Made by a program: the position numbers and the translations under genes. The notes beneath the pieces are model-generated. The model did not search any database. It worked only from the letters and a program-made list of their open reading frames with translations, and was not told the origin of the DNA. From Mycolicibacterium madagascariense (lineage in GTDB: Bacteria > Actinomycetota > Actinomycetes > Mycobacteriales > Mycobacteriaceae): a stretch of DNA of 64,000 bases. Of this stretch, positions 1 through 64,000 are shown in pieces. The stretch covers positions 1,178,001-1,242,000 of the forward strand of contig NZ_AP022610.1 of assembly GCF_010729665.1 (NCBI RefSeq), given 5' to 3'. The first letter of the stretch is position 1, and each line of letters opens with the position of its first letter.

Positions 1-24
1 ATCATCGAACGGGCCCGCGCCTGA
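1..24 (+). CDS. 3' end of an upstream gene (partial)
   Basis: The first eight codons read I-I-E-R-A-R-A-stop in frame 1, ending 44 bases before the next start codon. Seven residues are too few to identify a family. In other mycobacteria the gene upstream of this ferredoxin reductase and the mft locus is a mycofactocin-coupled short-chain dehydrogenase, so that is the expected identity, but it comes from gene-order knowledge and not from this sequence. Confidence 0.35.
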   Translation: MIERARA

Positions 25-68
25 CGGGTGGCGGACACCGCTCCTAGTCGATCGTGTAGGAAAGCCGT

Positions 69-1241
69 GTGACTACTAGTGGTGGCATCGTCATCGTCGG
101 TGGCGGACTCGCCGCGACGCGGACGGCCGAACAGCTGCGCCGCGCCGCATACGAGGGTGCGATCACGCTCGTCAGCGACGAGGACCACCTGCCCTACGAC
201 CGGCCGCCGCTGTCGAAGGACGTGCTGCGCGGCGAGACCGACGACGTCCTGCTCAAGCCCGCCGAGTTCTACGACGAGCAGGCCATCACACTGCGCCTCG
301 GCGCGGCGGCGACGAGCCTGGACACCAAGGCGCAGACGGTCACCCTGGCCAACGGCGACGTCATCGCCTACGACGAGCTGGTGATCGCAACGGGGTTGAC
401 GCCCAAGCGGATTCCGTCGTTCCCCGACCTGGAGGGCGTGTGCGTGCTGCGCACGTTCGACGAGAGCCTGGCGCTGCGCGAGCGGGCCGGCACGGCGCGA
501 CATGCGGTCGTGATCGGCGCGGGGTTCATCGGCTGCGAGGTGGCGGCCAGCCTGCGCACGCTGGGTGTCGACGTCGTGCTCGTCGAGCCGCAGCCGACGC
601 CGCTGGCCTCGGTGCTCGGCGAACGGATCGGTGAGCTCGTCGCGCGGCTGCACCGCGCCGAGGGCGTCGACGTGCGCTGCGGCGTCGGGGTGACCGAGCT
701 GCGCGGCACCGACCACGTCGAACAGGTCGTGCTGGCCGACGGCAGCGTGCTGGATGCCGACATCGTCGTGATCGGCGTGGGCTCGCGGCCGTCCACCGAT
801 TGGCTCGAGGGCAGCGGGGTCACGGTCGACAACGGCGTGGTGTGCGACGTCTCCGGGCGCACCACGGCCCCCAACGTCTGGGCGATCGGCGACGTGGCCT
901 CCTGGCGCGATGCGCAGGGACACCAAGTGCGCGTGGAACATTGGAGCAACGTGGCCGAGCAGGCGCGGGTCATCGTGCCGGCGATGCTCGGTGCGGAGGC
1001 GTCGTCGGCCGTCGTGGTGCCGTACTTCTGGAGCGACCAGTACGACGTCAAGATCCAGTGTCTCGGCGAGCCGGAGGCTGACGACGTCGTGCACGTGGTC
1101 ACCGACGACGGCCGCAAGTTCCTGGCCTACTACGAGCGCGACGGCGCGGTCGTCGGCGTCGTGGGCGGCGGGATGCCGGGCAAGGTCATGAAGGCCCGCG
1201 CCAAGATCGCGGCGGCCGCCCCCATCGCCGACGTCCTGTAG
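69..1241 (+). CDS. NAD(P)H-dependent ferredoxin reductase, FAD-binding (Rv0688-like)
   Basis: A 390-residue pyridine nucleotide-disulfide-type flavoprotein of the ferredoxin/rubredoxin reductase family. It should pass electrons from NAD(P)H through FAD to a ferredoxin that serves a P450 or other oxygenase. Visible motifs are the N-terminal FAD dinucleotide fold (IVGGGLAATRTAEQL, about residues 8-22), the DRPPLSK segment typical of these reductases near residue 44, the NAD(P)-binding fold VIGAGFIGCEVAASL (about 147-161) and the second FAD motif VWAIGDVA (about 269-276). The GTG start follows AGGAAAG. It lies just upstream of the mycofactocin region, as in M. tuberculosis, but no ferredoxin is beside it, so its partner is unknown. 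It converges on the VOC gene across a bidirectional hairpin. Confidence 0.9.
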   Translation: MTTSGGIVIVGGGLAATRTAEQLRRAAYEGAITLVSDEDHLPYDRPPLSKDVLRGETDDVLLKPAEFYDEQAITLRLGAAATSLDTKAQTVTLANGDVIAYDELVIATGLTPKRIPSFPDLEGVCVLRTFDESLALRERAGTARHAVVIGAGFIGCEVAASLRTLGVDVVLVEPQPTPLASVLGERIGELVARLHRAEGVDVRCGVGVTELRGTDHVEQVVLADGSVLDADIVVIGVGSRPSTDWLEGSGVTVDNGVVCDVSGRTTAPNVWAIGDVASWRDAQGHQVRVEHWSNVAEQARVIVPAMLGAEASSAVVVPYFWSDQYDVKIQCLGEPEADDVVHVVTDDGRKFLAYYERDGAVVGVVGGGMPGKVMKARAKIAAAAPIADVL

Positions 1242-1294
1242 CGATTTCGGCGCGGTTTCGCCCGCGGAGGGACGGTTACCGCGCCGAAATCGCT
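1240..1294. terminator. bidirectional terminator hairpin
   Basis: Perfect 16-bp inverted repeat: AGCGATTTCGGCGCGG at 1240-1255 and its complement at 1279-1294, loop 23 bases. It begins inside the TAG stop of the reductase gene and ends inside the TAG stop of the convergent VOC gene, so it can end transcription from both sides. No U-tract follows, as is usual for mycobacterial hairpin terminators. Confidence 0.75.
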
Positions 1295-2537
1295 AGAGCT
1301 GGCCGAGGTAGAAGCGCACCCCCTGGTCGTCGGCGCACAGCGCAGAGCCGCCGTAGGACTGCCGCGACGGCTCCTCGATGACCGTGCCGCCGGCCTCTCG
1401 CACGCGCTGCACGGCGGCGACGATGTCGGTCACCGTCCACATCGGCACGGTCATCGGCTCGTCGCTCCCGCCCGCCACGCCGGCCATCGGATGCACCGAG
1501 CGCGGCTCCCAACCGTCGTCGATGCGTCCGGGGTCGAAGCTCCAGCCCAGCACGCGGCCGTAGAACTCGCGGAAGGCCGCGGAGTCGGTCACCTGGTAGG
1601 TGACGTACGAGAGTTGGCCTGGCCCAGCGCCGTTCAGCGCGGGTCGTGGGTTGGCGGCCACGGGCTGATAGACCGCGAACGCGGTGCCGAATGGGTCGGT
1701 GCCGTCGACCGTCGGTCCATGCGGATTCATCGTCACCTCACCCGCCGTTCCGCCCGCGTCGAGGATCGCCTGCCGGGCCGCCGCCGCGTCGGCGACCGCG
1801 TAGCAGCAGAACAGGGTGCGCGGGCCGGCGGCTGCGACGATGCCGATGGGCTGCGCCGTGTTGGTCACCCGGCGAGACTCCGCGTCGTACGTCCACCCGA
1901 GCACGTGGCGGTAGAACGCGGCCGACCGCGCGGGGTCTGCCGTCCACACCGAGACGTAGCCGATGTCGCCGTGCCGAATCTGGGGCACGGAGCCCAGGAC
2001 GGGCCCGCTCAGCATCCACCGATGGCCGAAGGGGTCGATGATCGTGGCGGTGCGTGCACCGTGGTTCTCGTAGGGCTCGCGCTGCACTGAGGCGCCACGG
2101 TCGCGGGCGCGGTCCAGCGTGGTGTCGGTGTCGGCGACGCTGAGCATCAAGCTGACTGAGACCGCTTGCGCAGCAGGGCCTTTGAGGCCGATGTCGGGAA
2201 ACTCGTCGGCCAGGTACAGTACGCCGCCGGCCAGCGCCAGCTCCGCGTGACCGATGCGTCCGTCGGCCATGGTGGTCGGCTCGCCGACCATGACGGCACC
2301 CAGTGCGTCGACGTACCAGGCGAGTGCGGCCGACGCGTCTGCCACGGTGAGGTAGGGGAGCGCCGCGGGACGGGGCGCAGCGAAGATCTCGGTGTTCGTC
2401 ACGGTGGCTCCTTCGGTTTCGGGGGATCGGGACATGGCTGATTCGAGGCGGGCCCGCAGGCGGGCGGCGAAGGCGGGGTCGGGTCGAACCGGGGGGTCGT
2501 CGCCGGTCAGCACCGCGAGTGGGTCGTGCTCGGTCAT
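1293..2537 (-). CDS. triple-VOC (glyoxalase-fold) protein coupled to an ECF sigma factor
   Basis: A 414-residue protein with three vicinal-oxygen-chelate modules, at about residues 57-180, 185-290 and 300-414. The modules show the usual paired-motif features (PYLTVADASAALAWYVDALG; IGYVSVWTADPARSAAFYRH; LSYVTYQVTDSAAFREFYGR). VOC proteins include glyoxalase I, dioxygenases and antibiotic-binding proteins; the substrate here cannot be read. The first 45 residues are Pro/Arg-rich and precede the folds. The ATG overlaps the stop of the ECF sigma gene (ATGA), so the two are translationally coupled, and the long reading frame extending further upstream is simply the sigma gene region. The pairing suggests a sigma-dependent response or a ligand-binding regulator of the sigma factor; that is inference. 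Confidence 0.8.
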   Translation of the reverse strand: MTEHDPLAVLTGDDPPVRPDPAFAARLRARLESAMSRSPETEGATVTNTEIFAAPRPAALPYLTVADASAALAWYVDALGAVMVGEPTTMADGRIGHAELALAGGVLYLADEFPDIGLKGPAAQAVSVSLMLSVADTDTTLDRARDRGASVQREPYENHGARTATIIDPFGHRWMLSGPVLGSVPQIRHGDIGYVSVWTADPARSAAFYRHVLGWTYDAESRRVTNTAQPIGIVAAAGPRTLFCCYAVADAAAARQAILDAGGTAGEVTMNPHGPTVDGTDPFGTAFAVYQPVAANPRPALNGAGPGQLSYVTYQVTDSAAFREFYGRVLGWSFDPGRIDDGWEPRSVHPMAGVAGGSDEPMTVPMWTVTDIVAAVQRVREAGGTVIEEPSRQSYGGSALCADDQGVRFYLGQL

Positions 2538-3034
2538 GGCGTCCCTCCCTCCGGGTAGAGCGATCTGAAGGCCCGCCGAGCCCGCACCAGCAGGGCTTCG
2601 GTGGCGTGCACCGTACGGCCGATCAACTCGGCGCATTCGGGGACCGACCGGTCGTCGAGGTAGCGCAGCACCAGGACGGTCCGATGGTGATCGGGCAGTC
2701 GGGCCAACACGCCTTCGGCGACGATGCGGTCCAGCTGGGCATCCCAGCCATCGCTGGCCTCGACGGGCTCGGGCACCTCGGCCACCGGCTCGGTGAATCG
2801 GTCGTGGCGTCGGCGGTAGTGGTCGGCGAGCTTGTGTCGCGCGACGCCGATCAGCCAGGGCACGCTGAGCTGCGGCGGTTCGTGCCGTTGCGCGGCGTCC
2901 ATCGCGGCGAGGAAGGTCTCCGACGTCAGGTCCTCGGCCGTGCCACGGTCACCACATCGTCGGATGAAATACCCGTAGACAGCCGGCAACGCGTCGTCGT
3001 ACAGCGCCAGCAGCGCTCGCGATTCTGCGCTCAC
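2534..3034 (-). CDS. ECF RNA polymerase sigma factor
   Basis: A 166-residue sigma-70 family protein of the extracytoplasmic-function class. Region 2 is seen in AEDLTSETFLAAMDAA and VPWLIGVARHKLADHYRRR (about residues 32-75) and region 4 in LPDHHRTVLVLRYLDDRSVPECAELIG with the HTH continuing to RARRAFRSLYPE at the C-terminus. Length and layout match the family. The start is GTG. No canonical zinc anti-sigma factor gene is adjacent; the only partner is the overlapping triple-VOC gene, so control may be unconventional. The upstream gene mftR ends 104 bases away behind a hairpin, which argues that this sigma gene has its own promoter. Confidence 0.88.
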   Translation of the reverse strand: MSAESRALLALYDDALPAVYGYFIRRCGDRGTAEDLTSETFLAAMDAAQRHEPPQLSVPWLIGVARHKLADHYRRRHDRFTEPVAEVPEPVEASDGWDAQLDRIVAEGVLARLPDHHRTVLVLRYLDDRSVPECAELIGRTVHATEALLVRARRAFRSLYPEGGTP

Positions 3035-3077
3035 ACCGTCATCGTCGCCGGAGACGGCCGAACTCCGACGTCCTCTA

Positions 3078-3130
3078 GCGATTCGTGTCGTTTCCGGAGC
3101 GCTCGGCGCGACGCAACTGACACGAATCGC
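3078..3130. terminator. terminator hairpin after mftR
   Basis: Perfect 12-bp inverted repeat GCGATTCGTGTC (3078-3089) with its complement at 3119-3130, loop 29 bases. It lies just past the mftR stop on the minus strand and upstream of the ECF sigma gene. The core resembles the hairpin at 1240-1294, which also starts with GCGATT. Confidence 0.55.
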
Positions 3131-3138
3131 CGGGGGAG

Positions 3139-3741
3139 CTAGGGGTCGAGGGCGGCCAGGCCCGAGCTGACCGCGTCGAACGCCGCCCCGAGCGCCGTCT
3201 GCAGCGAGGCGGACTCGTCGGCCAGCCAGTTCTCATAGGCCGACATCGCCACGCCGAGCATCGTCCATGCGATGGTCTGGGGCACCAGGTCGACGGCCTT
3301 GACGCCGAGCCGGCGGGCGACGAAGTCGGCGACCACGGCGCGCCACCCGGCGTACATGGTCATCGAATGTGCTTGCAGCGCAGCTGTTTCCAGAATCACC
3401 CGCATGCGTTCGCGGTGCCGGGCGGTCTCGGTCTCGTCGAACCGGTTGAACGCGAGCAGGGCCGATCGCAGGGCGACGCTCATCGGCGCGTCGTACGGCT
3501 CGGCGTGCAGCAGACCTCGCATGAGGCCGAGATGGGCGTCGAAGTCGCCCCACGGGATGGCGTTCTTGGTCGGGTAGTACCGGAACAGCGTGCGACGGGA
3601 GATGCCGGCGGCGCGGGCGACGTCGTCGACGCTGACGTCGTCGAAGCCGCGCTCGGCGAACAGGTCGAGGGCCACGTTGGTGATGTGGTCCTGCGTGGTG
3701 GACCGCCGTCGACCGACGCGGTGGGAGGGCCCGGAATTCAT
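3139..3741 (-). CDS. mftR: MftR, TetR-family regulator of the mycofactocin locus
   Basis: A 200-residue TetR-type repressor, divergent from mftA. The N-terminal helix-turn-helix is plain at about residues 17-62 ([19 protein letters not shown], then [16 protein letters not shown]), followed by an all-helical ligand domain. MftR is the conserved TetR regulator of mycofactocin clusters and has been reported to respond to acyl-CoAs. The chosen ATG at 3741 has the GGAAGG ribosome-binding stretch at a sensible distance; a second ATG at 3777 would add 12 residues and run further into the shared promoter. Position and family together make the assignment firm; the operator is not certain. Confidence 0.93.
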
Positions 3742-3832
3742 CGAAACCCACCCTTCCTTTTCGGCACTCGATGCCATATTGTTGCGACCTGTATCACTAT
3801 TGTGCAAGCACGCGACTCGAAGGGGTGCACGA
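3742..3832. promoter_or_regulatory. mftR-mftA divergent control region
   Basis: A 91-base AT-richer gap between the divergent mftR and mftA genes, so it must hold both promoters and probably the MftR site. Two near-identical direct repeats, ATTGTTGC (about 3778-3785) and ATTGTGCA (about 3799-3806), stand 21 bases apart, about two helical turns. No long perfect palindrome is present, and neither promoter could be assigned with confidence. Confidence 0.5.
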
Positions 3833-3928
3833 ATGGAGCCGAACCAGCAGGTGGAGACCGAGCCCGAACTCGTCACCGAGAGCCTCGTCGAAGAGGTCTC
3901 GATCGACGGTATGTGCGGGGTCTACTGA
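3833..3928 (+). CDS. mftA: mycofactocin precursor peptide MftA
   Basis: A 31-residue ribosomal peptide starting [11 protein letters not shown] and ending in the invariant core IDGMCGVY. The C-terminal Val-Tyr is the part that becomes the redox cofactor: MftC decarboxylates and crosslinks it, MftE releases it, MftD oxidises it, and MftF glycosylates it. The acidic leader (about residues 1-23) is what MftB binds. The ATG is preceded by a purine-rich AAGGGG about 7 bases upstream. It is 31 residues, within the family range, and the stop is two bases before the mftB start. Nothing is odd; the core is intact. Confidence 0.97.
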
Positions 3929-3930
3929 TC

Positions 3931-4230
3931 GTGGCGGCACCCGTCACGGACGCGCGCGCGTTCGATCCCGACGTTCGATGGCGGGTGCACCATCAGGTCG
4001 CGGTGCGGCCCGAGCCGTTCGGCGCGCTGCTGTATCACTTTGGCACGCGCAAGCTTTCGTTCCTGAAGAACACGACCATCGTCGAAGTCGTCACGTCGCT
4101 GAACGACCACCCCGACGCCAGGTCCGCGTTGCGGGCCGCCGGCGTCGACGACGCCTCGGCGGCGCCCTATCTGCACGCGCTCGGCGTGCTCGTCTCATCC
4201 CAGATGCTCGTCCGCGAGGAGAACACGTGA
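3931..4230 (+). CDS. mftB: MftB, mycofactocin precursor chaperone
   Basis: A 99-residue RiPP recognition element (PqqD-like fold) that binds the MftA leader and presents it to the radical SAM enzyme MftC. The start is GTG at 3931, two bases after the mftA stop; no in-frame ATG is nearby. Family features are the segments VRWRVHHQVAVRPEPFGALLYH and the F-G-T-R-K-L-S-F-L strand, followed by a helical C-terminus ending LVREENT. The last codon region overlaps the mftC start in a GTGA, so translation is coupled to mftC. Assignment rests on sequence type plus fixed order between mftA and mftC. Confidence 0.94.
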   Translation: MAAPVTDARAFDPDVRWRVHHQVAVRPEPFGALLYHFGTRKLSFLKNTTIVEVVTSLNDHPDARSALRAAGVDDASAAPYLHALGVLVSSQMLVREENT

Positions 4231-5423
4231 CCACGATGCAGCCCGTTCCCCGGCTGGTCGATCAGTTCGAGCGCGGTCTGGACGCGCCGATCTGCCTGAC
4301 CTGGGAACTGACCTACGCCTGCAACCTGGCGTGCGTGCACTGTCTGTCGTCGTCGGGCAAACGCGATCCGCGCGAGCTGTCGACGCAGCAGTGCAAGGAC
4401 GTCATCGACGAGCTGCAGCGCATGCAGGTGTTCTACGTCAACATCGGCGGCGGTGAGCCGACCGTGCGCTCGGACTTCTGGGAGTTGGTCGACTACGCGA
4501 CCGCCCACCAGGTCGGGGTCAAGTTCTCCACCAATGGCGTGCGGATCACCCCCGAGGTGGCGACCAAGCTGGCCGCCAGCGACTACGTCGACGTCCAGAT
4601 CTCCCTCGACGGCGCGACCGCGGAGGTCAACGACGCCGTCCGTGGCGCCGGATCGTTCGCCATGGCGGTGCGCGCCCTGGAGAACCTGGCCGCGGCGGGC
4701 TTCCGCGACGCCAAGATCTCCGTCGTCGTCACCCGGCACAACGTCGATCAGCTCGACGAATTCAAGGCGCTGGCAGACCGATTCGGCGCCACGCTGCGGA
4801 TCACCCGGTTGCGGCCGTCGGGTCGCGGCGCCGACGTGTGGGACGAACTGCACCCGACCGCCGCCCAGCAGGTGCGCCTCTACGACTGGCTGGTCGCCCA
4901 CGGCGAGGGCGTGCTGACGGGTGACTCGTTCTTCCACCTGTCGGGGCTGGGCGCACCGGGCGCGTTGGCCGGACTGAACCTGTGCGGGGCCGGTCGCGTC
5001 GTGTGCCTCATCGACCCCGTCGGCGACGTGTACGCGTGCCCGTTCGCCATCCACGATCGGTTCCTCGCCGGAAACATCCTGTCCGACAGCGGGTTTCAGA
5101 ACGTCTGGCAGAACTCCACGCTGTTCCGCGAACTGCGTGAGCCGCAGTCGGCCGGGGCCTGCGGCAGCTGCGACCACTACGACGGTTGCCGTGGCGGCTG
5201 CATGGCCGCCAAGTTCTTCACCGGTCTACCGATGGACGGCCCCGACCCCGAGTGCGTGGTCGGCTACGGCGAACCGGCGTTGGCGCGCGAGCGGGAGCGG
5301 CCCAAGCCCAGCGGCGACCACTCCCGCGGCGCGGGCGCGACGCGCTCCGGCCAGGGTCCCGTTCCACTGAAACTCCTCACCCGTCCGCCGCAAGGCAAAC
5401 CCTGCAACGAAAGTCCCTTATAG
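4227..5423 (+). CDS. mftC: MftC, radical SAM/SPASM mycofactocin maturase
   Basis: A 398-residue radical SAM enzyme that oxidatively decarboxylates the C-terminal Tyr of MftA and then forms the Val-Tyr carbon-carbon bond giving a lactam. The CX3CX2C cluster-binding motif is CNLACVHC near residue 29, followed by the GGEP SAM motif (NIGGGEPT, about residue 73). The C-terminal SPASM region supplies cysteines for auxiliary 4Fe-4S clusters (VVCLIDPVGDVYACPF, then CGSCDHYDGCRGGCM and a final C near PDPEC). GTG start overlaps the mftB stop. Past the last SPASM cysteine the tail is Arg/Pro-rich, low complexity and probably disordered. Confidence 0.96.
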   Translation: MTTMQPVPRLVDQFERGLDAPICLTWELTYACNLACVHCLSSSGKRDPRELSTQQCKDVIDELQRMQVFYVNIGGGEPTVRSDFWELVDYATAHQVGVKFSTNGVRITPEVATKLAASDYVDVQISLDGATAEVNDAVRGAGSFAMAVRALENLAAAGFRDAKISVVVTRHNVDQLDEFKALADRFGATLRITRLRPSGRGADVWDELHPTAAQQVRLYDWLVAHGEGVLTGDSFFHLSGLGAPGALAGLNLCGAGRVVCLIDPVGDVYACPFAIHDRFLAGNILSDSGFQNVWQNSTLFRELREPQSAGACGSCDHYDGCRGGCMAAKFFTGLPMDGPDPECVVGYGEPALARERERPKPSGDHSRGAGATRSGQGPVPLKLLTRPPQGKPCNESPL

Positions 5424-5426
5424 CTC

Positions 5427-6611
5427 ATGGCTCGTGACGTCTGGTTCGAAACCGTCTCCATCGCTCAGCAGCGCGCCAAGAAGCGGCTGCCCAAGTCGGT
5501 CTACAGCGCGTTGATCGCGGCGAGTGAGCGTGGCATCACCGTCGGCGACAACGTCGACGCGTTCGGGGAGCTCGGCTTCGCCCCGCACGTCATCGGTGCG
5601 CTGGAGAAGCGTGACCTCGCCACCACCGTGATGGGACAAGAGATCTCGCTGCCGGTGATGATCTCCCCGACCGGTGTGCAGGCCGTGCACCCCGACGGTG
5701 AGGTCGCCGTCGCCAGGGCGGCCGCCGCGCGCGGCACGGCGATGGGGCTGTCGTCATTTGCCAGCAAGCCCATCGAGGACGTCATCGCCGCCAACCCCAA
5801 ACTCTTCTTCCAGGTCTACTGGCTGGGTGGACGCGACGAGATCGCCGCGCGCATCGAGCGGGCGCGGGCGGCGGGTGCGGTCGGCATCATCGTCACCACC
5901 GACTGGACGTTCAGTCACGGCCGCGACTGGGGCAGCCCGAAGATTCCGCAGGAGATGGATCTCAAGACCATCATCAAGATGATGCCCGAGGGTCTGACCC
6001 GGCCCCGGTGGATGGTGCAGTGGGGCAAGACGCTGCGACCGCCGAACCTGCGCGTGCCCAACCAGGGCGCCGCCGGTGAGCAGGGCCCGCCGTTCTTCGC
6101 CGCCTACGGCCAGTGGATGACCACGCCGCCACCGACGTGGGAGGACATCGCCTGGGTCGCCGAACTGTGGGGTGGACCGCTGATGCTCAAGGGCATCATG
6201 CGCCTCGACGACGCCAAACGTGCCGTGGATGCCGGGGTTTCGGCCATCTCGGTGTCCAATCACGGCGGCAACAACCTCGACGGCACGCCTGCGTCGATCC
6301 GCGCGCTGCCGGTCATCGCCGAGGCGGTGGGAGACCAGGTCGAGGTGTTGCTCGACGGTGGCATCCGACGCGGCAGCGACGTCGTCAAGGCCGTCGCGCT
6401 GGGGGCGCGGGCGGTGATGCTCGGCCGCGCGTACCTGTGGGGCCTGGCCGCCGAGGGGCAGCCCGGCGTGGAGAACGTCCTCGACATCATGCGCGCGGGG
6501 ATCGACTCCGCCCTCATGGGCCTGGGCAAGGCCTCCATCCACGACCTGACCCCCGACGACGTCCTGGTGCCGCCGGGGTTCACCAGGACCCTGGGCGCCC
6601 CGACCACCTAG
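5427..6611 (+). CDS. mftD: MftD, FMN-dependent premycofactocin synthase
   Basis: A 394-residue FMN-dependent alpha-hydroxyacid dehydrogenase family protein. In the pathway it oxidatively deaminates the AHDP intermediate released by MftE to premycofactocin (an alpha-keto amide), which has the redox function. The FMN/substrate site is visible as ISVSNHGGNNLDG (about residues 273-285, with the catalytic His) and the phosphate-binding segment LLDGGIRRGSDVVKAVALGA (about 309-328) followed by the GRAYLWGL motif. Length is usual for the family. It starts three bases after mftC, in the same operon. Confidence 0.95.
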   Translation: MARDVWFETVSIAQQRAKKRLPKSVYSALIAASERGITVGDNVDAFGELGFAPHVIGALEKRDLATTVMGQEISLPVMISPTGVQAVHPDGEVAVARAAAARGTAMGLSSFASKPIEDVIAANPKLFFQVYWLGGRDEIAARIERARAAGAVGIIVTTDWTFSHGRDWGSPKIPQEMDLKTIIKMMPEGLTRPRWMVQWGKTLRPPNLRVPNQGAAGEQGPPFFAAYGQWMTTPPPTWEDIAWVAELWGGPLMLKGIMRLDDAKRAVDAGVSAISVSNHGGNNLDGTPASIRALPVIAEAVGDQVEVLLDGGIRRGSDVVKAVALGARAVMLGRAYLWGLAAEGQPGVENVLDIMRAGIDSALMGLGKASIHDLTPDDVLVPPGFTRTLGAPTT

Positions 6612-6763
6612 GCGGCCGGCCGAGCTGGTCCCGGTGGGGCGGGCGGTGCTCACGTGGCGGACGTGATGCGCTGACCGTACGCGGGTGTATTTCTGCCGAA
6701 TCAATTGCTGCGCAAACCCCAACAATCGGCGCACGCCAGGTGGATTCGGCCTACGATCGGCGG

Positions 6764-7471
6764 GTGGTCTTCCCCAGCGAGCTTGGGAACTCAACGGCGA
6801 GGCAGCTCCACGATCTGTCCCCAGCGTTGATCATCCCGCTAGGTTCAACCGAGCAGCATGGGCCACACCTGCCGGTCGACACCGACACCCGGATCGCATC
6901 CGCTGTTGCCAGCGGGATTGCTGAGCGACTGGCCGGGGACTGGCTGCTGGCGCCCGCGATCGGCTATGGGGCCAGCGGAGAGCACGAGGGATTTCCCGGC
7001 ACCGTCTCGATTGGCACCGCTGCGCTGCAGCTCCTGCTGGTCGAGTACGGCCGATCGGCAGGTGGCTGGGCTCGTCGGCTGGTGTTCGTCAACGGCCATG
7101 GAGGCAACGTATCCGCGGTTGCTGCGGCCGTCGGGCTGCTGCGCCGGGAGGGTCGCGACGCGGCGTGGTGCGCGTGCCGCGTGGACGGCGCCGACGCCCA
7201 TGCCGGACACACCGAAACGTCTGTATTGCTACATATTTCGCCCGAGGTGGTGCGCACCGCGGACTGGGTGGCGGGCAACGAGGCGCCGCTGTCGGACCTG
7301 ATGCCGCGGATGCGCGCGGGCGGAGTCGCGGCCGTCAGCCCGGTCGGAGTGCTCGGCAACCCCACCACGGCAACCGCCCAAGACGGGTCGCGTATCTTTG
7401 CTGAAATGGTCGACGACTGCGCCAGCCGCATCACGGCGTGGAAACCCGGCGCCGGGGGGTTCCTGCAGTGA
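6764..7471 (+). CDS. mftE: MftE, creatininase-family mycofactocin peptidase
   Basis: A 235-residue creatininase-fold metallopeptidase that cleaves MftC-modified MftA to release the Val-Tyr-derived AHDP. Metal-site motifs are [16 protein letters not shown] (about residues 24-39), [12 protein letters not shown] and VNGHGGN (about 105-111). The start needs care: a GTG at 6740 adds eight residues (VDSAYDRR), but TACGAT at 6752-6757 is a good -10 box lying six bases before the GTG at 6764. A leaderless start at 6764 is therefore preferred. The 152-base gap after mftD also suggests a second promoter. The stop overlaps the mftF GTG start. Confidence 0.92.
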
Positions 7472-8880
7472 CGGGACCGCGGTTGCCCGACGGATTCGCC
7501 GTGCAGGTGGACAGGCGGGTCAGGGTGCTCGGGGAGGGGTCGGCGCTTCTCGGTGGCTCGCCGACCCGGCTGCTGCGCCTCGCGCCCGCCGCGCAGACGA
7601 TGCTGAGCAGTGGGCGGCTGGAAGTCCACGACGCGCAGAGCGCCCAGCTGGCCAGGACCCTGCTCGACGCGACCGTGGCGCATCCGCGACCGGCCAGCGG
7701 ACCGTCGCACCGCGACGTCACCGTCGTCATTCCGGTGCGGGACAACGCGATTGGGTTGAATCGTCTGGTCCGGTCGCTGCGCGGGATGCGGGTGATCGTG
7801 GTCGACGACGGATCGTCGCCGCCGGTCGAGGTCGCTGACTTCGCCGGGCCGCACTGCGACATCCGCCTGCTCCGCCACGACGCGAGCCGGGGCCCCGCGG
7901 CCGCGCGCAACACCGGACTGGCGGCCTGCGACACGGACTTCGTCGCGTTCCTCGACTCCGACGTCGTGCCCCGTCGCGGATGGCTCGAGGCGCTGCTCGG
8001 ACACTTCTGCGATCCCGCGGTGGCCCTGGTGGCGCCGCGCATCGTCGGGTTGCGAGAACCGGGCAATCTCGTCGCCCGCTACGAGGCCGTGCGGTCGTCG
8101 CTCGACCTCGGCCTGCGCGAGGCGCCCATCGTGCCCTACGGCACGGTGTCCTACGCGCCCAGCGCCGCGATCATCTGCCGACGGTCCACCCTGCAGCAGG
8201 TCGGTGGTTTCGACGAGTCGCTGAGCTCCGGGGAGGACGTCGACCTGTGTTGGCGTTTCATCGAGGCCGAGGCCCGGCTGCGCTACGAGCCGATCGCGCT
8301 GGTCGGTCACGACCATCGCACGAAGCTACGAGACTGGTTGGTGCGCAAGGCTTTCTACGGATCGTCGGCAGCGCCGCTGGCGATCCGCCATCCCGGCAAG
8401 ACCGCGCCGCTGGTGCTGTCCGGATGGACGATGCTGGTGTGGGTGCTGTTGGCGATGGGCTCGAGCGTCGGGCTCGTCGCCTCGACCGTCGTCGCGGCGA
8501 TCACGGGCCGCAAGATCGCCAAGGCGCTCGACACCGTCGACACCGAGCCCAGAGAGGTGGCCGCCGTCGCGGCCCAGGGACTCTGGTCGGCGGCCCTGCA
8601 GCTGGCATCGGCGATCTGCCGGCACTACTGGCCCGTGGCGCTGGTGGCCGCCATCCTGTTCCGCCGGTGCCGCCAGGTGGTCTTGGTGGCCGCCGTCGTC
8701 GACGGCGTCGTCGACTGGGTGGGCCGCAACGGCAACGCCGACGACGACGGCAAGCGGGTCGGTCTGCTGGGCTACCTGCTGCTCAAGCGTCTCGACGACC
8801 TCGCCTACGGCTACGGGCTGTGGCGCGGCGTCCTGCGCGAACGTCATCTCGGCGCGCTCAAGCCGCAGATCCGGACCTAG
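7468..8880 (+). CDS. mftF: MftF, mycofactocin glucosyltransferase
   Basis: A 470-residue family 2 glycosyltransferase that decorates premycofactocin with beta-1,4-linked glucose. The nucleotide-sugar fold begins at about residue 88 ([11 protein letters not shown]), with VIVVDDGS and the metal-binding FLDSDV (about 155-160); the acceptor-side motif is [10 protein letters not shown] (about 253-262). Two or three hydrophobic stretches near the C-terminus ([30 protein letters not shown]) suggest membrane association. The GTG start at 7468 overlaps the mftE stop (GTGA) and gives the length typical of mycobacterial MftF; an upstream start at 7438 would only add residues antiparallel to nothing known. 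Confidence 0.94.
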
Positions 8881-8888
8881 CCGGCGCC

Positions 8889-10301
8889 TTGCATTCCGAC
8901 GTCCTGATCGTCGGTGCTGGCAGCGCCGGTTGCGTTCTCGCCGTAGCTCTTTCGCGTGATCCGCACTGCCACGTGGCGGTCGCCGAAGCGGGTCCGGGAC
9001 CGTCGGACCCGGCCGTCGTCGACCAGATCGGCAACGGCACCGCCCTGCCGATCGGGCCACGGAGCTCGGTGGTGCGACGCTACGAGACGACGCTGACCGA
9101 ACGTCCCGCGCGGTCCGCCTCGATCATGCGGGGCGCCGTCGTCGGCGGGTCGGGCGCGGTCAACGGCGGCTACTTCGTGCGCGGGCTGGCGACCGACTTC
9201 GACGGCTGGGGCATTCCCGGCTGGTCCTGGGCCGACGTGCTGCCACACTTCCTCGACGTCGAGACCGACCTGGACTTCACCGGGCCGCTACACGGTTCCG
9301 CCGGCCCGATGCGCATTCGCCGGGTGACCGAATTCGAGACGGGCGCAGCCGCTTTCATCGACGCGGCGCGCGACCACGGCTACCCGTGGGTGGACGATCT
9401 CAACGGTGACGCGCCGGGGCGCGCCGGCGTGGGCGCCGTCCCGCTCAACATCGACGCGGGCCGCAGGCTCGGGCCCGGCGAGGCGTTCCTCGGACCGGCC
9501 GCGGACCGACCGAACCTGGCCGTGCATCCGCACACCAGGGCCCTGCGCATCGCGTTCGCCGGCCACCGCGCCATCGGCGTCGACTGCGTCGGCGCGCGGG
9601 GACGGCAGCGACTGACCGCCGACCGCGTCGTGCTCGCGGCGGGCGCGATCGGCTCGGCACACCTGCTCATGCTGTCGGGCATCGGGCCGGCCGGGCTGCT
9701 GTCCGCCGCGGGCGTGCCAGTGCTCGCCGACCTACCGGTGGGGACGCGCAGCGTCGATCATCCCGAATGGGTGCTGCCCGTCGACTGGCCCGCGGCGCCG
9801 GGGCATCCGCCGCTGGAAGCCCTGCTCACCACCGCAACCGGTCTCGAGATCCGTTGTTACACGACGGGTTTCGGGGCGATGATCGGTGGCGACCACGATC
9901 CGGCGGACCGGCCGCACCTCGGGGTGACGCTCATGCGCCCGCACTCCCGCGGCACCGTCACCCTGGCCTCGGCCGATCCCGACGTGGCGCCGCTCATCCG
10001 GCACCGCTACGACGACGACGCCCGCGACGTCGAACTGCTCGCCGCGGGCGCCGAGCTCGCCCACGACCTGGCGGGGTCGGGGTACCACGCCAGGGAGTCG
10101 AACTGGTCGACGTCGCAGCACCTGTGCGGCACGGTGCCGATGGGCGAAGACGGTCAGGCGCCGCTCGACGAGCGTTGCCGGGTGCGGGGATTGGAGGGGC
10201 TGTGGGTCGTCGACGGCTCCATCCTGCCCGCCATCACCAGCCGCGGACCGCACGCCACGATCGTGATGATCGGCCACCGCGCAGCGGAATTCATCCGTTG
10301 A
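8889..10301 (+). CDS. mftG: MftG, GMC oxidoreductase, mycofactocin dehydrogenase
   Basis: A 470-residue glucose-methanol-choline (GMC) flavoprotein. In mycobacteria MftG reoxidises reduced mycofactocin and feeds electrons toward the respiratory chain, which is needed for alcohol use. The FAD fold opens the protein (SDVLIVGAGSAGCVLAVAL, residues 3-21); the GMC signature RGAVVGGSGAVNGGYFVRG is near residues 81-99. The C-terminal active-site region includes STSQHLCGTVPMG and VVDGSILPAITSRGPHATI. No ATG or GTG is available near the fold; TTG at 8889, eight bases after the mftF stop, is taken as start and gives MHSDVLIVG. Its 3' end overlaps the convergent racemase gene by 11 bases. Confidence 0.92.
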   Translation: MHSDVLIVGAGSAGCVLAVALSRDPHCHVAVAEAGPGPSDPAVVDQIGNGTALPIGPRSSVVRRYETTLTERPARSASIMRGAVVGGSGAVNGGYFVRGLATDFDGWGIPGWSWADVLPHFLDVETDLDFTGPLHGSAGPMRIRRVTEFETGAAAFIDAARDHGYPWVDDLNGDAPGRAGVGAVPLNIDAGRRLGPGEAFLGPAADRPNLAVHPHTRALRIAFAGHRAIGVDCVGARGRQRLTADRVVLAAGAIGSAHLLMLSGIGPAGLLSAAGVPVLADLPVGTRSVDHPEWVLPVDWPAAPGHPPLEALLTTATGLEIRCYTTGFGAMIGGDHDPADRPHLGVTLMRPHSRGTVTLASADPDVAPLIRHRYDDDARDVELLAAGAELAHDLAGSGYHARESNWSTSQHLCGTVPMGEDGQAPLDERCRVRGLEGLWVVDGSILPAITSRGPHATIVMIGHRAAEFIR

Positions 10302-10956
10302 CGCGGCGCATCGTGACCAGCGCCTCGGCCAGCAGAGTGGCGGCCACCACCCCGTCGACGACGGGGACGCCGAGCCGTGCACCGAGCGGCGCGGCGAACG
10401 GCGCCATCGCGGCGCAGCCGAGCACGATGGCGCGGCTGCCGTCCTGCGCCAGCGCCTTCTCGCAGAGATCGCCGACCGGCTCGATCGTGCCGGGATCGGA
10501 ATCGAGCACCAGCACCGGGATGTCGCAGGCGTACACGCCGAGACACTGACTGGGCGTGTACGTCTTCGCCAGCGACCACGCCGTCGGCACCGTCGACGAC
10601 ATCGAGGTCACCACCGAGAAGCTGCCTGCGCCCAGGGCCGCGGCGTGCATGGCCGCCTGCGCGATGCCGAGCACGGGCACGTCGACCGCGGCGCGCACCC
10701 GTTCCAGGCCGGGGTCGCCGAAGCAGGCGATCACGACGGCGTCGGGTGCCTGCGCGGACGCCGCAGCCTTGAAGACCTCGTCGAGAAGCCCTGGGAGGCA
10801 ACGACGTTCGTCGTCGTCGCTCTCGATGCTCGCGGGACCGCCCACGGGGTTGACCGCGACGACCTCGGTGCCGGGCCCGGCGACGGCGCGCGCGCTCGCC
10901 CCGATGGCCTCGGTCATCGACGCGGTGCTGTTGGGATTGACGATCAGGAGCCGCAC
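10291..10956 (-). CDS. Asp/Glu/hydantoin racemase family protein
   Basis: A 221-residue cofactor-independent racemase of the Asp/Glu/hydantoin superfamily, which inverts a chiral carbon by a two-base mechanism. Both catalytic cysteines are in place: VVIACFGDPGLE (about residue 76) and IVLGCAAMAPFA (about residue 179). The N-terminal LLIVNPNST and the segment GIAQAAMHAA are family hallmarks. It could be a hydantoin or allantoin racemase or an arylmalonate-decarboxylase relative; the substrate cannot be chosen. The GTG start lies inside the 3' end of a small gene, and the 3' end overlaps mftG by 11 bases on the other strand. It probably belongs to the operon controlled by the divergent TetR gene. 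Confidence 0.85.
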   Translation of the reverse strand: MRLLIVNPNSTASMTEAIGASARAVAGPGTEVVAVNPVGGPASIESDDDERRCLPGLLDEVFKAAASAQAPDAVVIACFGDPGLERVRAAVDVPVLGIAQAAMHAAALGAGSFSVVTSMSSTVPTAWSLAKTYTPSQCLGVYACDIPVLVLDSDPGTIEPVGDLCEKALAQDGSRAIVLGCAAMAPFAAPLGARLGVPVVDGVVAATLLAEALVTMRRVNG

Positions 10957-11111
10957 GCGCCCAGTTTACGGCCGGTGCGTGCGACGAGGCCGAACCGTCT
11001 GCCGTCGCGGCCCGGTGCCCAGACGGCGAACGAGCACCAGCGGCGCGCGGGCGACAGCCGTGCCATCGCCGGATCGATATCCTGGTCGGACGACGCGAGC
11101 GTGTCGACCAT
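10944..11111 (-). CDS. small hypothetical protein (55 residues)
   Basis: A reading frame too short for most gene callers: starts MVDTLASSDQDIDPA and ends RKLGACGS, 55 residues. The ATG at 11111 has AAGGAGC at ideal distance (GAAGGAGCGCACCGCC before ATG), one of the better ribosome-binding sites nearby. The stop lies 10 bases past the start of the racemase gene, giving a 13-base overlap and likely translational coupling. The middle is Arg/Trp-rich (ARRWCSFAVWAPGRDGRR). No family recognised; it could also be a leader peptide that sets racemase translation. Confidence 0.45.
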   Translation of the reverse strand: MVDTLASSDQDIDPAMARLSPARRWCSFAVWAPGRDGRRFGLVARTGRKLGACGS

Positions 11112-11141
11112 GGCGGTGCGCTCCTTCGTCGGCAGCGTTTC

Positions 11142-11176
11142 GAGACTAACAGTCTTGGTGATGAACCCATAGTCTC
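11142..11176. promoter_or_regulatory. candidate TetR operator, divergent promoter
   Basis: GAGACTA (11142-11148) and its complement TAGTCTC (11170-11176) form an inverted repeat of 7-bp arms; inside it, AGACT-AAC-AGTCT (11143-11155) is a second tight palindrome. It sits between the small-ORF/racemase unit and the divergent TetR gene, the expected place for an autoregulated TetR site. GGAGGTGAG follows as the TetR ribosome-binding site. Confidence 0.6.
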
Positions 11177-11203
11177 AAAAGTGAGTGCGGGGCGGGAGGT
11201 GAG

Positions 11204-11833
11204 ATGACCGAGGGACGAGGCGATCCACGCCCCGCCCGCTCACGGGCGCGGCTGCTGGAGGCCGCCACGGCGCTCCTGCGCTCGGGCGGCCCCGGTGCGG
11301 TCACCATCGACGCCGTCACCAGCAGCGCCAACGTGGCGCGCGCGACGCTGTACCGGCACTTCTCCGGCGCCAACGATCTGCTGGCCGCCAGCTTCACCAG
11401 CCTGATCCCACCGCCGCCGATGCCGCCGGAGGACGGCACGCTGCGGGAGCGGTTGACCGCGATCGTGGTGGCCTGGGGGGAGTCGGTCGCCGAGGCGCCC
11501 ACCATCCTGACCGCCATGTCGTGGCTGGCGCTGGGGCCGGACATCGATCACGTGCCCTCGTCACGGCCCGACGGTGCCCCCGGTTCGGAGCTGCACTCGC
11601 TGCGGGAGCGGATCGCTCAGCAGTACTCGGCGCCGTTCGACGTCATCTTCGACGGTCCGCAGGCCGCGGCCGAGCTCAAACCCTTCGACCGCACAACGGC
11701 TTTCGCGCTACTGATCGGACCCCTGGCCTTCGGCCGGATCAGCACGCTCGCCGACTTCGACTACCGCGCGGTCGCCGTCGCGGCCGTCGACGGCTTCCTG
11801 ACCGCCTTCGCCAAGCGTTCCGGCGACGACTAG
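11204..11833 (+). CDS. TetR/AcrR family transcriptional regulator
   Basis: A 209-residue TetR-type repressor. DNA-binding helices occupy about residues 10-58 (SRARLLEAATALLRSGGPGAV, then SANVARATLYRHFSGANDLL). The C-terminal part is helical and has no recognisable ligand signature. The ATG is preceded by a strong GGAGGTGAG. It is divergent from the small ORF/racemase pair, with palindromes between them, so it probably represses that unit and itself. Its stop overlaps the stop of the convergent P450 gene by four bases. Confidence 0.88.
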   Translation: MTEGRGDPRPARSRARLLEAATALLRSGGPGAVTIDAVTSSANVARATLYRHFSGANDLLAASFTSLIPPPPMPPEDGTLRERLTAIVVAWGESVAEAPTILTAMSWLALGPDIDHVPSSRPDGAPGSELHSLRERIAQQYSAPFDVIFDGPQAAAELKPFDRTTAFALLIGPLAFGRISTLADFDYRAVAVAAVDGFLTAFAKRSGDD

Positions 11834-13080
11834 CGCAGCGCGTACCTGATCGGGAGGTGCTTGAGGCCCCCGACGAACGTCGTCGCGGAAAGCTCTGGGG
11901 GCCCGGCCAATTCGACGGACGACAGCCGCGGGACGAGTTCGGTGAACAGGCTGTTCATCTCCATCCGCGCGAGCGCGGCGCCCAGGCAGAAGTGCACGCC
12001 GTAGCCGAAGGCCACGTGCTTGTTGGGGTCGCGGCCGACGTCGAACCGGAACGGGTCGGTGAACACCTCCTCGTCGCGGTTGCCCGACACGTACGCCAGA
12101 TACACGGACTCACCGGCCGCGATGTCCACCCCGCGCACCGTGGTGTCGGCGGACGCCGTGCGCATAAACTCCTTGACGGGGGTCGACCACCGGATCATCT
12201 CCTCGACGGCGGTCGGCATCAGACCCGGATCCTCGCGTAGCCGTCGAAGTTCGGCGGGATTGTCGATCAGCGCGCGCATCCCGCCGGAGATGGCGTCCTT
12301 CGTGGTGTCGTGGCCGGCGCTGGCCACGATCACGTAGTACGAGGCGGTGTCCACCTCGGACAGCGGCTCACCGTCGATCGTGCCGTTGGCGATGGCCGAG
12401 GCCAGGTCGTCGGTCGGCTGCGCGCGCCGCGACGCCGTCAACTCCGAGAAGTAGGCGAAGAAGTCGAGGAGCACGGCCATCTGCTCCTCGGGGGTGGTGC
12501 CGCGCTTGTACTCGTCGTCGTCCCCGCCGAACATCTCCTGGGTGAGCGCGTGCATGCGGCCGAAGTCGGATTCGGGCAGCCCGAGCAGCGACATGATCAC
12601 GTACAGCGGGAAGTCGACCGCGACGTCGGTGACGAAGTCGCATTCCGGTCCGATGTCGGCCATCTTGTCGACGTAGCGCCTCGCCAGTTCGTCCACCCGG
12701 ACCTTGAGCGCGCGCATTGCCTTCGGGCGGAACCAGTCGGCGCCGATCGAGCGCACCTTGCGATGGTGCGGGTCGTCCATGTGGATCAGCGTCCGCAGGC
12801 CCATGCCCGCCTCGAGCTGCGCCTTGGCCAGGTCGTCGGCCGCGGCGGTGGACAGCAGCGGGCGCGGCTCGCTGAGGAACAGTTCGTTGTCGCGTTCGAT
12901 GGCCATGATGTCGGCGTGCTTGGTGATCGCCCAGAACGGTCGGTAGGGCCAAACGTCCACCCAGGCAACGGGATCGTGAGCGCGCAGCTCGGCCAGCGCG
13001 GCGTGCAGCCGGTCGTCGTCGGCATAGGCCGTGGGATCGGCCAGGACCTTGGCGGCGGGGTTCACGATCGGTGTGCTCAT
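11830..13080 (-). CDS. cytochrome P450
   Basis: A 416-residue soluble bacterial P450 monooxygenase. All core motifs are present: I-helix AGHDTT (about residue 250), K-helix ExxR in EEMIR (about 289), and the heme-thiolate loop FGYGVHFCLGAALAR (Cys near residue 362). Substrate is unknown; the CYP family was not assigned. The ATG follows CAGGAG. No ferredoxin gene is adjacent, but the reductase at the start of the window is a possible redox partner. A palindrome (13105-13120) between it and the divergent esterase suggests shared repression. Confidence 0.93.
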   Translation of the reverse strand: MSTPIVNPAAKVLADPTAYADDDRLHAALAELRAHDPVAWVDVWPYRPFWAITKHADIMAIERDNELFLSEPRPLLSTAAADDLAKAQLEAGMGLRTLIHMDDPHHRKVRSIGADWFRPKAMRALKVRVDELARRYVDKMADIGPECDFVTDVAVDFPLYVIMSLLGLPESDFGRMHALTQEMFGGDDDEYKRGTTPEEQMAVLLDFFAYFSELTASRRAQPTDDLASAIANGTIDGEPLSEVDTASYYVIVASAGHDTTKDAISGGMRALIDNPAELRRLREDPGLMPTAVEEMIRWSTPVKEFMRTASADTTVRGVDIAAGESVYLAYVSGNRDEEVFTDPFRFDVGRDPNKHVAFGYGVHFCLGAALARMEMNSLFTELVPRLSSVELAGPPELSATTFVGGLKHLPIRYALR

Positions 13081-13104
13081 CGGACTCCTGAATCACGGTC
13101 GACT

Positions 13105-13120
13105 CTTGACGGGTGTCAAG
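13105..13120. promoter_or_regulatory. candidate operator between P450 and esterase
   Basis: Perfect palindrome CTTGAC-GGGT-GTCAAG with 6-bp arms. It lies where the P450 transcript would start (TAAAAT at 13127-13132 on the minus strand is a plausible -10 box), 25 bases above the P450 start codon. A repressor of TetR or similar type is the likely ligand. Confidence 0.5.
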
Positions 13121-13194
13121 CGGGATTTTATGGCGACCGCCCGAACCTCAGGGTCGGATTGCCGGGATCCAGGTGTTCAGTAGGCTCGGCGGCA

Positions 13195-14778
13195 ATGCGA
13201 TCTGAATCGGTGGGGCGCCGCACGACCGCGATACTCCTGGCCATCCTGGTCCTCGTCACGGGGTGTGCGCGTGGTGAGGGCGAGGCCGCCAAGCCCGCGC
13301 CGCCCGTCGATCCGGAACTGGTGCAGACCGCGACGGGGTGGGTGCGTGGCGTCGTCACCGCCGACCATCGGTTGTTCGCCGGAATCCCCTATGCGGCACC
13401 GCCGGTCGGGCCGCTGCGCTGGCAACCGCCCGCGCCGGCACTGCCCTGGCCGGGGGTGCGGGACGCCACGCACAACGGACCCCGCTGCATGCAGGACACC
13501 AGCGACCTGGAGATGGGCCGTCAGACGTCCGAGGACTGCCTGACGCTCAACGTGTGGACGCCACCGGTGTCGGGCGCCAAGCGCGCCGTCATGGTGTGGA
13601 TCCACGGCGGCGCGTTCATCAACGGCAGCGGTGGGCTGTACGACTCGCACTGGCTCGTCGACCGGGGCGACGTCGTGGTCGTCACCCTGAACTACCGACT
13701 GGGCGCGCTGGGCTTCCTCGCCCACCCCGCGCTGGGCTCCACCGGCGCCGTCGGCAACTTCGGACTGGCCGACCAGCAGGCCGCGCTGCGCTGGGTGCAC
13801 GACAACATCGCCCGCTTCGGCGGCGACCCCGGCGCCGTCACGATCGCCGGTGAGTCCGCGGGCGGCATGTCGGTCTGCGACCACCTCGTCGCCCCCGGCT
13901 CGTCGGGCCTGTTCCGGGCGGCGCTCATCCAGAGCGGCCCGTGCCAGGCGCAGGTCGCCCTCCCCGTCGCCCAGCGCGCGAGCCTCGACTACGCCCGCGA
14001 CGCCGGTTGCGGCAACCCCGCGACGGCCGCCGCCTGCCTGCGCGCGCTGCCGGCGAACAAGCTGCGAAAACCGGTGTGGTACTACCACATTGGCGACGAC
14101 TCGCTGAGCGGCCCGGTGACCGGTACGGACGTCCTGCCGGTGGATCCGATGGTCGCGATCGGCGAGGGGCGTGCGGCCAAGGTGCCGGTCCTGGTCGGCA
14201 GCAACGCCGACGAGTTCACGCTGTTCGTCGCGCTGCAGTACCTCCGGCTGAATCGACCGTATACGCAGGGTCAGTATCCCCAGCTGCTCGCCGAGACGTT
14301 CGGCACCGACGGTCCCGCCGTCGCCGCCCGCTACCCGCTGACGCGGTACCGGGGGAGCGTGCCGCTGGCCTACTCCGCCGCGGTGACCGACGGCGTGTTC
14401 GCGTGCGTCGCCGACCGCACCGCCGAGGGGATGGCGAAGAACGCGGACGTCTACGCCTACGAGTTCAACGACCGCGGCGCTCCCGCGCCCGATCCGTTCA
14501 GGACGCTGCCCTTCCCGATGGGCGCGAGCCACTCCCTGGAACTGCGGTACCTGTTCGACATCGGCGGCGCCCCGCCGCTGAACCCCGACCAGCAGGTGCT
14601 CTCCGATCAGATGATCGACGCCTGGACCCGGTTCGTCCGCGGCGGCAACCCCGGTCCGCACTGGCCGAAGTTCGGTGCCGGTGAGGACCGATGGTCGCTG
14701 CGCCCCGACGGCAGCAGGGTCGAGACCGACTTCGACGACGTCCACCAGTGCCCGTTCTGGGCGGGCGTGCAGGGGTGA
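13195..14778 (+). CDS. lipoprotein carboxylesterase (type B)
   Basis: A 527-residue alpha/beta-hydrolase of the carboxylesterase type-B family, exported and lipid-anchored. The N-terminus is a lipoprotein signal: basic residues, a hydrophobic run ILLAILVLV and the lipobox VTG-C at about residue 23. The oxyanion region IHGGAF is near residue 141, the nucleophile Ser lies in GESAGG (about 219-224), the acid Glu probably in SNADEF and the His in MGASHS. TAGGCT (13181-13186) stands eight bases before the ATG and there is no ribosome-binding site, so the mRNA may be leaderless. Substrate is unknown; lipids or esters at the cell envelope are likely. Confidence 0.92.
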   Translation: MRSESVGRRTTAILLAILVLVTGCARGEGEAAKPAPPVDPELVQTATGWVRGVVTADHRLFAGIPYAAPPVGPLRWQPPAPALPWPGVRDATHNGPRCMQDTSDLEMGRQTSEDCLTLNVWTPPVSGAKRAVMVWIHGGAFINGSGGLYDSHWLVDRGDVVVVTLNYRLGALGFLAHPALGSTGAVGNFGLADQQAALRWVHDNIARFGGDPGAVTIAGESAGGMSVCDHLVAPGSSGLFRAALIQSGPCQAQVALPVAQRASLDYARDAGCGNPATAAACLRALPANKLRKPVWYYHIGDDSLSGPVTGTDVLPVDPMVAIGEGRAAKVPVLVGSNADEFTLFVALQYLRLNRPYTQGQYPQLLAETFGTDGPAVAARYPLTRYRGSVPLAYSAAVTDGVFACVADRTAEGMAKNADVYAYEFNDRGAPAPDPFRTLPFPMGASHSLELRYLFDIGGAPPLNPDQQVLSDQMIDAWTRFVRGGNPGPHWPKFGAGEDRWSLRPDGSRVETDFDDVHQCPFWAGVQG

Positions 14779-14867
14779 GGACGCCGCGCCGCGACGGCCG
14801 TGCCGGCGGGCGGATTCCTCGCGGTGGCGTCGCGGTCGGCGCAGGTCGACCGGCATCGCGGAAGAAT

Positions 14868-14896
14868 TTGGAGCAGACCGGGATCTGAGGCATACT
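14868..14896 (+). promoter_or_regulatory. predicted SigA promoter of the S10 operon
   Basis: -35 TTGGAG (14868-14873) and -10 CATACT (14891-14896) separated by 17 bases. It is placed about 270 bases before rpsJ, implying a long 5' leader. GGGTTGCCTTG directly follows the expected start site and recurs after the spc promoter. Confidence 0.6.
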
Positions 14897-14900
14897 GTTC

Positions 14901-15168
14901 GGGTTGCCTTGAGCCGGGTTCACACCTGCTCGGGCATCCGACCAGCGTCCTTACGGATGCGTCCGGTCCCAACACTCGAGTGCGGCGAAACCAGCGGCGC
15001 AGGAGAGTGTGCGCGAGGGCGACACACCCGAGCGCGGGGGCCGGTGAACCAGAGACAGGTAAACAGCGGCGGCATAGCCAGCGTGACGCACCCAGTGCGT
15101 GGCGCACTAGGTCGGGCAAGACGAGCACGGCCCCATCGTGGGCCCGTTAATAGTGAGGTAGGACAAGC
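14901..15168 (+). other. S10 operon 5' leader
   Basis: The 389-base gap between the esterase and rpsJ holds the promoter and this leader, with no gene. It opens with GGGTTGCCTTG (14901-14911). A 7-bp stem GCATCCG/CGGATGC (14934-14940 with 14954-14960) comes next, and a further stem ACGCA/TGCGT around CCCAG sits near 15083-15097. In other bacteria S10 leaders bind L4 for autoregulation; whether this one does is not shown by the sequence. The ribosome-binding site of rpsJ is GAGGTAGGA. Confidence 0.5.
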
Positions 15169-15474
15169 GTGGCGGGACAAAAGATCCGCATCAGGCTCAA
15201 GGCCTATGACCACGAGGCCATCGATGCCTCGGCGCGCAAGATCGTCGAGACGGTCACCCGTACGGGCGCGAGCGTCGTGGGCCCGGTGCCGCTGCCGACC
15301 GAGAAGAACGTCTATTGCGTCATCCGGTCCCCGCACAAGTACAAGGACTCGCGGGAGCACTTCGAGATGCGCACCCACAAGCGCCTGATCGACATCCTCG
15401 ACCCGACGCCGAAGACCGTTGACGCCCTGATGCGCATCGATCTGCCGGCGAGCGTCGACGTCAACATTCAATAG
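15169..15474 (+). CDS. rpsJ: 30S ribosomal protein S10
   Basis: A 101-residue S10, first gene of the S10 operon. Family sequence runs from [20 protein letters not shown] through [18 protein letters not shown] to the [14 protein letters not shown] segment. S10 sits in the 30S head and, as NusE, joins NusB in transcription antitermination. GTG start after GAGGTAGGA. Length matches mycobacterial S10; nothing is missing. Confidence 0.98.
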
Positions 15475-15500
15475 TCATCGCAGTAGGAGATTCCAGAACA

Positions 15501-16154
15501 ATGGCACGCAAAGGCATTCTGGGCACCAAGCTGGGCATGACGCAGGTGTTCGACGAGAACAACAAGGTCGTCCCAGTCACGGTCGTCAAGGCCGGCCCCA
15601 ACGTGGTGACCCGCATCCGCACCACCGAGCGCGACGGCTACAGCGCCGTGCAACTCGCCTACGGCGAGATCAGCCCGCGCAAGGTCAACAAGCCGGTCAC
15701 CGGTCAGTACGCCGCCGCGGGCGTCAACCCGCGCAGGCACCTCGCCGAGCTGCGGCTCGACGACGAGTCCGCGGCCGCCGACTACGAGGTCGGCCAGGAG
15801 CTGACCGCCGAGATCTTCGTCGACGGCAGCTACGTCGACGTCACCGGCACCAGCAAGGGCAAGGGCTTCGCGGGCACCATGAAGCGCCACGGGTTCAAGG
15901 GTCAGGGCGCCGCGCACGGCGCGCAGGCCGTGCACCGTCGGCCCGGCTCGATCGGTGGCTGCGCCACGCCGGGTCGCGTCTTCAAGGGCACCCGCATGTC
16001 CGGCCGCATGGGCAGCGACAAGATCACGACGCAGAACCTGAAGGTGCACAAGGTCGACGCCGAGAACGGCGTGATCCTCATCAAGGGCGCCATCCCCGGC
16101 CGCAACGGCGGGCTCGTCGTGGTTCGCTCCGCGATCAAACGAGGTGAGAAGTAA
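15501..16154 (+). CDS. rplC: 50S ribosomal protein L3
   Basis: A 217-residue L3, early 50S assembly protein whose long loop reaches the peptidyl-transferase centre. The start [16 protein letters not shown] and the loop [25 protein letters not shown] are diagnostic. ATG start, 26 bases after rpsJ, with GTAGGAG upstream. Its TAA shares a base with the rplD ATG. Confidence 0.98.
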
Positions 16155-16831
16155 TGGCTAGCAAGTCCATTGACGTCCGTACCCCGGATGGCAAGCAGGA
16201 CGGCAGCGTCGAGCTGCCCGCCGCGCTGTTCGACGTCGAGCCCAACATCGCGCTGATGCACCAGGTGGTCATCGCGCAGTTGGCCGCCGCACGCCAGGGC
16301 ACGCACTCGACCAAGACCCGCGCCGAGGTCTCCGGTGGCGGCAAGAAGCCGTACCGCCAGAAGGGCACCGGCCGCGCCCGTCAGGGTTCGACGCGTGCGC
16401 CGCAGTTCACCGGCGGTGGCATCGTGCACGGCCCCAAGCCGCGCGACTACAGCCAGCGGACCCCGAAGAAGATGATCGCCGCCGCCCTGCGGTGCGCGCT
16501 GTCGGACCGGGCCCGCAACGACCGCATCTTCGCGGTCACCGAGCTGCTCAGCGGTCAGACGCCGTCGACGAAGGCCGTCAAGGCGTTCCTCGAGACGCTG
16601 CGCCCCGAGCGCACGCCCGGAAAGCGCAAGGTGCTCGTCGTCATCGGCCGCACCGACGAGGTCGCCGCCAAGAGCGTCCGCAACCTGCCGGGCATCAAGG
16701 TGATCGCGCCCGATCAGCTCAACACCTACGACGTCCTCGACGCCGACGACCTGGTGTTCAGCGTGGAAGCGCTCAACGCCTTCATCGCGTCGCACAGCGC
16801 CACCGAAGACAAGGAAGAGGTCTCGGCCTGA
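16154..16831 (+). CDS. rplD: 50S ribosomal protein L4
   Basis: A 225-residue L4, binding 23S rRNA domain I and lining the exit tunnel. The extended loop is visible in [20 protein letters not shown] followed by [16 protein letters not shown]. Actinobacterial L4 has a short acidic C-terminal tail, here TEDKEEVSA. Start and stop each share one base with the neighbouring genes, so translation is coupled. L4 is the known operon repressor in E. coli; here that role is only possible. Confidence 0.97.
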
Positions 16832-17133
16832 TGGCAACCATCACTGATCCCCGCGACATCATCCTGGCGCCGGTGATCTCCGAGAAGTCCTACGGGCTGA
16901 TCGAGGAGAACACCTACACGTTCGTCGTGCACCCTGACTCGAACAAGACGCAGATCAAGATCGCCATCGAGAAGATCTTCAGCGTCAAGGTCGACTCGGT
17001 CAACACGCTGAACCGCAACGGCAAGCGCAAGCGCACCCGGGCCGGCGTCGGCCAGCGCAAGAGCACCAAGCGCGCCATCGTCACGCTGGCCGCGGGCAGC
17101 AAGCCCATCGACCTGTTCGGAGCACCGGCCTAA
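16831..17133 (+). CDS. rplW: 50S ribosomal protein L23
   Basis: A 100-residue L23 at the tunnel exit, the docking point for trigger factor and the signal recognition particle. Family sequence [21 protein letters not shown] and [24 protein letters not shown] at 16831 overlaps the rplD stop (TGATG), which fixes the start. Usual length. Confidence 0.97.
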
Positions 17134-17167
17134 CGGCCGGCGGAAGCACAGAGGACAAGACACAGAC

Positions 17168-18004
17168 ATGGCCATTCGCAAGTACAAGCCGACGACCCCC
17201 GGTCGTCGCGGGTCGAGCGTCTCCGACTTCGCCGAGGTCACTCGGTCGACGCCGGAGAAGTCGCTCATCCGCCCGCTGCACAGCACCGGCGGTCGCAACG
17301 CGCACGGACGCATCACCACCCGGCACAAGGGTGGCGGTCACAAGCGTGCCTACCGCGTCATCGACTTCCGTCGCCACGACAAGGACGGCGTCGACGCCAA
17401 GGTCGCGCACATCGAGTACGACCCCAACCGCACCGCGAACATCGCACTGCTGCACTACGTCGACGGCGAGAAGCGCTACATCATCGCGCCGCAGGGACTG
17501 TCGCAGGGCGACCGCATCGAACAGGGGCCGAACGCCGACATCAAGCCGGGCAACAACCTGCCGCTGCGCAACATCCCCGCCGGTACCGTCATCCACGCCG
17601 TGGAACTGCGTCCCGGCGGTGGCGCCAAGATGGGCCGCTCGGCCGGGGTCAGCATCCAGCTGCTCGGCAAGGAAGGCACCTACGCGACGCTGCGCATGCC
17701 CAGCGGTGAGATCCGCCGCGTCGACGTGCGCTGCCGCGCCACCGTCGGCGAGGTCGGCAACGCCGAGCAGGGCAACATCAACTGGGGCAAGGCCGGCCGG
17801 ATGCGATGGAAGGGCAAGCGCCCCACCGTCCGTGGTGTCGTCATGAACCCGGTGGACCACCCGCACGGCGGTGGTGAGGGCAAGACCTCCGGTGGTCGCC
17901 ACCCGGTCAGCCCGTGGGGCAAGCCCGAGGGCCGCACCCGCAAGAACAAGCCGAGCGACAAGCTCATCGTCCGACGCCGTCGCACCGGCAAGAACAAGCG
18001 CTAG
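17168..18004 (+). CDS. rplB: 50S ribosomal protein L2
   Basis: A 278-residue L2, among the most conserved ribosomal proteins, needed for subunit joining and peptidyl transfer. The C-terminal motif [12 protein letters not shown] contains the essential His, and the protein ends in the basic tail [15 protein letters not shown] start 34 bases after rplW, with GAGGACAAGACACAGAC as the ribosome-binding area. Confidence 0.98.
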
Positions 18005-18016
18005 GAGTATCCAGCG

Positions 18017-18298
18017 ATGCCACGCAGCCTGAAGAAGGGCCCGTTCGTCGACGACCATCTGCTGAAGAAGGTCGACGTCCAGAACGAGAAGAACACCAAG
18101 CAGGTCATCAAGACCTGGTCGCGTCGGTCGACCATCATCCCCGACTTCATCGGTCACACCTTCGCCGTCCACGACGGCCGCAAGCACGTGCCGGTGTTCG
18201 TCTCGGAGGCGATGGTCGGGCACAAGCTGGGCGAGTTCGCCCCGACCCGCACGTTCAAGGGTCACATCAAGGACGACCGGAAAGCGAAGCGTCGGTAG
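18017..18298 (+). CDS. rpsS: 30S ribosomal protein S19
   Basis: A 93-residue S19 of the 30S head, forming a complex with S13. Starts [19 protein letters not shown] and carries the conserved [20 protein letters not shown] segment. ATG 12 bases after rplB with AGGAG upstream; two bases separate it from rplV. Confidence 0.98.
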
Positions 18299-18300
18299 AG

Positions 18301-18851
18301 ATGACTACAGCTACGACCGAATATCCGTCCGCGGTGGCCAAGGCGCGCTTCGTGCGCATCTCGGCCTCCAAGGCCCGACGGGTGATCGACCTGGTGCGCG
18401 GCAAGTCCGTCACCGAGGCCCTCGACATCCTCCGCTGGGCGCCGCAGGCCGCCAGTGAGCCGGTGGCCAAGGTGATCGCCAGTGCCGCGGCCAACGCGCA
18501 GAACAACGACGGGCTGGACCCGGCGACGCTGATCGTCGCATCGGTGTACGCCGACGAGGGCCCGACCGCCAAGCGCATCCGGCCGCGCGCGCAGGGTCGC
18601 GCGTACCGAATCCGCAAGCGCACCAGCCACATCACGGTGATCGTCGAGAGCCGTCCGGCCAAGGACAAGGGCGCCCGGGGCTCGGCCTCGGCGTCGTCGG
18701 CCAGGGCGCGTCGCGCGCAGGGCAGCAAGGCGGCGGCGACCGCGCCGGCGAAGAAGGCGCCCGCCAAGAAGGCTCCTGCCAAGAAGGCAGCTCCGACGAA
18801 GGCTTCGGCCCCAACCGCAGAGACCTCTGACTCGAAGGGAGGCTCGGAGTA

Positions 18852-18852
<1 letters not shown>
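18301..18852 (+). CDS. rplV: 50S ribosomal protein L22 with lysine/alanine-rich tail
   Basis: A 183-residue L22. The globular part and tunnel-lining beta hairpin occupy about residues 1-125 ([35 protein letters not shown]). Beyond it is a low-complexity tail with repeated AKKAP units, absent from short bacterial L22 proteins but common in mycobacteria. The hairpin is where macrolide resistance changes occur; none was assessed. ATG at 18301, two bases after rpsS. The TAG shares a base with the rpsC GTG. Confidence 0.97.
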
Positions 18853-19724
<872 letters not shown>

Positions 19725-19727
19725 ATC

Positions 19728-20144
19728 ATGCTGATTCCCCGCAAGGTCAAGCACCGCAAGCAGCACCACCCGAGGCAGCGTGGCATCGCCAGCGGCGGCA
19801 CCGCGGTCAGCTTCGGCGACTACGGCATCCAGGCTCTGGAGCACGCCTACGTCACCAACCGGCAGATCGAGTCCGCTCGTATCGCGATCAACCGCCACAT
19901 CAAGCGTGGCGGCAAGGTCTGGATCAACATCTTCCCGGACCGCCCGCTGACCAAGAAGCCCGCCGAGACCCGCATGGGTTCCGGTAAGGGCTCACCCGAG
20001 TGGTGGGTCGCGAACGTCAAGCCCGGTCGCGTGCTCTTCGAGATCAGCTACCCGGACGAGAAGATTGCCAAGGAGGCGCTGACCCGCGCCATCCACAAGC
20101 TGCCGATCAAGGCACGCATCATTACCCGAGAGGAGCAGTTCTGA
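19728..20144 (+). CDS. rplP: 50S ribosomal protein L16
   Basis: A 138-residue L16, which helps position tRNA in the A site. Family sequence [17 protein letters not shown], with AARI-type segment [23 protein letters not shown] and [21 protein letters not shown] three bases after rpsC; the stop shares one base with rpmC. Confidence 0.98.
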
Positions 20145-20377
20145 TGGCAGTGGGAACGTCGCCTGGCGAGCTGCGCGAGCTGACCGACGACGAGCTGGCC
20201 GCACGCGTCCGCGAGTCGAAGGAAGAGCTGTTCAACCTCCGGTTCCAGATGGCGACCGGCCAGTTGGCCAACAACCGTCGGCTCCGCGTCGTGCGCCAGG
20301 AGATCGCGCGCGTCTACACAGTGCTTCGTGAACGTGAACTGGGTCTGGCTTCCGGACCCGTTGGTGAGGATTCGTAA
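20144..20377 (+). CDS. rpmC: 50S ribosomal protein L29
   Basis: A 77-residue L29 next to L23 at the tunnel exit. Helical sequence [21 protein letters not shown] and [21 protein letters not shown] is diagnostic. ATG at 20144 overlaps the rplP TGA, and its TAA overlaps the rpsQ ATG, so it is translationally coupled on both sides. Confidence 0.97.
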
Positions 20378-20682
20378 TGGCAGACCAGAAGACCGAGAAG
20401 GGTCCGGCGTACACCCCGCCGACCGAGCGGCCGCGCAACCGTCGCAAGACGCGCATCGGCTACGTCGTGAGCGACAAGATGCAGAAGACCATCGTGGTGG
20501 AGCTCGAAGAGCGCACCAAGCACCCGCTCTACGGCAAGATCATCCGGACCACGACCAAGGTCAAGGCCCACGACGAGAACGGCCTCGCCGGGATCGGCGA
20601 CCGCGTGTCGCTGATGGAGACGCGCCCGTTGTCGGCCACGAAGCGCTGGCGCCTCGTCGAGATCCTCGAGCGCGCGAAGTAG
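20377..20682 (+). CDS. rpsQ: 30S ribosomal protein S17
   Basis: A 101-residue S17, a primary 16S rRNA binding protein, last gene of the S10 operon. Core sequence [23 protein letters not shown] and [19 protein letters not shown]. About 25 extra N-terminal residues precede the core, as in other mycobacteria. A strong terminator follows 22 bases after the stop. Confidence 0.98.
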
Positions 20683-20704
20683 CCTTCCGCACGTAGATCG
20701 CACG

Positions 20705-20744
20705 AAGAACCCCCGTACGCCACCGGCGTCCGGGGGTTCTTTCG
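20705..20744 (+). terminator. S10 operon terminator
   Basis: AAGAACCCCCG (20705-20715) pairs perfectly with CGGGGGTTCTT (20731-20741), an 11-bp stem with loop of 15 bases, running into TTTCG. It is the clearest intrinsic terminator in the window and separates the S10 operon from the cyclic-di-GMP genes. Confidence 0.92.
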
Positions 20745-21102
20745 TCGGGTCAGGGCCCTACCGTTGGGTAACGTTGCTGCTGCTGTGCCTGGGTCAGGTG
20801 TTGCAGTCGGAATTTGCACCTTCGGATAATTTTGGCAAACACGGATTGTTCGTTAGGTGACCAGCGATTGATGGCATAACATCAAACGATGTTCCGAGGG
20901 GCAGCCCATCGCCTGGTCCGGAGTAAAGCCCTTCAAACGGTTATTCTGTTTCAACGGCTTGACGCACGAGATTAACTGTTGTGTCCTGCAATCAGGTGCC
21001 GGCGGTGGGGTGGGTGATTCGTCGGCCCGGGTGCCGCCCCATCAGCAGGCCCGCCGGCCGGGGGCTGCGTGGCTGCCGGAGTTCGAGGAAGGCGGAAGTC
21101 GG
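20745..21102 (+). other. AT-richer intergenic region before the EAL gene
   Basis: About 360 bases with lower GC than the surroundings, especially 20815-20960. A TATTCT at 20942-20947 is a possible -10 box but has no good -35. The reading frame of the EAL gene is open back to a TTG at 20959, so part of this stretch may be coding. No repeat, RNA gene or clear hairpin beyond the terminator was seen. Confidence 0.4.
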
Positions 21103-22356
21103 TTGAGCGCCAACGGGGTCCGTTGGGACGTGGGCGATGATCGCCTCGACCTCGACGACGCCGTTACCGGAGAAGGCGTGGCGCCGGTCTTCCAGCCCAT
21201 CGTGTCGCTGCCCGCGCGCACCACGGTCGGATTCGAGGCGCTGGCGCGTTGGCCGGGCCAGCCCCACCTCGGCCCGCAGTCGGTCTTCGCCTACGCCGAG
21301 GCCACCCATCGCGTCACCGAGCTCGACCGGATGTGCATCGACCGCGCCGTCGACGGCGCGCTGCGCGGCGGACTCCCCGAGGGTGCACTGCTGGGAGTGA
21401 ACTCCGAACCAGCGAGCGACTACACCGGCCGAGCCGACAGCGAGATCCTGCAGCGCGGACACGAGAAGTTCGCGCTGGTCTTCGAACTCACCGAACGCAA
21501 TCTGCTCGATCACCTGCCGACGCTGCTGCGCAAGGTCGCGGCCCTGCGCGCCGACGGCATCGCCATCGCGCTCGACGACATCGGCGCGAATCCAGAGTCG
21601 TTGGCGCTGTTGGACATCGTCTGCCCCGAGGTCATCAAGCTCGCCATGAACCTGATCCAGGCGCCCCCGACCGTGGACATCGCCAGGACCGCCGCGGCGA
21701 TCATGGCCCACCGCGAACGGCACGGCACACTGATCGTCGCCGAGGGCATCGAGACCGAGCAGCACTACGAGCAGGCACTGGCGTGGGGAGCCACGCTGGG
21801 ACAGGGCTTCCTCTTCGGTCGGCCCGCCCCGCTACCGGCCGACACCCACACCGCCCGGTGGTCGGCGCCCGTCGTCCCGTCCTGTGACACGCAGACCTGC
21901 GCCACCCCCTTCGACCTGATCGCCGAGGACCCGTCGCTGCGGACCGCCACCCGGCGCACCCTGGCCGCGATCTCCGAGCACCTCGAGGACCAGGCCCGCA
22001 GCTCGACGGACACGCCGATGGTCCTGACGGCACTGCAGGAGGGCATCCACTTCGGTCCCACCCTGCGCGACCGGTACGGCGTGCTGGCCAAGACGTGCCC
22101 CCTGGTCGCGGTCTTCGGCAGGCATCTCGGCGACGGCGCACCGTCCGGCGTGCGCGCCGTCGAGCTCGCAGCCGACGACCCCCTGGCCGATCAGTGGGCC
22201 GTCCTCACGATCGGCCCGCACACGGCGGCGGCGCTCATCGCGCGCGAGCGGCCCGGACCGGCGACCGCGCGGGACCGTCACTTCGACTTCGTGGTGACCC
22301 ACGACCGCGCCGTCATCACCGCAGCCGCCGTCGCGCTGCTGAAGAGGGTGCCGTGA
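21103..22356 (+). CDS. EAL-domain protein with C-terminal DICT domain
   Basis: Cyclic-di-GMP phosphodiesterase-type protein, 417 residues from the TTG at 21103. The EAL domain covers about residues 22-260. Key sites are seen: FEALARW (the EAL motif), the Asn in LLGVNSEP, FELTERN, LDDIGAN in place of DDFG, the Lys in EVIKLAM where KID is usual, IVAEGIE and GQGFLFGRP. Most metal and catalytic residues are thus kept. The rest is a DICT sensory domain (LAAISEHLEDQARSS to ARERPGP), typical next to c-di-GMP and two-component proteins. The start is uncertain: TTG at 20959 would add 48 residues; 21103 is chosen because GAGGAAGGCGG precedes it. It is followed at once by the GGDEF gene. Confidence 0.82.
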   Translation: MSANGVRWDVGDDRLDLDDAVTGEGVAPVFQPIVSLPARTTVGFEALARWPGQPHLGPQSVFAYAEATHRVTELDRMCIDRAVDGALRGGLPEGALLGVNSEPASDYTGRADSEILQRGHEKFALVFELTERNLLDHLPTLLRKVAALRADGIAIALDDIGANPESLALLDIVCPEVIKLAMNLIQAPPTVDIARTAAAIMAHRERHGTLIVAEGIETEQHYEQALAWGATLGQGFLFGRPAPLPADTHTARWSAPVVPSCDTQTCATPFDLIAEDPSLRTATRRTLAAISEHLEDQARSSTDTPMVLTALQEGIHFGPTLRDRYGVLAKTCPLVAVFGRHLGDGAPSGVRAVELAADDPLADQWAVLTIGPHTAAALIARERPGPATARDRHFDFVVTHDRAVITAAAVALLKRVP

Positions 22357-22387
22357 TGACCCGACGCCACGGCGACGATCCGGACGC

Positions 22388-24136
22388 GTGAGCCCGATGG
22401 AGAATCCCGGTCCCGGCACGTTCGACGACGGAAGTCTCCGTCGTGGCGGCCGTGCGGAGGACGACCCCTTCCGGCGGCTGGTCGATCGCAGTCCCGACGG
22501 CATCGTCGTGCATCGCAACGGGCGCATCGTCTATGCGAACCTGACCGCGGTGCGCTGGGTCGGCGCGCAGTACGCCGACCAGGTCCGCGGCCGCCCGCTC
22601 GTCGAGTTCCTGCACCCCGACTCCGTCGAGCCGGTGCTCACGCGGATGGCGGCCCTGCGCAACGAGGGCGACGCCACCCGCGCGTCGGAGGGCGTGCTGG
22701 TGCGATTGGATGGCACCACGCTCAACGTCGAGGCCGTCACCGCGCTCACGACGTGGGAGGACAGCCCGGCCTATCACGTCACGCTGCGCGACCTGACCTT
22801 CGTGCGGACCGCGCAGCGCAGCCTGCGCTACCAGGCCTCACTCGTCGACAAGGTCGGCGTCGCGATCATCGCCACCACGGTCACCGGTCTGGTGACCAAG
22901 TGGAACCGCGCCGCCGAGATCGTCTACCAGCGGCCCGCGGCGACCGCCCTGGCGCTGCCGATCGACGTCGCCGTCGGGGCTCCCCTCGACCCCGCCGCGA
23001 TCGTCGACGCCGGCGGCGACGCGCTGGCCACCCACCACACCGCCGACGGCCAGCCGCTGACGGTCCGGGTCTCGGTGGCGAAGCTGGACACCGGCTACGC
23101 GCTGGTATGTACCGACGAGACCAAGTCCCATGGCGTGGAACGACTTCTGCGTCGCATCGTCAACTCCCTCGACGAGGGGATCCTGGTCGTCGACCGCACG
23201 GGAGGAGTCACGTCGGCGAACCCGGCCGCCGAGCGGATCCTCGGGCTGCCCGCCGCCGAGATCATGGCCGGCGAGGGCCGCGCCGTCCACTCGATCCCGT
23301 TCTTCGGCGCGGACCGCCGCCCCATCGACCCCCGTGACAACCCGATCGCCGAGACCGTGCGGACCGGAAAGCCGTGCCAGGGCGTCATCGTCGGCATCGA
23401 CCGCGCCGACGACCGACGGACGTGGCTGAGGGTGAGTTGTCGTCCGCTCGACAGCGACCACCGCTACGGCACCGCCACCCTGGTGTCGTTCTCCGACATC
23501 ACCGCCGAGCAGATGGCGCGCGAACGGCTCACCTACCGCGCGACGCACGACGCGCTGACGGGGCTGCCGAACCGGCCCGCGGTACTCAACCACATCTCCG
23601 ATTCGCTTCGCGCACAAGGAGATCGGCGGCTCGGTGCCGTCCTGTTCATCGATCTGGACAACCTGAAGGCCATCAACGACTCGCTTGGCCACGACTCCGG
23701 TGACGAACTGCTGCAGAGCGTCGCGAACTGCCTGCGCGCCGCGGTCGGCCCCAACGACGTGGTCGGCCGCCTCGGCGGCGACGAGTTCGTCACGCTGGTC
23801 GCCGGTGACACCGGACCCGCCGAGATCGCCGAATTCACCAGTCGGCTGGAGCGAAGCCTGTCCGAGCCCATGGTGCTCGGCGCCGCCACCGTGCGCACGC
23901 AGGCGAGCATCGGCGTCACCGTCGTCTCACCCCGCGACCCCCGCAGCGCCGTGGAGATCCTGCGCGACGCCGACTCCGCCATGTACGAGACGAAGGCCAA
24001 GCGGCGCCGCCGCGTCAACCACGACCCGGCCGGTGCCGATCGCCGCGCCGGGGCGGGGGAGCCGTCGCCGAGCCGCAACGGCACCCCGCGCTCCGGCAGC
24101 CGGCGTCCGCTGCGCCGCGTCGACGGCACCAGGTGA
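22388..24136 (+). CDS. diguanylate cyclase with three PAS-like domains
   Basis: A 582-residue putative diguanylate cyclase without membrane segments. PAS-like domains lie at about residues 20-140 (FRRLVDRSPDGIVVHRNGRI), 150-240 (VGVAIIATTVTGLVTKWNRAA) and 250-375 (IVNSLDEGILVVDRTGG). The GGDEF domain (about 385-545) has an intact GGDEF in GRLGGDEFVTL and the nucleotide-site DLDNLKAINDSLGHDSGDE. The RxxD product-inhibition site is absent: the equivalent residues read GPND. A basic low-complexity tail ends the protein. GTG at 22388 is used; ATG at 22397 is equally likely. With the EAL gene it makes a synthesis/breakdown pair. Confidence 0.9.
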   Translation: MSPMENPGPGTFDDGSLRRGGRAEDDPFRRLVDRSPDGIVVHRNGRIVYANLTAVRWVGAQYADQVRGRPLVEFLHPDSVEPVLTRMAALRNEGDATRASEGVLVRLDGTTLNVEAVTALTTWEDSPAYHVTLRDLTFVRTAQRSLRYQASLVDKVGVAIIATTVTGLVTKWNRAAEIVYQRPAATALALPIDVAVGAPLDPAAIVDAGGDALATHHTADGQPLTVRVSVAKLDTGYALVCTDETKSHGVERLLRRIVNSLDEGILVVDRTGGVTSANPAAERILGLPAAEIMAGEGRAVHSIPFFGADRRPIDPRDNPIAETVRTGKPCQGVIVGIDRADDRRTWLRVSCRPLDSDHRYGTATLVSFSDITAEQMARERLTYRATHDALTGLPNRPAVLNHISDSLRAQGDRRLGAVLFIDLDNLKAINDSLGHDSGDELLQSVANCLRAAVGPNDVVGRLGGDEFVTLVAGDTGPAEIAEFTSRLERSLSEPMVLGAATVRTQASIGVTVVSPRDPRSAVEILRDADSAMYETKAKRRRRVNHDPAGADRRAGAGEPSPSRNGTPRSGSRRPLRRVDGTR

Positions 24137-24169
24137 GCGGTTGCCGCGGCGTCGGCGGACGAGGGTGCG

Positions 24170-24185
24170 GAACGTTCTGACGTTC
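24170..24185. promoter_or_regulatory. palindrome upstream of the sulfatase gene
   Basis: GAACGT-TCTG-ACGTTC, perfect 6-bp arms with a 4-base spacer, 90 bases before the sulfatase ATG and 34 after the GGDEF gene. TACGCT at 24211-24216 could be a -10 box. The palindrome may be an operator or a short terminator stem; there is no U-tract. Confidence 0.4.
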
Positions 24186-24274
24186 AGGTCAATTTCCCAC
24201 TGTGCCGGTGTACGCTCGGGCGCGTCCGTACCCGATGCGGACCGGTGCCCTTGGCGAGTGAGGCGACGAGAAAC

Positions 24275-26623
24275 ATGCGTGAATTCAACGGCACGATCAA
24301 GCTGGACATCCGCGACTCGGAGCCCGACTGGGGTCCCTACGCCGCCCCCACCGCGCCCGCGGGTGCGCCCAACGTCCTCTACCTCGTCTGGGACGACACG
24401 GGAATCGCGACGTGGGACTGCTTCGGCGGACTCGTCCGGATGCCCGCCATGAGCCGCATCGCCGAACGGGGCGTGCGGCTTTCGCAGTTCCACACCACCG
24501 CCCTGTGCTCCCCGACGAGGGCGTCACTGCTGACCGGGCGCAACCCCACCACGGTGGGCATGGCGACCATCGAGGAATTCACCGACGGGTTCCCCAACTG
24601 CAACGGCCGCATCCCGCAGGACACCGCGCTGCTCTCCGAGGTCCTGGCCGAGCGCGGGTACAACACCTACTGCGTCGGCAAGTGGCACCTCACCCCGCTC
24701 GAGGAATCGAATCTGGCAGCCACCAAACGGCATTGGCCGCTCAGTCGCGGTTTCGAACGGTTCTACGGATTCATGGGCGGCGAGACCGACCAGTGGTATC
24801 CGGAGCTCGTCTACGACAACCATCCCGTCGCGCCGCCCGCCACCCCCGAGGAGGGCTACCACCTCTCGAAGGACTTGGCGGACAAGACCATCGAATTCAT
24901 TCGCGACGCCAAGGTCATCGCCCCGGACAAGCCGTGGTTCAGCTATCTGTGCCCCGGCGCCGGGCACGCGCCGCACCACGTCTTCTCGGAATGGGCCGAC
25001 CAGTACGCGGGTGTCTTCGACATGGGCTACGAGGCCTACCGCGACGTCGTCCTGGAGAACCAGAAGCGGCTGGGCATCGTGCCGCCGGACACCGAATTGT
25101 CGCCCATCAACCCGTATCTCGACGTCACCGGACCCAACGGTGAGCCCTGGCCGGCCCAGGACACCGTGCGGCCGTGGGACACCCTCGACGACGACGAGAA
25201 GCGGTTGTTCAGCCGGATGGCCGAGGTGTTCGCCGGCTTCCTGTCCTACACCGACGCCCAGATCGGGCGCGTGCTGGACTATTTGGAGGAATCGGGTCAG
25301 CTGGACGACACGATCATCGTCGTCATCTCCGACAACGGCGCCAGCGGCGAGGGCGGGCCGAACGGCTCGGTCAACGAGAACAAGTTCTTCAACGGCTACA
25401 TCGACACCGTCGAGGAGAGCATGCGCTTCTTCGACGACCTCGGCGGCCCGGACACCTACAACCACTATCCGATCGGCTGGGCGATGGCGTTCAACACGCC
25501 GTACAAGCTCTTCAAGCGCTACGCCTCGCACGAGGGCGGCATCGCCGACACGGCGATCGTGTCCTGGCCCAACGGAATCGACGCCCACGGCGAGATCCGC
25601 GATCACTACGTCAACGTCTGTGACGTCACCCCGACCATCTACGATCTGCTGGACATCACGCCGCCCGACGAGGTCGCGGGCATTGCGCAGAAACCGCTCG
25701 ACGGGGTGAGTTTCGCTGCGGCCCTTCGTGATTCGACAGCCGACACGGGCAAGGACACCCAGTTCTACACGATGCTGGGCACCCGCGGCATCTGGCACCG
25801 GGGGTGGTTCGCCAACACCGTGCACGCCGCGAGCCCGGCCGGCTGGTCGCACTTCGACGACGACCGCTGGGAGCTCTTCCACATCGAGACCGACCGCAGC
25901 CAGTGCCACGACCTCGCCGCCGAGCAGCCCGAGAAGCTGGAGGAGCTGAAGGCGCTGTGGTTCGCCGAGGCCGCCAAGTACCAGGGCCTGCCGCTGGGGG
26001 ATCTGAACATCTTCGAGACGATCGGCCGCTTCCGCCCGTACCTGTCGGTGGACCGGACGAGCTTCACCTACTACCCCGACTCCGCCGAGGTCGGTGTCGG
26101 TGCGGCGGTCTCGCTCAGCGGCCAGTCCTTCTCGGTGCTGGCCGAGGTCACCGTCGACACCGCGGACGCCCAGGGCGTGTTGTTCAAACACGGCGCGGGC
26201 CACGGTGGCCACGTGCTGTTCGTCAAGGACGGTCACCTGCAGTACGTCTACAACTTCATGGGGGAGGACGAGCAGGCCGTCTCGGCGCCCGACCCCATCC
26301 CGTTGGGAGAGCACGTGTTCGGGGTGGCCTACGCGCGCACCGGCACGGTCGAGGGGAGTCACACCCCGCTGGGGGACGTATCGCTGTTCGTCGACGGCCA
26401 GCAGGTCGCGACCAGAGCGGGCGTGCGTGCGCATCCCGGCAGCTTCGGCCTGGCCGGCGGCGGCGTCGCCGTCGGACGCAACGGGGGTCAGGCGGTGTCG
26501 CGCGCCTACACCGCGCCGTTCGACTTCACCGGCGGCACGATCGCCAAGGTGATCGTCGACGTCTCCGGCACGCCCTACCTCGACACCGAACGGGAACTGG
26601 CCAAGGCGTTCTCGAAGGACTGA
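24275..26623 (+). CDS. atsA: arylsulfatase AtsA
   Basis: A 782-residue type I sulfatase that hydrolyses sulfate esters. The formylglycine signature CSPTRASLLTG is near residue 72, where the Cys is oxidised to formylglycine by the downstream FGE. Metal ligands include VWDDTGIATWDC near the N-terminus and ISDNGASGEGG (about 364). The C-terminal 150 residues form a beta-rich region, lectin-like in appearance (SVLAEVTVDTADAQGVLFKHG), as in M. tuberculosis AtsA. No signal peptide is visible, so it is probably cytosolic. ATG at 24275 chosen; GTG at 24245 would add ten residues without a good ribosome-binding site. Lies between S10 and spc operons as in M. tuberculosis. Confidence 0.94.
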   Translation: MREFNGTIKLDIRDSEPDWGPYAAPTAPAGAPNVLYLVWDDTGIATWDCFGGLVRMPAMSRIAERGVRLSQFHTTALCSPTRASLLTGRNPTTVGMATIEEFTDGFPNCNGRIPQDTALLSEVLAERGYNTYCVGKWHLTPLEESNLAATKRHWPLSRGFERFYGFMGGETDQWYPELVYDNHPVAPPATPEEGYHLSKDLADKTIEFIRDAKVIAPDKPWFSYLCPGAGHAPHHVFSEWADQYAGVFDMGYEAYRDVVLENQKRLGIVPPDTELSPINPYLDVTGPNGEPWPAQDTVRPWDTLDDDEKRLFSRMAEVFAGFLSYTDAQIGRVLDYLEESGQLDDTIIVVISDNGASGEGGPNGSVNENKFFNGYIDTVEESMRFFDDLGGPDTYNHYPIGWAMAFNTPYKLFKRYASHEGGIADTAIVSWPNGIDAHGEIRDHYVNVCDVTPTIYDLLDITPPDEVAGIAQKPLDGVSFAAALRDSTADTGKDTQFYTMLGTRGIWHRGWFANTVHAASPAGWSHFDDDRWELFHIETDRSQCHDLAAEQPEKLEELKALWFAEAAKYQGLPLGDLNIFETIGRFRPYLSVDRTSFTYYPDSAEVGVGAAVSLSGQSFSVLAEVTVDTADAQGVLFKHGAGHGGHVLFVKDGHLQYVYNFMGEDEQAVSAPDPIPLGEHVFGVAYARTGTVEGSHTPLGDVSLFVDGQQVATRAGVRAHPGSFGLAGGGVAVGRNGGQAVSRAYTAPFDFTGGTIAKVIVDVSGTPYLDTERELAKAFSKD

Positions 26624-26647
26624 CGCGCTCGGCCTACCCTGGCGACC

Positions 26648-27520
26648 ATGCTGACGGAGCTGATCGCGCTGCCCGGCGGGACGTTCCAGATGGGTTCGAC
26701 GGCCTTCTATCCCGAGGAGTCACCCGTCCATCCGGTGACCGTCGCGCCCTTCGCGATCGAACGCCACCCCGTGACCAACGCGCAGTACGCCCGCTTCGTC
26801 GAGGAGACCGGCTACGTGACAGTGGCCGAACGTCCGCTGGACCCGGCCGCCTACCCGGGCGTCGCCGCCGCCGACCTGGTGCCCGGCGCGCTGGTGTTTC
26901 GGCCCACCGCGGGGCCCGTCGATCTGCGCAACTGGCGGCAGTGGTGGGACTGGGCCCCCGGCGCGTCGTGGCGGGCACCGTTCGGGTCGGGCAGCTCCGT
27001 CGACGACCGCCCCGACCACCCCGTCGTGCAGGTGTCCTACGTCGACGCCGCCGCCTACGCGCAGTGGGCGGGCCGACGGCTGCCGACCGAGGCCGAGTGG
27101 GAGTACGCCGCGCGCGGCGGGGCGGCGACGACCTACCCGTGGGGTGAGGACGCGTCCCCCGGCGGCGAACTCATGACCAACACGTGGCAGGGCCGCTTCC
27201 CCTACCGCAACGACGGTGCGCGGGGCTGGGTGGGCACGTCACCGGTCGGCACGTTCCCGGCCAACGGCTTCGGGCTGGCCGACATGATCGGCAACGTGTG
27301 GGAGTGGACGGCGACGCGGTATTCGGCGAGGCACCGGAAGGCAGAAGCGCAGGGCTGCTGTCCGGCCGGCAGCGAACCGGACCCTCAGGTCAATCAAACG
27401 CTCAAGGGCGGCTCCCACCTGTGTGCCCCCGAGTACTGCCATCGCTACCGCCCGTCGGCGCGGTCGTCGCAGTCGCAGGACAGCGCCACGACGCACATCG
27501 GCTTTCGCTGCGTCGCGTAG
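26648..27520 (+). CDS. formylglycine-generating enzyme
   Basis: A 290-residue FGE/SUMF1-family protein that oxidises the Cys of CxPxR in sulfatases to formylglycine, using copper and oxygen. The domain starts with ALPGGTFQMGS and contains PTEAEWEYAARGG and MIGNVWEWT. The two active-site cysteines are in GGSHLCAPEYCHRYRPSAR (about residues 263-281). It is surely the maturase of the sulfatase 24 bases upstream. TACCCT (26635-26640) lies seven bases before the ATG with no ribosome-binding site, so a leaderless transcript is likely in addition to read-through. Confidence 0.95.
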   Translation: MLTELIALPGGTFQMGSTAFYPEESPVHPVTVAPFAIERHPVTNAQYARFVEETGYVTVAERPLDPAAYPGVAAADLVPGALVFRPTAGPVDLRNWRQWWDWAPGASWRAPFGSGSSVDDRPDHPVVQVSYVDAAAYAQWAGRRLPTEAEWEYAARGGAATTYPWGEDASPGGELMTNTWQGRFPYRNDGARGWVGTSPVGTFPANGFGLADMIGNVWEWTATRYSARHRKAEAQGCCPAGSEPDPQVNQTLKGGSHLCAPEYCHRYRPSARSSQSQDSATTHIGFRCVA

Positions 27521-27601
27521 GCGTGTAGGCCCCGCGAACGTCGCTCCGCACGCGGCGTGTCGCCCGCAGACGCGCACCGTCGCGGGGAATCGCGGCGCGA
27601 T

Positions 27602-27630
27602 TTGGTGCATTGCCCGGGCCCACCTACTAT
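27602..27630 (+). promoter_or_regulatory. predicted SigA promoter of the spc operon
   Basis: -35 TTGGTG (27602-27607) and -10 TACTAT (27625-27630), spacer 17 bases. The following leader to rplN is about 120 bases; it begins with GGGTTGCCTTG (27635-27645), identical to the S10 leader, then has a stem GGCTG/CAGCC at about 27657-27677. Upstream, CCCCGCGA (27530-27537) and TCGCGGGG (27580-27587) could form a stem ending the FGE transcript, but the loop is long. No gene lies in 27521-27757. Confidence 0.65.
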
Positions 27631-27757
27631 GTAGGGGTTGCCTTGGGCAGACCTCGGCTGACCGTTCCGGCCAGCCCTGCGTGCCGTTCGGTGACGAAGA
27701 CCGCGTACGACGAGCAGTTGGTGCTGTTCGTCGTGCACACGAATCGAGGAGATCTTA

Positions 27758-28126
27758 GTGATTCAGCAGGAATCGCGGCTCAAGATCGCCGACAACACGG
27801 GCGCCAAGGAGATCTTGTGCATCCGGGTGCTCGGTGGCTCGGGTAGGCGTTACGCCGGCATCGGCGATGTCATCGTGGCGACCGTCAAGGACGCCATCCC
27901 CGGTGGCAACATCAAGAAGGGCGAGGTCGTCAAGGCCGTCATCGTGCGCACCGTCAAGGAGCGCCGCCGGGCCGACGGCAGCTACATCAAGTTCGACGAG
28001 AACGCCGCCGTCATCATCAAGCCCGACAACGACCCGCGCGGCACCCGCATCTTCGGGCCGGTCGGTCGTGAGCTGCGCGAGAAGCGCTTCATGAAGATCG
28101 TTTCGCTGGCCCCGGAGGTGCTGTAA
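27758..28126 (+). CDS. rplN: 50S ribosomal protein L14
   Basis: A 122-residue L14, first gene of the spc operon, lying at the subunit interface. Family sequence [27 protein letters not shown] and [15 protein letters not shown] is diagnostic. GTG start after GAGGAGATCTTA. L14 is the docking site of the silencing factor RsfS in other bacteria. The stop directly abuts the rplX ATG. Confidence 0.98.
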
Positions 28127-28444
28127 ATGAAGGTGCACAAGGGTGACACCGTCCTGGTCATCTCGGGCAAGGACAAGGGCGCCAAGGGCAAGGTCCTGCA
28201 GGCGTACCCGACCCGCGAGAAGGTCCTCGTCGAGGGCGTGAACCGGATCAAGAAGCACACGGCCATCTCCCGCAACGAGCGTGGCGCCTCCTCGGGCGGC
28301 ATCGTCACGCAGGAAGCGCCCATCCACGTCTCGAACGTGATGGTCGTCGACTCCGATGGCAACCCCACCCGCATCGGCTACCGCTTCGACGAAGAGACCG
28401 GCAAGAAGGTCCGCGTGTCGAAGAACAACGGCAAGGACATCTGA
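28127..28444 (+). CDS. rplX: 50S ribosomal protein L24
   Basis: A 105-residue L24, assembly initiator protein on 23S domain I, with a KOW motif at the N-terminus ([21 protein letters not shown]). Ends with the [11 protein letters not shown] tail. ATG immediately after the rplN stop, so coupled translation is likely. Confidence 0.98.
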
Positions 28445-28446
28445 AG

Positions 28447-29019
28447 ATGACGACCGCAGAAACCAGCGAGAAGACGATCCCGCGTCTCAAGCAGCGCTAC
28501 CGCGACGAGATCAAGGGCGCGCTGCAGGAGCAGTTCACCTACGACAACGTCATGCAGATCCCCGGCGTGGTCAAGGTCATCGTCAACATGGGCGTCGGTG
28601 ACGCCGCCCGCGACGCCAAGCTGATCAACGGCGCGGTCAACGACCTGGCGCTGATCACCGGCCAGAAGCCCGAGATCCGCCGGGCCCGCAAGTCGATCGC
28701 CCAGTTCAAGCTGCGCGAGGGCATGCCGATCGGCGCCCGAGTGACGCTGCGCGGTGACCGCATGTGGGAGTTCCTCGACCGGCTGGTCTCCATCAGCCTC
28801 CCGCGTATCCGCGACTTCCGCGGCCTGTCGTCCAAGCAGTTCGACGGCAGCGGCAACTACACCTTCGGACTGACCGAGCAGTCGGTCTTCCACGAGATCG
28901 ACGTCGACAGCATCGACCGTCCCCGCGGCATGGACATCACCGTCGTCACGTCGGCGACGAACGACGACGAAGGCCGCGCGTTGCTGCGCGCACTGGGCTT
29001 CCCGTTCAAGGAGAACTGA
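28447..29019 (+). CDS. rplE: 50S ribosomal protein L5
   Basis: A 190-residue L5, binding 5S rRNA and contacting the 30S head and P-site tRNA. Diagnostic stretches are [37 protein letters not shown] and [22 protein letters not shown] two bases after rplX. Usual length for actinobacteria. Confidence 0.98.
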
Positions 29020-29022
29020 CAG

Positions 29023-29208
29023 ATGGCAAAGAAGGCGCTGGTCAACAAGGCCAACAAGAAGCCCAAGTTCAAGGTTCGCGGCTACACGCGCTGCAACAAG
29101 TGCGGTCGTCCCCACGCCGTCTTCCGCAAGTTCGGTCTGTGCCGAATCTGCCTGCGCGAGATGGCCCATGCCGGCGAACTGCCCGGTGTTCAGAAGTCCA
29201 GCTGGTAA
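29023..29208 (+). CDS. rpsN: 30S ribosomal protein S14 type Z (zinc-binding)
   Basis: A 61-residue zinc-type S14 (often called rpsZ). Two CXXC pairs, CNKC (about residues 24-27) and CRIC (about 40-43), hold the zinc. Mycobacteria also carry a zinc-free S14 elsewhere that replaces this one under zinc limitation; this is the primary C+ copy inside the spc operon. ATG three bases after rplE. Confidence 0.97.
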
Positions 29209-29293
29209 TCCCCATCAACATCTACAGACCACTTAGTGAAAGTGCGCGGCAGGCCCCCAGGGGAACCGCCGCGAGGAAGGTGAGCCGGTTGTC

Positions 29294-29692
29294 ATGACGA
29301 TGACTGACCCGATAGCAGACTTCTTGACGCGTCTGCGCAACGCCAATTCGGCGTACCACGACGAGGTGACCCTGCCGCACTCGAAGATCAAGGTGAACAT
29401 CGCCGAGATCCTCAAGTCCGAGGGCTACATCACCGACTTCCGCACCGAGGATGCTCGGGTCGGCAAGGCGCTCGTGGTGCAACTCAAGTACGGACCCAGT
29501 CGCGAACGCAGCATCGCGGGGCTCAAGCGAGTCTCGAAGCCCGGCCTGCGCGTGTACGCGAAGTCAACCAACCTGCCGCGCGTTCTCGGCGGCCTCGGCG
29601 TGGCGATCATCTCCACGTCCTCGGGCCTGCTGACCGATCGCCAGGCAGCTCGACAAGGCGTCGGCGGCGAAGTCCTCGCCTACGTCTGGTAG
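29294..29692 (+). CDS. rpsH: 30S ribosomal protein S8
   Basis: A 132-residue S8, central 16S rRNA binding protein and, in E. coli, the spc operon repressor. Sequence [21 protein letters not shown] at the N-terminus and [19 protein letters not shown] at the C-terminus. The 85-base gap after rpsN is the largest inside this operon. ATG at 29294; GGAAGGTGAG lies upstream. Confidence 0.98.
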
Positions 29693-29703
29693 GGGGAGCA
29701 GAC

Positions 29704-30243
29704 ATGTCGCGCATTGGTAAGCAGCCGGTTCCGGTTCCCGCCGGGGTCGACGTCTCGATCGACGGACGAAGCGTGTCGGTCAAGGGCCCCAAGGGGTCCC
29801 TGGCACTCGACGTGGCCGAGCCGATCACCATCGAGCGCACCGACGACGGTGCCATCGTGGTCGCCCGCCCCGACGACGAGCGTCGCAGCCGCTCGCTGCA
29901 CGGACTGTCCCGCACGCTGGTGGCCAACCTGATCACCGGCGTCACCGAGGGATACACCACGAAGATGGAGATCTTCGGCGTGGGCTACCGCGTTGCGCTC
30001 AAGGGTCAGACCCTGGAGTTCGCGCTCGGCTACAGCCACCCCGTCGTGATCGAGGCGCCGGAAGGCATCACGTTCGCGGTGGAGTCGCCGACGAAGTTCT
30101 CGGTCTCCGGCATCGACAAGCAGAAGGTCGGCCAGATTTCGGCGAACATCCGCCGCCTGCGGCGCCCGGACCCGTACAAGGGCAAGGGCGTTCGCTACGA
30201 AGGCGAGCAGATCCGCCGCAAGGTCGGAAAGACGGGTAAGTAA
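29704..30243 (+). CDS. rplF: 50S ribosomal protein L6
   Basis: A 179-residue L6 near the GTPase-associated centre. Two homologous domains; conserved [16 protein letters not shown] at the start and [16 protein letters not shown] near the end. ATG 11 bases after rpsH with GGGGGAG upstream. Confidence 0.98.
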
Positions 30244-30246
30244 GCC

Positions 30247-30660
30247 ATGGCCAACACGAAGACCGACGACGCGACCGCCAAGCGGAAGCCCGTGGGACAG
30301 AACATCTCCGAGACCCGCCGGGTCGCCCGCCTGCGTCGCCACGCCCGGCTGCGCAAGAAGGTCGCCGGCACCCCGGAGCGTCCCCGCCTGATGGTCAACC
30401 GCTCCTCACGCCACATCCACGTGCAGTTGGTGGACGACCAGACCGGCACCACGCTGGCCGCGGCCTCGTCCATCGAAGCCGACGTGCGTGCGGTGGAGGG
30501 CGACAAGAAGGCCCACAGCGTTCGCGTGGGTCAGTTGATCGCCGAACGCGCCAAGGCGGTCGGGGTCGACGCCGTGGTGTTCGACCGCGGCGGTTACACC
30601 TACGGCGGTCGCATCGCTGCGCTGGCCGACGCCGCGCGCGAGAGCGGACTGAAATTCTAA
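30247..30660 (+). CDS. rplR: 50S ribosomal protein L18
   Basis: A 137-residue L18, 5S rRNA binder. The core begins with [21 protein letters not shown] and ends with [20 protein letters not shown]. About 25 N-terminal residues precede the core. ATG three bases after rplF. Confidence 0.98.
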
Positions 30661-30700
30661 TGAGGACTTGCAGCATGATTCGAAACGGAAGGACTGTCTG

Positions 30701-31393
30701 ATGGCCGATCAGCCAACAGCAGGAACCGGAACCGGCGCCGGAGCCACCAACACCGGTCGGCCCCCGCGCGGCGGCGGCGGTGACCGCGACGGCCGTGGTC
30801 GTCGCGACGACCGCGGTGGCCGTGGCGGCCGCGACGGCGGAGAGAAGAGCAACTTCCTCGAGCGCGTCGTCGCCATCAACCGCGTGTCCAAGGTGGTCAA
30901 GGGTGGTCGGCGCTTCAGCTTCACCGCCCTCGTCATCGTTGGCGACGGCAACGGCATGGTCGGTGTCGGCTACGGCAAGGCCAAGGAAGTTCCTGCCGCG
31001 ATCGCCAAGGGCGTCGAGGAGGCTCGCAAGAGCTTCTTCCGCGTGCCCCTGATCGGCGGCACCATCGTGCACCCCGTCCAGGGTGAGGCGGCCGCGGGCG
31101 TGGTCATGCTGCGCCCCGCCAGTGCGGGTACCGGCGTCATCGCCGGCGGCGCGTGCCGCGCGGTGCTGGAATGCGCTGGCGTGCACGACATCCTGGCCAA
31201 GTCGCTGGGTAGCGACAACGCGATCAACGTGGTGCACGCCACCGTGGCCGCGCTGAAGATGATCCAGCGTCCGGAAGAAGTCGCCGCGCGTCGCGGGCTC
31301 CCGCTCGAGGACGTCGCCCCGTCGAGCATGCTCAAGGCGCGGCGTGAAAGCGAAGCGCTGGCCGCCGCGGCAGCGCGTGACGGATCGGCGTAG
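30701..31393 (+). CDS. rpsE: 30S ribosomal protein S5 with Gly/Arg-rich N-terminal extension
   Basis: A 230-residue S5, important for decoding accuracy. The S5 core starts around residue 50 ([20 protein letters not shown]) and includes [18 protein letters not shown]. Before it is a low-complexity [20 protein letters not shown] segment that is likely disordered and RNA-binding. ATG at 30701 chosen over a TTG at 30668 because GGAAGGA precedes it. The 40-base gap after rplR is plain. Confidence 0.97.
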
Positions 31394-31395
31394 CA

Positions 31396-31584
31396 ATGGC
31401 ATCGGAGAAGACAGTCAAGATCACCCAGGTGCGCAGCACCGTCGGGGCACGCTGGAAGCAGCGCGAAAGCCTGCGGAGTCTCGGACTTCGCAAGATCAGT
31501 CAGAGCGTGGTCCGCGAGGACAACGCCCAGACGCGTGGCCTGCTCGCCGTGGTTAACCATCTCGTGACCGTTGAGGAGGCGTGA
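31396..31584 (+). CDS. rpmD: 50S ribosomal protein L30
   Basis: A 62-residue L30. Sequence [21 protein letters not shown] and [20 protein letters not shown] is diagnostic. ATG two bases after rpsE; one base separates its stop from rplO. Confidence 0.97.
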
Positions 31585-31585
31585 C

Positions 31586-32032
31586 ATGAGCGACGTCATC
31601 AAGTTGCACGACCTGAAGCCCGCCCCCGGGTCCAAGACCGCCAAGACCCGCGTCGGTCGTGGTGAGGGCTCGAAGGGTAAGACCTCGGGCCGTGGCACCA
31701 AGGGCACCAAGGCCCGCAAGAACGTCCCCGTGACGTTCGAGGGTGGCCAGATGCCGATCCACATGCGGCTGCCGAAGCTCAAGGGCTTCAAGAACCGGTT
31801 CCGCACCGAGTACGAGGTCGTCAACGTCGCGGACCTGAACCGTCTGTTCCCCAACGGCGGCACCGTCGGCGTCGACGAGCTGGTGGCGTCGGGCGCGGTC
31901 CGCAAGAACAGCCTGGTGAAGGTCCTCGGCGACGGCAAGATCGCCGTCAAGGTCGACGTCACCGCCCACAAGTTCAGTGGCAGCGCGCGCGAGAAGATCA
32001 GCGCCGCAGGCGGTTCCGCGACCGAACTGTAA
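31586..32032 (+). CDS. rplO: 50S ribosomal protein L15
   Basis: A 148-residue L15, late 50S assembly protein and last gene of the spc operon here; secY is split off about 6 kb downstream. The N-terminal Gly-rich segment [20 protein letters not shown] and [20 protein letters not shown] are family hallmarks. ATG at 31586, preceded by GAGGAGG. Confidence 0.98.
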
Positions 32033-32044
32033 GTCTCGACGAAT

Positions 32045-32073
32045 GGGGCCCTCGCTGCGGCGGGGGCCCCTTT
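32045..32073 (+). terminator. spc operon terminator
   Basis: GGGGCCC (32045-32051) pairs with GGGCCCC (32064-32070), loop 12 bases, followed by TTT. Lies 12 bases after the rplO stop. The rest of the gap to sppA (32074-32241) shows no gene; TAGGCT at 32230-32235 probably serves as the sppA -10 box. Confidence 0.85.
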
Positions 32074-32241
32074 CGCGTCCGCCCCCGTACGTTCCCCTGC
32101 GCGAGCAGACGTTAAAGCGCCGCGACACGCCGGTAGTGGGGCACATGTGCGGCTGCTCGCGGGGACGACGTCGGGCGCGCGGGAGAAGCGCACCCCCTTG
32201 TGCCACGAGCCCCCCGGGAGTGCCGTCGGTAGGCTCGCGTC

Positions 32242-34038
32242 ATGTTGAGCTTTCTCACCGACGTGCCGGGTACCGGCGAGCTGCGCGCGATCGTCCGCAA
32301 GGTCGACACCGCGCGGCACCACGGCGTACCCCGCGGGTGCGTGCTCGAAGTCGACCTGCAGTCGGTGCCGCAGGAGTCCGGCGGGTTCGACCCGCTGGCC
32401 ATCCTCAGCGGGGGCAAGCCACTGCTGCTGCGCGAAGCCGTCGCCGCGATCCGGCGAGCCGCCAAGGACGACCGGGTCGCCGCGCTGATCGCCCGCGTGC
32501 AGGTGGCCGCCGCCTCGCCGGGGCCCGTGCAGGAACTGCGCGCGGCCATCGTCGAGTTCAGCGCACACAAGCCGTCCCTCGCCTGGGCCGAGACCTACCC
32601 GGGCACCATGTCCTACTACCTGGCGTCGGCGTTCCGCGAGGTGTGGATGCAGCCGTCGGGCACCGTCGGGCTGGTCGGGTTCGCCACCAACGCGCTGTTC
32701 CTGCGGGATGCGTTGGACAAGGCAGGAATTCAGGCGCAGTTCATCGCGCGCGGTGAGTACAAGTCCGCGGCGAACCTCTTCACGCAGGAGAGCTACACCG
32801 AATCCCACCGCGAGGCCGACGCCCGTCTGATCGAGAGTCTGCACGAGCAGGTGCTGGCGGCCGTGGCGGAGTCGCGGCACCTCGAGGCCGCCGACGTCGA
32901 CGCGCTCGCCGACCGGGCGCCGCTGCTGCGTGAGGACGCCGTCACCGCGCGCCTCGTCGACCGGATCGGCTTCCGCGACGAGGCATACGCCCGGATCGCC
33001 GAACTGGGTGCCGCTGCGGGCAGCACGTGGGAGGCGGCCGCGCCCGACGCCTCGGCCGACGACCCGGACGCCCCGCCGCGACTGTTCCTGTCGCGCTACG
33101 CCCGCGCCGGCCTGCCGACCCCCGCGCCGTCGCTGCCCGGTCGCAAGGCCCGGCCGACGATCGCCGTCGTGACCCTGGCCGGGCCCATCGTCAGCGGCCG
33201 CGGTGGCCGGACCCTGTCCCCGCTGGGCACCTCGAGCGCGGGTGGGGACACCATGGCCGCGGCGCTGCGCGAGGCGGCCGCCACCGACGACGTGGCCGCG
33301 GTGGTGCTGCGGGTCGACAGCCCCGGTGGCTCGGTCACCGCGTCGGAGACGATCTGGCGCGAGGTGGTCCGGCTGCGCGCGGCGGGCACCCCCGTCGTGG
33401 CGTCGATGGGCGCCGTCGCCGCCTCCGGCGGTTACTACGTCTCGATGGCGGCCGACGCGATCGTCGCCAACGCCGGCACCATCACCGGCTCGATCGGCGT
33501 CATCACCGGCAAGCTGATTGCCAAGGACCTCAAGGAGCGCCTGGGCATCGGCTCGGATGCGGTGCGCACCAACCGCAATGCGGATGCGTGGTCGGTCAAC
33601 GCGCCCTTCACCGACGAGCAGCATGCCCGCGTCGCGGCGGAGGCCGATTTGTTCTACACCGACTTCGTCCAGCGGGTCGCCGACGGCCGCGGCATGACCG
33701 TCGAGGCGGTCGACGCCGTCGCGCGCGGGCGCGTCTGGACGGGTGCCGACGCCCTGGACCGTGGCCTCGTCGACGAACTCGGCGGGCTGCAGACGGCGAT
33801 CGAACGGGCCAAGGTGCTGGCCAGCGTAGACGCCGACGCCGACGTCAAGCTGCTGACGCTGCCGGGGTCGTCGCTGCTGGACGTGCTGCGGCCCAAGCCG
33901 TCGTCCCAACCGGCCGCGGCGTCACTGCCCGATGCCGTCGGAGCGCTGCTCGGCCGGTCGGCGGTAGCGCTGCTCGGTCAGGCCGAGCGATCGTTGACCG
34001 GGGTCAACGCACTGTGGCTGGGTGGCTACACGTTCTAG
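32242..34038 (+). CDS. sppA: signal peptide peptidase SppA (long form)
   Basis: A 598-residue S49-family serine protease that degrades cleaved signal peptides at the membrane. As in the 67-kDa type there are two tandem halves: the N-terminal half carries the general-base Lys (RGEYKSAANLF, about residue 174) and the C-terminal half the nucleophile Ser in MGAVAASGGYYVSMAAD (about residue 396). No obvious N-terminal transmembrane helix is seen, which differs from the E. coli protein. TAGGCT six bases before the ATG and no ribosome-binding site suggest a leaderless mRNA. The stop overlaps the convergent methyltransferase stop. Confidence 0.93.
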   Translation: MLSFLTDVPGTGELRAIVRKVDTARHHGVPRGCVLEVDLQSVPQESGGFDPLAILSGGKPLLLREAVAAIRRAAKDDRVAALIARVQVAAASPGPVQELRAAIVEFSAHKPSLAWAETYPGTMSYYLASAFREVWMQPSGTVGLVGFATNALFLRDALDKAGIQAQFIARGEYKSAANLFTQESYTESHREADARLIESLHEQVLAAVAESRHLEAADVDALADRAPLLREDAVTARLVDRIGFRDEAYARIAELGAAAGSTWEAAAPDASADDPDAPPRLFLSRYARAGLPTPAPSLPGRKARPTIAVVTLAGPIVSGRGGRTLSPLGTSSAGGDTMAAALREAAATDDVAAVVLRVDSPGGSVTASETIWREVVRLRAAGTPVVASMGAVAASGGYYVSMAADAIVANAGTITGSIGVITGKLIAKDLKERLGIGSDAVRTNRNADAWSVNAPFTDEQHARVAAEADLFYTDFVQRVADGRGMTVEAVDAVARGRVWTGADALDRGLVDELGGLQTAIERAKVLASVDADADVKLLTLPGSSLLDVLRPKPSSQPAAASLPDAVGALLGRSAVALLGQAERSLTGVNALWLGGYTF

Positions 34039-34937
34039 CCGCGCAGCACCGCGCTGACGTAGGCGAGATCGGCCCACATGGCCGACATCTCGTCATCGGG
34101 GAAGTCGAAACCGTGGAGCGCGTGGCCTTCTCGCATGGGCAGGGTCGAGGTCTCCCAGCCGCGCACCGCGAGGTACTCCACCACGTGGCTGCGGTCGCCC
34201 TGGTACACCAGATCGGCCATCTCGATGTCGGAACCCAGCGCCTTGAGCCGATCCGACATCGCCTTGGACCGCTCGTCGGTGAACGCCGACAGATCCGGCA
34301 CGTGCTCGGTGGCCAACCGGCTGCCCGGCGCCGAGAGCGCGGTGATGTCGTCGAACAGCTTGTCCTGTGCCTCCGGCGGCAGGTAGATGAGCAGGCCCTC
34401 GGCGCTCCACGCGGTCGGCTGGGTGGGATCGAAACCGTTGTCGCGCAGGGCCTTCGGCCAGTCGTCGCGGAGGTCGATCGCGACGGTACGGTGGGTGGCG
34501 GTCGGCGCGGCGCCGATCTTCGCCAGCGTGGTGGTCTTGAACTCGATGACCTCGGGCTGGTCCACCTCGAACACCGTCGTGCCCGTGGGCCAGGGGAGTC
34601 GGTACCCGCGGGCGTCCAGACCGGAGGCGAGGATGACGGCCTGGCGCACGCCCGCATCGGCGGCGTCGGTGAACATCTGATCGAAGAAGCGGGTGCGCAC
34701 GGCCATGCTCTCGGCCGCGCGCAGCGGTGTGAAGCCGGGTTCGACGGCGGTGAGATCGAGCTCGCCGTCGAGCAGGCGGTCGAACATCTCGACCCCGACG
34801 GCGCGCACCAGCGGCTCGGCGTACGGGTCGTCGATCAGCTTCTCGCGGTGGCCCAGTGCGCGCTGTGCCGCCACCATCGTGGCGGTCGCTCCGACACTGG
34901 AGGCCAGATCCCAGGTGTCGCCTTCGGTCCGTGCCAT
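34035..34937 (-). CDS. TIGR00027-type SAM-dependent methyltransferase 1
   Basis: A 300-residue class I methyltransferase of the mycobacterial TIGR00027 / leucine-carboxyl-methyltransferase-like family. It starts [21 protein letters not shown], the family signature, and has the SAM-binding [17 protein letters not shown] followed by FEVDQPEVI. Substrates of this family are unproven. ATG has AGAGGAGACGACC upstream. It is the last of four tandem paralogues read on the minus strand, 11 bases after copy 2. A longer upstream frame is not needed. Confidence 0.92.
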   Translation of the reverse strand: MARTEGDTWDLASSVGATATMVAAQRALGHREKLIDDPYAEPLVRAVGVEMFDRLLDGELDLTAVEPGFTPLRAAESMAVRTRFFDQMFTDAADAGVRQAVILASGLDARGYRLPWPTGTTVFEVDQPEVIEFKTTTLAKIGAAPTATHRTVAIDLRDDWPKALRDNGFDPTQPTAWSAEGLLIYLPPEAQDKLFDDITALSAPGSRLATEHVPDLSAFTDERSKAMSDRLKALGSDIEMADLVYQGDRSHVVEYLAVRGWETSTLPMREGHALHGFDFPDDEMSAMWADLAYVSAVLRG

Positions 34938-34948
34938 GGTCGTCTCCT

Positions 34949-35848
34949 CTAGGTCAGCGTTGCGGTCAGGTAGCCGGAATCCCCGCCGAAACCGGCCAAT
35001 TCGTCGTCGGGAAGGTCGAACCCCTGGGCGGCGTAGGCCGCGGCGGTGCTCAGGATCTCGGTCCGCCATCCGTGCTCGGACAGGTAGTCGGCGGCGCTGT
35101 TGCGGTCGCCGAGGTAGAACAGCTTGGTCAGATCGATGGTCGAGCCCACGCGCTGCGAGCGCTGCGTCAACTTCTCGGCCCAGTCGTCCGGCAGGTCACC
35201 CATGTTCATGTGCTCGGTCGCGATCCGGCTGCCCGGGGCCGACAGTGCGGTGACGTCGTCGAAGAGCCGGTCCTGCGCGTCGGGCGGCAGGTACACGAGC
35301 AGCCCCTCGGCGCTCCACGCCGTGGGCAGGCCGGCGTCGAAACCGGCCTCCCGCAACGCCGTTGGCCAATCCTCGCGCAGGTCGATCGACACGGTGTGCC
35401 GCTGCGCGGTCGGTTCGGCGCCGAGGTCGGCGAGCGTGCGCGTCTTGAACGCGATCACCTCGGGCTGGTCGATCTCGAAGACCGCGGTGCCCGCGGGCCA
35501 CGGCAGCCGGTACGCCCTGGTGTCGAGACCCGAGGCGAGGATGACGGCCTGTCGGATGCCGGATTCGCCTGCGGCGACGAAGAAGTCGTCGAAGTACCGG
35601 GTCCGCACGGCCATCTGCTCGTTCATCGCCCGGCGGTTCAGCAGCGGATCGTCCTCACCGCGACTCTCGCCGTCGACCATCCTGATGAAGGCCTCGACGC
35701 CGACGGCTCGGACGAGCGGTTCGGCCCACGGGTCGTCGAGCAGCGCGTCGGGACCCTGCGACGCGGTCGCGCGCGACGCGGCCACGGCGGTCGCGGTGGC
35801 CCCGACGCTGGACGCCAGGTCCCAGGTGTCGTCGTCGGTGCGGGTCAT
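34949..35848 (-). CDS. TIGR00027-type SAM-dependent methyltransferase 2
   Basis: A 299-residue paralogue with the start [24 protein letters not shown] motif [20 protein letters not shown] and [10 protein letters not shown]. The ATG overlaps the stop of copy 3 (ATGA). It differs from copy 1 mostly in residues 40-80 and in the last 80 residues, where substrate contacts are expected, so the copies probably act on different acceptors. Confidence 0.92.
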
Positions 35849-36765
35849 CGGTGGTCTCCCTCGGTCAGGGTCGCGACGACGGCGAGCGAGTCGCGCAGCT
35901 GGCTCAGAGCGTCGGTCTCGGGGAAGGTGCGGCCGTAACCGGCGAACACCTCGGGCCGGGTGCGGGCCGCCACGTCCCAACCCTTGCCGGTGAGGTAGTC
36001 GACGACCGAGGCGCGTTCGCCGTCGTAGACCAGGTCGGGCATGTGCAGGTCGAAACCCTGTGCGCGCCATGGCGCGGTGGCCGCGTCGATGCGGTCACCG
36101 GTCAGCATGCCGCCGGCGGGGTGATACTCGGTGGCCAGTCGGCTGCCCGGAGCGCTGAGCGCGGTGATCTCGTCGAACAGCCGGTCCTGGGCCTCCGGCG
36201 GCAGGTACACCAAAAGCCCCTCGGCGCTCCACGCGGTCGGCAGCGACGCGTCGAAGCCCGCCGCGGTCAGGGCGGCGGCCCAGTCGTCGCGCAGGTCGAC
36301 GGCCACCGCGCGGCGGTCGGCCGTGGGGACGGCGCCGATCGCCGTCATCGCCGCGGTCTTCGCCCCGATGACGTCGGGCTGGTCGATCTCGAAGACGACG
36401 GTGCCCGCGGGCCACGGCAGCCGGTAGGCGCGGGAGTCCAGACCGGAGGCCAGGATGACGGCCTGGCGCACGCCGGCGATGCCGGAGTCGGTGAAGAAGT
36501 CGTCGAAGAAGCGGGTGCGGACCGCCATCACGTCGGTCATGGTCTGCGCGACACCGCCGTCGTCGGAGTCCGACGTCGTGATCTCGCCGTCGACGAGCTT
36601 GGTGAAGAAGTCGATGCCGACCGCGCGGACCAGGGGTGCCGCATACGGGTCGTCGATCAGGGGGTCGGGTTCGGACGAGGCGAGCGCGCGGGCGGCCGCC
36701 ACCATCGTCGCGGTCGCCCCGACGCTGGAGGCGAGGTCCCAGCTGTCGGCGTCGGAGCGGCTCAC
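35845..36765 (-). CDS. TIGR00027-type SAM-dependent methyltransferase 3
   Basis: A 306-residue paralogue starting with [24 protein letters not shown], then [20 protein letters not shown] and [10 protein letters not shown]. The GTG lies in a GTGA overlap with the stop of copy 4, so the long open frame further upstream is not part of it. C-terminal sequence is distinct from the other copies ([20 protein letters not shown]). Confidence 0.92.
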
Positions 36766-37694
36766 CGCGCACCTCCCCGCGTGCCGGTGATGTAGCGCAT
36801 GTCGGCGAAGCCCGCCATGTCCTCGTCGTCGAACGGCGGGAGGTCGTGGGCGGCGAACAGCTCGCGCAGGGTGCGGCCGCCGACGTCCCAGCCGTGCCGG
36901 GTCAGGTACTCGGCGGCCTCGTTGCGGTCGCCGAAGTAGACCAGCTCGGTCAGGTCGAGGTCGAACCCGTGTTGCCGCCAGTGCTCGGCGACGCCCTGCA
37001 TGCGCTCGCGCAGTCGGGTCTCGTTCTCGGGGTCCTGCGTGGGCGCGCTCTCGGTGGCGATGCGGCTGCCCGGCGCACTGAGCGACGTGATCGTGTCGAG
37101 CAGGACGTCCTGCGCCTCGGGCGGCAGGTACCCGAGTAGGCCCTCGGCACTCCACGCCGTCGGCTTGGTCGGGTCGAACCCGGCTTGGAGCAGGGCGGCC
37201 GGCCAGTCGTCGCGCAGGTCGACGGCCACCGGACGGCGGTAGGCGGTGGGCGCGGCGCCCAGTTCGGCCAGCGTGCGGCTCTTGAAGTCGATGACGTCGG
37301 GCTGATCGATCTCGTACACCGTCGTCCCGGCGGGCCACGGCAGCCGGTAGGCGCGGGAGTCCAGACCCGAGGCGAGGATGACGGCCTGGGTGACGCCCGC
37401 CGCGGCGGCCGCGAGGAAGAAGTCGTCGAAGAACACGGTGCGGACCGCCATGTTGTCGGCCATGCGCGCCATCCCGATCGCGCCGTCGCCGCCGAGCTCG
37501 GCCGCGGCCAGCTCACCGGTGGCCAGGCGGGTCAGCACGTCGACGCCGACCGCGCGCACCAGCGGTTCGGCGAACGGGTCGTCGATCAGGGAATGCTCGG
37601 CGCGGCTCGCCAGCGCGCGCGCCGCAGCGACCATCGTCGCCGTCGCGCCGACACTGGAGGCGAGGTCCCAGCTGTCGCCATCGGTCCGTGTCAC
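36762..37694 (-). CDS. TIGR00027-type SAM-dependent methyltransferase 4
   Basis: A 310-residue paralogue and first gene of the four-gene unit. Starts [21 protein letters not shown] with SAM motif [20 protein letters not shown] and [14 protein letters not shown] start with CGGAGGCGG upstream. The promoter side carries a palindrome (37710-37723) 15 bases above the start codon, so the whole unit is likely repressed by one regulator. Confidence 0.92.
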
Positions 37695-37709
37695 TGCCGC
37701 CTCCGTACT

Positions 37710-37723
37710 ATTAGTTAGCTAAT
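37710..37723. promoter_or_regulatory. operator-like palindrome before the methyltransferase operon
   Basis: ATTAG-TTAG-CTAAT, with the perfect 8-bp palindrome TTAGCTAA at 37715-37722, in an AT-rich patch unlike its surroundings. It overlaps the likely -10/start-site region of the methyltransferase operon (minus strand). It may bind a TetR- or MarR-type protein. Confidence 0.5.
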
Positions 37724-37827
37724 GTAATGAGCCGGTTGCGACTGTACGCCGCCAACCTGGAAACGCCGTCCCGCGCCGGGGTACCTCGTGCGGATGAGGG
37801 TCGGAGGGGTCGCAACTGTTACCCTCG

Positions 37828-37972
37828 TAGACTGTTCCCACGCACGATTTGCGCTGGCCGCAGGCATCCCTGCGCGGCGGTGGATTGATCGCGCAGGACT
37901 TACCCACAACGCGCTGGTCGGACCAGCCCCATCGGCACGCCGCGACTCGAGCCCGGCTGCGCAGGAGGAAGA
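37828..37972 (+). promoter_or_regulatory. secY promoter and leader
   Basis: TAGACT (37828-37833) is a plausible -10 box with no good -35, followed by TGTTCC. The leader of about 130 bases has a stem CGCAGG-CATC-CCTGCG (37859-37874) and a 15-base palindrome GCTGGTC-G-GACCAGC (37913-37927), then GCAGGAGGAAGA as the secY ribosome-binding site. The stretch 37724-37972 contains no gene. Confidence 0.45.
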
Positions 37973-39295
37973 GTGCTTTCGGCTTTCATCTCGTCATTGC
38001 GGACGGCCGACCTCCGACGGAAGATTCTCTTCACCCTCGGCATCGTCATCCTCTACCGGTTCGGCGCCACGCTGCCGTCCCCCGGCGTCAACTACCCCAA
38101 CGTGCAGGCGTGCATCAAGCAGGTCAGCGGCGGTGACTCGGCGCAGATCTACTCGCTGATCAACCTGTTCTCCGGCGGCGCGCTACTGCAGTTGTCGGTT
38201 TTCGCGGTCGGCGTCATGCCCTACATCACCGCGAGCATCATCGTGCAGCTGCTGACCGTCGTCATCCCGCGGTTCGAGCAACTGCGTAAGGAAGGCCAGT
38301 CCGGCCAGGCCAAGATGACGCAGTACACGCGGTACCTGGCCGTGGCGCTGGCGCTGCTGCAGGGCACCTCGATCGTGGCCCTGGCCGCCAACGGCGGACT
38401 GCTGCAGGGCTGCTCCCTGAGCATCATCTCCAACTCGTCGATCTTCACCCTCGTCGTCATCGTCATGGTGCTCACCGCGGGCGCCTCGCTGGTGATGTGG
38501 ATGGGCGAGCTGGTCACCGAGCGCGGCGTCGGCAACGGCATGTCGCTGCTGATCTTCGCCGGCATCGCCGCCCGCATCCCGTCGGAGGGCAAGACGATCC
38601 TCGACAGCCGCGGGGGCATCACCTTCGCGCTCGTCTGCGTCGCCGCGCTCGTCATCATCATCGGCGTCGTGTTCGTCGAGCAGGGTCAGCGCCGCATCCC
38701 GGTGCAGTACGCCAAGCGCATGGTCGGACGCCGGATGTACGGCGGCACGTCGACCTACCTGCCCCTGAAGGTCAACCAGGCCGGCGTCATTCCCGTCATC
38801 TTCGCGTCGTCGCTGATCTACATACCGCACCTGATCACCCAGCTGATCCAGGGCGGCGCAGGCACGGGCACCGGCTGGTGGGACAAGTTCGTCGCGAACT
38901 ATCTGACCAACCCGGCCAGTCCCGTCTACATCGCGATCTACTTCGGCCTCATCGTGTTCTTCACGTACTTCTACGTGTCGATCACGTTCAACCCCGACGA
39001 GCGCGCCGACGAGATGAAGAAGTTCGGCGGGTTCATCCCCGGCATCCGCCCCGGCAAACCCACTGCGGACTATCTCAAGTACGTTCTAGGTCGCATCACC
39101 CTGCCCGGCTCGATCTACCTCGGTGTGATCGCCGTCCTGCCCAACCTCTTCCTGGAGATCGGCAACACCGGCACCGTGCAGAACCTGCCCTTCGGCGGCA
39201 CTGCGGTGCTGATCATGATCGGCGTCGGCCTGGACACGGTGAAGCAGATCGAAAGCCAGCTGATGCAGCGCAACTACGAAGGGTTCCTCAAGTGA
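37973..39295 (+). CDS. secY: preprotein translocase subunit SecY
   Basis: A 440-residue channel subunit of the Sec translocon with ten expected membrane helices. Family sequence is plain in [33 protein letters not shown]-type [18 protein letters not shown] and [20 protein letters not shown] (cytosolic loop). GTG start after AGGAGGAAGA. The stop overlaps the adk GTG. It begins its own operon here because spc operon and secY are separated by sppA and the methyltransferases. Confidence 0.97.
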
Positions 39296-39837
39296 GAATC
39301 GTTTTGTTGGGACCGCCGGGCGCGGGCAAGGGCACGCAGGCCGAGAAGCTGTCGGAGAAGCTGGGCATCCCGCACGTCTCCACGGGCGACCTCTTCCGCC
39401 ACAACATCAGCAACGAGACCGAGCTGGGCCTGGAGGCGAAGAAGTACCTCGACGCCGGTGACCTGGTCCCCGCGACGCTCACCAACGCGCTCGTCGAGGA
39501 TCGGATCGCCGACGACGACGCGGCCGCGGGGTTCATCCTCGACGGCTACCCCCGCTCGGTGGAGCAGGCCGAGGCGCTGCGCGAGATCCTGGCCAAGCAC
39601 GACCACCAGCTCGACGCCGTCATCGAGTTCCGCGTCTCCGAGGACGAGCTGCTCACCCGGCTCAAGAGCCGTGGCCGCGCCGACGACACCGACGACGTCA
39701 TCCTCAACCGCATGAAGGTCTACCGCGACGAGACCGCACCGCTGCTGGACTACTACGCCGACGAGCTGAAGACGGTCGACGCCGTCGGATCCCTCGACGA
39801 GGTGTTCGCCAGAGCGCTGCGCGCACTCGGCCAGTAG
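39292..39837 (+). CDS. adk: adenylate kinase
   Basis: A 181-residue short-form adenylate kinase, ATP + AMP to 2 ADP. P-loop [10 protein letters not shown] (residues 7-16), NMP-binding STGDLFR and the [11 protein letters not shown] segment. The LID is short and has no zinc cysteines, as in mycobacteria. GTG start overlaps the secY stop (GTGA). Confidence 0.97.
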
Positions 39838-39841
39838 TCCG

Positions 39842-40639
39842 ATGATCGGACTGCCCGGCCTGCGCGCCCGAAAGGTCGTCCCGCAGCGCACACCCGGTGA
39901 GCTCGACGCGATGGCGGCCGCCGGTGCACTGGTGGCCTCGGCCCTGCGGGCCGTTCGCCAGGCCGCGCGGCCCGGGGTGTCGACGGGGGACCTCGACGCC
40001 ATCGCCGAGTCGGTCATCCGAGACGGCGGGGGCATTCCGTCGTTCCTCGGTTATCACGGCTTCCCGGCCAGCATCTGTTCGTCGGTCAATGCGCGTGTGG
40101 TGCACGGCATTCCGTCAGCCGACGAGATCCTCGCCGCGGGGGACCTGGTGTCGATCGACTGCGGCGCGATCCTCGACGACTGGCATGGCGACTCCGCCGT
40201 CACCTTCGGAATCGGCGCGTTGATCGACGCCGACGAGGCGCTGTCGGAGGCCACCCGCTCGAGCATGGAGTCCGGCATCGCCGCGATGGTGCCCGGCAAC
40301 CGACTGACCGACGTATCGCACGCCATCGAGGCCGGGACCCACGCAGCCGAGGCCCGCGACGGTCGCAAGTACGGCATCGTCGCCGGGTATGGCGGCCATG
40401 GCATCGGCAGGAGCATGCACATGGACCCGTTCCTGCCCAACGAGGGCGCCCCCGGCCGGGGGCCGTACCTCGCGGCGGGTTCGGTGCTGGCGATCGAACC
40501 GATGCTGACCCTCGGCACCACGAAGACCGTGGTGCTCGAGGACGAGTGGACGGTCGTCACGGCCGACGGCACCCGCGCGGCGCACTGGGAGCACACCGTC
40601 GCCGCGACCGATGACGGCCCCCGCATCCTGACGCTGTAG
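39842..40639 (+). CDS. map: methionine aminopeptidase type I
   Basis: A 265-residue enzyme removing N-terminal Met from nascent proteins. Metal ligands: SIDCGA (Asp), WHGDSAVTF (Asp), [10 protein letters not shown] (His), IEPMLTL (Glu) and EDEWTVVT (Glu). No N-terminal SH3-binding extension is seen, so it corresponds to the short MapA form. ATG four bases after adk. Followed by the SigL-type promoter. Confidence 0.96.
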
Positions 40640-40646
40640 TCCGCGG

Positions 40647-40674
40647 TGAACCAGACCGCCTCCCGCGACGTGTC
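40647..40674 (+). promoter_or_regulatory. SigL-type autoregulatory promoter
   Basis: TGAACC (40647-40652) and CGTGTC (40669-40674), spacer 16 bases, match the known SigL recognition pattern (TGAACC and CGTGTC). Start of transcription would be about 10 bases before the sigL ATG. It implies positive autoregulation, as in M. tuberculosis. Confidence 0.75.
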
Positions 40675-40691
40675 AGAGGCGGAGGTACTGC

Positions 40692-41207
40692 ATGGACGAT
40701 CCGGAGGCCGCGATGATGCGGGTGCTCTACGACGAGCATGCCGCCGCACTGTGGCGCTACGCCCTGCGTCTGACGGGTGATCAGGCCCGCGCGGAGGACG
40801 TCGTGCAGGAGACCCTGTTGCGCGCGTGGCGGCACCCCGAGGTCGCCGACGACGCCGAGCGTTCGGCGCGGGCCTGGCTGTTCACGGTCGCGCGCAACCT
40901 GATCATCGACGAGCGGCGCAGCGCGCGGTACCGCCACGAGTCGCAGACGGCGGACGTCGCGGTGGTCGCCGATCGCGCCGGGCCCGACGACGTCGACACC
41001 GCGCTGGACAAGCTGCTGCTCGGCACCGCGCTGAGCCAGCTCTCCGACGATCACCGCGCAGTGATCCTGCGCGCGTACTACCAGGGCTGGAGCGTCGCGC
41101 AGACCGCAGCCGACCTGCGGATCGCCGAGGGGACGGTGAAGTCGCGGTTGCACTACGCGGTGCGGGCGCTGCGCTTGAGTTTGCAGGAGATGGGGGTGAC
41201 GCGATGA
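40692..41207 (+). CDS. sigL: ECF sigma factor SigL
   Basis: A 171-residue ECF sigma factor. Region 2 is QARAEDVVQETLLRAWRHPEV and WLFTVARNLIIDERRSARYR; region 4 is LSDDHRAVILRAYYQGWSVAQ ending in the HTH GTVKSRLHYAVRALR. Position after map and before a zinc anti-sigma factor, together with its promoter, identifies it as SigL, which in M. tuberculosis controls cell-envelope and redox genes. ATG with GGCGGAGG upstream; the stop overlaps rslA. Confidence 0.94.
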   Translation: MDDPEAAMMRVLYDEHAAALWRYALRLTGDQARAEDVVQETLLRAWRHPEVADDAERSARAWLFTVARNLIIDERRSARYRHESQTADVAVVADRAGPDDVDTALDKLLLGTALSQLSDDHRAVILRAYYQGWSVAQTAADLRIAEGTVKSRLHYAVRALRLSLQEMGVTR

Positions 41208-41947
41208 CGCAACCGGGGGAGGCCCACGGCGTCGAGCGGGTCGGTGGGGATCGCTACGCGACGTGGGACGCAGCGTACGTGCTCGGTTCGCTGTCGAGCG
41301 GCGAGCGCCGCGAATTCGAGGCGCACCTGGCGACGTGCGCCGGGTGCCGCGCGGCGGTCGCAGAACTCAGCGGCGTCCCCGCGCTGCTCGGCCTGCTCGA
41401 CGTCGAGGACGTGCGGGGCATCGGCGGGGCGCAGCCGGAACCGCCGCCGCTGCGACCGGAGGTCCTGCAGACGGTGCTGGACCGGGTCCGGTGGCGCCGG
41501 CGCCGGTCGCGGTGGCTGATGGCCGCAGCGGTCGGGGTGGCCGCCGCACTGCTCGCCGTCGGACTGGTCGTCGTGATCCGCCCCGAGCTGGTCGGTCTCA
41601 CGAACGGCGCGTCGACGGAGGTCTCCGCCGCGCAACTGCCGATGAACCAGCTGGCGCCGACGTCGGTCCGGGCGACCGTGGCACTGAGCAGCTTCGTCTG
41701 GGGCACCCGCGTCGACATGGTGTGCACGTACGGTCGGTGGACCGGGCACGTCGACGAAGCGCCGAGCACCCTGGCCATGGTGGTCGTCGGCCGTGACGGC
41801 AGCCGGACGCAGATCGCCACCTGGCTGGGTCTCTCGGGCGCCACCGCGCTGCCCAGTGGCAACACCACGATGCCGAAGGATCACATCGCCTCGGTGCAAC
41901 TGGTCTCCCTCGACTCCGGAAGGGTGCTGCTCGAACGGCGGTGGTGA
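41204..41947 (+). CDS. rslA: anti-sigma factor RslA
   Basis: A 247-residue membrane-anchored zinc anti-sigma factor. The ZAS motif HLATCAGC (HX3CX2C) is at about residues 41-48. One transmembrane helix (LMAAAVGVAAALLAVGLVVVI, about 106-126) separates the cytosolic sigma-binding domain from an extracytoplasmic domain. Oxidation or zinc loss is known to release SigL in M. tuberculosis. ATG at 41204 overlaps the sigL stop. Confidence 0.94.
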   Translation: MTQPGEAHGVERVGGDRYATWDAAYVLGSLSSGERREFEAHLATCAGCRAAVAELSGVPALLGLLDVEDVRGIGGAQPEPPPLRPEVLQTVLDRVRWRRRRSRWLMAAAVGVAAALLAVGLVVVIRPELVGLTNGASTEVSAAQLPMNQLAPTSVRATVALSSFVWGTRVDMVCTYGRWTGHVDEAPSTLAMVVVGRDGSRTQIATWLGLSGATALPSGNTTMPKDHIASVQLVSLDSGRVLLERRW

Positions 41948-41964
41948 GTGCGGTATGAAGGGGC

Positions 41965-42468
41965 GTGTCGTCGCACCCCGCCAAGCGTGATCCGATCGCC
42001 GCGGCGCGCGCCAACTGGGAACGCTCGGGGTGGGGCGACGTCGCGGGCGGGATGGTCGCGGTCACCTCGGTGATGCGGGCCCACCAGATCCTGCTGGCCC
42101 GCGTCGAGACGGCGCTGCGCCCCTACGATCTGTCGTTCTCGCGGTTCGAACTGCTGCGGCTGCTGGCGTTCAGCAGCACCGGCGCGCTGCCCATCACCAA
42201 GGCGTCGGACCGGTTGCAGGTGCACGTCACCAGCGTGACCCACGCGATCCGGCGGCTGGAGGGCGACGGTCTGGTGCAACGCATCCCGCACCCCACCGAC
42301 GGCCGAACCACGTTGGTGCGCATCACCGATCTCGGTCGGTCGACCGTCGAGGACGCCACCACCACCCTCAATGCCGAGGTGTTCGGCGATCTCGGGATGT
42401 CGGCCGACGAGTCGACGGCATTGGCGGCCGCGATCGAGACGTTGCGCCGCCACGCCGGCGACTTCTAG
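41965..42468 (+). CDS. MarR family regulator (Rv0737-like)
   Basis: A 167-residue winged-helix regulator. HTH region: SSTGALPITKASDRLQVHVTS, then VTHAIRRLEGDGLVQRIPHPTD with the wing DGRTTLVRITDLG. It lies 17 bases after rslA, so it may be cotranscribed. The GTG start has AAGGGGC closely upstream. Target genes are not evident. The same position in M. tuberculosis holds Rv0737. Confidence 0.87.
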   Translation: MSSHPAKRDPIAAARANWERSGWGDVAGGMVAVTSVMRAHQILLARVETALRPYDLSFSRFELLRLLAFSSTGALPITKASDRLQVHVTSVTHAIRRLEGDGLVQRIPHPTDGRTTLVRITDLGRSTVEDATTTLNAEVFGDLGMSADESTALAAAIETLRRHAGDF

Positions 42469-42477
42469 GTCCGCGCG

Positions 42478-43446
42478 TCAGGGGCGCGCAATCGTGGTGT
42501 CCGGCAAGGCAAGCCAGTCGCGGAACGAGAGCAGGCCCGGGTTGAGCTCCCGCACCTTGGCGAGATCGCGGTCGCCGACGAAGCGCTCCGCGTTGCGCGC
42601 GTAGTACTGGAACATGTTGCCCATCTCGACTGCGCCGGGGAAGCCTTGCGCCCGGAATGCCTCCCACGTCAGCGGTCGGTAATAGACCTGCTCGCCGAGG
42701 GCGTCGCCGAGGGCCGCCGCGTACTGGTCGCCGGTCAGGTGATCACCCGCGATGCTGACGGTCGTGCCGACGAATTCCTTTCCGCGCCTGAAGATTTCGA
42801 ATGCCGTCCTGCCGATGTCGCCGACGGCGATGCCCGCCAACTCTCGGTCGGCCATCGGAAGTGTCAGCACCAGCGCGCCGTCGTCACCCCTGATCGGTCC
42901 CATCGACTCGGCGAAGCCCTCGAAGAACAGCGTGGTGCGCAGAAAGGTCGTCGGGACGTCGTATTCGGTGAATAACGCGTCGGCTTCGGCCTTCGCGTCG
43001 AAGTGCGGCACCGTGTAGACCTCGTCGACGGTCGGCACGTCGGGGTCCTGCCCGAGCACGTCCCTGGTGTCCTCCAGCGTGGACCAGATGACGTGCCCGA
43101 CCCCGGCCTGCTTGGCGGCCCGCGCCGCGACGTCGGCCTGGGCCAGTTCCCTGGCCGCCCGCGTGCGAATCGCCGCGTCCTCCGGCGTCTGGTCTGCCCA
43201 GTAGTTGGTGACGACGAAGGCGCCGGCCGCGCCCTCGAAGGCTGCCCGCATGCTGGCGCCGTCCTCGAGATCGGCCTCGACGACTTCCGCGCCGGCGTCG
43301 GCCAGTTCGCGCGCTCGCGGGGATCGTGCGCTGCGGGTGAGGGCGCGCACGGCGAACTCGTGCCGTGGGTCCTCGAGGATGGCCCGCACCAGTCCGCCGC
43401 CCTGCGATCCGGTCGCTCCGACGACTGCGATCACGTTCTCGTTCAT
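42478..43446 (-). CDS. NmrA-family NAD(P)-binding protein
   Basis: A 322-residue atypical short-chain dehydrogenase of the NmrA/HSCARG type, NAD(P)-binding redox sensors or reductases. The glycine-rich fold VVGATGSQGGGLVRAIL (residues 8-24) is intact. The catalytic Tyr-x3-Lys of standard SDRs is not obvious, as is usual for NmrA. ATG follows GAGAGGGGAAACGAC. It is divergent from a MarR gene and shares twin palindromes with it, so it is a likely target of that repressor. Confidence 0.88.
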   Translation of the reverse strand: MNENVIAVVGATGSQGGGLVRAILEDPRHEFAVRALTRSARSPRARELADAGAEVVEADLEDGASMRAAFEGAAGAFVVTNYWADQTPEDAAIRTRAARELAQADVAARAAKQAGVGHVIWSTLEDTRDVLGQDPDVPTVDEVYTVPHFDAKAEADALFTEYDVPTTFLRTTLFFEGFAESMGPIRGDDGALVLTLPMADRELAGIAVGDIGRTAFEIFRRGKEFVGTTVSIAGDHLTGDQYAAALGDALGEQVYYRPLTWEAFRAQGFPGAVEMGNMFQYYARNAERFVGDRDLAKVRELNPGLLSFRDWLALPDTTIARP

Positions 43447-43471
43447 GTCGTTTCCCCTCTCTCTACGGTTT

Positions 43472-43489
43472 GGGTTGATATGTCAACCC
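43472..43489. promoter_or_regulatory. MarR operator 1
   Basis: GGGTTGA-TATG-TCAACCC, perfect 7-bp arms, located over the predicted start site of the NmrA gene. Identical to operator 2, 38 bases away center to center. Confidence 0.8.
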
Positions 43490-43509
43490 GATACTGACTG
43501 TAGCCGTTC

Positions 43510-43527
43510 GGGTTGATATGTCAACCC
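43510..43527. promoter_or_regulatory. MarR operator 2 with back-to-back -35 boxes
   Basis: Second identical copy of GGGTTGATATGTCAACCC. For the NmrA gene (minus strand), TTGACA lies within it at 43524-43519 and TACAGT at 43502-43497 (16-base spacer). For the MarR gene (plus), TTGATA at 43513-43518 and TAGGCT at 43535-43540 (16-base spacer) place transcription at the ATG of 43548. Binding would block both promoters. Confidence 0.75.
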
Positions 43528-43547
43528 AATGGGCTAGGCTCGTCGTC

Positions 43548-44021
43548 ATGGCACGAAGGGCGCGACTCGATGACGACGAGCTGACGGCGTGGCGGAGCTT
43601 CGTCGAGATGCGGCACCTCTTGGAGAGGCACCTGATGTGGCATCTCCAACAGGAGTTCGGACTCTCGGGTCCCGACTTCGAAGTCCTGGTCAACCTCTCG
43701 GAGGCTCCGGGTGAGCGGCTGCGGGCCTTCGAGCTCGGCCGCGCCACGCAGTGGGAGAAGAGCCGAATGTCGCACCACCTCAGCCGGATGGAGAAGCGTG
43801 GCCTGGTGCGCCGCGAGGCCTCGGATGCGCGCTATCCCGACGTCGTCCTCACCGATGCGGGCCGCGACGCCATCGCGGCGGCGGCGCCGGCGAACGCCGC
43901 CAGGGTCCGCGAGCTGTTCGTCGACGTCGTGGGGCCCGAGCGACTAGCGGTCATCGGCGCCGCGTCGGACGACGTCGTCGCCGCCATCCAACGACACCTC
44001 GGCGAAGACTGCCCCGGCTAG
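43548..44021 (+). CDS. MarR family regulator
   Basis: A 157-residue winged-helix protein with HTH LGRATQWEKSRMSHHLSRMEK and wing RREASDARYPDVVLTDAG. The ATG at 43548 is chosen: the upstream ATG at 43518 lies inside operator 2 and between the -35 and -10 elements, so it cannot be on the transcript. The -10 box ends seven bases before 43548, so the mRNA is predicted to be leaderless. It probably represses itself and the divergent NmrA gene. Its stop overlaps the convergent CorA-like stop by four bases. Confidence 0.88.
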   Translation: MARRARLDDDELTAWRSFVEMRHLLERHLMWHLQQEFGLSGPDFEVLVNLSEAPGERLRAFELGRATQWEKSRMSHHLSRMEKRGLVRREASDARYPDVVLTDAGRDAIAAAAPANAARVRELFVDVVGPERLAVIGAASDDVVAAIQRHLGEDCPG

Positions 44022-45001
44022 AGCCAGTGCTTGCGATGGAACGTGCGGTACATCAGCCCGGTGATCACCAGGATCAGCACCAGCAGACCGGGATAGCCCC
44101 ACGTCCAATGCAATTCGGGCATGTCGGCGAACCGCATCCCGTAGATGCCCGCCAGCGTCGTCGGCACGGCGCCGATCGCGGCCCATGCCGAGATCTTGCG
44201 CATGTCCGCGTTCTGCCGGGTGCCCTCCCGCCCGTACGCCGTGTCCAGCAGGGAGTCGAGCAACGCCTCGGTGGCGGTGATGCGTTCGACGGCGTGGACG
44301 TTCTGCTGCATGACGTCGTGCATGTCGTGGCGCAGGTCGGTCGAGATCCAGTCGCCGTGCTCCGCGGCGAACTGACGCAGGGCGAACGTCAGCGGTTCGA
44401 TCGACCTGCGCATGCGCACCACTTCCCGTTTCAGGAAGTAGATGCGCTCGATGTCGCCGTCGACGGTCTGCGAGAACACCCTCTCCTCGGCGAGGTCGGC
44501 CTCCTGGCGAATCTGTGTGGCGACCTGCAGGTAGTCGCTGACGACGCGGTCGGCAATCGCGTGCATCACCTCGGCGGGCGTGGGTATCGCCGAGTGCTCG
44601 ACGGCTCTGCGCACCTCGGCGATCGCGGGGTGCGCACCCCTGGCGCAGGTGATCAGGAAGTCGTGTCCGACGAAGACGGCGAGTTGACCGTCGCCGGCGC
44701 TCTCCCCGCCGAGGGGGCGCAGCGTCCGCATCGAGATCACCAGATGGTCGTCGTACCATTCGACCTTCGGGCAGGCCCGTGGGCGCACGGTGTGTTCCAC
44801 CGCGAGCGGGTGGAGGTCGAAAGTGTCTGCGAGGGAACGCATCTGGTGATCGTCGGGGTTCTCGAGACTGAGCCATACGAAGCCTCGCCCGGTTTCCCGC
44901 ACCCGCGCCAGGGCGTCCTCGTAGGTCGGCGCGTCGCCTTGGCGTACGCCGTCGACGTAGACGCCGTGGTGTTCGGCGCCGCGTGACTCGAGCGATGACA
45001 T
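44018..45001 (-). CDS. CorA-family divalent cation transporter with altered GMN motif
   Basis: A 327-residue CorA-like protein: large N-terminal cytosolic domain, long helix with coiled-coil character (ATQIRQEADLAEERVFSQTV) and two C-terminal membrane helices (ISAWAAIGAVPTTLAGIYG; GLLVLILVITGLMYRTF). The selectivity motif, GMN in almost all CorA proteins, reads YGMRF here, and the following acidic loop ADMPEL is kept. Asn to Arg would put a positive charge at the pore mouth, so transport may be changed or lost. ATG at 45001 with GAGAGG upstream; an open frame continues upstream but lacks support. Confidence 0.85.
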   Translation of the reverse strand: MSSLESRGAEHHGVYVDGVRQGDAPTYEDALARVRETGRGFVWLSLENPDDHQMRSLADTFDLHPLAVEHTVRPRACPKVEWYDDHLVISMRTLRPLGGESAGDGQLAVFVGHDFLITCARGAHPAIAEVRRAVEHSAIPTPAEVMHAIADRVVSDYLQVATQIRQEADLAEERVFSQTVDGDIERIYFLKREVVRMRRSIEPLTFALRQFAAEHGDWISTDLRHDMHDVMQQNVHAVERITATEALLDSLLDTAYGREGTRQNADMRKISAWAAIGAVPTTLAGIYGMRFADMPELHWTWGYPGLLVLILVITGLMYRTFHRKHWL

Positions 45002-45115
45002 TGGCGGCCTCTCGTCGGGCGGGCCGGTCGCCGGGCTACCGCGCTTCGAGTATCGCCGTGCCGAGGTGCTCGAGGCAGCGCTGGGCAGCCAATTGTCAGC
45101 TCTTGCCAAGGCCTT

Positions 45116-46345
45116 TCACGTGGAGTGGACCGGTACGGACGGCAGCGGAATGGTCGCCGTCACCGCGGTCCCCGAACCCGGTCGTGACCGGATGTTGAGT
45201 CGGCCGCCGACGATTTCGGCGCGTTCGGCCATCGACAGCAGCCCGTAGCCGCCCATCTCGTCACCGCCGAGGGGATGCTCGAACGTGTCGAAGCCGACGC
45301 CGTTGTCGACGATCTCCAACCGCGCCACGTCCTCGCTCACCGAGAACGTCAGGCTCGCATTGGTGGCGCCCGCATGCTTGACGACGTTCTGCAGGCACTC
45401 CTGGGCGATGCGGTAGAGAGCGATCTCGATGTGGTCGGGCAGCCGCGCGTCGGCGAGGTCGACGTCGATGAAGAGGCCGACGGCCACCTGCGGGATGGAC
45501 CGGGCCAGGCTCGCCAGCCCGCCGGCCAGGCCGAGGTCGTCGAGCACCGGCGGGCGCAGCCCTCCGATCGCGGCGCGCGCCTCCTGCAGGGTCAAATCCA
45601 CCAATTCCCGTGCCAGTCCCAGTTGTTCGGCCGCCTCGGAGCCCTCGCCGATCGCCCTGCTCGCCGCATCCAGCCGGTAGGACAGCGTCACCAGCCGCTG
45701 GGAGATGCCGTCGTGAATGTCACCGGCGAGCCGACGGCGCTCCATCTCCTGGGCCTCGATGACCTGCTCGACGAAGTTCTCGTGCGCGCGTTCGCGGGCC
45801 ACCAGCTGCCGGTGCAGCCGGGCCTGGTGCATCGCGCCGGCAATGAGCCTGCCGATCACCAGCAGGAGTTCGACGTCGCGGTCGGCGAATTCGCGGCGCT
45901 CGACGGTGTGCACGTTGAGCACGCCGACCAGGCCGCCGGGCTCGGTCTCCATCGGTACCGACACCATCGACGTGAAGTCAGAACCGCGCAGCGACTCGAA
46001 CGGCAGGTAGCGGGGATCGTCCTCCTTGTCGTGGATGATGACGACCGGCTCCCGCACCCGCGCCACCCAGCCGGACACGCCCTGACCGAGCGGTAACCGA
46101 ATCTTGCCGACCTGGCTGTCGAAGGGCGGCGTCGCGCCCGTCAGCGTGAGGGACTGCTCGGCGTCGTCGAGCACGTGCACGAAGCAGACGTCGGTGCCGG
46201 TCGCCGCGGTGATCATCCTGGCGGCGGCCTCGGCGAGCGGCTCGACGCCGGGACCGCGCGACGCCGCCTGAATGAGCTCGCGCAGCAGCGCCAGCTCGCG
46301 GTCGGCGTCGACGAGGTCGCGGACGGCGTTCGGCTTGGCGGTCAT
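45116..46345 (-). CDS. GAF-domain histidine kinase (NarL/DevS type)
   Basis: A 409-residue soluble sensor kinase. A GAF domain spans about residues 40-185 (ATGTDVCFVHVLDDAEQSL to LLLVIGRLIAGAMHQ). The HisKA_3 dimerisation box is RRRLAGDIHDGISQRLVTL with the phospho-accepting His near residue 218. The ATPase domain shows NVVKHAGATN, DNGVGFD and GGYGLLSMAERAEIVGG. There is no membrane helix, so the signal is cytosolic or diffusible. ATG overlaps the stop of the response regulator gene (ATGA). Confidence 0.92.
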   Translation of the reverse strand: MTAKPNAVRDLVDADRELALLRELIQAASRGPGVEPLAEAAARMITAATGTDVCFVHVLDDAEQSLTLTGATPPFDSQVGKIRLPLGQGVSGWVARVREPVVIIHDKEDDPRYLPFESLRGSDFTSMVSVPMETEPGGLVGVLNVHTVERREFADRDVELLLVIGRLIAGAMHQARLHRQLVARERAHENFVEQVIEAQEMERRRLAGDIHDGISQRLVTLSYRLDAASRAIGEGSEAAEQLGLARELVDLTLQEARAAIGGLRPPVLDDLGLAGGLASLARSIPQVAVGLFIDVDLADARLPDHIEIALYRIAQECLQNVVKHAGATNASLTFSVSEDVARLEIVDNGVGFDTFEHPLGGDEMGGYGLLSMAERAEIVGGRLNIRSRPGSGTAVTATIPLPSVPVHST

Positions 46346-46998
46346 CGGTAGATCCCCTCCCGCAGCGCCGTCGCCACGGCACCGGTGCGGTCGGTGACGC
46401 CGAGTTTGCGGTAGATCGCCCGCAGGTGGGTCTTGACGGTCTCGTCGCCGATCACCAGCTTGGTGGCGATGCCCCGGTTGGACAGCCCGTCGACGACGTA
46501 GGAGAGGATCTCGCTCTCGCGCTGGGTCAGGCCTTGCCGTGCGCCAGGCCAGAACTCGTCGCGCTGCAACCGGGCGGCGGTGTCGACGGCGCGGGCCGCC
46601 ATGACGGGGTCGATCGCGGTCTTGCCCGCGTGGGCGAACTCCAGCTGGCGCACCAGCTCGTCGCTGCCGATGCTCTTCAGCAGGTAGCCCGCTGCGCCCA
46701 CCCGCAACGCCTGGAACAGGTACTGCTCGTCGTCGTAGACCGACAGCATGACGACCTTGCGGGCGGGATCGCGGTGGCGCAGCGCCGCGCACAGGTCGAG
46801 CCCGCTGGAGCCCTGCATGCGGACGTCGCACAGCACGATGTCGGGATCCAGGTCGGCGACGACGCCCATCGCCCGGTCCGCGCCGACGGCCTGCCCGACG
46901 ACCTCGACGCGTTCGCCGAAGGCCGTCAGCATGGCCTTGAGCCCCTCGATGACCATCTCGTGGTCGTCGACGAGCACGAGGCGCACGGGACCCGACAT
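46342..46998 (-). CDS. LuxR/NarL-family response regulator
   Basis: A 218-residue response regulator. Receiver: LVLVDDHEMVIEGL, phospho-acceptor Asp in VLCDVRM (about residue 58) and Lys in YLLKS. The LuxR-type HTH is LTQRESEILSYVVDGLSNRGI to TVKTHLRAIYRKLGV at the C-terminus. Cotranscribed and translationally coupled with the GAF kinase, forming a full two-component system with unknown signal. Confidence 0.94.
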   Translation of the reverse strand: MSGPVRLVLVDDHEMVIEGLKAMLTAFGERVEVVGQAVGADRAMGVVADLDPDIVLCDVRMQGSSGLDLCAALRHRDPARKVVMLSVYDDEQYLFQALRVGAAGYLLKSIGSDELVRQLEFAHAGKTAIDPVMAARAVDTAARLQRDEFWPGARQGLTQRESEILSYVVDGLSNRGIATKLVIGDETVKTHLRAIYRKLGVTDRTGAVATALREGIYR

Positions 46999-47103
46999 GG
47001 CCCGAGCTTAGAACCCGCGGCCGGGCGGGTGACCGAACTTGACGGGTTCAATCCCCCGGATGGGGGAGGCGCCGCGGGTGTGACACGAGCCACTCTGTGA
47101 GCC

Positions 47104-47862
47104 ATGTCGGTGACACTGGAGAAGACGTGGCGGGCGGGTCGGTTCTGGTGGGATTCGTCCCGCCCCAGCGACGCCGATCCGCAGCCGCTGCGCGCACTGA
47201 TCTTCGATCTCGACGCGCTCGCCGACGTCGAGGTCGGCGGACACCGGTGCGCCTTCAACGCGGCCTTCGCGGCGCACGGACTACCGCTGCACTGGTCTGC
47301 CGCGCGGTATCGCAAGCTGCTGGCCCTCGGAGACGAACGGCAGCGGGTGGCGGCCGAGCTGCGGGCGCGCGGCGTGTGCACGGAGTGCGACGTGCTGGCC
47401 CGGGTGCTGATCGACGACGTCTGCACCACCAAGGCAATGCTCGTCGACGAGACGATGCTCGGCTGCGACCTCGACCCCCGACCGGGTCTGGTCGAGCTGA
47501 TCACGGAGGGCTACACCGCGGGGGTGGCCGTCGGCGTGGTCGCCGACGGGCGGCGGTCCTGGGTGCAGCCGCTGGTGCGCCAACTGGTCGGGGACGGGTT
47601 GGTCGACACCGTCGTCACCGCCGACGACGTGAGCACCCCCGCCGACGCCTACCGCCTCGCGCTCGCCGAGTTGGGCGCGCCCGCGCACGACACGCTGGCG
47701 TTCGCGGGCACGCGGGCCGGCGTGCGCAACGCGCTCACCGCCGGGCTGGCCGCGGAGGTCGTCGGCCCCGAGGCGCGGGCCGACTACGACGGGCTGCGCC
47801 TGGCGGACTGTCGGCGGCTACGGGGCCGGTTCGCGGCGGGCGGACGCTCAGCTGCCGCGTAG
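47104..47862 (+). CDS. degenerate HAD-superfamily protein
   Basis: A 252-residue haloacid dehalogenase-fold protein. Motif I is kept (LIFDLDALAD with DxD), but motif II Ser/Thr reads VVADGRR, the motif III Lys is missing in VSTPADAYRLALAELG where KP is expected, and the motif IV acidic pair is AG in LAFAGTRAGVRNALTAG. Fold contacts survive while catalytic residues do not, so it is probably a non-enzymatic relative of beta-phosphoglucomutase. It overlaps the convergent mmsB 3' end by 15 bases. Confidence 0.75.
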   Translation: MSVTLEKTWRAGRFWWDSSRPSDADPQPLRALIFDLDALADVEVGGHRCAFNAAFAAHGLPLHWSAARYRKLLALGDERQRVAAELRARGVCTECDVLARVLIDDVCTTKAMLVDETMLGCDLDPRPGLVELITEGYTAGVAVGVVADGRRSWVQPLVRQLVGDGLVDTVVTADDVSTPADAYRLALAELGAPAHDTLAFAGTRAGVRNALTAGLAAEVVGPEARADYDGLRLADCRRLRGRFAAGGRSAAA

Positions 47863-48723
47863 CAGCTCGATGACGGCGCTGAAGTCCTCACCGGCGTGGT
47901 CGGTGACGAACTCGGCGTAGATCTGCGCGGCGTGCGTGCCCAGCGGTGCCTGCGACCCGGTGGACTGCACCGCCGCCATCGCCAGGCCGAGATCCTTGTG
48001 CATCAGCGCCGTCGCGAAGCCCGGTGTGAAGTCATGGTTGGCCGGTGACGTCGGAACCGGGCCTGGCACAGGGCAATTGGTGTGCACCGACCAGCAGTTG
48101 CCGGTCGCGCCGGTGATGACGTCGAACAGCGACTGCGCGGACAGTCCGAGCTTCTCGGCGAGCACGAACGCTTCGCCGACGGCGATCTGCTGCACGGCCA
48201 GCACCATGTTGTTGCACAGCTTGGCGCTCTGCCCGTTGCCCGATCCGCCACAGTGAATGATCTTGCCCGCCATGGGTTCCAGCACGGGCCTGGCCCGTTC
48301 GACGGCCGCGTCGTCGCCGCCGACCATGAACGCCAGCGTGCCCGCGGTCGCGCCCTTGACCCCGCCCGACACGGGTGCGTCGATCTGGGCGTGGCCGTGC
48401 TCGATCGCCTGTGCATTGACGGCGCGCGCGTCCTCGACGGAGATGGTCGAGGTGTCGATGAACAGCGTGCCCGGCGTGGCCGCGGGCAGGACCTCGGCGT
48501 AACAGGCCGTCACGATGGCGCCGCTCGGTAGCGACGTGATCACCACGTCGGCCCCGGCGACGGCCGCCGCAGCGCCGTCGAAGACCTTGGCGCCCTTGGC
48601 CTCTGCGGCCGACGCCAACGCGGGCACCGGGTCGAAGCCGTGCACGGTGTGCCCGGCGCCGACCAGGTTGGCCGCCATCGGGCCGCCCATGTTGCCCAGC
48701 CCTAGGAATGCAATCGTCGCCAT
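47848..48723 (-). CDS. mmsB: 3-hydroxyisobutyrate dehydrogenase
   Basis: A 291-residue beta-hydroxyacid dehydrogenase of valine catabolism, 3-hydroxyisobutyrate to methylmalonate semialdehyde with NAD. Nucleotide fold FLGLGNMGGPMAANLVGAGH at residues 5-24; substrate loop DAPVSGGVKGATAGTL; catalytic Lys in GSGNGQSAKLCNNM (about residue 170). It is third in the mmsA-fadE9-mmsB unit, 18 bases after fadE9. Confidence 0.95.
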   Translation of the reverse strand: MATIAFLGLGNMGGPMAANLVGAGHTVHGFDPVPALASAAEAKGAKVFDGAAAAVAGADVVITSLPSGAIVTACYAEVLPAATPGTLFIDTSTISVEDARAVNAQAIEHGHAQIDAPVSGGVKGATAGTLAFMVGGDDAAVERARPVLEPMAGKIIHCGGSGNGQSAKLCNNMVLAVQQIAVGEAFVLAEKLGLSAQSLFDVITGATGNCWSVHTNCPVPGPVPTSPANHDFTPGFATALMHKDLGLAMAAVQSTGSQAPLGTHAAQIYAEFVTDHAGEDFSAVIELLRGS

Positions 48724-48741
48724 CTGTTCATCCCTTCCGGT

Positions 48742-49893
48742 TCACGATGCGCGGGCAGCTTCAGCCCGGCCGATCACCACGCGCATGATCTCGTTGGTCC
48801 CCTCCAGGATGCGGTGCACCCGCAGATCGCGAACGATCTTCTCCAGCCCGTACTCCCGCAGATAGCCGTAACCGCCGTGCAGCTGCAGAGCCTGGTCGGC
48901 CACGTCGAAGCAGGCGTCGGTCACATAGCGCTTGGCCATGGCGCACAGCTCGACCTTGTCGGGGTGGCCGGCGTCCAGCGCAGAAGCCGCCCGCCACAAC
49001 AGGTTTCGCGACGCCTCCAGTGCCGTGGCCATGTCGGCGAGCGTGAAGCGGATGGTCGGCTCGTCGAGCAGGCGCATGCCGAACGCCTCCCGGTCGGCGA
49101 GGTAGGCCACCGCCTTGTCGTAGGCGGCCTGAGCCCCGCCGAGCGAGCAGGCCGCGATGTTGATCCGGCCGCCGTTGAGGCCGTTCATCGCGATGCCGAA
49201 GCCCGTACCCTCGCTGCCGCCCAGCAGGGCATCGACCGGGACCCGGGCGCCCTCGAAGACGACCTGCGCGGTCGGCTGGGCGTTCCAGCCCATCTTGACC
49301 TCGTCGGCGCCGAAGCTCACCCCCGGGGTGTCCTTGCCGACGACGAACGCCGAGATGCCGCGGGGTCCCTCGCCGCCGGTGCGCGCCATCACCACGTAGA
49401 CGTCGGAAGCGCCTGCGCCGGAGATGAATTGCTTGACCCCGTCGAGCACGTAGTGGTCGCCGTCGCGAACGGCCCTGGTGCGCAACGCCGCGGCGTCCGA
49501 ACCGGCGCCCGGCTCGGTGAGGCAGTAGCTGGCGATGAGCTCCATCGACGCCAGCCGGGGCACCAGCGCCTTGCGCTGCTCGTCGGTGCCGTAGGTGTCC
49601 ACCATCCACGCGCACATGTTGTGGATCGACAGGAACGCCGCCGTCGTCGGATCGGCGACCGCGAGCTGCTCGAAGATGCGCACCCCGTCGAGGCGACGCA
49701 GCCCGCTGCCGCCGGAGTCCTCGCGGCAGTAGATCGCGGCCATGCCCAGCTCGGCGGCCGCGCGCAGCACGTCGACGGGGAAGTGCTTGTCGGCGTCCCA
49801 CTCCAGGGCGTGCGGGGCGATGCGCTTGTCGGCGAATTCGGCTGCCGTCTCGGCGATCACGCGCTCGTCGTCGTCGAGCGCCAGGTAGTCCAT
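48742..49893 (-). CDS. fadE9: acyl-CoA dehydrogenase, probable isobutyryl-CoA dehydrogenase
   Basis: A 383-residue FAD acyl-CoA dehydrogenase. Family sequence: YCLTEPGAGSDAAALRTRA (FAD site), QLHGGYGYLREYGLEKIVRD and the catalytic Glu in ILEGTNEIMR. Genomic setting between mmsA and mmsB points to isobutyryl-CoA dehydrogenase in valine breakdown (FadE9 in M. tuberculosis). ATG 15 bases after mmsA. Confidence 0.93.
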   Translation of the reverse strand: MDYLALDDDERVIAETAAEFADKRIAPHALEWDADKHFPVDVLRAAAELGMAAIYCREDSGGSGLRRLDGVRIFEQLAVADPTTAAFLSIHNMCAWMVDTYGTDEQRKALVPRLASMELIASYCLTEPGAGSDAAALRTRAVRDGDHYVLDGVKQFISGAGASDVYVVMARTGGEGPRGISAFVVGKDTPGVSFGADEVKMGWNAQPTAQVVFEGARVPVDALLGGSEGTGFGIAMNGLNGGRINIAACSLGGAQAAYDKAVAYLADREAFGMRLLDEPTIRFTLADMATALEASRNLLWRAASALDAGHPDKVELCAMAKRYVTDACFDVADQALQLHGGYGYLREYGLEKIVRDLRVHRILEGTNEIMRVVIGRAEAARAS

Positions 49894-49908
49894 GTCGGGA
49901 GGCCCGCG

Positions 49909-51429
49909 CTACTTCATGGTCGGGATGGAGAACTCGGCGCCATCCTTGATTCCCGACGGCCAGCGCTGCGTGACCGTCTTGACTTTGGTGTAGAAGATGA
50001 TCGAGGCGGGGCCGTGCTGGTTGAGGTCACCGAAGCCGGAGCGCTTCCAGCCGCCAAAGGTGTGGTACGCCACGGGAACTGGGATCGGGACGTTGACGCC
50101 GACCATGCCGACCTGCACGCGCGAGACGAAGTCGCGGGCGGTGTCACCGTCGCGGGTGAAGATCGCGACGCCGTTGCCGTACTCGTGCTCGCTGGGCAGC
50201 GCCAGCGCCTCCTCGTAGCTGTCGGCCCGCACGATGCAGAGCACCGGCCCGAAGATCTCGTCGCGGTAGATCGACATGTCGGGGGTGACGTGGTCGAAGA
50301 GGGTCGGGCCGATGAAGAATCCGCCCTCGAGGCTGGCGTCGCCGAAGGTGAGGTCGTCGGCGCCGCGTTCGCGACCGTCGACGACGGCCTCGGCGCCCGC
50401 CTCGATGCCCTGGGCGATGTAGTCCTTCACCCGGGTGAGGGCGGCGGAGGTGACGAGTGGGCCGTAGTCGGCCTTGGGGTCGAGGCTGTGACCGACGCGC
50501 AGCTGGTTGACCCGCTCGACGAGCCGGTTGCGCAGGCGGTTCGCCGTTTCCTCGCCCACCGGCACCGCGACGCTGATCGCCATGCAGCGTTCACCCGCGC
50601 TGCCGTACCCGGCGCCGATCAGCGCGTCGACGGCCTGGTCGAGGTCGGCGTCGGGCATCACGATCATGTGGTTCTTCGCGCCGCCGAAGCACTGTGCGCG
50701 CTTGCCGTTGGCGGCCGCGGTCGAGTAGATGTACTGCGCGATGTCGGAGCTGCCCACGAAGCCGACGGCCTGGATGTCGGGGTGCGCCAGGATCGCGTCG
50801 ACGGCCTCCTTGTCGCCGTGCACGACCTGGAAGACGCCCTTGGGCAGGCCCGCCTCCTCGAACAGCTCGGCCAGCCGGACCGGGACCGACGGGTCGCGCT
50901 CGCTGGGCTTGAGGATGAAGGCGTTGCCGCACGCCAGCGCCGGGCCCGCCTTCCACAGCGGGATCATCGCGGGGAAGTTGAACGGCGTGATGCCCGCGAC
51001 GACGCCGAGCGGCTGCCGCAGCGAGTAGACGTCGATGCCGCCGCCGGCGCCCTCGGTGTACTCGCCCTTGAGCAGATGCGGGATGCCAATCGCGAACTCG
51101 ATGACCTCGACGCCGCGCTGGATGTCGCCGTGCGCGTCGGCGACGGTCTTACCGTGTTCGAGGGACAGCAGCTCGGCCAGTTCGTCGGCGTCCCTGCGGA
51201 CCAGCTCGACGAACTTCATCATCACCCGGGCCCGGCGCTGCGGGTTCCAGGCCGCCCACTCCTTCTGCGCCTCGACCGCGACGGCGACCGCGGCGTCGAC
51301 CTCGGCTGCCGAGGCCAGCGGGACCTGGGCCTGCACCTCGCCGGTGCTGGGGTTGAGGACGTCGGCGGTGCGGCCGGAGGTGCCGTCGGTCCGCTGGCCG
51401 TCGAGGTAGTGCGAGATCAGGGTGGGCAT
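49909..51429 (-). CDS. mmsA: methylmalonate-semialdehyde dehydrogenase (CoA-acylating)
   Basis: A 506-residue aldehyde dehydrogenase converting methylmalonate semialdehyde to propionyl-CoA. ALDH motifs: GVVAGITPFNFPAMIPLWK (NAD site), GFVGSSDIAQYI and the catalytic Cys in GSAGERCMAISVAV (about residue 286). ATG at 51429 has AAGGACGC upstream; the long open frame above it runs through the LLM genes in another phase and is not coding. A perfect palindrome stands 28 bases before the start. Confidence 0.95.
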   Translation of the reverse strand: MPTLISHYLDGQRTDGTSGRTADVLNPSTGEVQAQVPLASAAEVDAAVAVAVEAQKEWAAWNPQRRARVMMKFVELVRRDADELAELLSLEHGKTVADAHGDIQRGVEVIEFAIGIPHLLKGEYTEGAGGGIDVYSLRQPLGVVAGITPFNFPAMIPLWKAGPALACGNAFILKPSERDPSVPVRLAELFEEAGLPKGVFQVVHGDKEAVDAILAHPDIQAVGFVGSSDIAQYIYSTAAANGKRAQCFGGAKNHMIVMPDADLDQAVDALIGAGYGSAGERCMAISVAVPVGEETANRLRNRLVERVNQLRVGHSLDPKADYGPLVTSAALTRVKDYIAQGIEAGAEAVVDGRERGADDLTFGDASLEGGFFIGPTLFDHVTPDMSIYRDEIFGPVLCIVRADSYEEALALPSEHEYGNGVAIFTRDGDTARDFVSRVQVGMVGVNVPIPVPVAYHTFGGWKRSGFGDLNQHGPASIIFYTKVKTVTQRWPSGIKDGAEFSIPTMK

Positions 51430-51456
51430 GGCGAGCGTCCTTCGGCAGATGACACG

Positions 51457-51478
51457 ATTACTAGGAGATCCTAGTAAT
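51457..51478. promoter_or_regulatory. 22-bp perfect palindrome before mmsA
   Basis: ATTACTAGGA-GA-TCCTAGTAAT with perfect 10-bp arms, between the last F420-type gene and mmsA, on the promoter side of the valine catabolism unit. Typical of a TetR-family operator. No copy was seen elsewhere in the window, so the regulator is probably encoded outside it. Confidence 0.8.
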
Positions 51479-51578
51479 GATCGTCGGACGCGCGCAAGGG
51501 TGTCGGGACGCCGAGTGTGCGGCATGTCGTCGCCCAGCGGGCCGATCGACGACGACACGCCACACGGTCGACGAGCGG

Positions 51579-52460
51579 CTAGGACAACCCCAGCGGCCCG
51601 GCCAGTTCGGCCAGCGTCGGGAGCAGGTCGTCGGGCTCGCCGAGCACCTGCACGCAGACGTGATCGGCGCCCGCGTCGAGGTGCTCCTTCAACCGCGCGG
51701 CGATGTCGTCCGGCGTGCCGTGGGCCACGACCGCGTCGATCAGCTTGTCGCTGCCGGGCTTCTCCAAGTCGTGGTCGCTGAACCCCAACCGCTTCCAGTT
51801 GTTCACGTAGTTGCTCAGGTCGAGGTAGAACTCGACGGTCCTGCGGCCGATCTCGCGGGCCTGCTCGGCGTCCCTGGCGAGGACCACCTTGTGCTCGGGG
51901 GCGAGGAACACCGTGTTGCCGATGAGGTGGTGTGCCTGCGCGGTGTGCTCGGGCGTCGTCAGGTAGGGGTGTGCGCCCGCGCTGCGCTTGGCCGAGAGCT
52001 GCAGCACCTTGGGGCCCAGCGCCGCGATCACCCGGCGGCTGGTCGGCACGTTCGCCGCGTCGAGCGCGTCGAGGTACTCGACGAGGACGTCGTACGGCTT
52101 GCGGTACTCCTCGGTGTGCTCGGGATGGCCGATGCCGATGCCGAGCAGGAACCGGCCGGGGTAAGCCTTCTCGATGCGGTGATAGGACGCGGCGACCTCG
52201 GCGGCCGGGGCCGCCCACACGTTGACGATGCCGGTCGCCACCTGCAACGTCTGGGTCGCCTCCAGGATGGGCTCGACGAACGCCAGATCGGCGGCCGGTG
52301 ACCCGCCCACCCAGATCGCGCCGTAGCCCAGCTTCTCGATCTCGACGGCCTGCTCCGGTGTCACCGCAAACGGCGTCCAGACGCCGAAGCGCCCCAGGTT
52401 GGGCTTGAGCTCGGTTACGTCGGTCACGTCGGTGAGTCCCTTCGGTTGATGGTCGGTCAT
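51579..52460 (-). CDS. LLM-class F420-dependent oxidoreductase A
   Basis: A 293-residue luciferase-like (LLM) flavin/F420 oxidoreductase. Barrel motifs: GYGAIWVGGSPAADL, VATGIVNVWA and PGRFLLGIGIGHPEHTEEY. Mycobacterial members use F420 rather than FMN; substrate not known. ATG overlaps the stop of the next-upstream paralogue (ATGA). It has about 70 percent visible similarity in blocks to oxidoreductase B, so the pair arose by duplication. Confidence 0.85.
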   Translation of the reverse strand: MTDHQPKGLTDVTDVTELKPNLGRFGVWTPFAVTPEQAVEIEKLGYGAIWVGGSPAADLAFVEPILEATQTLQVATGIVNVWAAPAAEVAASYHRIEKAYPGRFLLGIGIGHPEHTEEYRKPYDVLVEYLDALDAANVPTSRRVIAALGPKVLQLSAKRSAGAHPYLTTPEHTAQAHHLIGNTVFLAPEHKVVLARDAEQAREIGRRTVEFYLDLSNYVNNWKRLGFSDHDLEKPGSDKLIDAVVAHGTPDDIAARLKEHLDAGADHVCVQVLGEPDDLLPTLAELAGPLGLS

Positions 52461-53320
52461 CGCAGGCCCAGCGGCCCGGCCAGCTCGGCCAGGGCGGACA
52501 CCAGGGTGTCACTACCCGTTAGCACCTGGACCGGAACGTGATCTGCGCCCGCGGCGAGGTGCTCCTTGAGCCGGGCCGCGATCGCGTCCACGGTGCCATG
52601 GGCGACGACGCTGTCCACCAGCGCGTCGCTGCCGGGCTTGGCGATGTCGTCGTCGGTGAAGCCGAGCCGCTTCCAGTTGTTCGTGTAGTTCGCCAGGTTC
52701 AGGTAGATCTCGATGGCCTTGCGGCCGACGGCGCGGGCCTGCTCGGCGTCGGTGGTCAGCACCACCTTGTGCTCGGGGGCGAGGAACGCGTCGGGCCCGA
52801 TGAGTTCACGGGCCTGGGCGGTGTGCTCGGGCGTCGTCAGATAGGGGTGCGCGCCGGCGGTGCGGCGGGCGGCGAGTCTGAGCACCCGGGGTCCGAGCGC
52901 GGCGAGGACGCGACGGTCCTTCGGGACGCCGTACTCGTCGAGCTTGCCGAGGTAGTCGGTGAGCGCGTCGTAGGGCTTGCGGTACTCCTGGTGCGCCTCG
53001 GGGTGTCCGACGCCGATGCCGAGCAGGAAGCGGCCGGGGTAGGCCTTCTCGATGCGGTGGAACGACTCCGCCACCGGGCCCGCGTCGGCGGTCCAAATGT
53101 TGACGATGCCGGTGGCCAGCTGCAACGTCTCGGTCGCCGCCAGAATGGGGTCCACCCACTCCAGCTCCGCCGCGGGCGACCCGCCTGCCCAGAGTGCGCC
53201 GTAGCCCAGGGCCTCGATGTCGCGCAGCGCCTGCTGCGGCAGCTGCTGCCAGTGCTGGTGGTGGCCGAACACTCCGAACGTGCCGAGGTCGGGTTTCGCC
53301 GGGGGTGTGGTCTGCGTCAT
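52457..53320 (-). CDS. LLM-class F420-dependent oxidoreductase B
   Basis: A 287-residue paralogue of oxidoreductase A, first gene of the pair. Motifs GYGALWAGGSPAAELEW, LATGIVNIWTADAGP and PGRFLLGIGVGHPEAHQEY. ATG at 53320 selected because coding sequence similar to A begins there (PDLGTFGVFGHHQHW); upstream extension has no family match. Lies 58 bases after the kinase gene and could be cotranscribed with it. Confidence 0.85.
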   Translation of the reverse strand: MTQTTPPAKPDLGTFGVFGHHQHWQQLPQQALRDIEALGYGALWAGGSPAAELEWVDPILAATETLQLATGIVNIWTADAGPVAESFHRIEKAYPGRFLLGIGVGHPEAHQEYRKPYDALTDYLGKLDEYGVPKDRRVLAALGPRVLRLAARRTAGAHPYLTTPEHTAQARELIGPDAFLAPEHKVVLTTDAEQARAVGRKAIEIYLNLANYTNNWKRLGFTDDDIAKPGSDALVDSVVAHGTVDAIAARLKEHLAAGADHVPVQVLTGSDTLVSALAELAGPLGLR

Positions 53321-53378
53321 GTCGGGGTCAACCCACCCCGGCGTCGACGCTATTCCACCGCGATCGCGTCGAGCAGAA

Positions 53379-54848
53379 CTAGTCCGCCGAGTCGGCGGGG
53401 GCCTCCTCGGGCTTCGGCGCGACGAGCGGCAGCACGACGATGAAGCGGGTGTCGCCCGGCGCGGACTCCACCCGGATGTTGCCGTGGTGCTTCTGCGCGA
53501 CGATGCGCCAGGCCAGGTCGAGACCGAGGCCGGTGCCCTCGCCGAAGGCCTTCGTGGTGAAGAACGGCGTGAAGATGCGTTCGACGATCTCGGCCGGGAT
53601 GCCCGGCCCGTCGTCACCGATGACGACCTTGATGGCGTCCTCGCCGACGGCCATGGTCGTGATCGTCAGGGTGCCGTGACCGCCCATCGCCTGGATCGCG
53701 TTGTCGATGACGTTGGTCCACACCTGATTGAGATCGCCTGGGTAACAAAGGATTTCGGGCAGCGTCAGATCCCAGTCCTTGACGAGCTTGACCGGCTTGT
53801 CCTTGCCGATCTTCTCGCCGAACATCATCAGCGTGCTGCGCAGCAGGTCATGGACGTTGGCGCTCTGGTACGGCGCGCGGTCCATCTGGGAGTACTGCTT
53901 GGCGCCCGCCAGCAGCGCCGAGATGCGGCTGCTGGCCTCGGCGATCTGATTCATCATCAGCTCGGTGTCGATGGTGTATCGCAACCAGCCGATCGCACCC
54001 TGCAGCGACGCCGTCGCATCGACCTCGTCGACCGAGGCCGAGATGCGTTCCAGCCAGTCGGTGTCCAGCCCCGCCTCGACGAACGTCGGGGCGTAGTCCC
54101 ACGCCGCGGCGATGCCGTGCTCCTCGAGCCAGTCACCGATGGCGTCCTCGCGGTCGGAGGCCTCCAGCGCGGTCAGCTCGAGCGCCTTGGACTTGGCGAC
54201 CTGCTCGGCCACCTCCTCCTGGATGGTGACCAGGACGCGCAGACCCTCGGGGCTGAACTTGCCGTCGGCGAGCATCGCCAGCTTGTGCCGCATCCCGGCG
54301 ACCTTCTCGCGCAGATCCGACACGGCGCGGGCGGCCGCGGCGGCGGGGTTGTTCAGCTGGTGCGTCAGGCCCGCCGAGAGCTGCCCCAGCGCCAGCAGCT
54401 TCTCCCGCTGGTCGATGATCTGGCGGGCCCGCAGACCGCCGACCTTGAGGCCTTCGAGCAGGTGCACCGCCATCGGGAGCTCCGCCCTGACGAAGTCGCC
54501 GAAGGCCGCCGCGTCGAGCACGAAGAACTTCGACGGCTTGGTCACCCGCACCGAGGATTCGTAGACCTGGGGCACCCCGTCGACGAACGCGCTCCACGCA
54601 CCGCAGTACACGCCGCGCTGCGAGGTCCGGTTGGTCTCGATGTCGGCGCCGCCCGAGCGCTTCGACATCACCAGCTCGCCCTCGATGAGGACGTAGAAGC
54701 ACGTCGCGGCCTCGCCCTCGATGCAGATCGGGCCGGGCTCGAAGCGCGCCAGGTGCCCGTTCTCGCACAGCGTCTTGAGTTGACGGTCGCTCAGCTTCTC
54801 GAACAGGAACAGCGTGCGCAGCTCGTCGGGCAGACAGGTCTCGCCCAT
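53379..54848 (-). CDS. histidine kinase with N-terminal CRP-like (cNMP-binding-fold) domain
   Basis: A 489-residue soluble sensor kinase. A cyclic-nucleotide-binding beta-roll covers about residues 12-125 ([29 protein letters not shown]). The phosphate-binding cassette of true cAMP binders is not recognisable ([18 protein letters not shown]), so the ligand may be different. Then come a long helical segment, the H-box [18 protein letters not shown] (His near 168), and the ATPase domain with [25 protein letters not shown] and GTGLGLDLA. It follows the receiver-flavoprotein gene by 22 bases, so the two form a pair. Confidence 0.88.
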
Positions 54849-54870
54849 GTGTGGTCCTTTCCCGGGGCCC

Positions 54871-56571
54871 TCAGGCCTCTGCCAAATAGCGGTGCACCAG
54901 CATCACGGCCATCGAACCCTCGCCGACCGCGGCGGCCACCCGCTTGGCGGAGTCCGCGCGCACGTCTCCTGCAACGAAGACCCCGGGCACACTTGTTTCC
55001 AGGTGGTGCGGCGGCCGGTCACGATGGCTCCAGCCGACGACGTCCTTGAGGTCCGGTCCGGCGAGGACGAACCCGCGGTCGTCGAGGGCCAGCACGCCGT
55101 CGAGCCAGCCGGTGCGCGGCGTCGCGCCGATGAAGCAGCACATCCGACCGCAGGGCACCGTGGTGCGCTCACCGGACTGCTTGTTCTCCAGCACCAGGGC
55201 GGACAGGTGACCGTCCTCGCCGACGGTGTCGACGACCTCGGTGCAGGTCATGACCTTGATCGTGGGGTTCTTCTCGATCTGCTCGATGAGGTAGTGCGAC
55301 ATCGACGCCTCCAGCGACGGCCCGCGGACGAGCAGCGTCACCGACTTCGCGGTCTTCGACATGAACATCGCGGCCTGGCCCGCCGAATTGGCGCCACCGA
55401 CGATGTAGACGTCCTCGCCGCGGCACTCCTCGGCATCGGACACCGAGGCGCCGTAGTACACCCCGCGCCCGACGTAGTTGCAGCCGTCGGGGTCCGCGGG
55501 ATCACTCCAGCATCCGACGACCTGCAACTCCTGGTACTCCACGCCGGTCGCCAGGATCACCGAGCGCGCGCCGATGGTGCTGCCGTCCTCGAACTCGATG
55601 GTCGGAGCGGCATCGCCGACGTGCAGTTTGACGACGTCGCGGGTGGTGATGACCTCCGCGCCGAACCGCTCGGCCTGCCTGCGGGCGGAGTTCGTCAGCT
55701 CCGCGCCCGAGACGCCGATCGGGAAGCCGAGGTAGTTCTCGATCCGCGAACTGCGGCCGGCCTGACCGCCGGTCGTGGCCTTCTCGATGAGGACGGTCTC
55801 CAGTCCCTCCGAGGCGCCGTACACCGCGGAGGCGAGGCCGGCGGGCCCGCCGCCGATGACCGCCAGGTCGTACATCGGCAACGACGGCTCGGTGGAGAGC
55901 CCGAGGAGCTCGGCCAGCTCGGCGTCGGTGGGCTCGACGAGCGGATCGCCCTTCTCGGTGATGACCACCGGCAGTTGTCTGCCGTCGAGGTTGGCGGCAT
56001 CGAGCAGCTGCTTGCCCTTGGGCTCGTCGGCCATGAACGCGTGGAAGGGGAACTGGTTGCGCGCCAGGAACTGGCGAACCTCCCACGACCGCTGGCTCCA
56101 GCGGTGGCCGATGACCTTGGTGTAGGGGATGGCCCGGTCGCCGACGGCGCGCCACTCCTCGAGGAGCCCGTCGATGACGGGGTAGAGCTTCTCCTCCGGC
56201 GGGTCCCACGGCTTGAGCAGGTAGTGGTCGAGGTCGACGACGTTGATGGCGTCGATCGCGGCGTGGGTGTCGGCGTAGGCCGTCAGCAGCACGCGCTTGG
56301 CCAGGGGGAACAGGTCCATGGCCTTTTCGAGGAACTCGATGCCGCTCATCTGCGGCATCCGGTAGTCGGCCACCAGCACGGCCGCGGTCTCACCGCGCAG
56401 CTTCAGTTCCTTCAGGGTGGCCAGTGCGTCGGGCCCGCTCTCCGCCCGCACGATGCGGTACCGCTCGCCGTAGTGGCGGCGCAGATCACGGGCAACGGCG
56501 CGCGACACCGCGGGATCATCGTCCACGGTAAGAATCACGGGGTTGCGGGGCTGGGCAGTGGATCCAGTCAT
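54871..56571 (-). CDS. receiver / glutaredoxin-like / thioredoxin-reductase-like fusion flavoprotein
   Basis: A 566-residue fusion. Residues 12-140: response-regulator receiver ([14 protein letters not shown], phospho-Asp in [13 protein letters not shown], Thr in LLTAYAD, Lys in [12 protein letters not shown]). About 152-230: a glutaredoxin/thioredoxin-like strand-helix pattern ([20 protein letters not shown] ... QLPVVI) with no CXXC. From 235: thioredoxin-reductase fold, FAD motif [24 protein letters not shown] motif [16 protein letters not shown] and [15 protein letters not shown]. The redox CXXC is absent; its place reads [16 protein letters not shown]. Presumably binds FAD and NADPH but cannot reduce thioredoxin. 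ATG 56571 is the first ATG; GTG codons just above are alternatives. Partner of the downstream kinase. Confidence 0.88.
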
Positions 56572-56880
56572 CACCACCAATTATGCGCTGGTCGTCCAAT
56601 CGATATCGGCTGGCCGCGACACCGGCACCCGCCGTTACTCCGAGGGCGAAATCGGGTCGTCCCCCGGGCCCGTCCGGCGGGGGTCACCGCCGCGTGCCGG
56701 GGGCGTCTCCGCGCTGGTACTGCGGCAATTTTGGGGAGCGCCGAGGAGCGAGTACGATGGGACAACGGTGCGGCATCCGCGCCGGCTCTCGCGTGCCCTG
56801 TCCTGGAATTCAACCAATCCGGCTCACGTTCTGTAGTCGGAGGCGGTGCTTGCGGCGCCAGACAGGGAACTACGGAGGAC
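56572..56880 (+). promoter_or_regulatory. infA promoter and divergent control region
   Basis: About 309 bases without a gene. The infA promoter is probably TTGGGG (56731-56736) and TACGAT (56753-56758), spacer 16, giving a leader of about 115 bases. Near the flavoprotein start there is an AT-rich palindrome CGATATCG (56601-56608). GTAGTCGGAGGCGGTGC and TACGGAGGACAT lie before infA; the latter supplies its ribosome-binding site. Confidence 0.6.
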
Positions 56881-57102
56881 ATGGCTAAAAAAGACGGTGC
56901 CATCGAAGTCGAGGGCCGCGTGGTCGAGCCCCTGCCCAATGCGATGTTTCGCATTGAGCTGGAGAACGGACACAAGGTGCTCGCGCACATCAGCGGCAAG
57001 ATGCGGCAGCACTACATCCGCATTCTGCCCGAGGACCGCGTGGTAGTGGAGCTCTCTCCCTACGACCTGTCCCGGGGCCGCATCGTTTACCGCTACAAGT
57101 AA
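56881..57102 (+). CDS. infA: translation initiation factor IF-1
   Basis: A 73-residue S1-fold protein that blocks the A site during initiation. Sequence [22 protein letters not shown], then [27 protein letters not shown], is essentially the mycobacterial IF-1. ATG preceded by CGGAGGAC. First gene of the unit leading to rpoA. Confidence 0.98.
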
Positions 57103-57159
57103 AGAGACCGTGACGAGCGTTCGCGCGAGTCACCGAGAACCAAGACAGGATCGACCGCC

Positions 57160-57273
57160 GTGAAGGTGAACCCGAGCGTCAAGCCCATCTGCGACAAGTG
57201 CAGGGTGATCCGTCGCCATCGGCGGGTCATGGTGATCTGCTCTGACCCGCGCCACAAGCAGCGTCAGGGCTAA
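57160..57273 (+). CDS. rpmJ: 50S ribosomal protein L36 (zinc-binding)
   Basis: A 37-residue L36, too short for some gene callers: starts with [22 protein letters not shown] and ends PRHKQRQG. The CXXC pair, third Cys and His (C-x2-C ... C ... H) make it the zinc-binding C+ form. Lies 57 bases after infA. Confidence 0.97.
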
Positions 57274-57323
57274 TTGCGCGACAGCAGTACCAGCACAACT
57301 GAATGACGACATCCCAGTACCAC

Positions 57324-57382
57324 TGAGCGGATAGGCCGCTCATCACGTCCGGCTCGGAGGCCGGACCCCGCTCGCACGCGGG
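57324..57382 (+). other. tandem hairpins between rpmJ and rpsM
   Basis: Three consecutive stems in a 155-base gap: TGAGCGG/CCGCTCA (57324-57330 with 57336-57342), GTCCGGC/GCCGGAC (57347-57353 with 57360-57366), and CCCGC/GCGGG close after. AAAGGAAG follows for rpsM. It is a structured leader, possibly an autoregulatory site of the alpha operon; in E. coli S4 binds the leader ahead of rpsM, but this fold is not known here. Confidence 0.6.
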
Positions 57383-57428
57383 AACGGACTGGGAACAGAC
57401 CTCCGCAACGAAAAGGAAGCACTGCCTG

Positions 57429-57809
57429 ATGGCACGTCTACTGGGCGTCGACCTCCCGCGCGACAAGCGCATGGAGATTGCGCTGACCTACATCTACGGC
57501 ATCGGCCGTACCCGCTCCCAGGAAATTCTGTCGGCTACCGGCATCGACTACGACCTGCGCACGAAGGACCTGACCGACGATCAGGTGTCGCAGCTGCGCG
57601 ACTACATCGAGAGCAACTCCGAGATCAAGGTCGAGGGTGACCTGCGCCGCGAGGTGCAGGCCGACATCCGCCGCAAGATCGAGATCGGCTGCTACCAGGG
57701 TCTGCGGCACCGCCGCGGGCTGCCGGTCCGCGGCCAGCGCACCAAGACCAATGCGCGTACCCGCAAGGGCCCGAAGCGCACCATCGCCGGCAAGAAGAAG
57801 GCCAGGTAA
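57429..57809 (+). CDS. rpsM: 30S ribosomal protein S13
   Basis: A 126-residue S13, bridging to the 50S subunit and contacting tRNA. Sequence [21 protein letters not shown], then [20 protein letters not shown] and [23 protein letters not shown] with AAAGGAAG upstream. First gene of the classical alpha operon order. Confidence 0.98.
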
Positions 57810-57812
57810 GTC

Positions 57813-58229
57813 ATGGCACCGACCAAGAAGACCGCGGCTGGCCCCAAGAAGGGCCAGAAGACGCGTCGCAAGGAAAAGAAGAACGTCCCGCACGGGGCCG
57901 CTCACATCAAGAGCACGTTCAACAACACGATCGTGTCGATCACCGACCAGCAGGGCAACGTCATCGCCTGGGCCTCGTCGGGACACGTCGGGTTCAAGGG
58001 CTCGCGCAAGTCGACGCCGTTCGCCGCCCAGCTGGCCGCCGAGAACGCCGCCCGCAAGGCGCAGGAGCACGGTGTCAAGAAGGTCGACGTCTTCGTGAAG
58101 GGCCCCGGCTCGGGCCGCGAAACCGCGATCCGTTCGCTGCAGGCCGCCGGTCTCGAGGTCGGCGCGATTTCCGACGTCACGCCGCAGCCGCACAACGGTT
58201 GCCGTCCGCCCAAGCGGCGCCGGGTCTAG
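57813..58229 (+). CDS. rpsK: 30S ribosomal protein S11
   Basis: A 138-residue S11 on the 30S platform. Sequence [40 protein letters not shown] and [21 protein letters not shown] three bases after rpsM. Lysine-rich N-terminal extension as in other mycobacteria. Confidence 0.98.
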
Positions 58230-58243
58230 AGGAGATATAGGAA

Positions 58244-58849
58244 ATGGCTCGTTACACCGGACCCGTCACCCGCAAGTCGCGCCGCCTCGGCGTCGACCTG
58301 GTCGGCGGAGATCAGTCCTTCGAGAAGCGCCCCTACCCGCCCGGTCAGCACGGCCGTGCGCGGATCAAGGAGAGCGAATACCGCACGCAGCTGCAGGAGA
58401 AGCAGAAGGCCCGCTTCACCTACGGCGTCATGGAGAAGCAGTTCCGCCGTTACTACGAGGAGGCCAACCGCCACTCGGGCAAGACCGGTGAGAACCTGCT
58501 GCAGATCCTGGAGAGCCGGCTCGACAACGTCATCTACCGCGCCGGGCTCGCCCGCACGCGCCGGATGGCCCGTCAGCTGGTCAGCCACGGTCACTTCACC
58601 GTCAACGGCCAGAAGGTCGACATCCCCAGCTACCGCGTCTCGCAGTACGACATCATCGACATCCGCGAGAAGTCGTTGAACACGCTGCCGTTCGAGCTGT
58701 CCCGGCAGACCGCCGGTGAACGCCCGATCCCGGGGTGGCTGCAGGTCGTCGGCGAACGCCAGCGCATCCTCGTCCACCAGCTGCCCGAGCGCGCCCAGAT
58801 CCAGGTGCCGCTCACCGAACAGCTGATCGTCGAGTTCTACTCGAAGTAA
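58244..58849 (+). CDS. rpsD: 30S ribosomal protein S4
   Basis: A 201-residue S4, primary 16S rRNA binder with an S4 RNA-binding domain (LESRLDNVIYRAGLARTRRM, VSHGHFTVNGQKVDIPSYRV). No N-terminal zinc CXXC; C- form. ATG 14 bases after rpsK, with GGAGATA upstream. Confidence 0.98.
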   Translation: MARYTGPVTRKSRRLGVDLVGGDQSFEKRPYPPGQHGRARIKESEYRTQLQEKQKARFTYGVMEKQFRRYYEEANRHSGKTGENLLQILESRLDNVIYRAGLARTRRMARQLVSHGHFTVNGQKVDIPSYRVSQYDIIDIREKSLNTLPFELSRQTAGERPIPGWLQVVGERQRILVHQLPERAQIQVPLTEQLIVEFYSK

Positions 58850-58914
58850 GAGGTCCGGCCGCCCGGTCGGAACCACCCCACGGCATCAAATAGCGGATGC
58901 CGAGAAGGAGATAA

Positions 58915-59970
<1,056 letters not shown>

Positions 59971-60030
59971 CAGAACGTCCGTCCCGGTCCTACCTGATAC
60001 GGGGGCCGGCCCCACATAGGAGAAGTCGCA

Positions 60031-60624
60031 ATGCCCAAACCCACCAAGGGACCTCGCCTCGGCGGTTCGTCCTCGCACCAGAAGGCGCTGCTGGCCAACC
60101 TGGCCACGTCGCTGTTCGAGCACGGCCGCATCAAGACGACCGAGCCCAAGGCACGGGCGTTGCGGCCGTACGCGGAGAAGCTCATCACCCACGCCAAGAA
60201 GGGCACGCTGCACAACCGGCGTGAGGTGATGAAGAAGATCCGCGACAAGGACGTCGTGCACACGCTGTTCGCCGAGATCGGCCCGCACTTCGCCGACCGC
60301 GAGGGTGGCTACACCCGCATCATCAAGGTGGAGGCACGCAAGGGCGACAACGCCCCGATGGCCGTCATCGAGCTGGTGCGGGAGAAGACGGTCACGTCGG
60401 AGGCCAACCGCGCCCGCCGCGCCGGTGCGTCGAAGGCGGCGGCGCCGGTCGCCGCCGCAGCAGCCCCGCAGGCTGCCGTCGAGCCGGAGGCCGCAGTCGG
60501 TCCCGACGCCGACGAGGCCACGACTGCCGACGAGGCCACGGCGACGGCCGACGAGCCGACGACCGAGGCACCAGCCGAGGCCGAGGCCACGACCGAGGAC
60601 GAGGCGGACGAAGCCAAGTCCTAG
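60031..60624 (+). CDS. rplQ: 50S ribosomal protein L17 with acidic C-terminal extension
   Basis: A 197-residue L17. The core occupies about residues 1-120 ([42 protein letters not shown]). After it is an Ala/Glu/Thr-rich acidic tail of about 70 residues that is absent from most bacterial L17 proteins but common in mycobacteria. The stop shares a base with the truA GTG, and a long hairpin lies directly after it. Confidence 0.97.
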
Positions 60625-61502
60625 TGGATGAATCATCGATCATGCCCGCCACCGACACCGGTGGCGGGCATGTTCGTCTTCGGCTGGCGGTCGCCTACGA
60701 CGGCACCGACTTCGCCGGGTGGGCGACGCAGGCGCGTCAGCGCACGGTCGCGGGCACCATCGACGACGCCCTCTCGACGATCTTCCGGACGCCGGTGCTC
60801 ACCAGGGCGGCGGGCCGGACCGACACCGGCGTGCACGCGACGGGGCAGGTAGCCCACGTCGACGTCCCGGCCGAGGCCGTCCCGCACGCGTACCCCCGCA
60901 CCCCGCGGGAGGGGCCGGAGTTCCAACCGCTGGTGCGGCGACTGGCGCGGCTGCTCCCCGAGGACGTCCGGGTGCTCGACGTGTCCAGGGCGCCACGGGG
61001 TTTCGACGCCCGGTTCTCGGCGCTGCGCCGACACTACGAGTACCGGCTGTCGACGGCGCCCTACGGCGTCACGCCCCAGGAGTCCAGGTTCGTCACCGCG
61101 TGGCCCCGGCCGCTGGACGTCGACGCCATGGCGCAGGCGTCCCGGGAACTGTTGGGCCTCAACGACTTCGCCGCGTTCTGCCGTCCGCGTGAGGGAGCGA
61201 CGACGATCCGCGACCTGCAGCGGCTGGACTGGATGCGTTCCGGCGATGCCATCACGGCCTACGTCACGGCCGATGCGTTCTGCTGGTCGATGGTGCGCTC
61301 ACTCGTCGGTGCGCTGCTGGCCGTGGGGGAGGGGCGTCGCGAATCGCAGTGGTGCGCAGGGCTATTGGCGTCGACGCGACGGTCGAGTGACTTCTCGACC
61401 GCGCCCGCCAAGGGGCTCGTGCTCGTCGGGGTGGACTATCCGCCCGACGCCGAACTGGAGGCCAGGATCGCGGTCACCCGCGATCTCCGCAGCCTCGGGT
61501 AG
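60624..61502 (+). CDS. truA: tRNA pseudouridine synthase A
   Basis: A 292-residue pseudouridine synthase modifying tRNA positions 38-40. The catalytic Asp is in [20 protein letters not shown] (about residues 56-75); other motifs are [14 protein letters not shown] and [21 protein letters not shown]. The core starts near residue 19 ([14 protein letters not shown]). The GTG at 60624 overlaps the rplQ stop; ATG at 60642 is the other choice, but it lies within the hairpin. In M. tuberculosis the protein also has an N-terminal extension. Confidence 0.93.
60641..60672 (+). terminator. long hairpin over the rplQ-truA junction
   Basis: Perfect 14-bp stem CATGCCCGCCACCG (60641-60654) with complement at 60659-60672, loop ACAC, then TTCGTCTT. 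It can act as terminator of the rpoA-rplQ transcript, yet it spans the first in-frame ATG of truA (60642). Confidence 0.75.
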
Positions 61503-61520
61503 CGCGTGGTCCTTGGGTCG

Positions 61521-62195
61521 CTACAGCTTTCCCGCGACGAAGTCGGCGGCCTGGTCGACCATGCCCGCCTTGAGGTAGGCCGGCGCGAGGTGGTCCGGCC
61601 AGTCGGCCTGCCAGTTGTCCGGTTGGGTCGGATTGCAGATGGGGTCGGCGGCGTGACACAGCTCGATGGTCCGGTCGTTGTAGGCCGGGTTGAAGTTCGT
61701 GATCGGACCGACCCACTGACTCCCATTGCCGAACAGGGCGACGGCCGCGACGTGCTGATCGGCCCCGGGCGGTAGCGGGTTGTTGAAGCCGAAGAACGCG
61801 AACGGCACCGCAAGGGCGACGTCGGTGACCGCGGCGCCAAGCGAATAGCCGCCGAGCACGATGCGGGTGTCGGGGCAGCTCGCCATCGTGCTCTGGACGC
61901 GGGCGCTCATGTCGTTGGCGCCGACGTCGATCTGGTTGTCGGCCGGGTACTGCACGGCGTACAGGTTGACGCTCTTGGTGGTCCGCTTGCGCAGCGCGGC
62001 GACGAGAGCGTTGCCGATCTGGCCCGCACCCGCGGGTTCGAGGCGACCGCGGGCGAAGATGAGCTCCGCCTGCGGGCACGCCGCCGACGCGATCGGGGTA
62101 CCGGGGGTCAGCATCGGAGCCACCAGCAGGGCACCTGCGGTGAGCACGGTGACGACCGCAGCGGCGAGCATCCTGCGGATCTGCTGAGGGGTCAC
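61521..62195 (-). CDS. secreted cutinase-family esterase 1
   Basis: A 224-residue alpha/beta-hydrolase of the cutinase (CULP) family. Signal peptide at residues 1-39 (AAAVVTVLTAGALLVAP to ASA-A). The nucleophile Ser lies in GYSLGAA (about residue 115), Asp in CHAADPICNP and His in PDHLAPAY. Cysteines for two disulfides are present. The GTG start is seven bases after TAGCAT (minus strand), so the mRNA is likely leaderless. Targets are probably ester lipids outside the cell. Confidence 0.93.
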   Translation of the reverse strand: MTPQQIRRMLAAAVVTVLTAGALLVAPMLTPGTPIASAACPQAELIFARGRLEPAGAGQIGNALVAALRKRTTKSVNLYAVQYPADNQIDVGANDMSARVQSTMASCPDTRIVLGGYSLGAAVTDVALAVPFAFFGFNNPLPPGADQHVAAVALFGNGSQWVGPITNFNPAYNDRTIELCHAADPICNPTQPDNWQADWPDHLAPAYLKAGMVDQAADFVAGKL

Positions 62196-62219
62196 CGCAG
62201 GGATGCTAGCTCACGGTCG

Positions 62220-62870
62220 TTACAGCAGGCCTGCGGCGAAGTTGGCGGCGGCGTTGGCCGGACCCGGGGTGTACGCGCGGTGGGCAGCGACGTCCTCGCC
62301 GGGACCGCAGACGGGATCGCCGGCGTTGCACAGATCGATGGACTTGGCGCCCCAGACCGGGCTCGACGTCAGCGGCAGACCCAGCTTGGTGGACGGGTTG
62401 CCGAACGCGACGATGGCCGCGACGAAGTCGGGGGTGTTCGGCGGCAGCGGGTTGGTGAACCCGATGGCGGGTATCGGCACGGCGGCGATGACGTCGATCA
62501 CTGCGGCGCCCTGGGAGTAGCCGCCCAGCACCAGCCGCGTGTTCGGGCAGGTGTTCATCATGTACTGGATGTGGGCGCTCGCGTCGTTGGCGCCGTCGGC
62601 CGCCGCGAGGAAGTCGTAGGTCGCGGGGTAGACCACGGCATAGGACCCCACCGAGCGGCCACCGACCTTGGCGCGCAGGTCGTCGACGAAGGCGCCGCCG
62701 GGCAGGCCGAGACCGGGATCCTCATTCGTCCCGCGGGCGAAGACGACCTCGATGTCGGGGCAGCCGTCGGCCGAGGCCTTCGGCAGGCCGGCGCCGGGCA
62801 GGCTCGCGATGACGGCGACGCAGGCCGCCAGGACAGCGAAAGTCGTGCGGACGGCACGGTCGATAGCCAC
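62220..62870 (-). CDS. secreted cutinase-family esterase 2
   Basis: A 216-residue paralogue with signal peptide ([22 protein letters not shown], cleavage near ASA-DG). Catalytic Ser in GYSQGAA, Asp in [11 protein letters not shown] and His in HRAYTPG. GTG at 62870 is preferred over the TTG two codons earlier because the TTG lies in the TACCAT box (62881-62876) that fits a -10 element; the message would be leaderless. Tandem with esterase 1, 24 bases apart. Confidence 0.9.
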
Positions 62871-62904
62871 GGGCAATGGTAACCGGTTGCGGCGTCGGCA
62901 ACGG

Positions 62905-63459
62905 TCAACCGGCGCGGTCGTCGGACTGGGCCGCCCGAATGAGGTCGTCGCGGGCCCGTGCGACGCGGGACCGGATGGTGCCGACCGGACAGCCGCAGAC
63001 GTCGGCCGCCTCGGCGTAGGACAGCCCCAGCACCTGCGTCAGCACCAGCGCCTCGCGGCGTTCGCGGGGCAGCCCGTCGAGCAGGATGCGGATCTCCACC
63101 ATGTCCTCGATGCGGTCACCGCCGCGCGCGCCGCCGAGCACGTCGTCGAGGTCGACGACGTGCGCCGGCCGTGGCCGAGAGGAGTTGTAGCGGATCTGGT
63201 CGACGACGACGCGGCGGGCGATCGACATCAGCCACGTCCTGGCCGTGGAGCGGCCGCTGAAGCGGGGCAGCGCGGTGATGGCCCGCAGGAACGTCTCCTG
63301 GGTGAGGTCGTCGGCGCTGGCCGGGTCGGCGAGGTAGGCGACCGTGCGCCATACGTCGCGCTGCGTGGCGGCGATGAACCGGCTCAGTGCGACCTGGTTG
63401 CCACGACCTGCGGCCTTGGCGAGCTGGGTAACGTCGTCATCGTCACCGGTGGCAGCCAC
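62905..63459 (-). CDS. sigC: ECF sigma factor, SigC type
   Basis: A 184-residue sigma factor resembling SigC of M. tuberculosis. Region 2: [22 protein letters not shown] and [20 protein letters not shown]; region 4: [36 protein letters not shown]. No anti-sigma gene is adjacent. GTG start is seven bases after TACTGT (minus strand, 63472-63467), so the mRNA is predicted leaderless. It is divergent from a copper-type ATPase gene, in keeping with the copper link of the SigC regulon. Confidence 0.85.
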
Positions 63460-63546
63460 GGATCAGACAGTAGGCCATGGCAGTCTGGAACTCATCGGGG
63501 CATCGGCACGACTGAGACTAGGGGCCGTGCGCAGGAGGTGAGGACC

Positions 63547-64000
63547 ATGACGTCGACGACGGGTGTCGCCGCGCCCGAGGTGGACGCGGCGCGGCGGGTG
63601 CAGCTCGACGTCGCGGGCATGTCGTGCGCCGCGTGTGCCAACCGGGTGGAGTCCCGGCTGAACAAGATGCCGGGGGTGCGCGCCTCGGTGAACTTCGCCA
63701 CCCGCGTCGCGACCGTCGATGCCGGTGCGGGCGTCGACGCCGACGAGCTGTGCGACGTCGTCCGCCGCACCGGCTACGAGGCGTCCCCGCGGGTCGTCGG
63801 CGGCGGTGTGGCCGACGACGACGCCGATGCCGACGACGCCAGACGGCTGCTGATCCGGCTCGCGGTCGCCGCGGTGCTCTTCGTGCCGCTGGCCGACCTG
63901 TCGGTGATGTTCGCCGTGGTGCCCAGCACGCGATTCGTGGGCTGGGAGTGGGTTCTGACCGCGCTGGCGGCGCCCGTCGTGACCTGGGCGGCGTGGCCGT
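63547..64000 (+). CDS. copper-type P1B-ATPase, N-terminal part (runs off the window)
   Basis: The visible 151 residues begin [16 protein letters not shown] and include one heavy-metal-associated domain with GMSCAAC (about residues 25-31), the copper-binding CXXC. Then come an acidic linker (DDDADADDA) and the first membrane helices ([20 protein letters not shown] and onward). It resembles the CtpA/CtpB/CtpV group; the DKTGT and CPC motifs lie outside the window. GGAGGTGAGGACC is a strong ribosome-binding site. Divergent from sigC. Confidence 0.9.

Follow-up and report, generated by a model that had tools for sequence, protein, structure and literature searches.

A CRP-fold histidine kinase paired with a receiver-flavoprotein that lacks the cysteine pair of thioredoxin reductase

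Introduction

Two-component systems which control an enzyme directly are uncommon. The locus considered here raises the question of what a histidine kinase may control when the receiver next to it is fused to a flavoprotein of a kind which database records and papers name thioredoxin reductase. It lies in a stretch of 64,000 nucleotides from Mycolicibacterium madagascariense, called the window in the following. A census in print already lists the combination of a receiver with a thioredoxin reductase (REC-TrxR) as a “Mycobacterium-like combination”, in passages that leave the kinase partner without description (PMC5847659). Our literature search found no study on the mechanism of the pair, its missing thiols or its kinase.

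The locus and its two proteins

The gene for the receiver-flavoprotein comes first and the kinase gene follows 22 bases downstream, both on the minus strand (Table 1). A sequence-only reading of the window had described a soluble kinase with a CRP-like fold at this distance from a receiver fused to a TrxR-like flavoprotein. The coordinates of the open reading frames and the Pfam matches agree with this: Response_reg (E 3e-13) and Pyr_redox_2 (E 9.1e-28) match the flavoprotein, HATPase_c (E 2.8e-23) matches the kinase, and cNMP_binding matches the kinase exactly at the cut-off (27.5 bits). An alternative TTG start of the flavoprotein frame is possible at 56580.

Table 1. Features of the kinase-flavoprotein locus (positions in the window)
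Feature	Position	Strand	Remarks and basis
CRP-fold (cNBD) soluble histidine kinase	53379..54848	-	489 aa; ORF calling and Pfam
Kinase, catalytic ATP-binding domain, residues 328-475	53424..53867	-	Pfam and predicted structure
Kinase, helical insert, residues ~200-281, lying between the two DHp helices and predicted to form four helices	54006..54251	-	predicted structure
Kinase, His163, predicted phosphoacceptor	54360..54362	-	alignment of kinases
Kinase, CRP-like sensor domain, residues 5-135, without cAMP phosphate cassette	54444..54836	-	Pfam, alignment, model
Kinase, Cys5	54834..54836	-	same residue number as the oxidisable Cys5 reported for MSMEG_1515
Receiver + glutaredoxin-like + TrxR-like flavoprotein	54871..56571	-	566 aa counted from ATG
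Flavoprotein, TrxR-like FAD/NAD(P)H module, residues 232-566	54874..55878	-	Pfam, profile matches, model
Flavoprotein, Cys383, six residues past the place of the lost CxxC	55423..55425	-	alignment, 146 relatives
Flavoprotein, place of the missing TrxR CxxC, encodes G-A-S-V, residues 374-377	55441..55452	-	alignment including PDB TrxRs
Flavoprotein, mycoredoxin/glutaredoxin-like domain, residues 151-225	55897..56121	-	profile match, predicted secondary structure
Flavoprotein, receiver domain, residues 10-140	56152..56544	-	Pfam and alignment
Flavoprotein, Asp69, predicted phosphorylation site	56365..56367	-	alignment

The receiver had been read as intact, and the alignment bears this out: the acidic pair, the phospho-accepting Asp, the Thr and the Lys are present as D17, D18, D69, T97 and K120 (566-aa numbering). 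The middle domain has the mycoredoxin-like Rv3198.1 as its best PDB profile match (2lqo, E 1.3e-8). This match and the predicted secondary structure support a thioredoxin fold, and the Pro at the sequence position of the cis-Pro of that fold is invariant in 46 of 46 members. The Pfam model Glutaredoxin matches 11 of the 46, the window's flavoprotein not being among them.

In the kinase the H, N, G1, F and G2 boxes are present, with H163, N383, D412, G414, G416, F429, G438, G440 and G442 near-invariant in the alignment. Position 163 is His in all 37 aligned kinases and is followed by Q in 13 and by E in 24. The window's kinase gave no match to the Pfam HisKA dimerisation model; its predicted structure puts H163 on a long helix, with a second long helix besides. 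It differs from the histidine kinases ZraS and ThkA by the CRP-fold sensor and by the insert of about 80 residues in the DHp hairpin. At the places of CRP Glu72 and Arg82 the sensor has Ala and Tyr, so the earlier remark that the cyclic-nucleotide phosphate cassette is unrecognisable holds good. Both canonical residues (Glu and Arg) were found in 7 of 69 kinase domains and in 0 of 30 domains of the sister family described below. A kinase gated by cAMP was rejected, the cassette being missing in the window's kinase and in 62 of the 69 kinase domains.

Loss of both cysteine pairs

The CxxC of the NADPH domain is missing in 146 of 146 relatives of the flavoprotein, as against CATC in both canonical TrxR ORFs of the same genome, which served as control. 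Thioredoxin-reductase chemistry of the flavoprotein is thus not supported. Because the CxxC is missing throughout the relatives an ordinary thioredoxin reductase was rejected; the common database name is, judged from the alignment, probably wrong for this protein, and the pair likely controls another redox step. The sequences speak against this chemistry in the relatives compared, which come from several phyla, and redox models counting them as TrxR would be wrong. The TIGR01292 score of the window's flavoprotein is 201.9 against a cut-off of 343.45 bits. It should be noted that the genome's own split canonical TrxR copies likewise fall below this cut-off.

The middle domain has lost its cysteine pair as well. 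WCGYC of Rv3198.1 aligns with WSQRS of the window's flavoprotein, i.e., SQRS stands at the place of the CxxC. None of the 146 rows has both active cysteines, which are mostly replaced by Ser or Thr, and the first Cys alone is found in 4 rows, all of CRP type. Near-invariant among the relatives are the motifs for FAD and a large part of the second Rossmann motif, which speaks for a functional flavin chemistry. In the TrxR motif HRR the second Arg is a contact to the 2'-phosphate of NADPH; it is Gly in the window's flavoprotein, and a preference for NADPH is therefore unsure.

AlphaFold predicts for the flavoprotein the two-domain FAD/NAD(P)H fold of TrxR type, in a model of moderate confidence (pLDDT 82.5, pTM 0.65, 29 sequences). 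The ten best TrxR chains, which include 5mh4 (L. lactis, FR form) and 1f6m (TrxR-thioredoxin complex of E. coli), lie at an rmsd of 2.1-2.5 Å from the model, as against about 8 Å for 5mjk (L. lactis, FO form) and 1tde (E. coli). The FAD/NADPH module is thus predicted to be in a flavin-reducing (FR)-like arrangement, a geometry which may reflect the training set of AlphaFold. The fold comparison with VIA-align took in chiefly residues 230-566 (flavoprotein) and 124-478 (kinase).

AhpF is a known enzyme in which a thioredoxin-like part is fused to a TrxR. The flavoprotein resembles it in sequence and fold matches and in that a thioredoxin-fold part precedes the TrxR-like core, but it has only one Grx-like domain, lacks CxxC in both parts and carries a receiver in front. 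From TrxB (TIGR01292; M. tuberculosis 2a87) it differs by the missing CxxC, the additional receiver and Grx-like domains and the predicted FR-like arrangement. Rv3198.1 and the glutaredoxins share the fold of the middle domain, but their pair of active cysteines is kept in none of the 146 rows. The TrxR-like ferredoxin/flavodoxin-NADP reductases are less similar to the flavoprotein than TrxR is, in sequence as well as in fold. The architecture is exactly that of the REC-thioredoxin reductase response regulators (UniRef “Fused response regulator/thioredoxin-di...”), a label implying a thiol-disulfide chemistry against which the missing CxxC speaks.

Pairing of kinase and flavoprotein

The sequence-only reading had proposed a count of how often the two genes stay adjacent, and had named as a case against its interpretation a wide separation of the pair in relatives with an ordinary response regulator beside the kinase. 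The pair stays mostly together. Among 148 genomes of the genus 98 have the receiver-flavoprotein, with the kinase directly downstream in 96 and at 421 bp in 1, and the kinase (E 1e-60) was found in none of the 50 genomes without it. The remaining locus is cut by a contig end. Pairs were found in seven phyla. Of the 46 named receiver-type loci, 38 have the kinase at a distance of at most 300 bp and one has it at 2.5 kb. A search of 27 whole genomes found a full-length family kinase in 9, and these are the same 9 that carry an intact receiver-type protein; a further genome has both proteins as fragments only.

Separation was seen in part. Of 48 receiver-type copies in a Bacteroidota order, 13 have no kinase within 500 bp; a kinase, linked or not, is present in 44 of the 46 genomes with the receiver type. 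The exceptions are G467 and G525, without a kinase at E 1e-80, and G497 has a kinase without the receiver type. In the 15 loci inspected by eye no transcription regulator recurs beside the pair; a single NarL-like ORF was noticed, at L084, where it adjoins a pair that is still adjacent.

Kinase and flavoprotein co-diverge, with a Mantel r of 0.947 for 76 pairs, a set without a control gene pair in which one locus is counted twice (L050 repeats the contig of L005). With duplicates removed, the receiver is intact beside a kinase in 75 loci and intact without one in 1, degenerate without a kinase in 25 and degenerate with one in 0; on the tree these are only about two independent changes, and an independent-pairs test cannot reach significance. 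The genome of the single locus with an intact receiver and no kinase beside it has two kinases elsewhere. Since the two genes are mostly adjacent and co-diverge, and the receiver residues have decayed where the kinase is missing, the data support a dedicated pair. The word phosphorelay, used in the sequence-only reading, fits one odd locus (L156, a hybrid kinase with Hpt); in the window it would be a simple kinase-receiver pair.

A sister family has the same flavoprotein body with a CRP-fold domain in place of the receiver, and in 0 of its 30 named loci is a kinase found within 300 bp. With the CRP-fold domain in cis there, kinase and receiver seem to do with two proteins what the sister family does with one.

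Models for the function of the pair

The model which we prefer, and to which we give an even chance, is a non-transcriptional, one-to-one two-component pair that switches a thiol-free NAD(P)H-flavin module. It postulates that the kinase autophosphorylates on His163 and that the phosphate passes to Asp69 of the receiver, which would then control the Grx-like and TrxR-like FAD/NAD(P)H parts, both devoid of cysteine pairs. The module, having no thiol pair that could shuttle, would remain in the flavin-reducing arrangement. FAD would take up hydride from NAD(P)H and pass the electrons on to an acceptor other than a thiol, or else the module would report on the state of NAD(P)H and FAD; either would be gated by phosphorylation. 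The direct action of phosphorylation on FAD/NADPH chemistry which the sequence-only reading proposed is thus a possible one. Phosphotransfer, cofactors and gating are what we infer, and the FR-like geometry comes solely from AlphaFold. If true, a pair of this kind would couple sensing quickly to redox metabolism by acting on the flavin redox module.

One may instead regard the flavoprotein as a pseudo-enzyme scaffold, with FAD and NAD(P)H as structural or sensing ligands only and phosphorylation altering the binding of, e.g., a UBP-type zinc-finger protein, thioredoxin or mycoredoxin clients, and not catalysis. This fits a Grx and TrxR scaffold that is intact apart from the loss of both CxxC pairs. 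Of the named loci, 15 of 46 of receiver type and 6 of 30 of CRP type have a gene for a UBP-type zinc finger at most 3 kb away; in the genus, 16 of 24 copies lacking a receiver have one at most 1.5 kb away. Response regulators are described as docking partners of thioredoxin (PMC9584953), and the phage protein Wildcat gp145 is reported to co-precipitate Msmeg_1516 (PMC7474061). MSMEG_1515/1516 are likely orthologues of the kinase and the flavoprotein, as judged not by sequence comparison but by names, consecutive numbers, the size of about 60 kDa, 36% identity to Rv3913 and the residue number of Cys5. We nevertheless consider the scaffold rather unlikely; the near-invariant FAD motifs argue for a functional flavin chemistry, and 31 of the 46 receiver-type loci, the window's included, have no zinc finger within 3 kb. 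Binding of the zinc finger to a Gly-Gly tail of the flavoprotein was rejected, L156 being the only one of the tails inspected to end in Gly-Gly and its locus lacking the zinc finger. The literature search gave no paper joining a UBP-type zinc finger with thioredoxin reductase, and beyond kinase and zinc finger no other neighbour recurs by eye in the 15 loci. A phage-defence system was rejected, the pair having no PADLOC match, and one strict SigH-type promoter pattern found nothing in 14 mycobacterial upstream regions.

A single-cysteine reductase, in which Cys383 would carry out chemistry of the thiol or sulfenate type, ergothioneine or mycothiol being possible partners, is in our judgement unlikely. 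Cys383 is found in 100 of 146 rows: 66 of 78 with an intact receiver and 30 of 32 of CRP type (96 of 110 combined), against 1 of 29 with a degenerate receiver. It thus goes with a working regulator, but the contrast may be one event because the degenerate rows are mostly one clade, and 12 of the 78 intact-receiver rows are without it. Neighbouring egtB/egtD genes were first noticed in Dyadobacter and then tested more widely; egtD lies within 5 kb of the receiver-type gene in 6 of 46 genomes of the Bacteroidota order, and in two loci from acidobacteria, L093 and L106, the CRP-type gene has egtB/egtD-like ORFs next to it. The gene egtD also co-occurs with the flavoprotein in that order (45/47 vs 20/101 genomes) and with the kinase in Actinomycetota (19/29 vs 47/217), in raw counts which ignore relatedness and genome size. 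Against this, egtD is missing in 10 of the 29 kinase-bearing Actinomycetota genomes, and those tables hold no case of adjacency.

Improbable, finally, is the reverse direction, with the FAD/NAD(P)H module as a sensor of reductant state that feeds back on receiver and kinase, the output being another kinase partner: Cys5 of MSMEG_1515 goes from 13.1% to 48.5% oxidised under hypochlorite (PMC5430705, Table 2) and is conserved among the close actinobacterial kinases (12 of the 30 aligned), which places the kinase in a redox setting, but the more distant aligned kinases, without Cys5, retain the pairing and no recurrent regulator stands beside the pair in the 15 loci inspected.

The preferred model, a switched thiol-free module, can be extended, tentatively and with more doubt than confidence, to a widespread class of redox switches. 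In these a Grx-TrxR relay minus both thiol pairs would have become a controllable NAD(P)H-flavin module, run by a CRP-fold domain in cis or by a kinase and an Asp phosphate in trans, and it would govern a step of low-molecular-weight thiols or thiones (mycothiol, ergothioneine) or of quinones post-translationally. The kinase-less relatives with decayed receivers and the CRP-in-cis relatives are ready comparisons for experiments.

The kinase and receiver-flavoprotein gene pair

The sequence-only reading proposed that a soluble histidine kinase is paired, 22 bases apart, with a receiver-flavoprotein, and the open reading frames and domains of the window bear this out. On the minus strand the kinase gene follows 22 bases after the receiver-flavoprotein gene; Pfam finds a CRP-like fold and a HATPase domain in the kinase, and a receiver and a pyridine-nucleotide oxidoreductase domain in its partner. 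Upstream of the pair lies a divergent infA (named by eye), downstream two luciferase-like monooxygenase genes. A TGGAC...GCGCATA-like stretch immediately before the flavoprotein gene is conserved across 14 mycobacterial upstream regions (by eye, CATA in 14 and TGGAC in 13). Elsewhere in the window there is an ordinary two-component pair.

Coordinates of the gene pair, its relatives and other features (G000, genome of the window)
Feature	Sequence	Position	Strand
Receiver-flavoprotein, 566 aa	window	54871-56571	minus
Soluble histidine kinase, 489 aa	window	53379-54848	minus
TGGAC...GCGCATA-like stretch	window	56580-56602	minus
GAF-HisKA_3 kinase + LuxR-type regulator	window	45116-46998	minus
L011, CRP-Grx-TrxR protein without CxxC, in-cis paralogue	L011 (G000:C1)	about 8594-10414	minus
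Canonical TrxR-like genes (L159, L160, L163, L164)	G000:C1	15030-15928, 5687302-5688200, 5696069-5696962	
L156 variant operon: hybrid kinase (receivers + Hpt), receiver-bearing family kinase, receiver-flavoprotein	L156	3039-7699	minus

Conservation of the pair

The receiver-type gene was found in 98 of 148 genomes of the genus; a 99th match, a receiver-less copy, was left out, and three of these 98 genes are incomplete, split or interrupted by a stop. Adjacency of the two genes had been put forward as a check, and the kinase follows immediately in 96 of the 98; in one it is 421 bp off, and in one a contig end cuts it off. No kinase was found at E 1e-60 in the remaining 50 genomes. In 7 of the 98 the flavoprotein gene is followed by two family kinases in a row (G014, G019, G027, G037, G042, G052, G098).

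In a scan of named genomes the best 80 of at least 115 confirmed loci comprised 46 of the receiver type, 30 with the CRP fold in cis and 4 others. Among these best 80 of 115 a kinase lies within 300 bp in 38 of the 46 receiver-type loci and at 2.5 kb in one, the remaining seven being five degenerate receivers, L089 at a contig end and L069; none of the 30 CRP-in-cis flavoproteins has the kinase beside it. Among the matches listed, the phyla with pairs are Actinomycetota, Cyanobacteriota, Bacteroidota, Pseudomonadota, Gemmatimonadota, Thermomicrobiota and Acidobacteriota. Of 27 whole genomes, nine encode an intact receiver-type protein, and the same nine, but no others, encode a full-length family kinase; one further genome has only fragments of both. 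A Bacteroidota order was covered by 148 genomes: the receiver type is present in 46, of which 44 have the kinase (two gave none at E 1e-80), 35 of 48 receiver-type copies have it within 500 bp, and one genome has a kinase but no receiver-type gene. Divergence is correlated between the two proteins (Mantel r 0.947 over 76 pairs), as shared descent by itself would also produce. We conclude that the two genes form a genuine, conserved and dedicated pair.

Receiver state and the kinase

From the window's phylum 28 receiver-type copies without an adjacent kinase match were taken, including some second copies from genomes having a proper pair; the alignment took in 27 of them, all but the split L153, and L154 is cut by a contig start. 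At least one of the five key receiver residues (D, D, D, T, K) is lost in 25 of the 27, and L156 is intact. With duplicates removed, all receiver-type loci gave 75 intact with a kinase (including L156), 0 degenerate with a kinase, 25 degenerate without and 1 intact without. This last is L069, and two full kinases are encoded elsewhere in its genome. The counts leave out 3 partial receivers and, near contig ends, 2 intact and 4 degenerate loci. They represent few independent events, because on a tree built from the flavoprotein part the receiver state changes only about twice. In some degenerate receivers (DDDVK or DDDIK) the phosphorylation site is retained and Thr alone is lost. The family kinase of L156 has a receiver in place of the CRP fold and adjoins a hybrid kinase with Hpt, and this operon looks like a true relay.

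The genome of the window also has L011, a CRP-Grx-TrxR paralogue, and therefore receiver and CRP fold hold the same position ahead of the same body. Near it are a UBP-type zinc finger, thioredoxin, clpB, dnaJ, grpE and dnaK (by eye except the zinc finger and the flavoprotein). Of 69 kinase domains 62 lack the cAMP cassette, as do all 30 in-cis CRP domains.

Missing thiol pairs and predicted structures

Alignment to TrxRs in the PDB places G-A-S-V of the window flavoprotein at the CxxC, and no CxxC was found in the TrxR-like stretch of 146 different relatives (110 receiver-type, 32 CRP-type, 4 other); as positive controls, CATC was found in two canonical TrxR ORFs of the window's genome. Each of the three canonical TrxR-like genes of that genome gives matches in two or more frames, which may reflect a fault in the assembly.

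Between the receiver and flavoprotein parts, where Pfam has no match in the window protein, lies a thioredoxin-fold domain. Its best PDB match with a 46-member profile is the mycoredoxin-like Rv3198.1 (E 1.3e-8), whose WCGYC aligns opposite WSQRS of the window protein; the profile shows no variation at the cis-Pro place, and Pfam Glutaredoxin matches 11 of the 46 members. Both Grx-type cysteines together occur in 0 of the 146 rows. A single cysteine, Cys383, is found in 100 of the 146 rows (intact-receiver 66/78, CRP-type 30/32, degenerate-receiver 1/29, partial-receiver 1/3, other 2/4); almost all degenerate-receiver relatives lack it, whereas it is common in the intact-receiver and CRP-type ones. 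The output protein of the pair is probably misnamed in databases.

The AlphaFold model of the flavoprotein (29 sequences; pLDDT 82.5, pTM 0.65) has a beta-alpha-beta-alpha-beta-beta-alpha middle domain. For the predicted flavoprotein part the rmsd to the ten best TrxR chains is 2.1-2.5 A; these include the FR form from L. lactis and the E. coli complex of TrxR with thioredoxin, presumably also the FR arrangement. The rmsd to the FO form from L. lactis is about 8 A. The model suggests that NAD(P)H would face the flavin. The kinase model (pLDDT 81.4, pTM 0.47) runs from a CRP barrel through a long helix bearing His163, four helices (200-276) and a second long helix (282-323) to the catalytic domain; its nearest structures are ThkA and ZraS. 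The best reading, which we hold with about equal belief and doubt, is a putative NAD(P)H-flavin module that lacks thiol pairs and would be gated by phosphorylation.

Literature on the likely orthologues

The part of PMC5430705 on MSMEG_1515, the likely orthologue of the kinase, terms it a sensor kinase and gives Cys5 oxidation as 13.1% in the control and 48.5% under hypochlorite. Cys5 is present in 12 of 30 aligned kinases, that of the window among them. Msmeg_1516, probably the orthologue of the window flavoprotein, is co-precipitated by Wildcat gp145, a toxic mycobacteriophage protein of 55 aa, according to a passage of PMC7474061; it is termed a thioredoxin (disulfide) reductase in the relevant passages of PMC7474061, PMC10433963 and PMC10745673.

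Neighbouring genes

Among the best 80 of 115 loci a UBP zinc finger lies within 3 kb in 15 of 46 receiver-type, 6 of 30 CRP-type and 2 of 4 other loci; of the 24 receiver-less copies in the genus, 16 have one within 1.5 kb. Counts for egtD ignore relatedness and genome size: in the Bacteroidota order it is within 5 kb of the receiver-type gene in 6 of 46 genomes, and 45 of the 47 genomes with the flavoprotein have egtD, compared with 20 of the 101 that lack the flavoprotein. In Actinomycetota egtD is present in 19 of 29 genomes with the kinase and in 47 of 217 without it, and no case of adjacency was seen in these. Genes like egtB and egtD adjoin the flavoprotein gene in one Dyadobacter locus (L075) and two of Acidobacteria (L093, L106).
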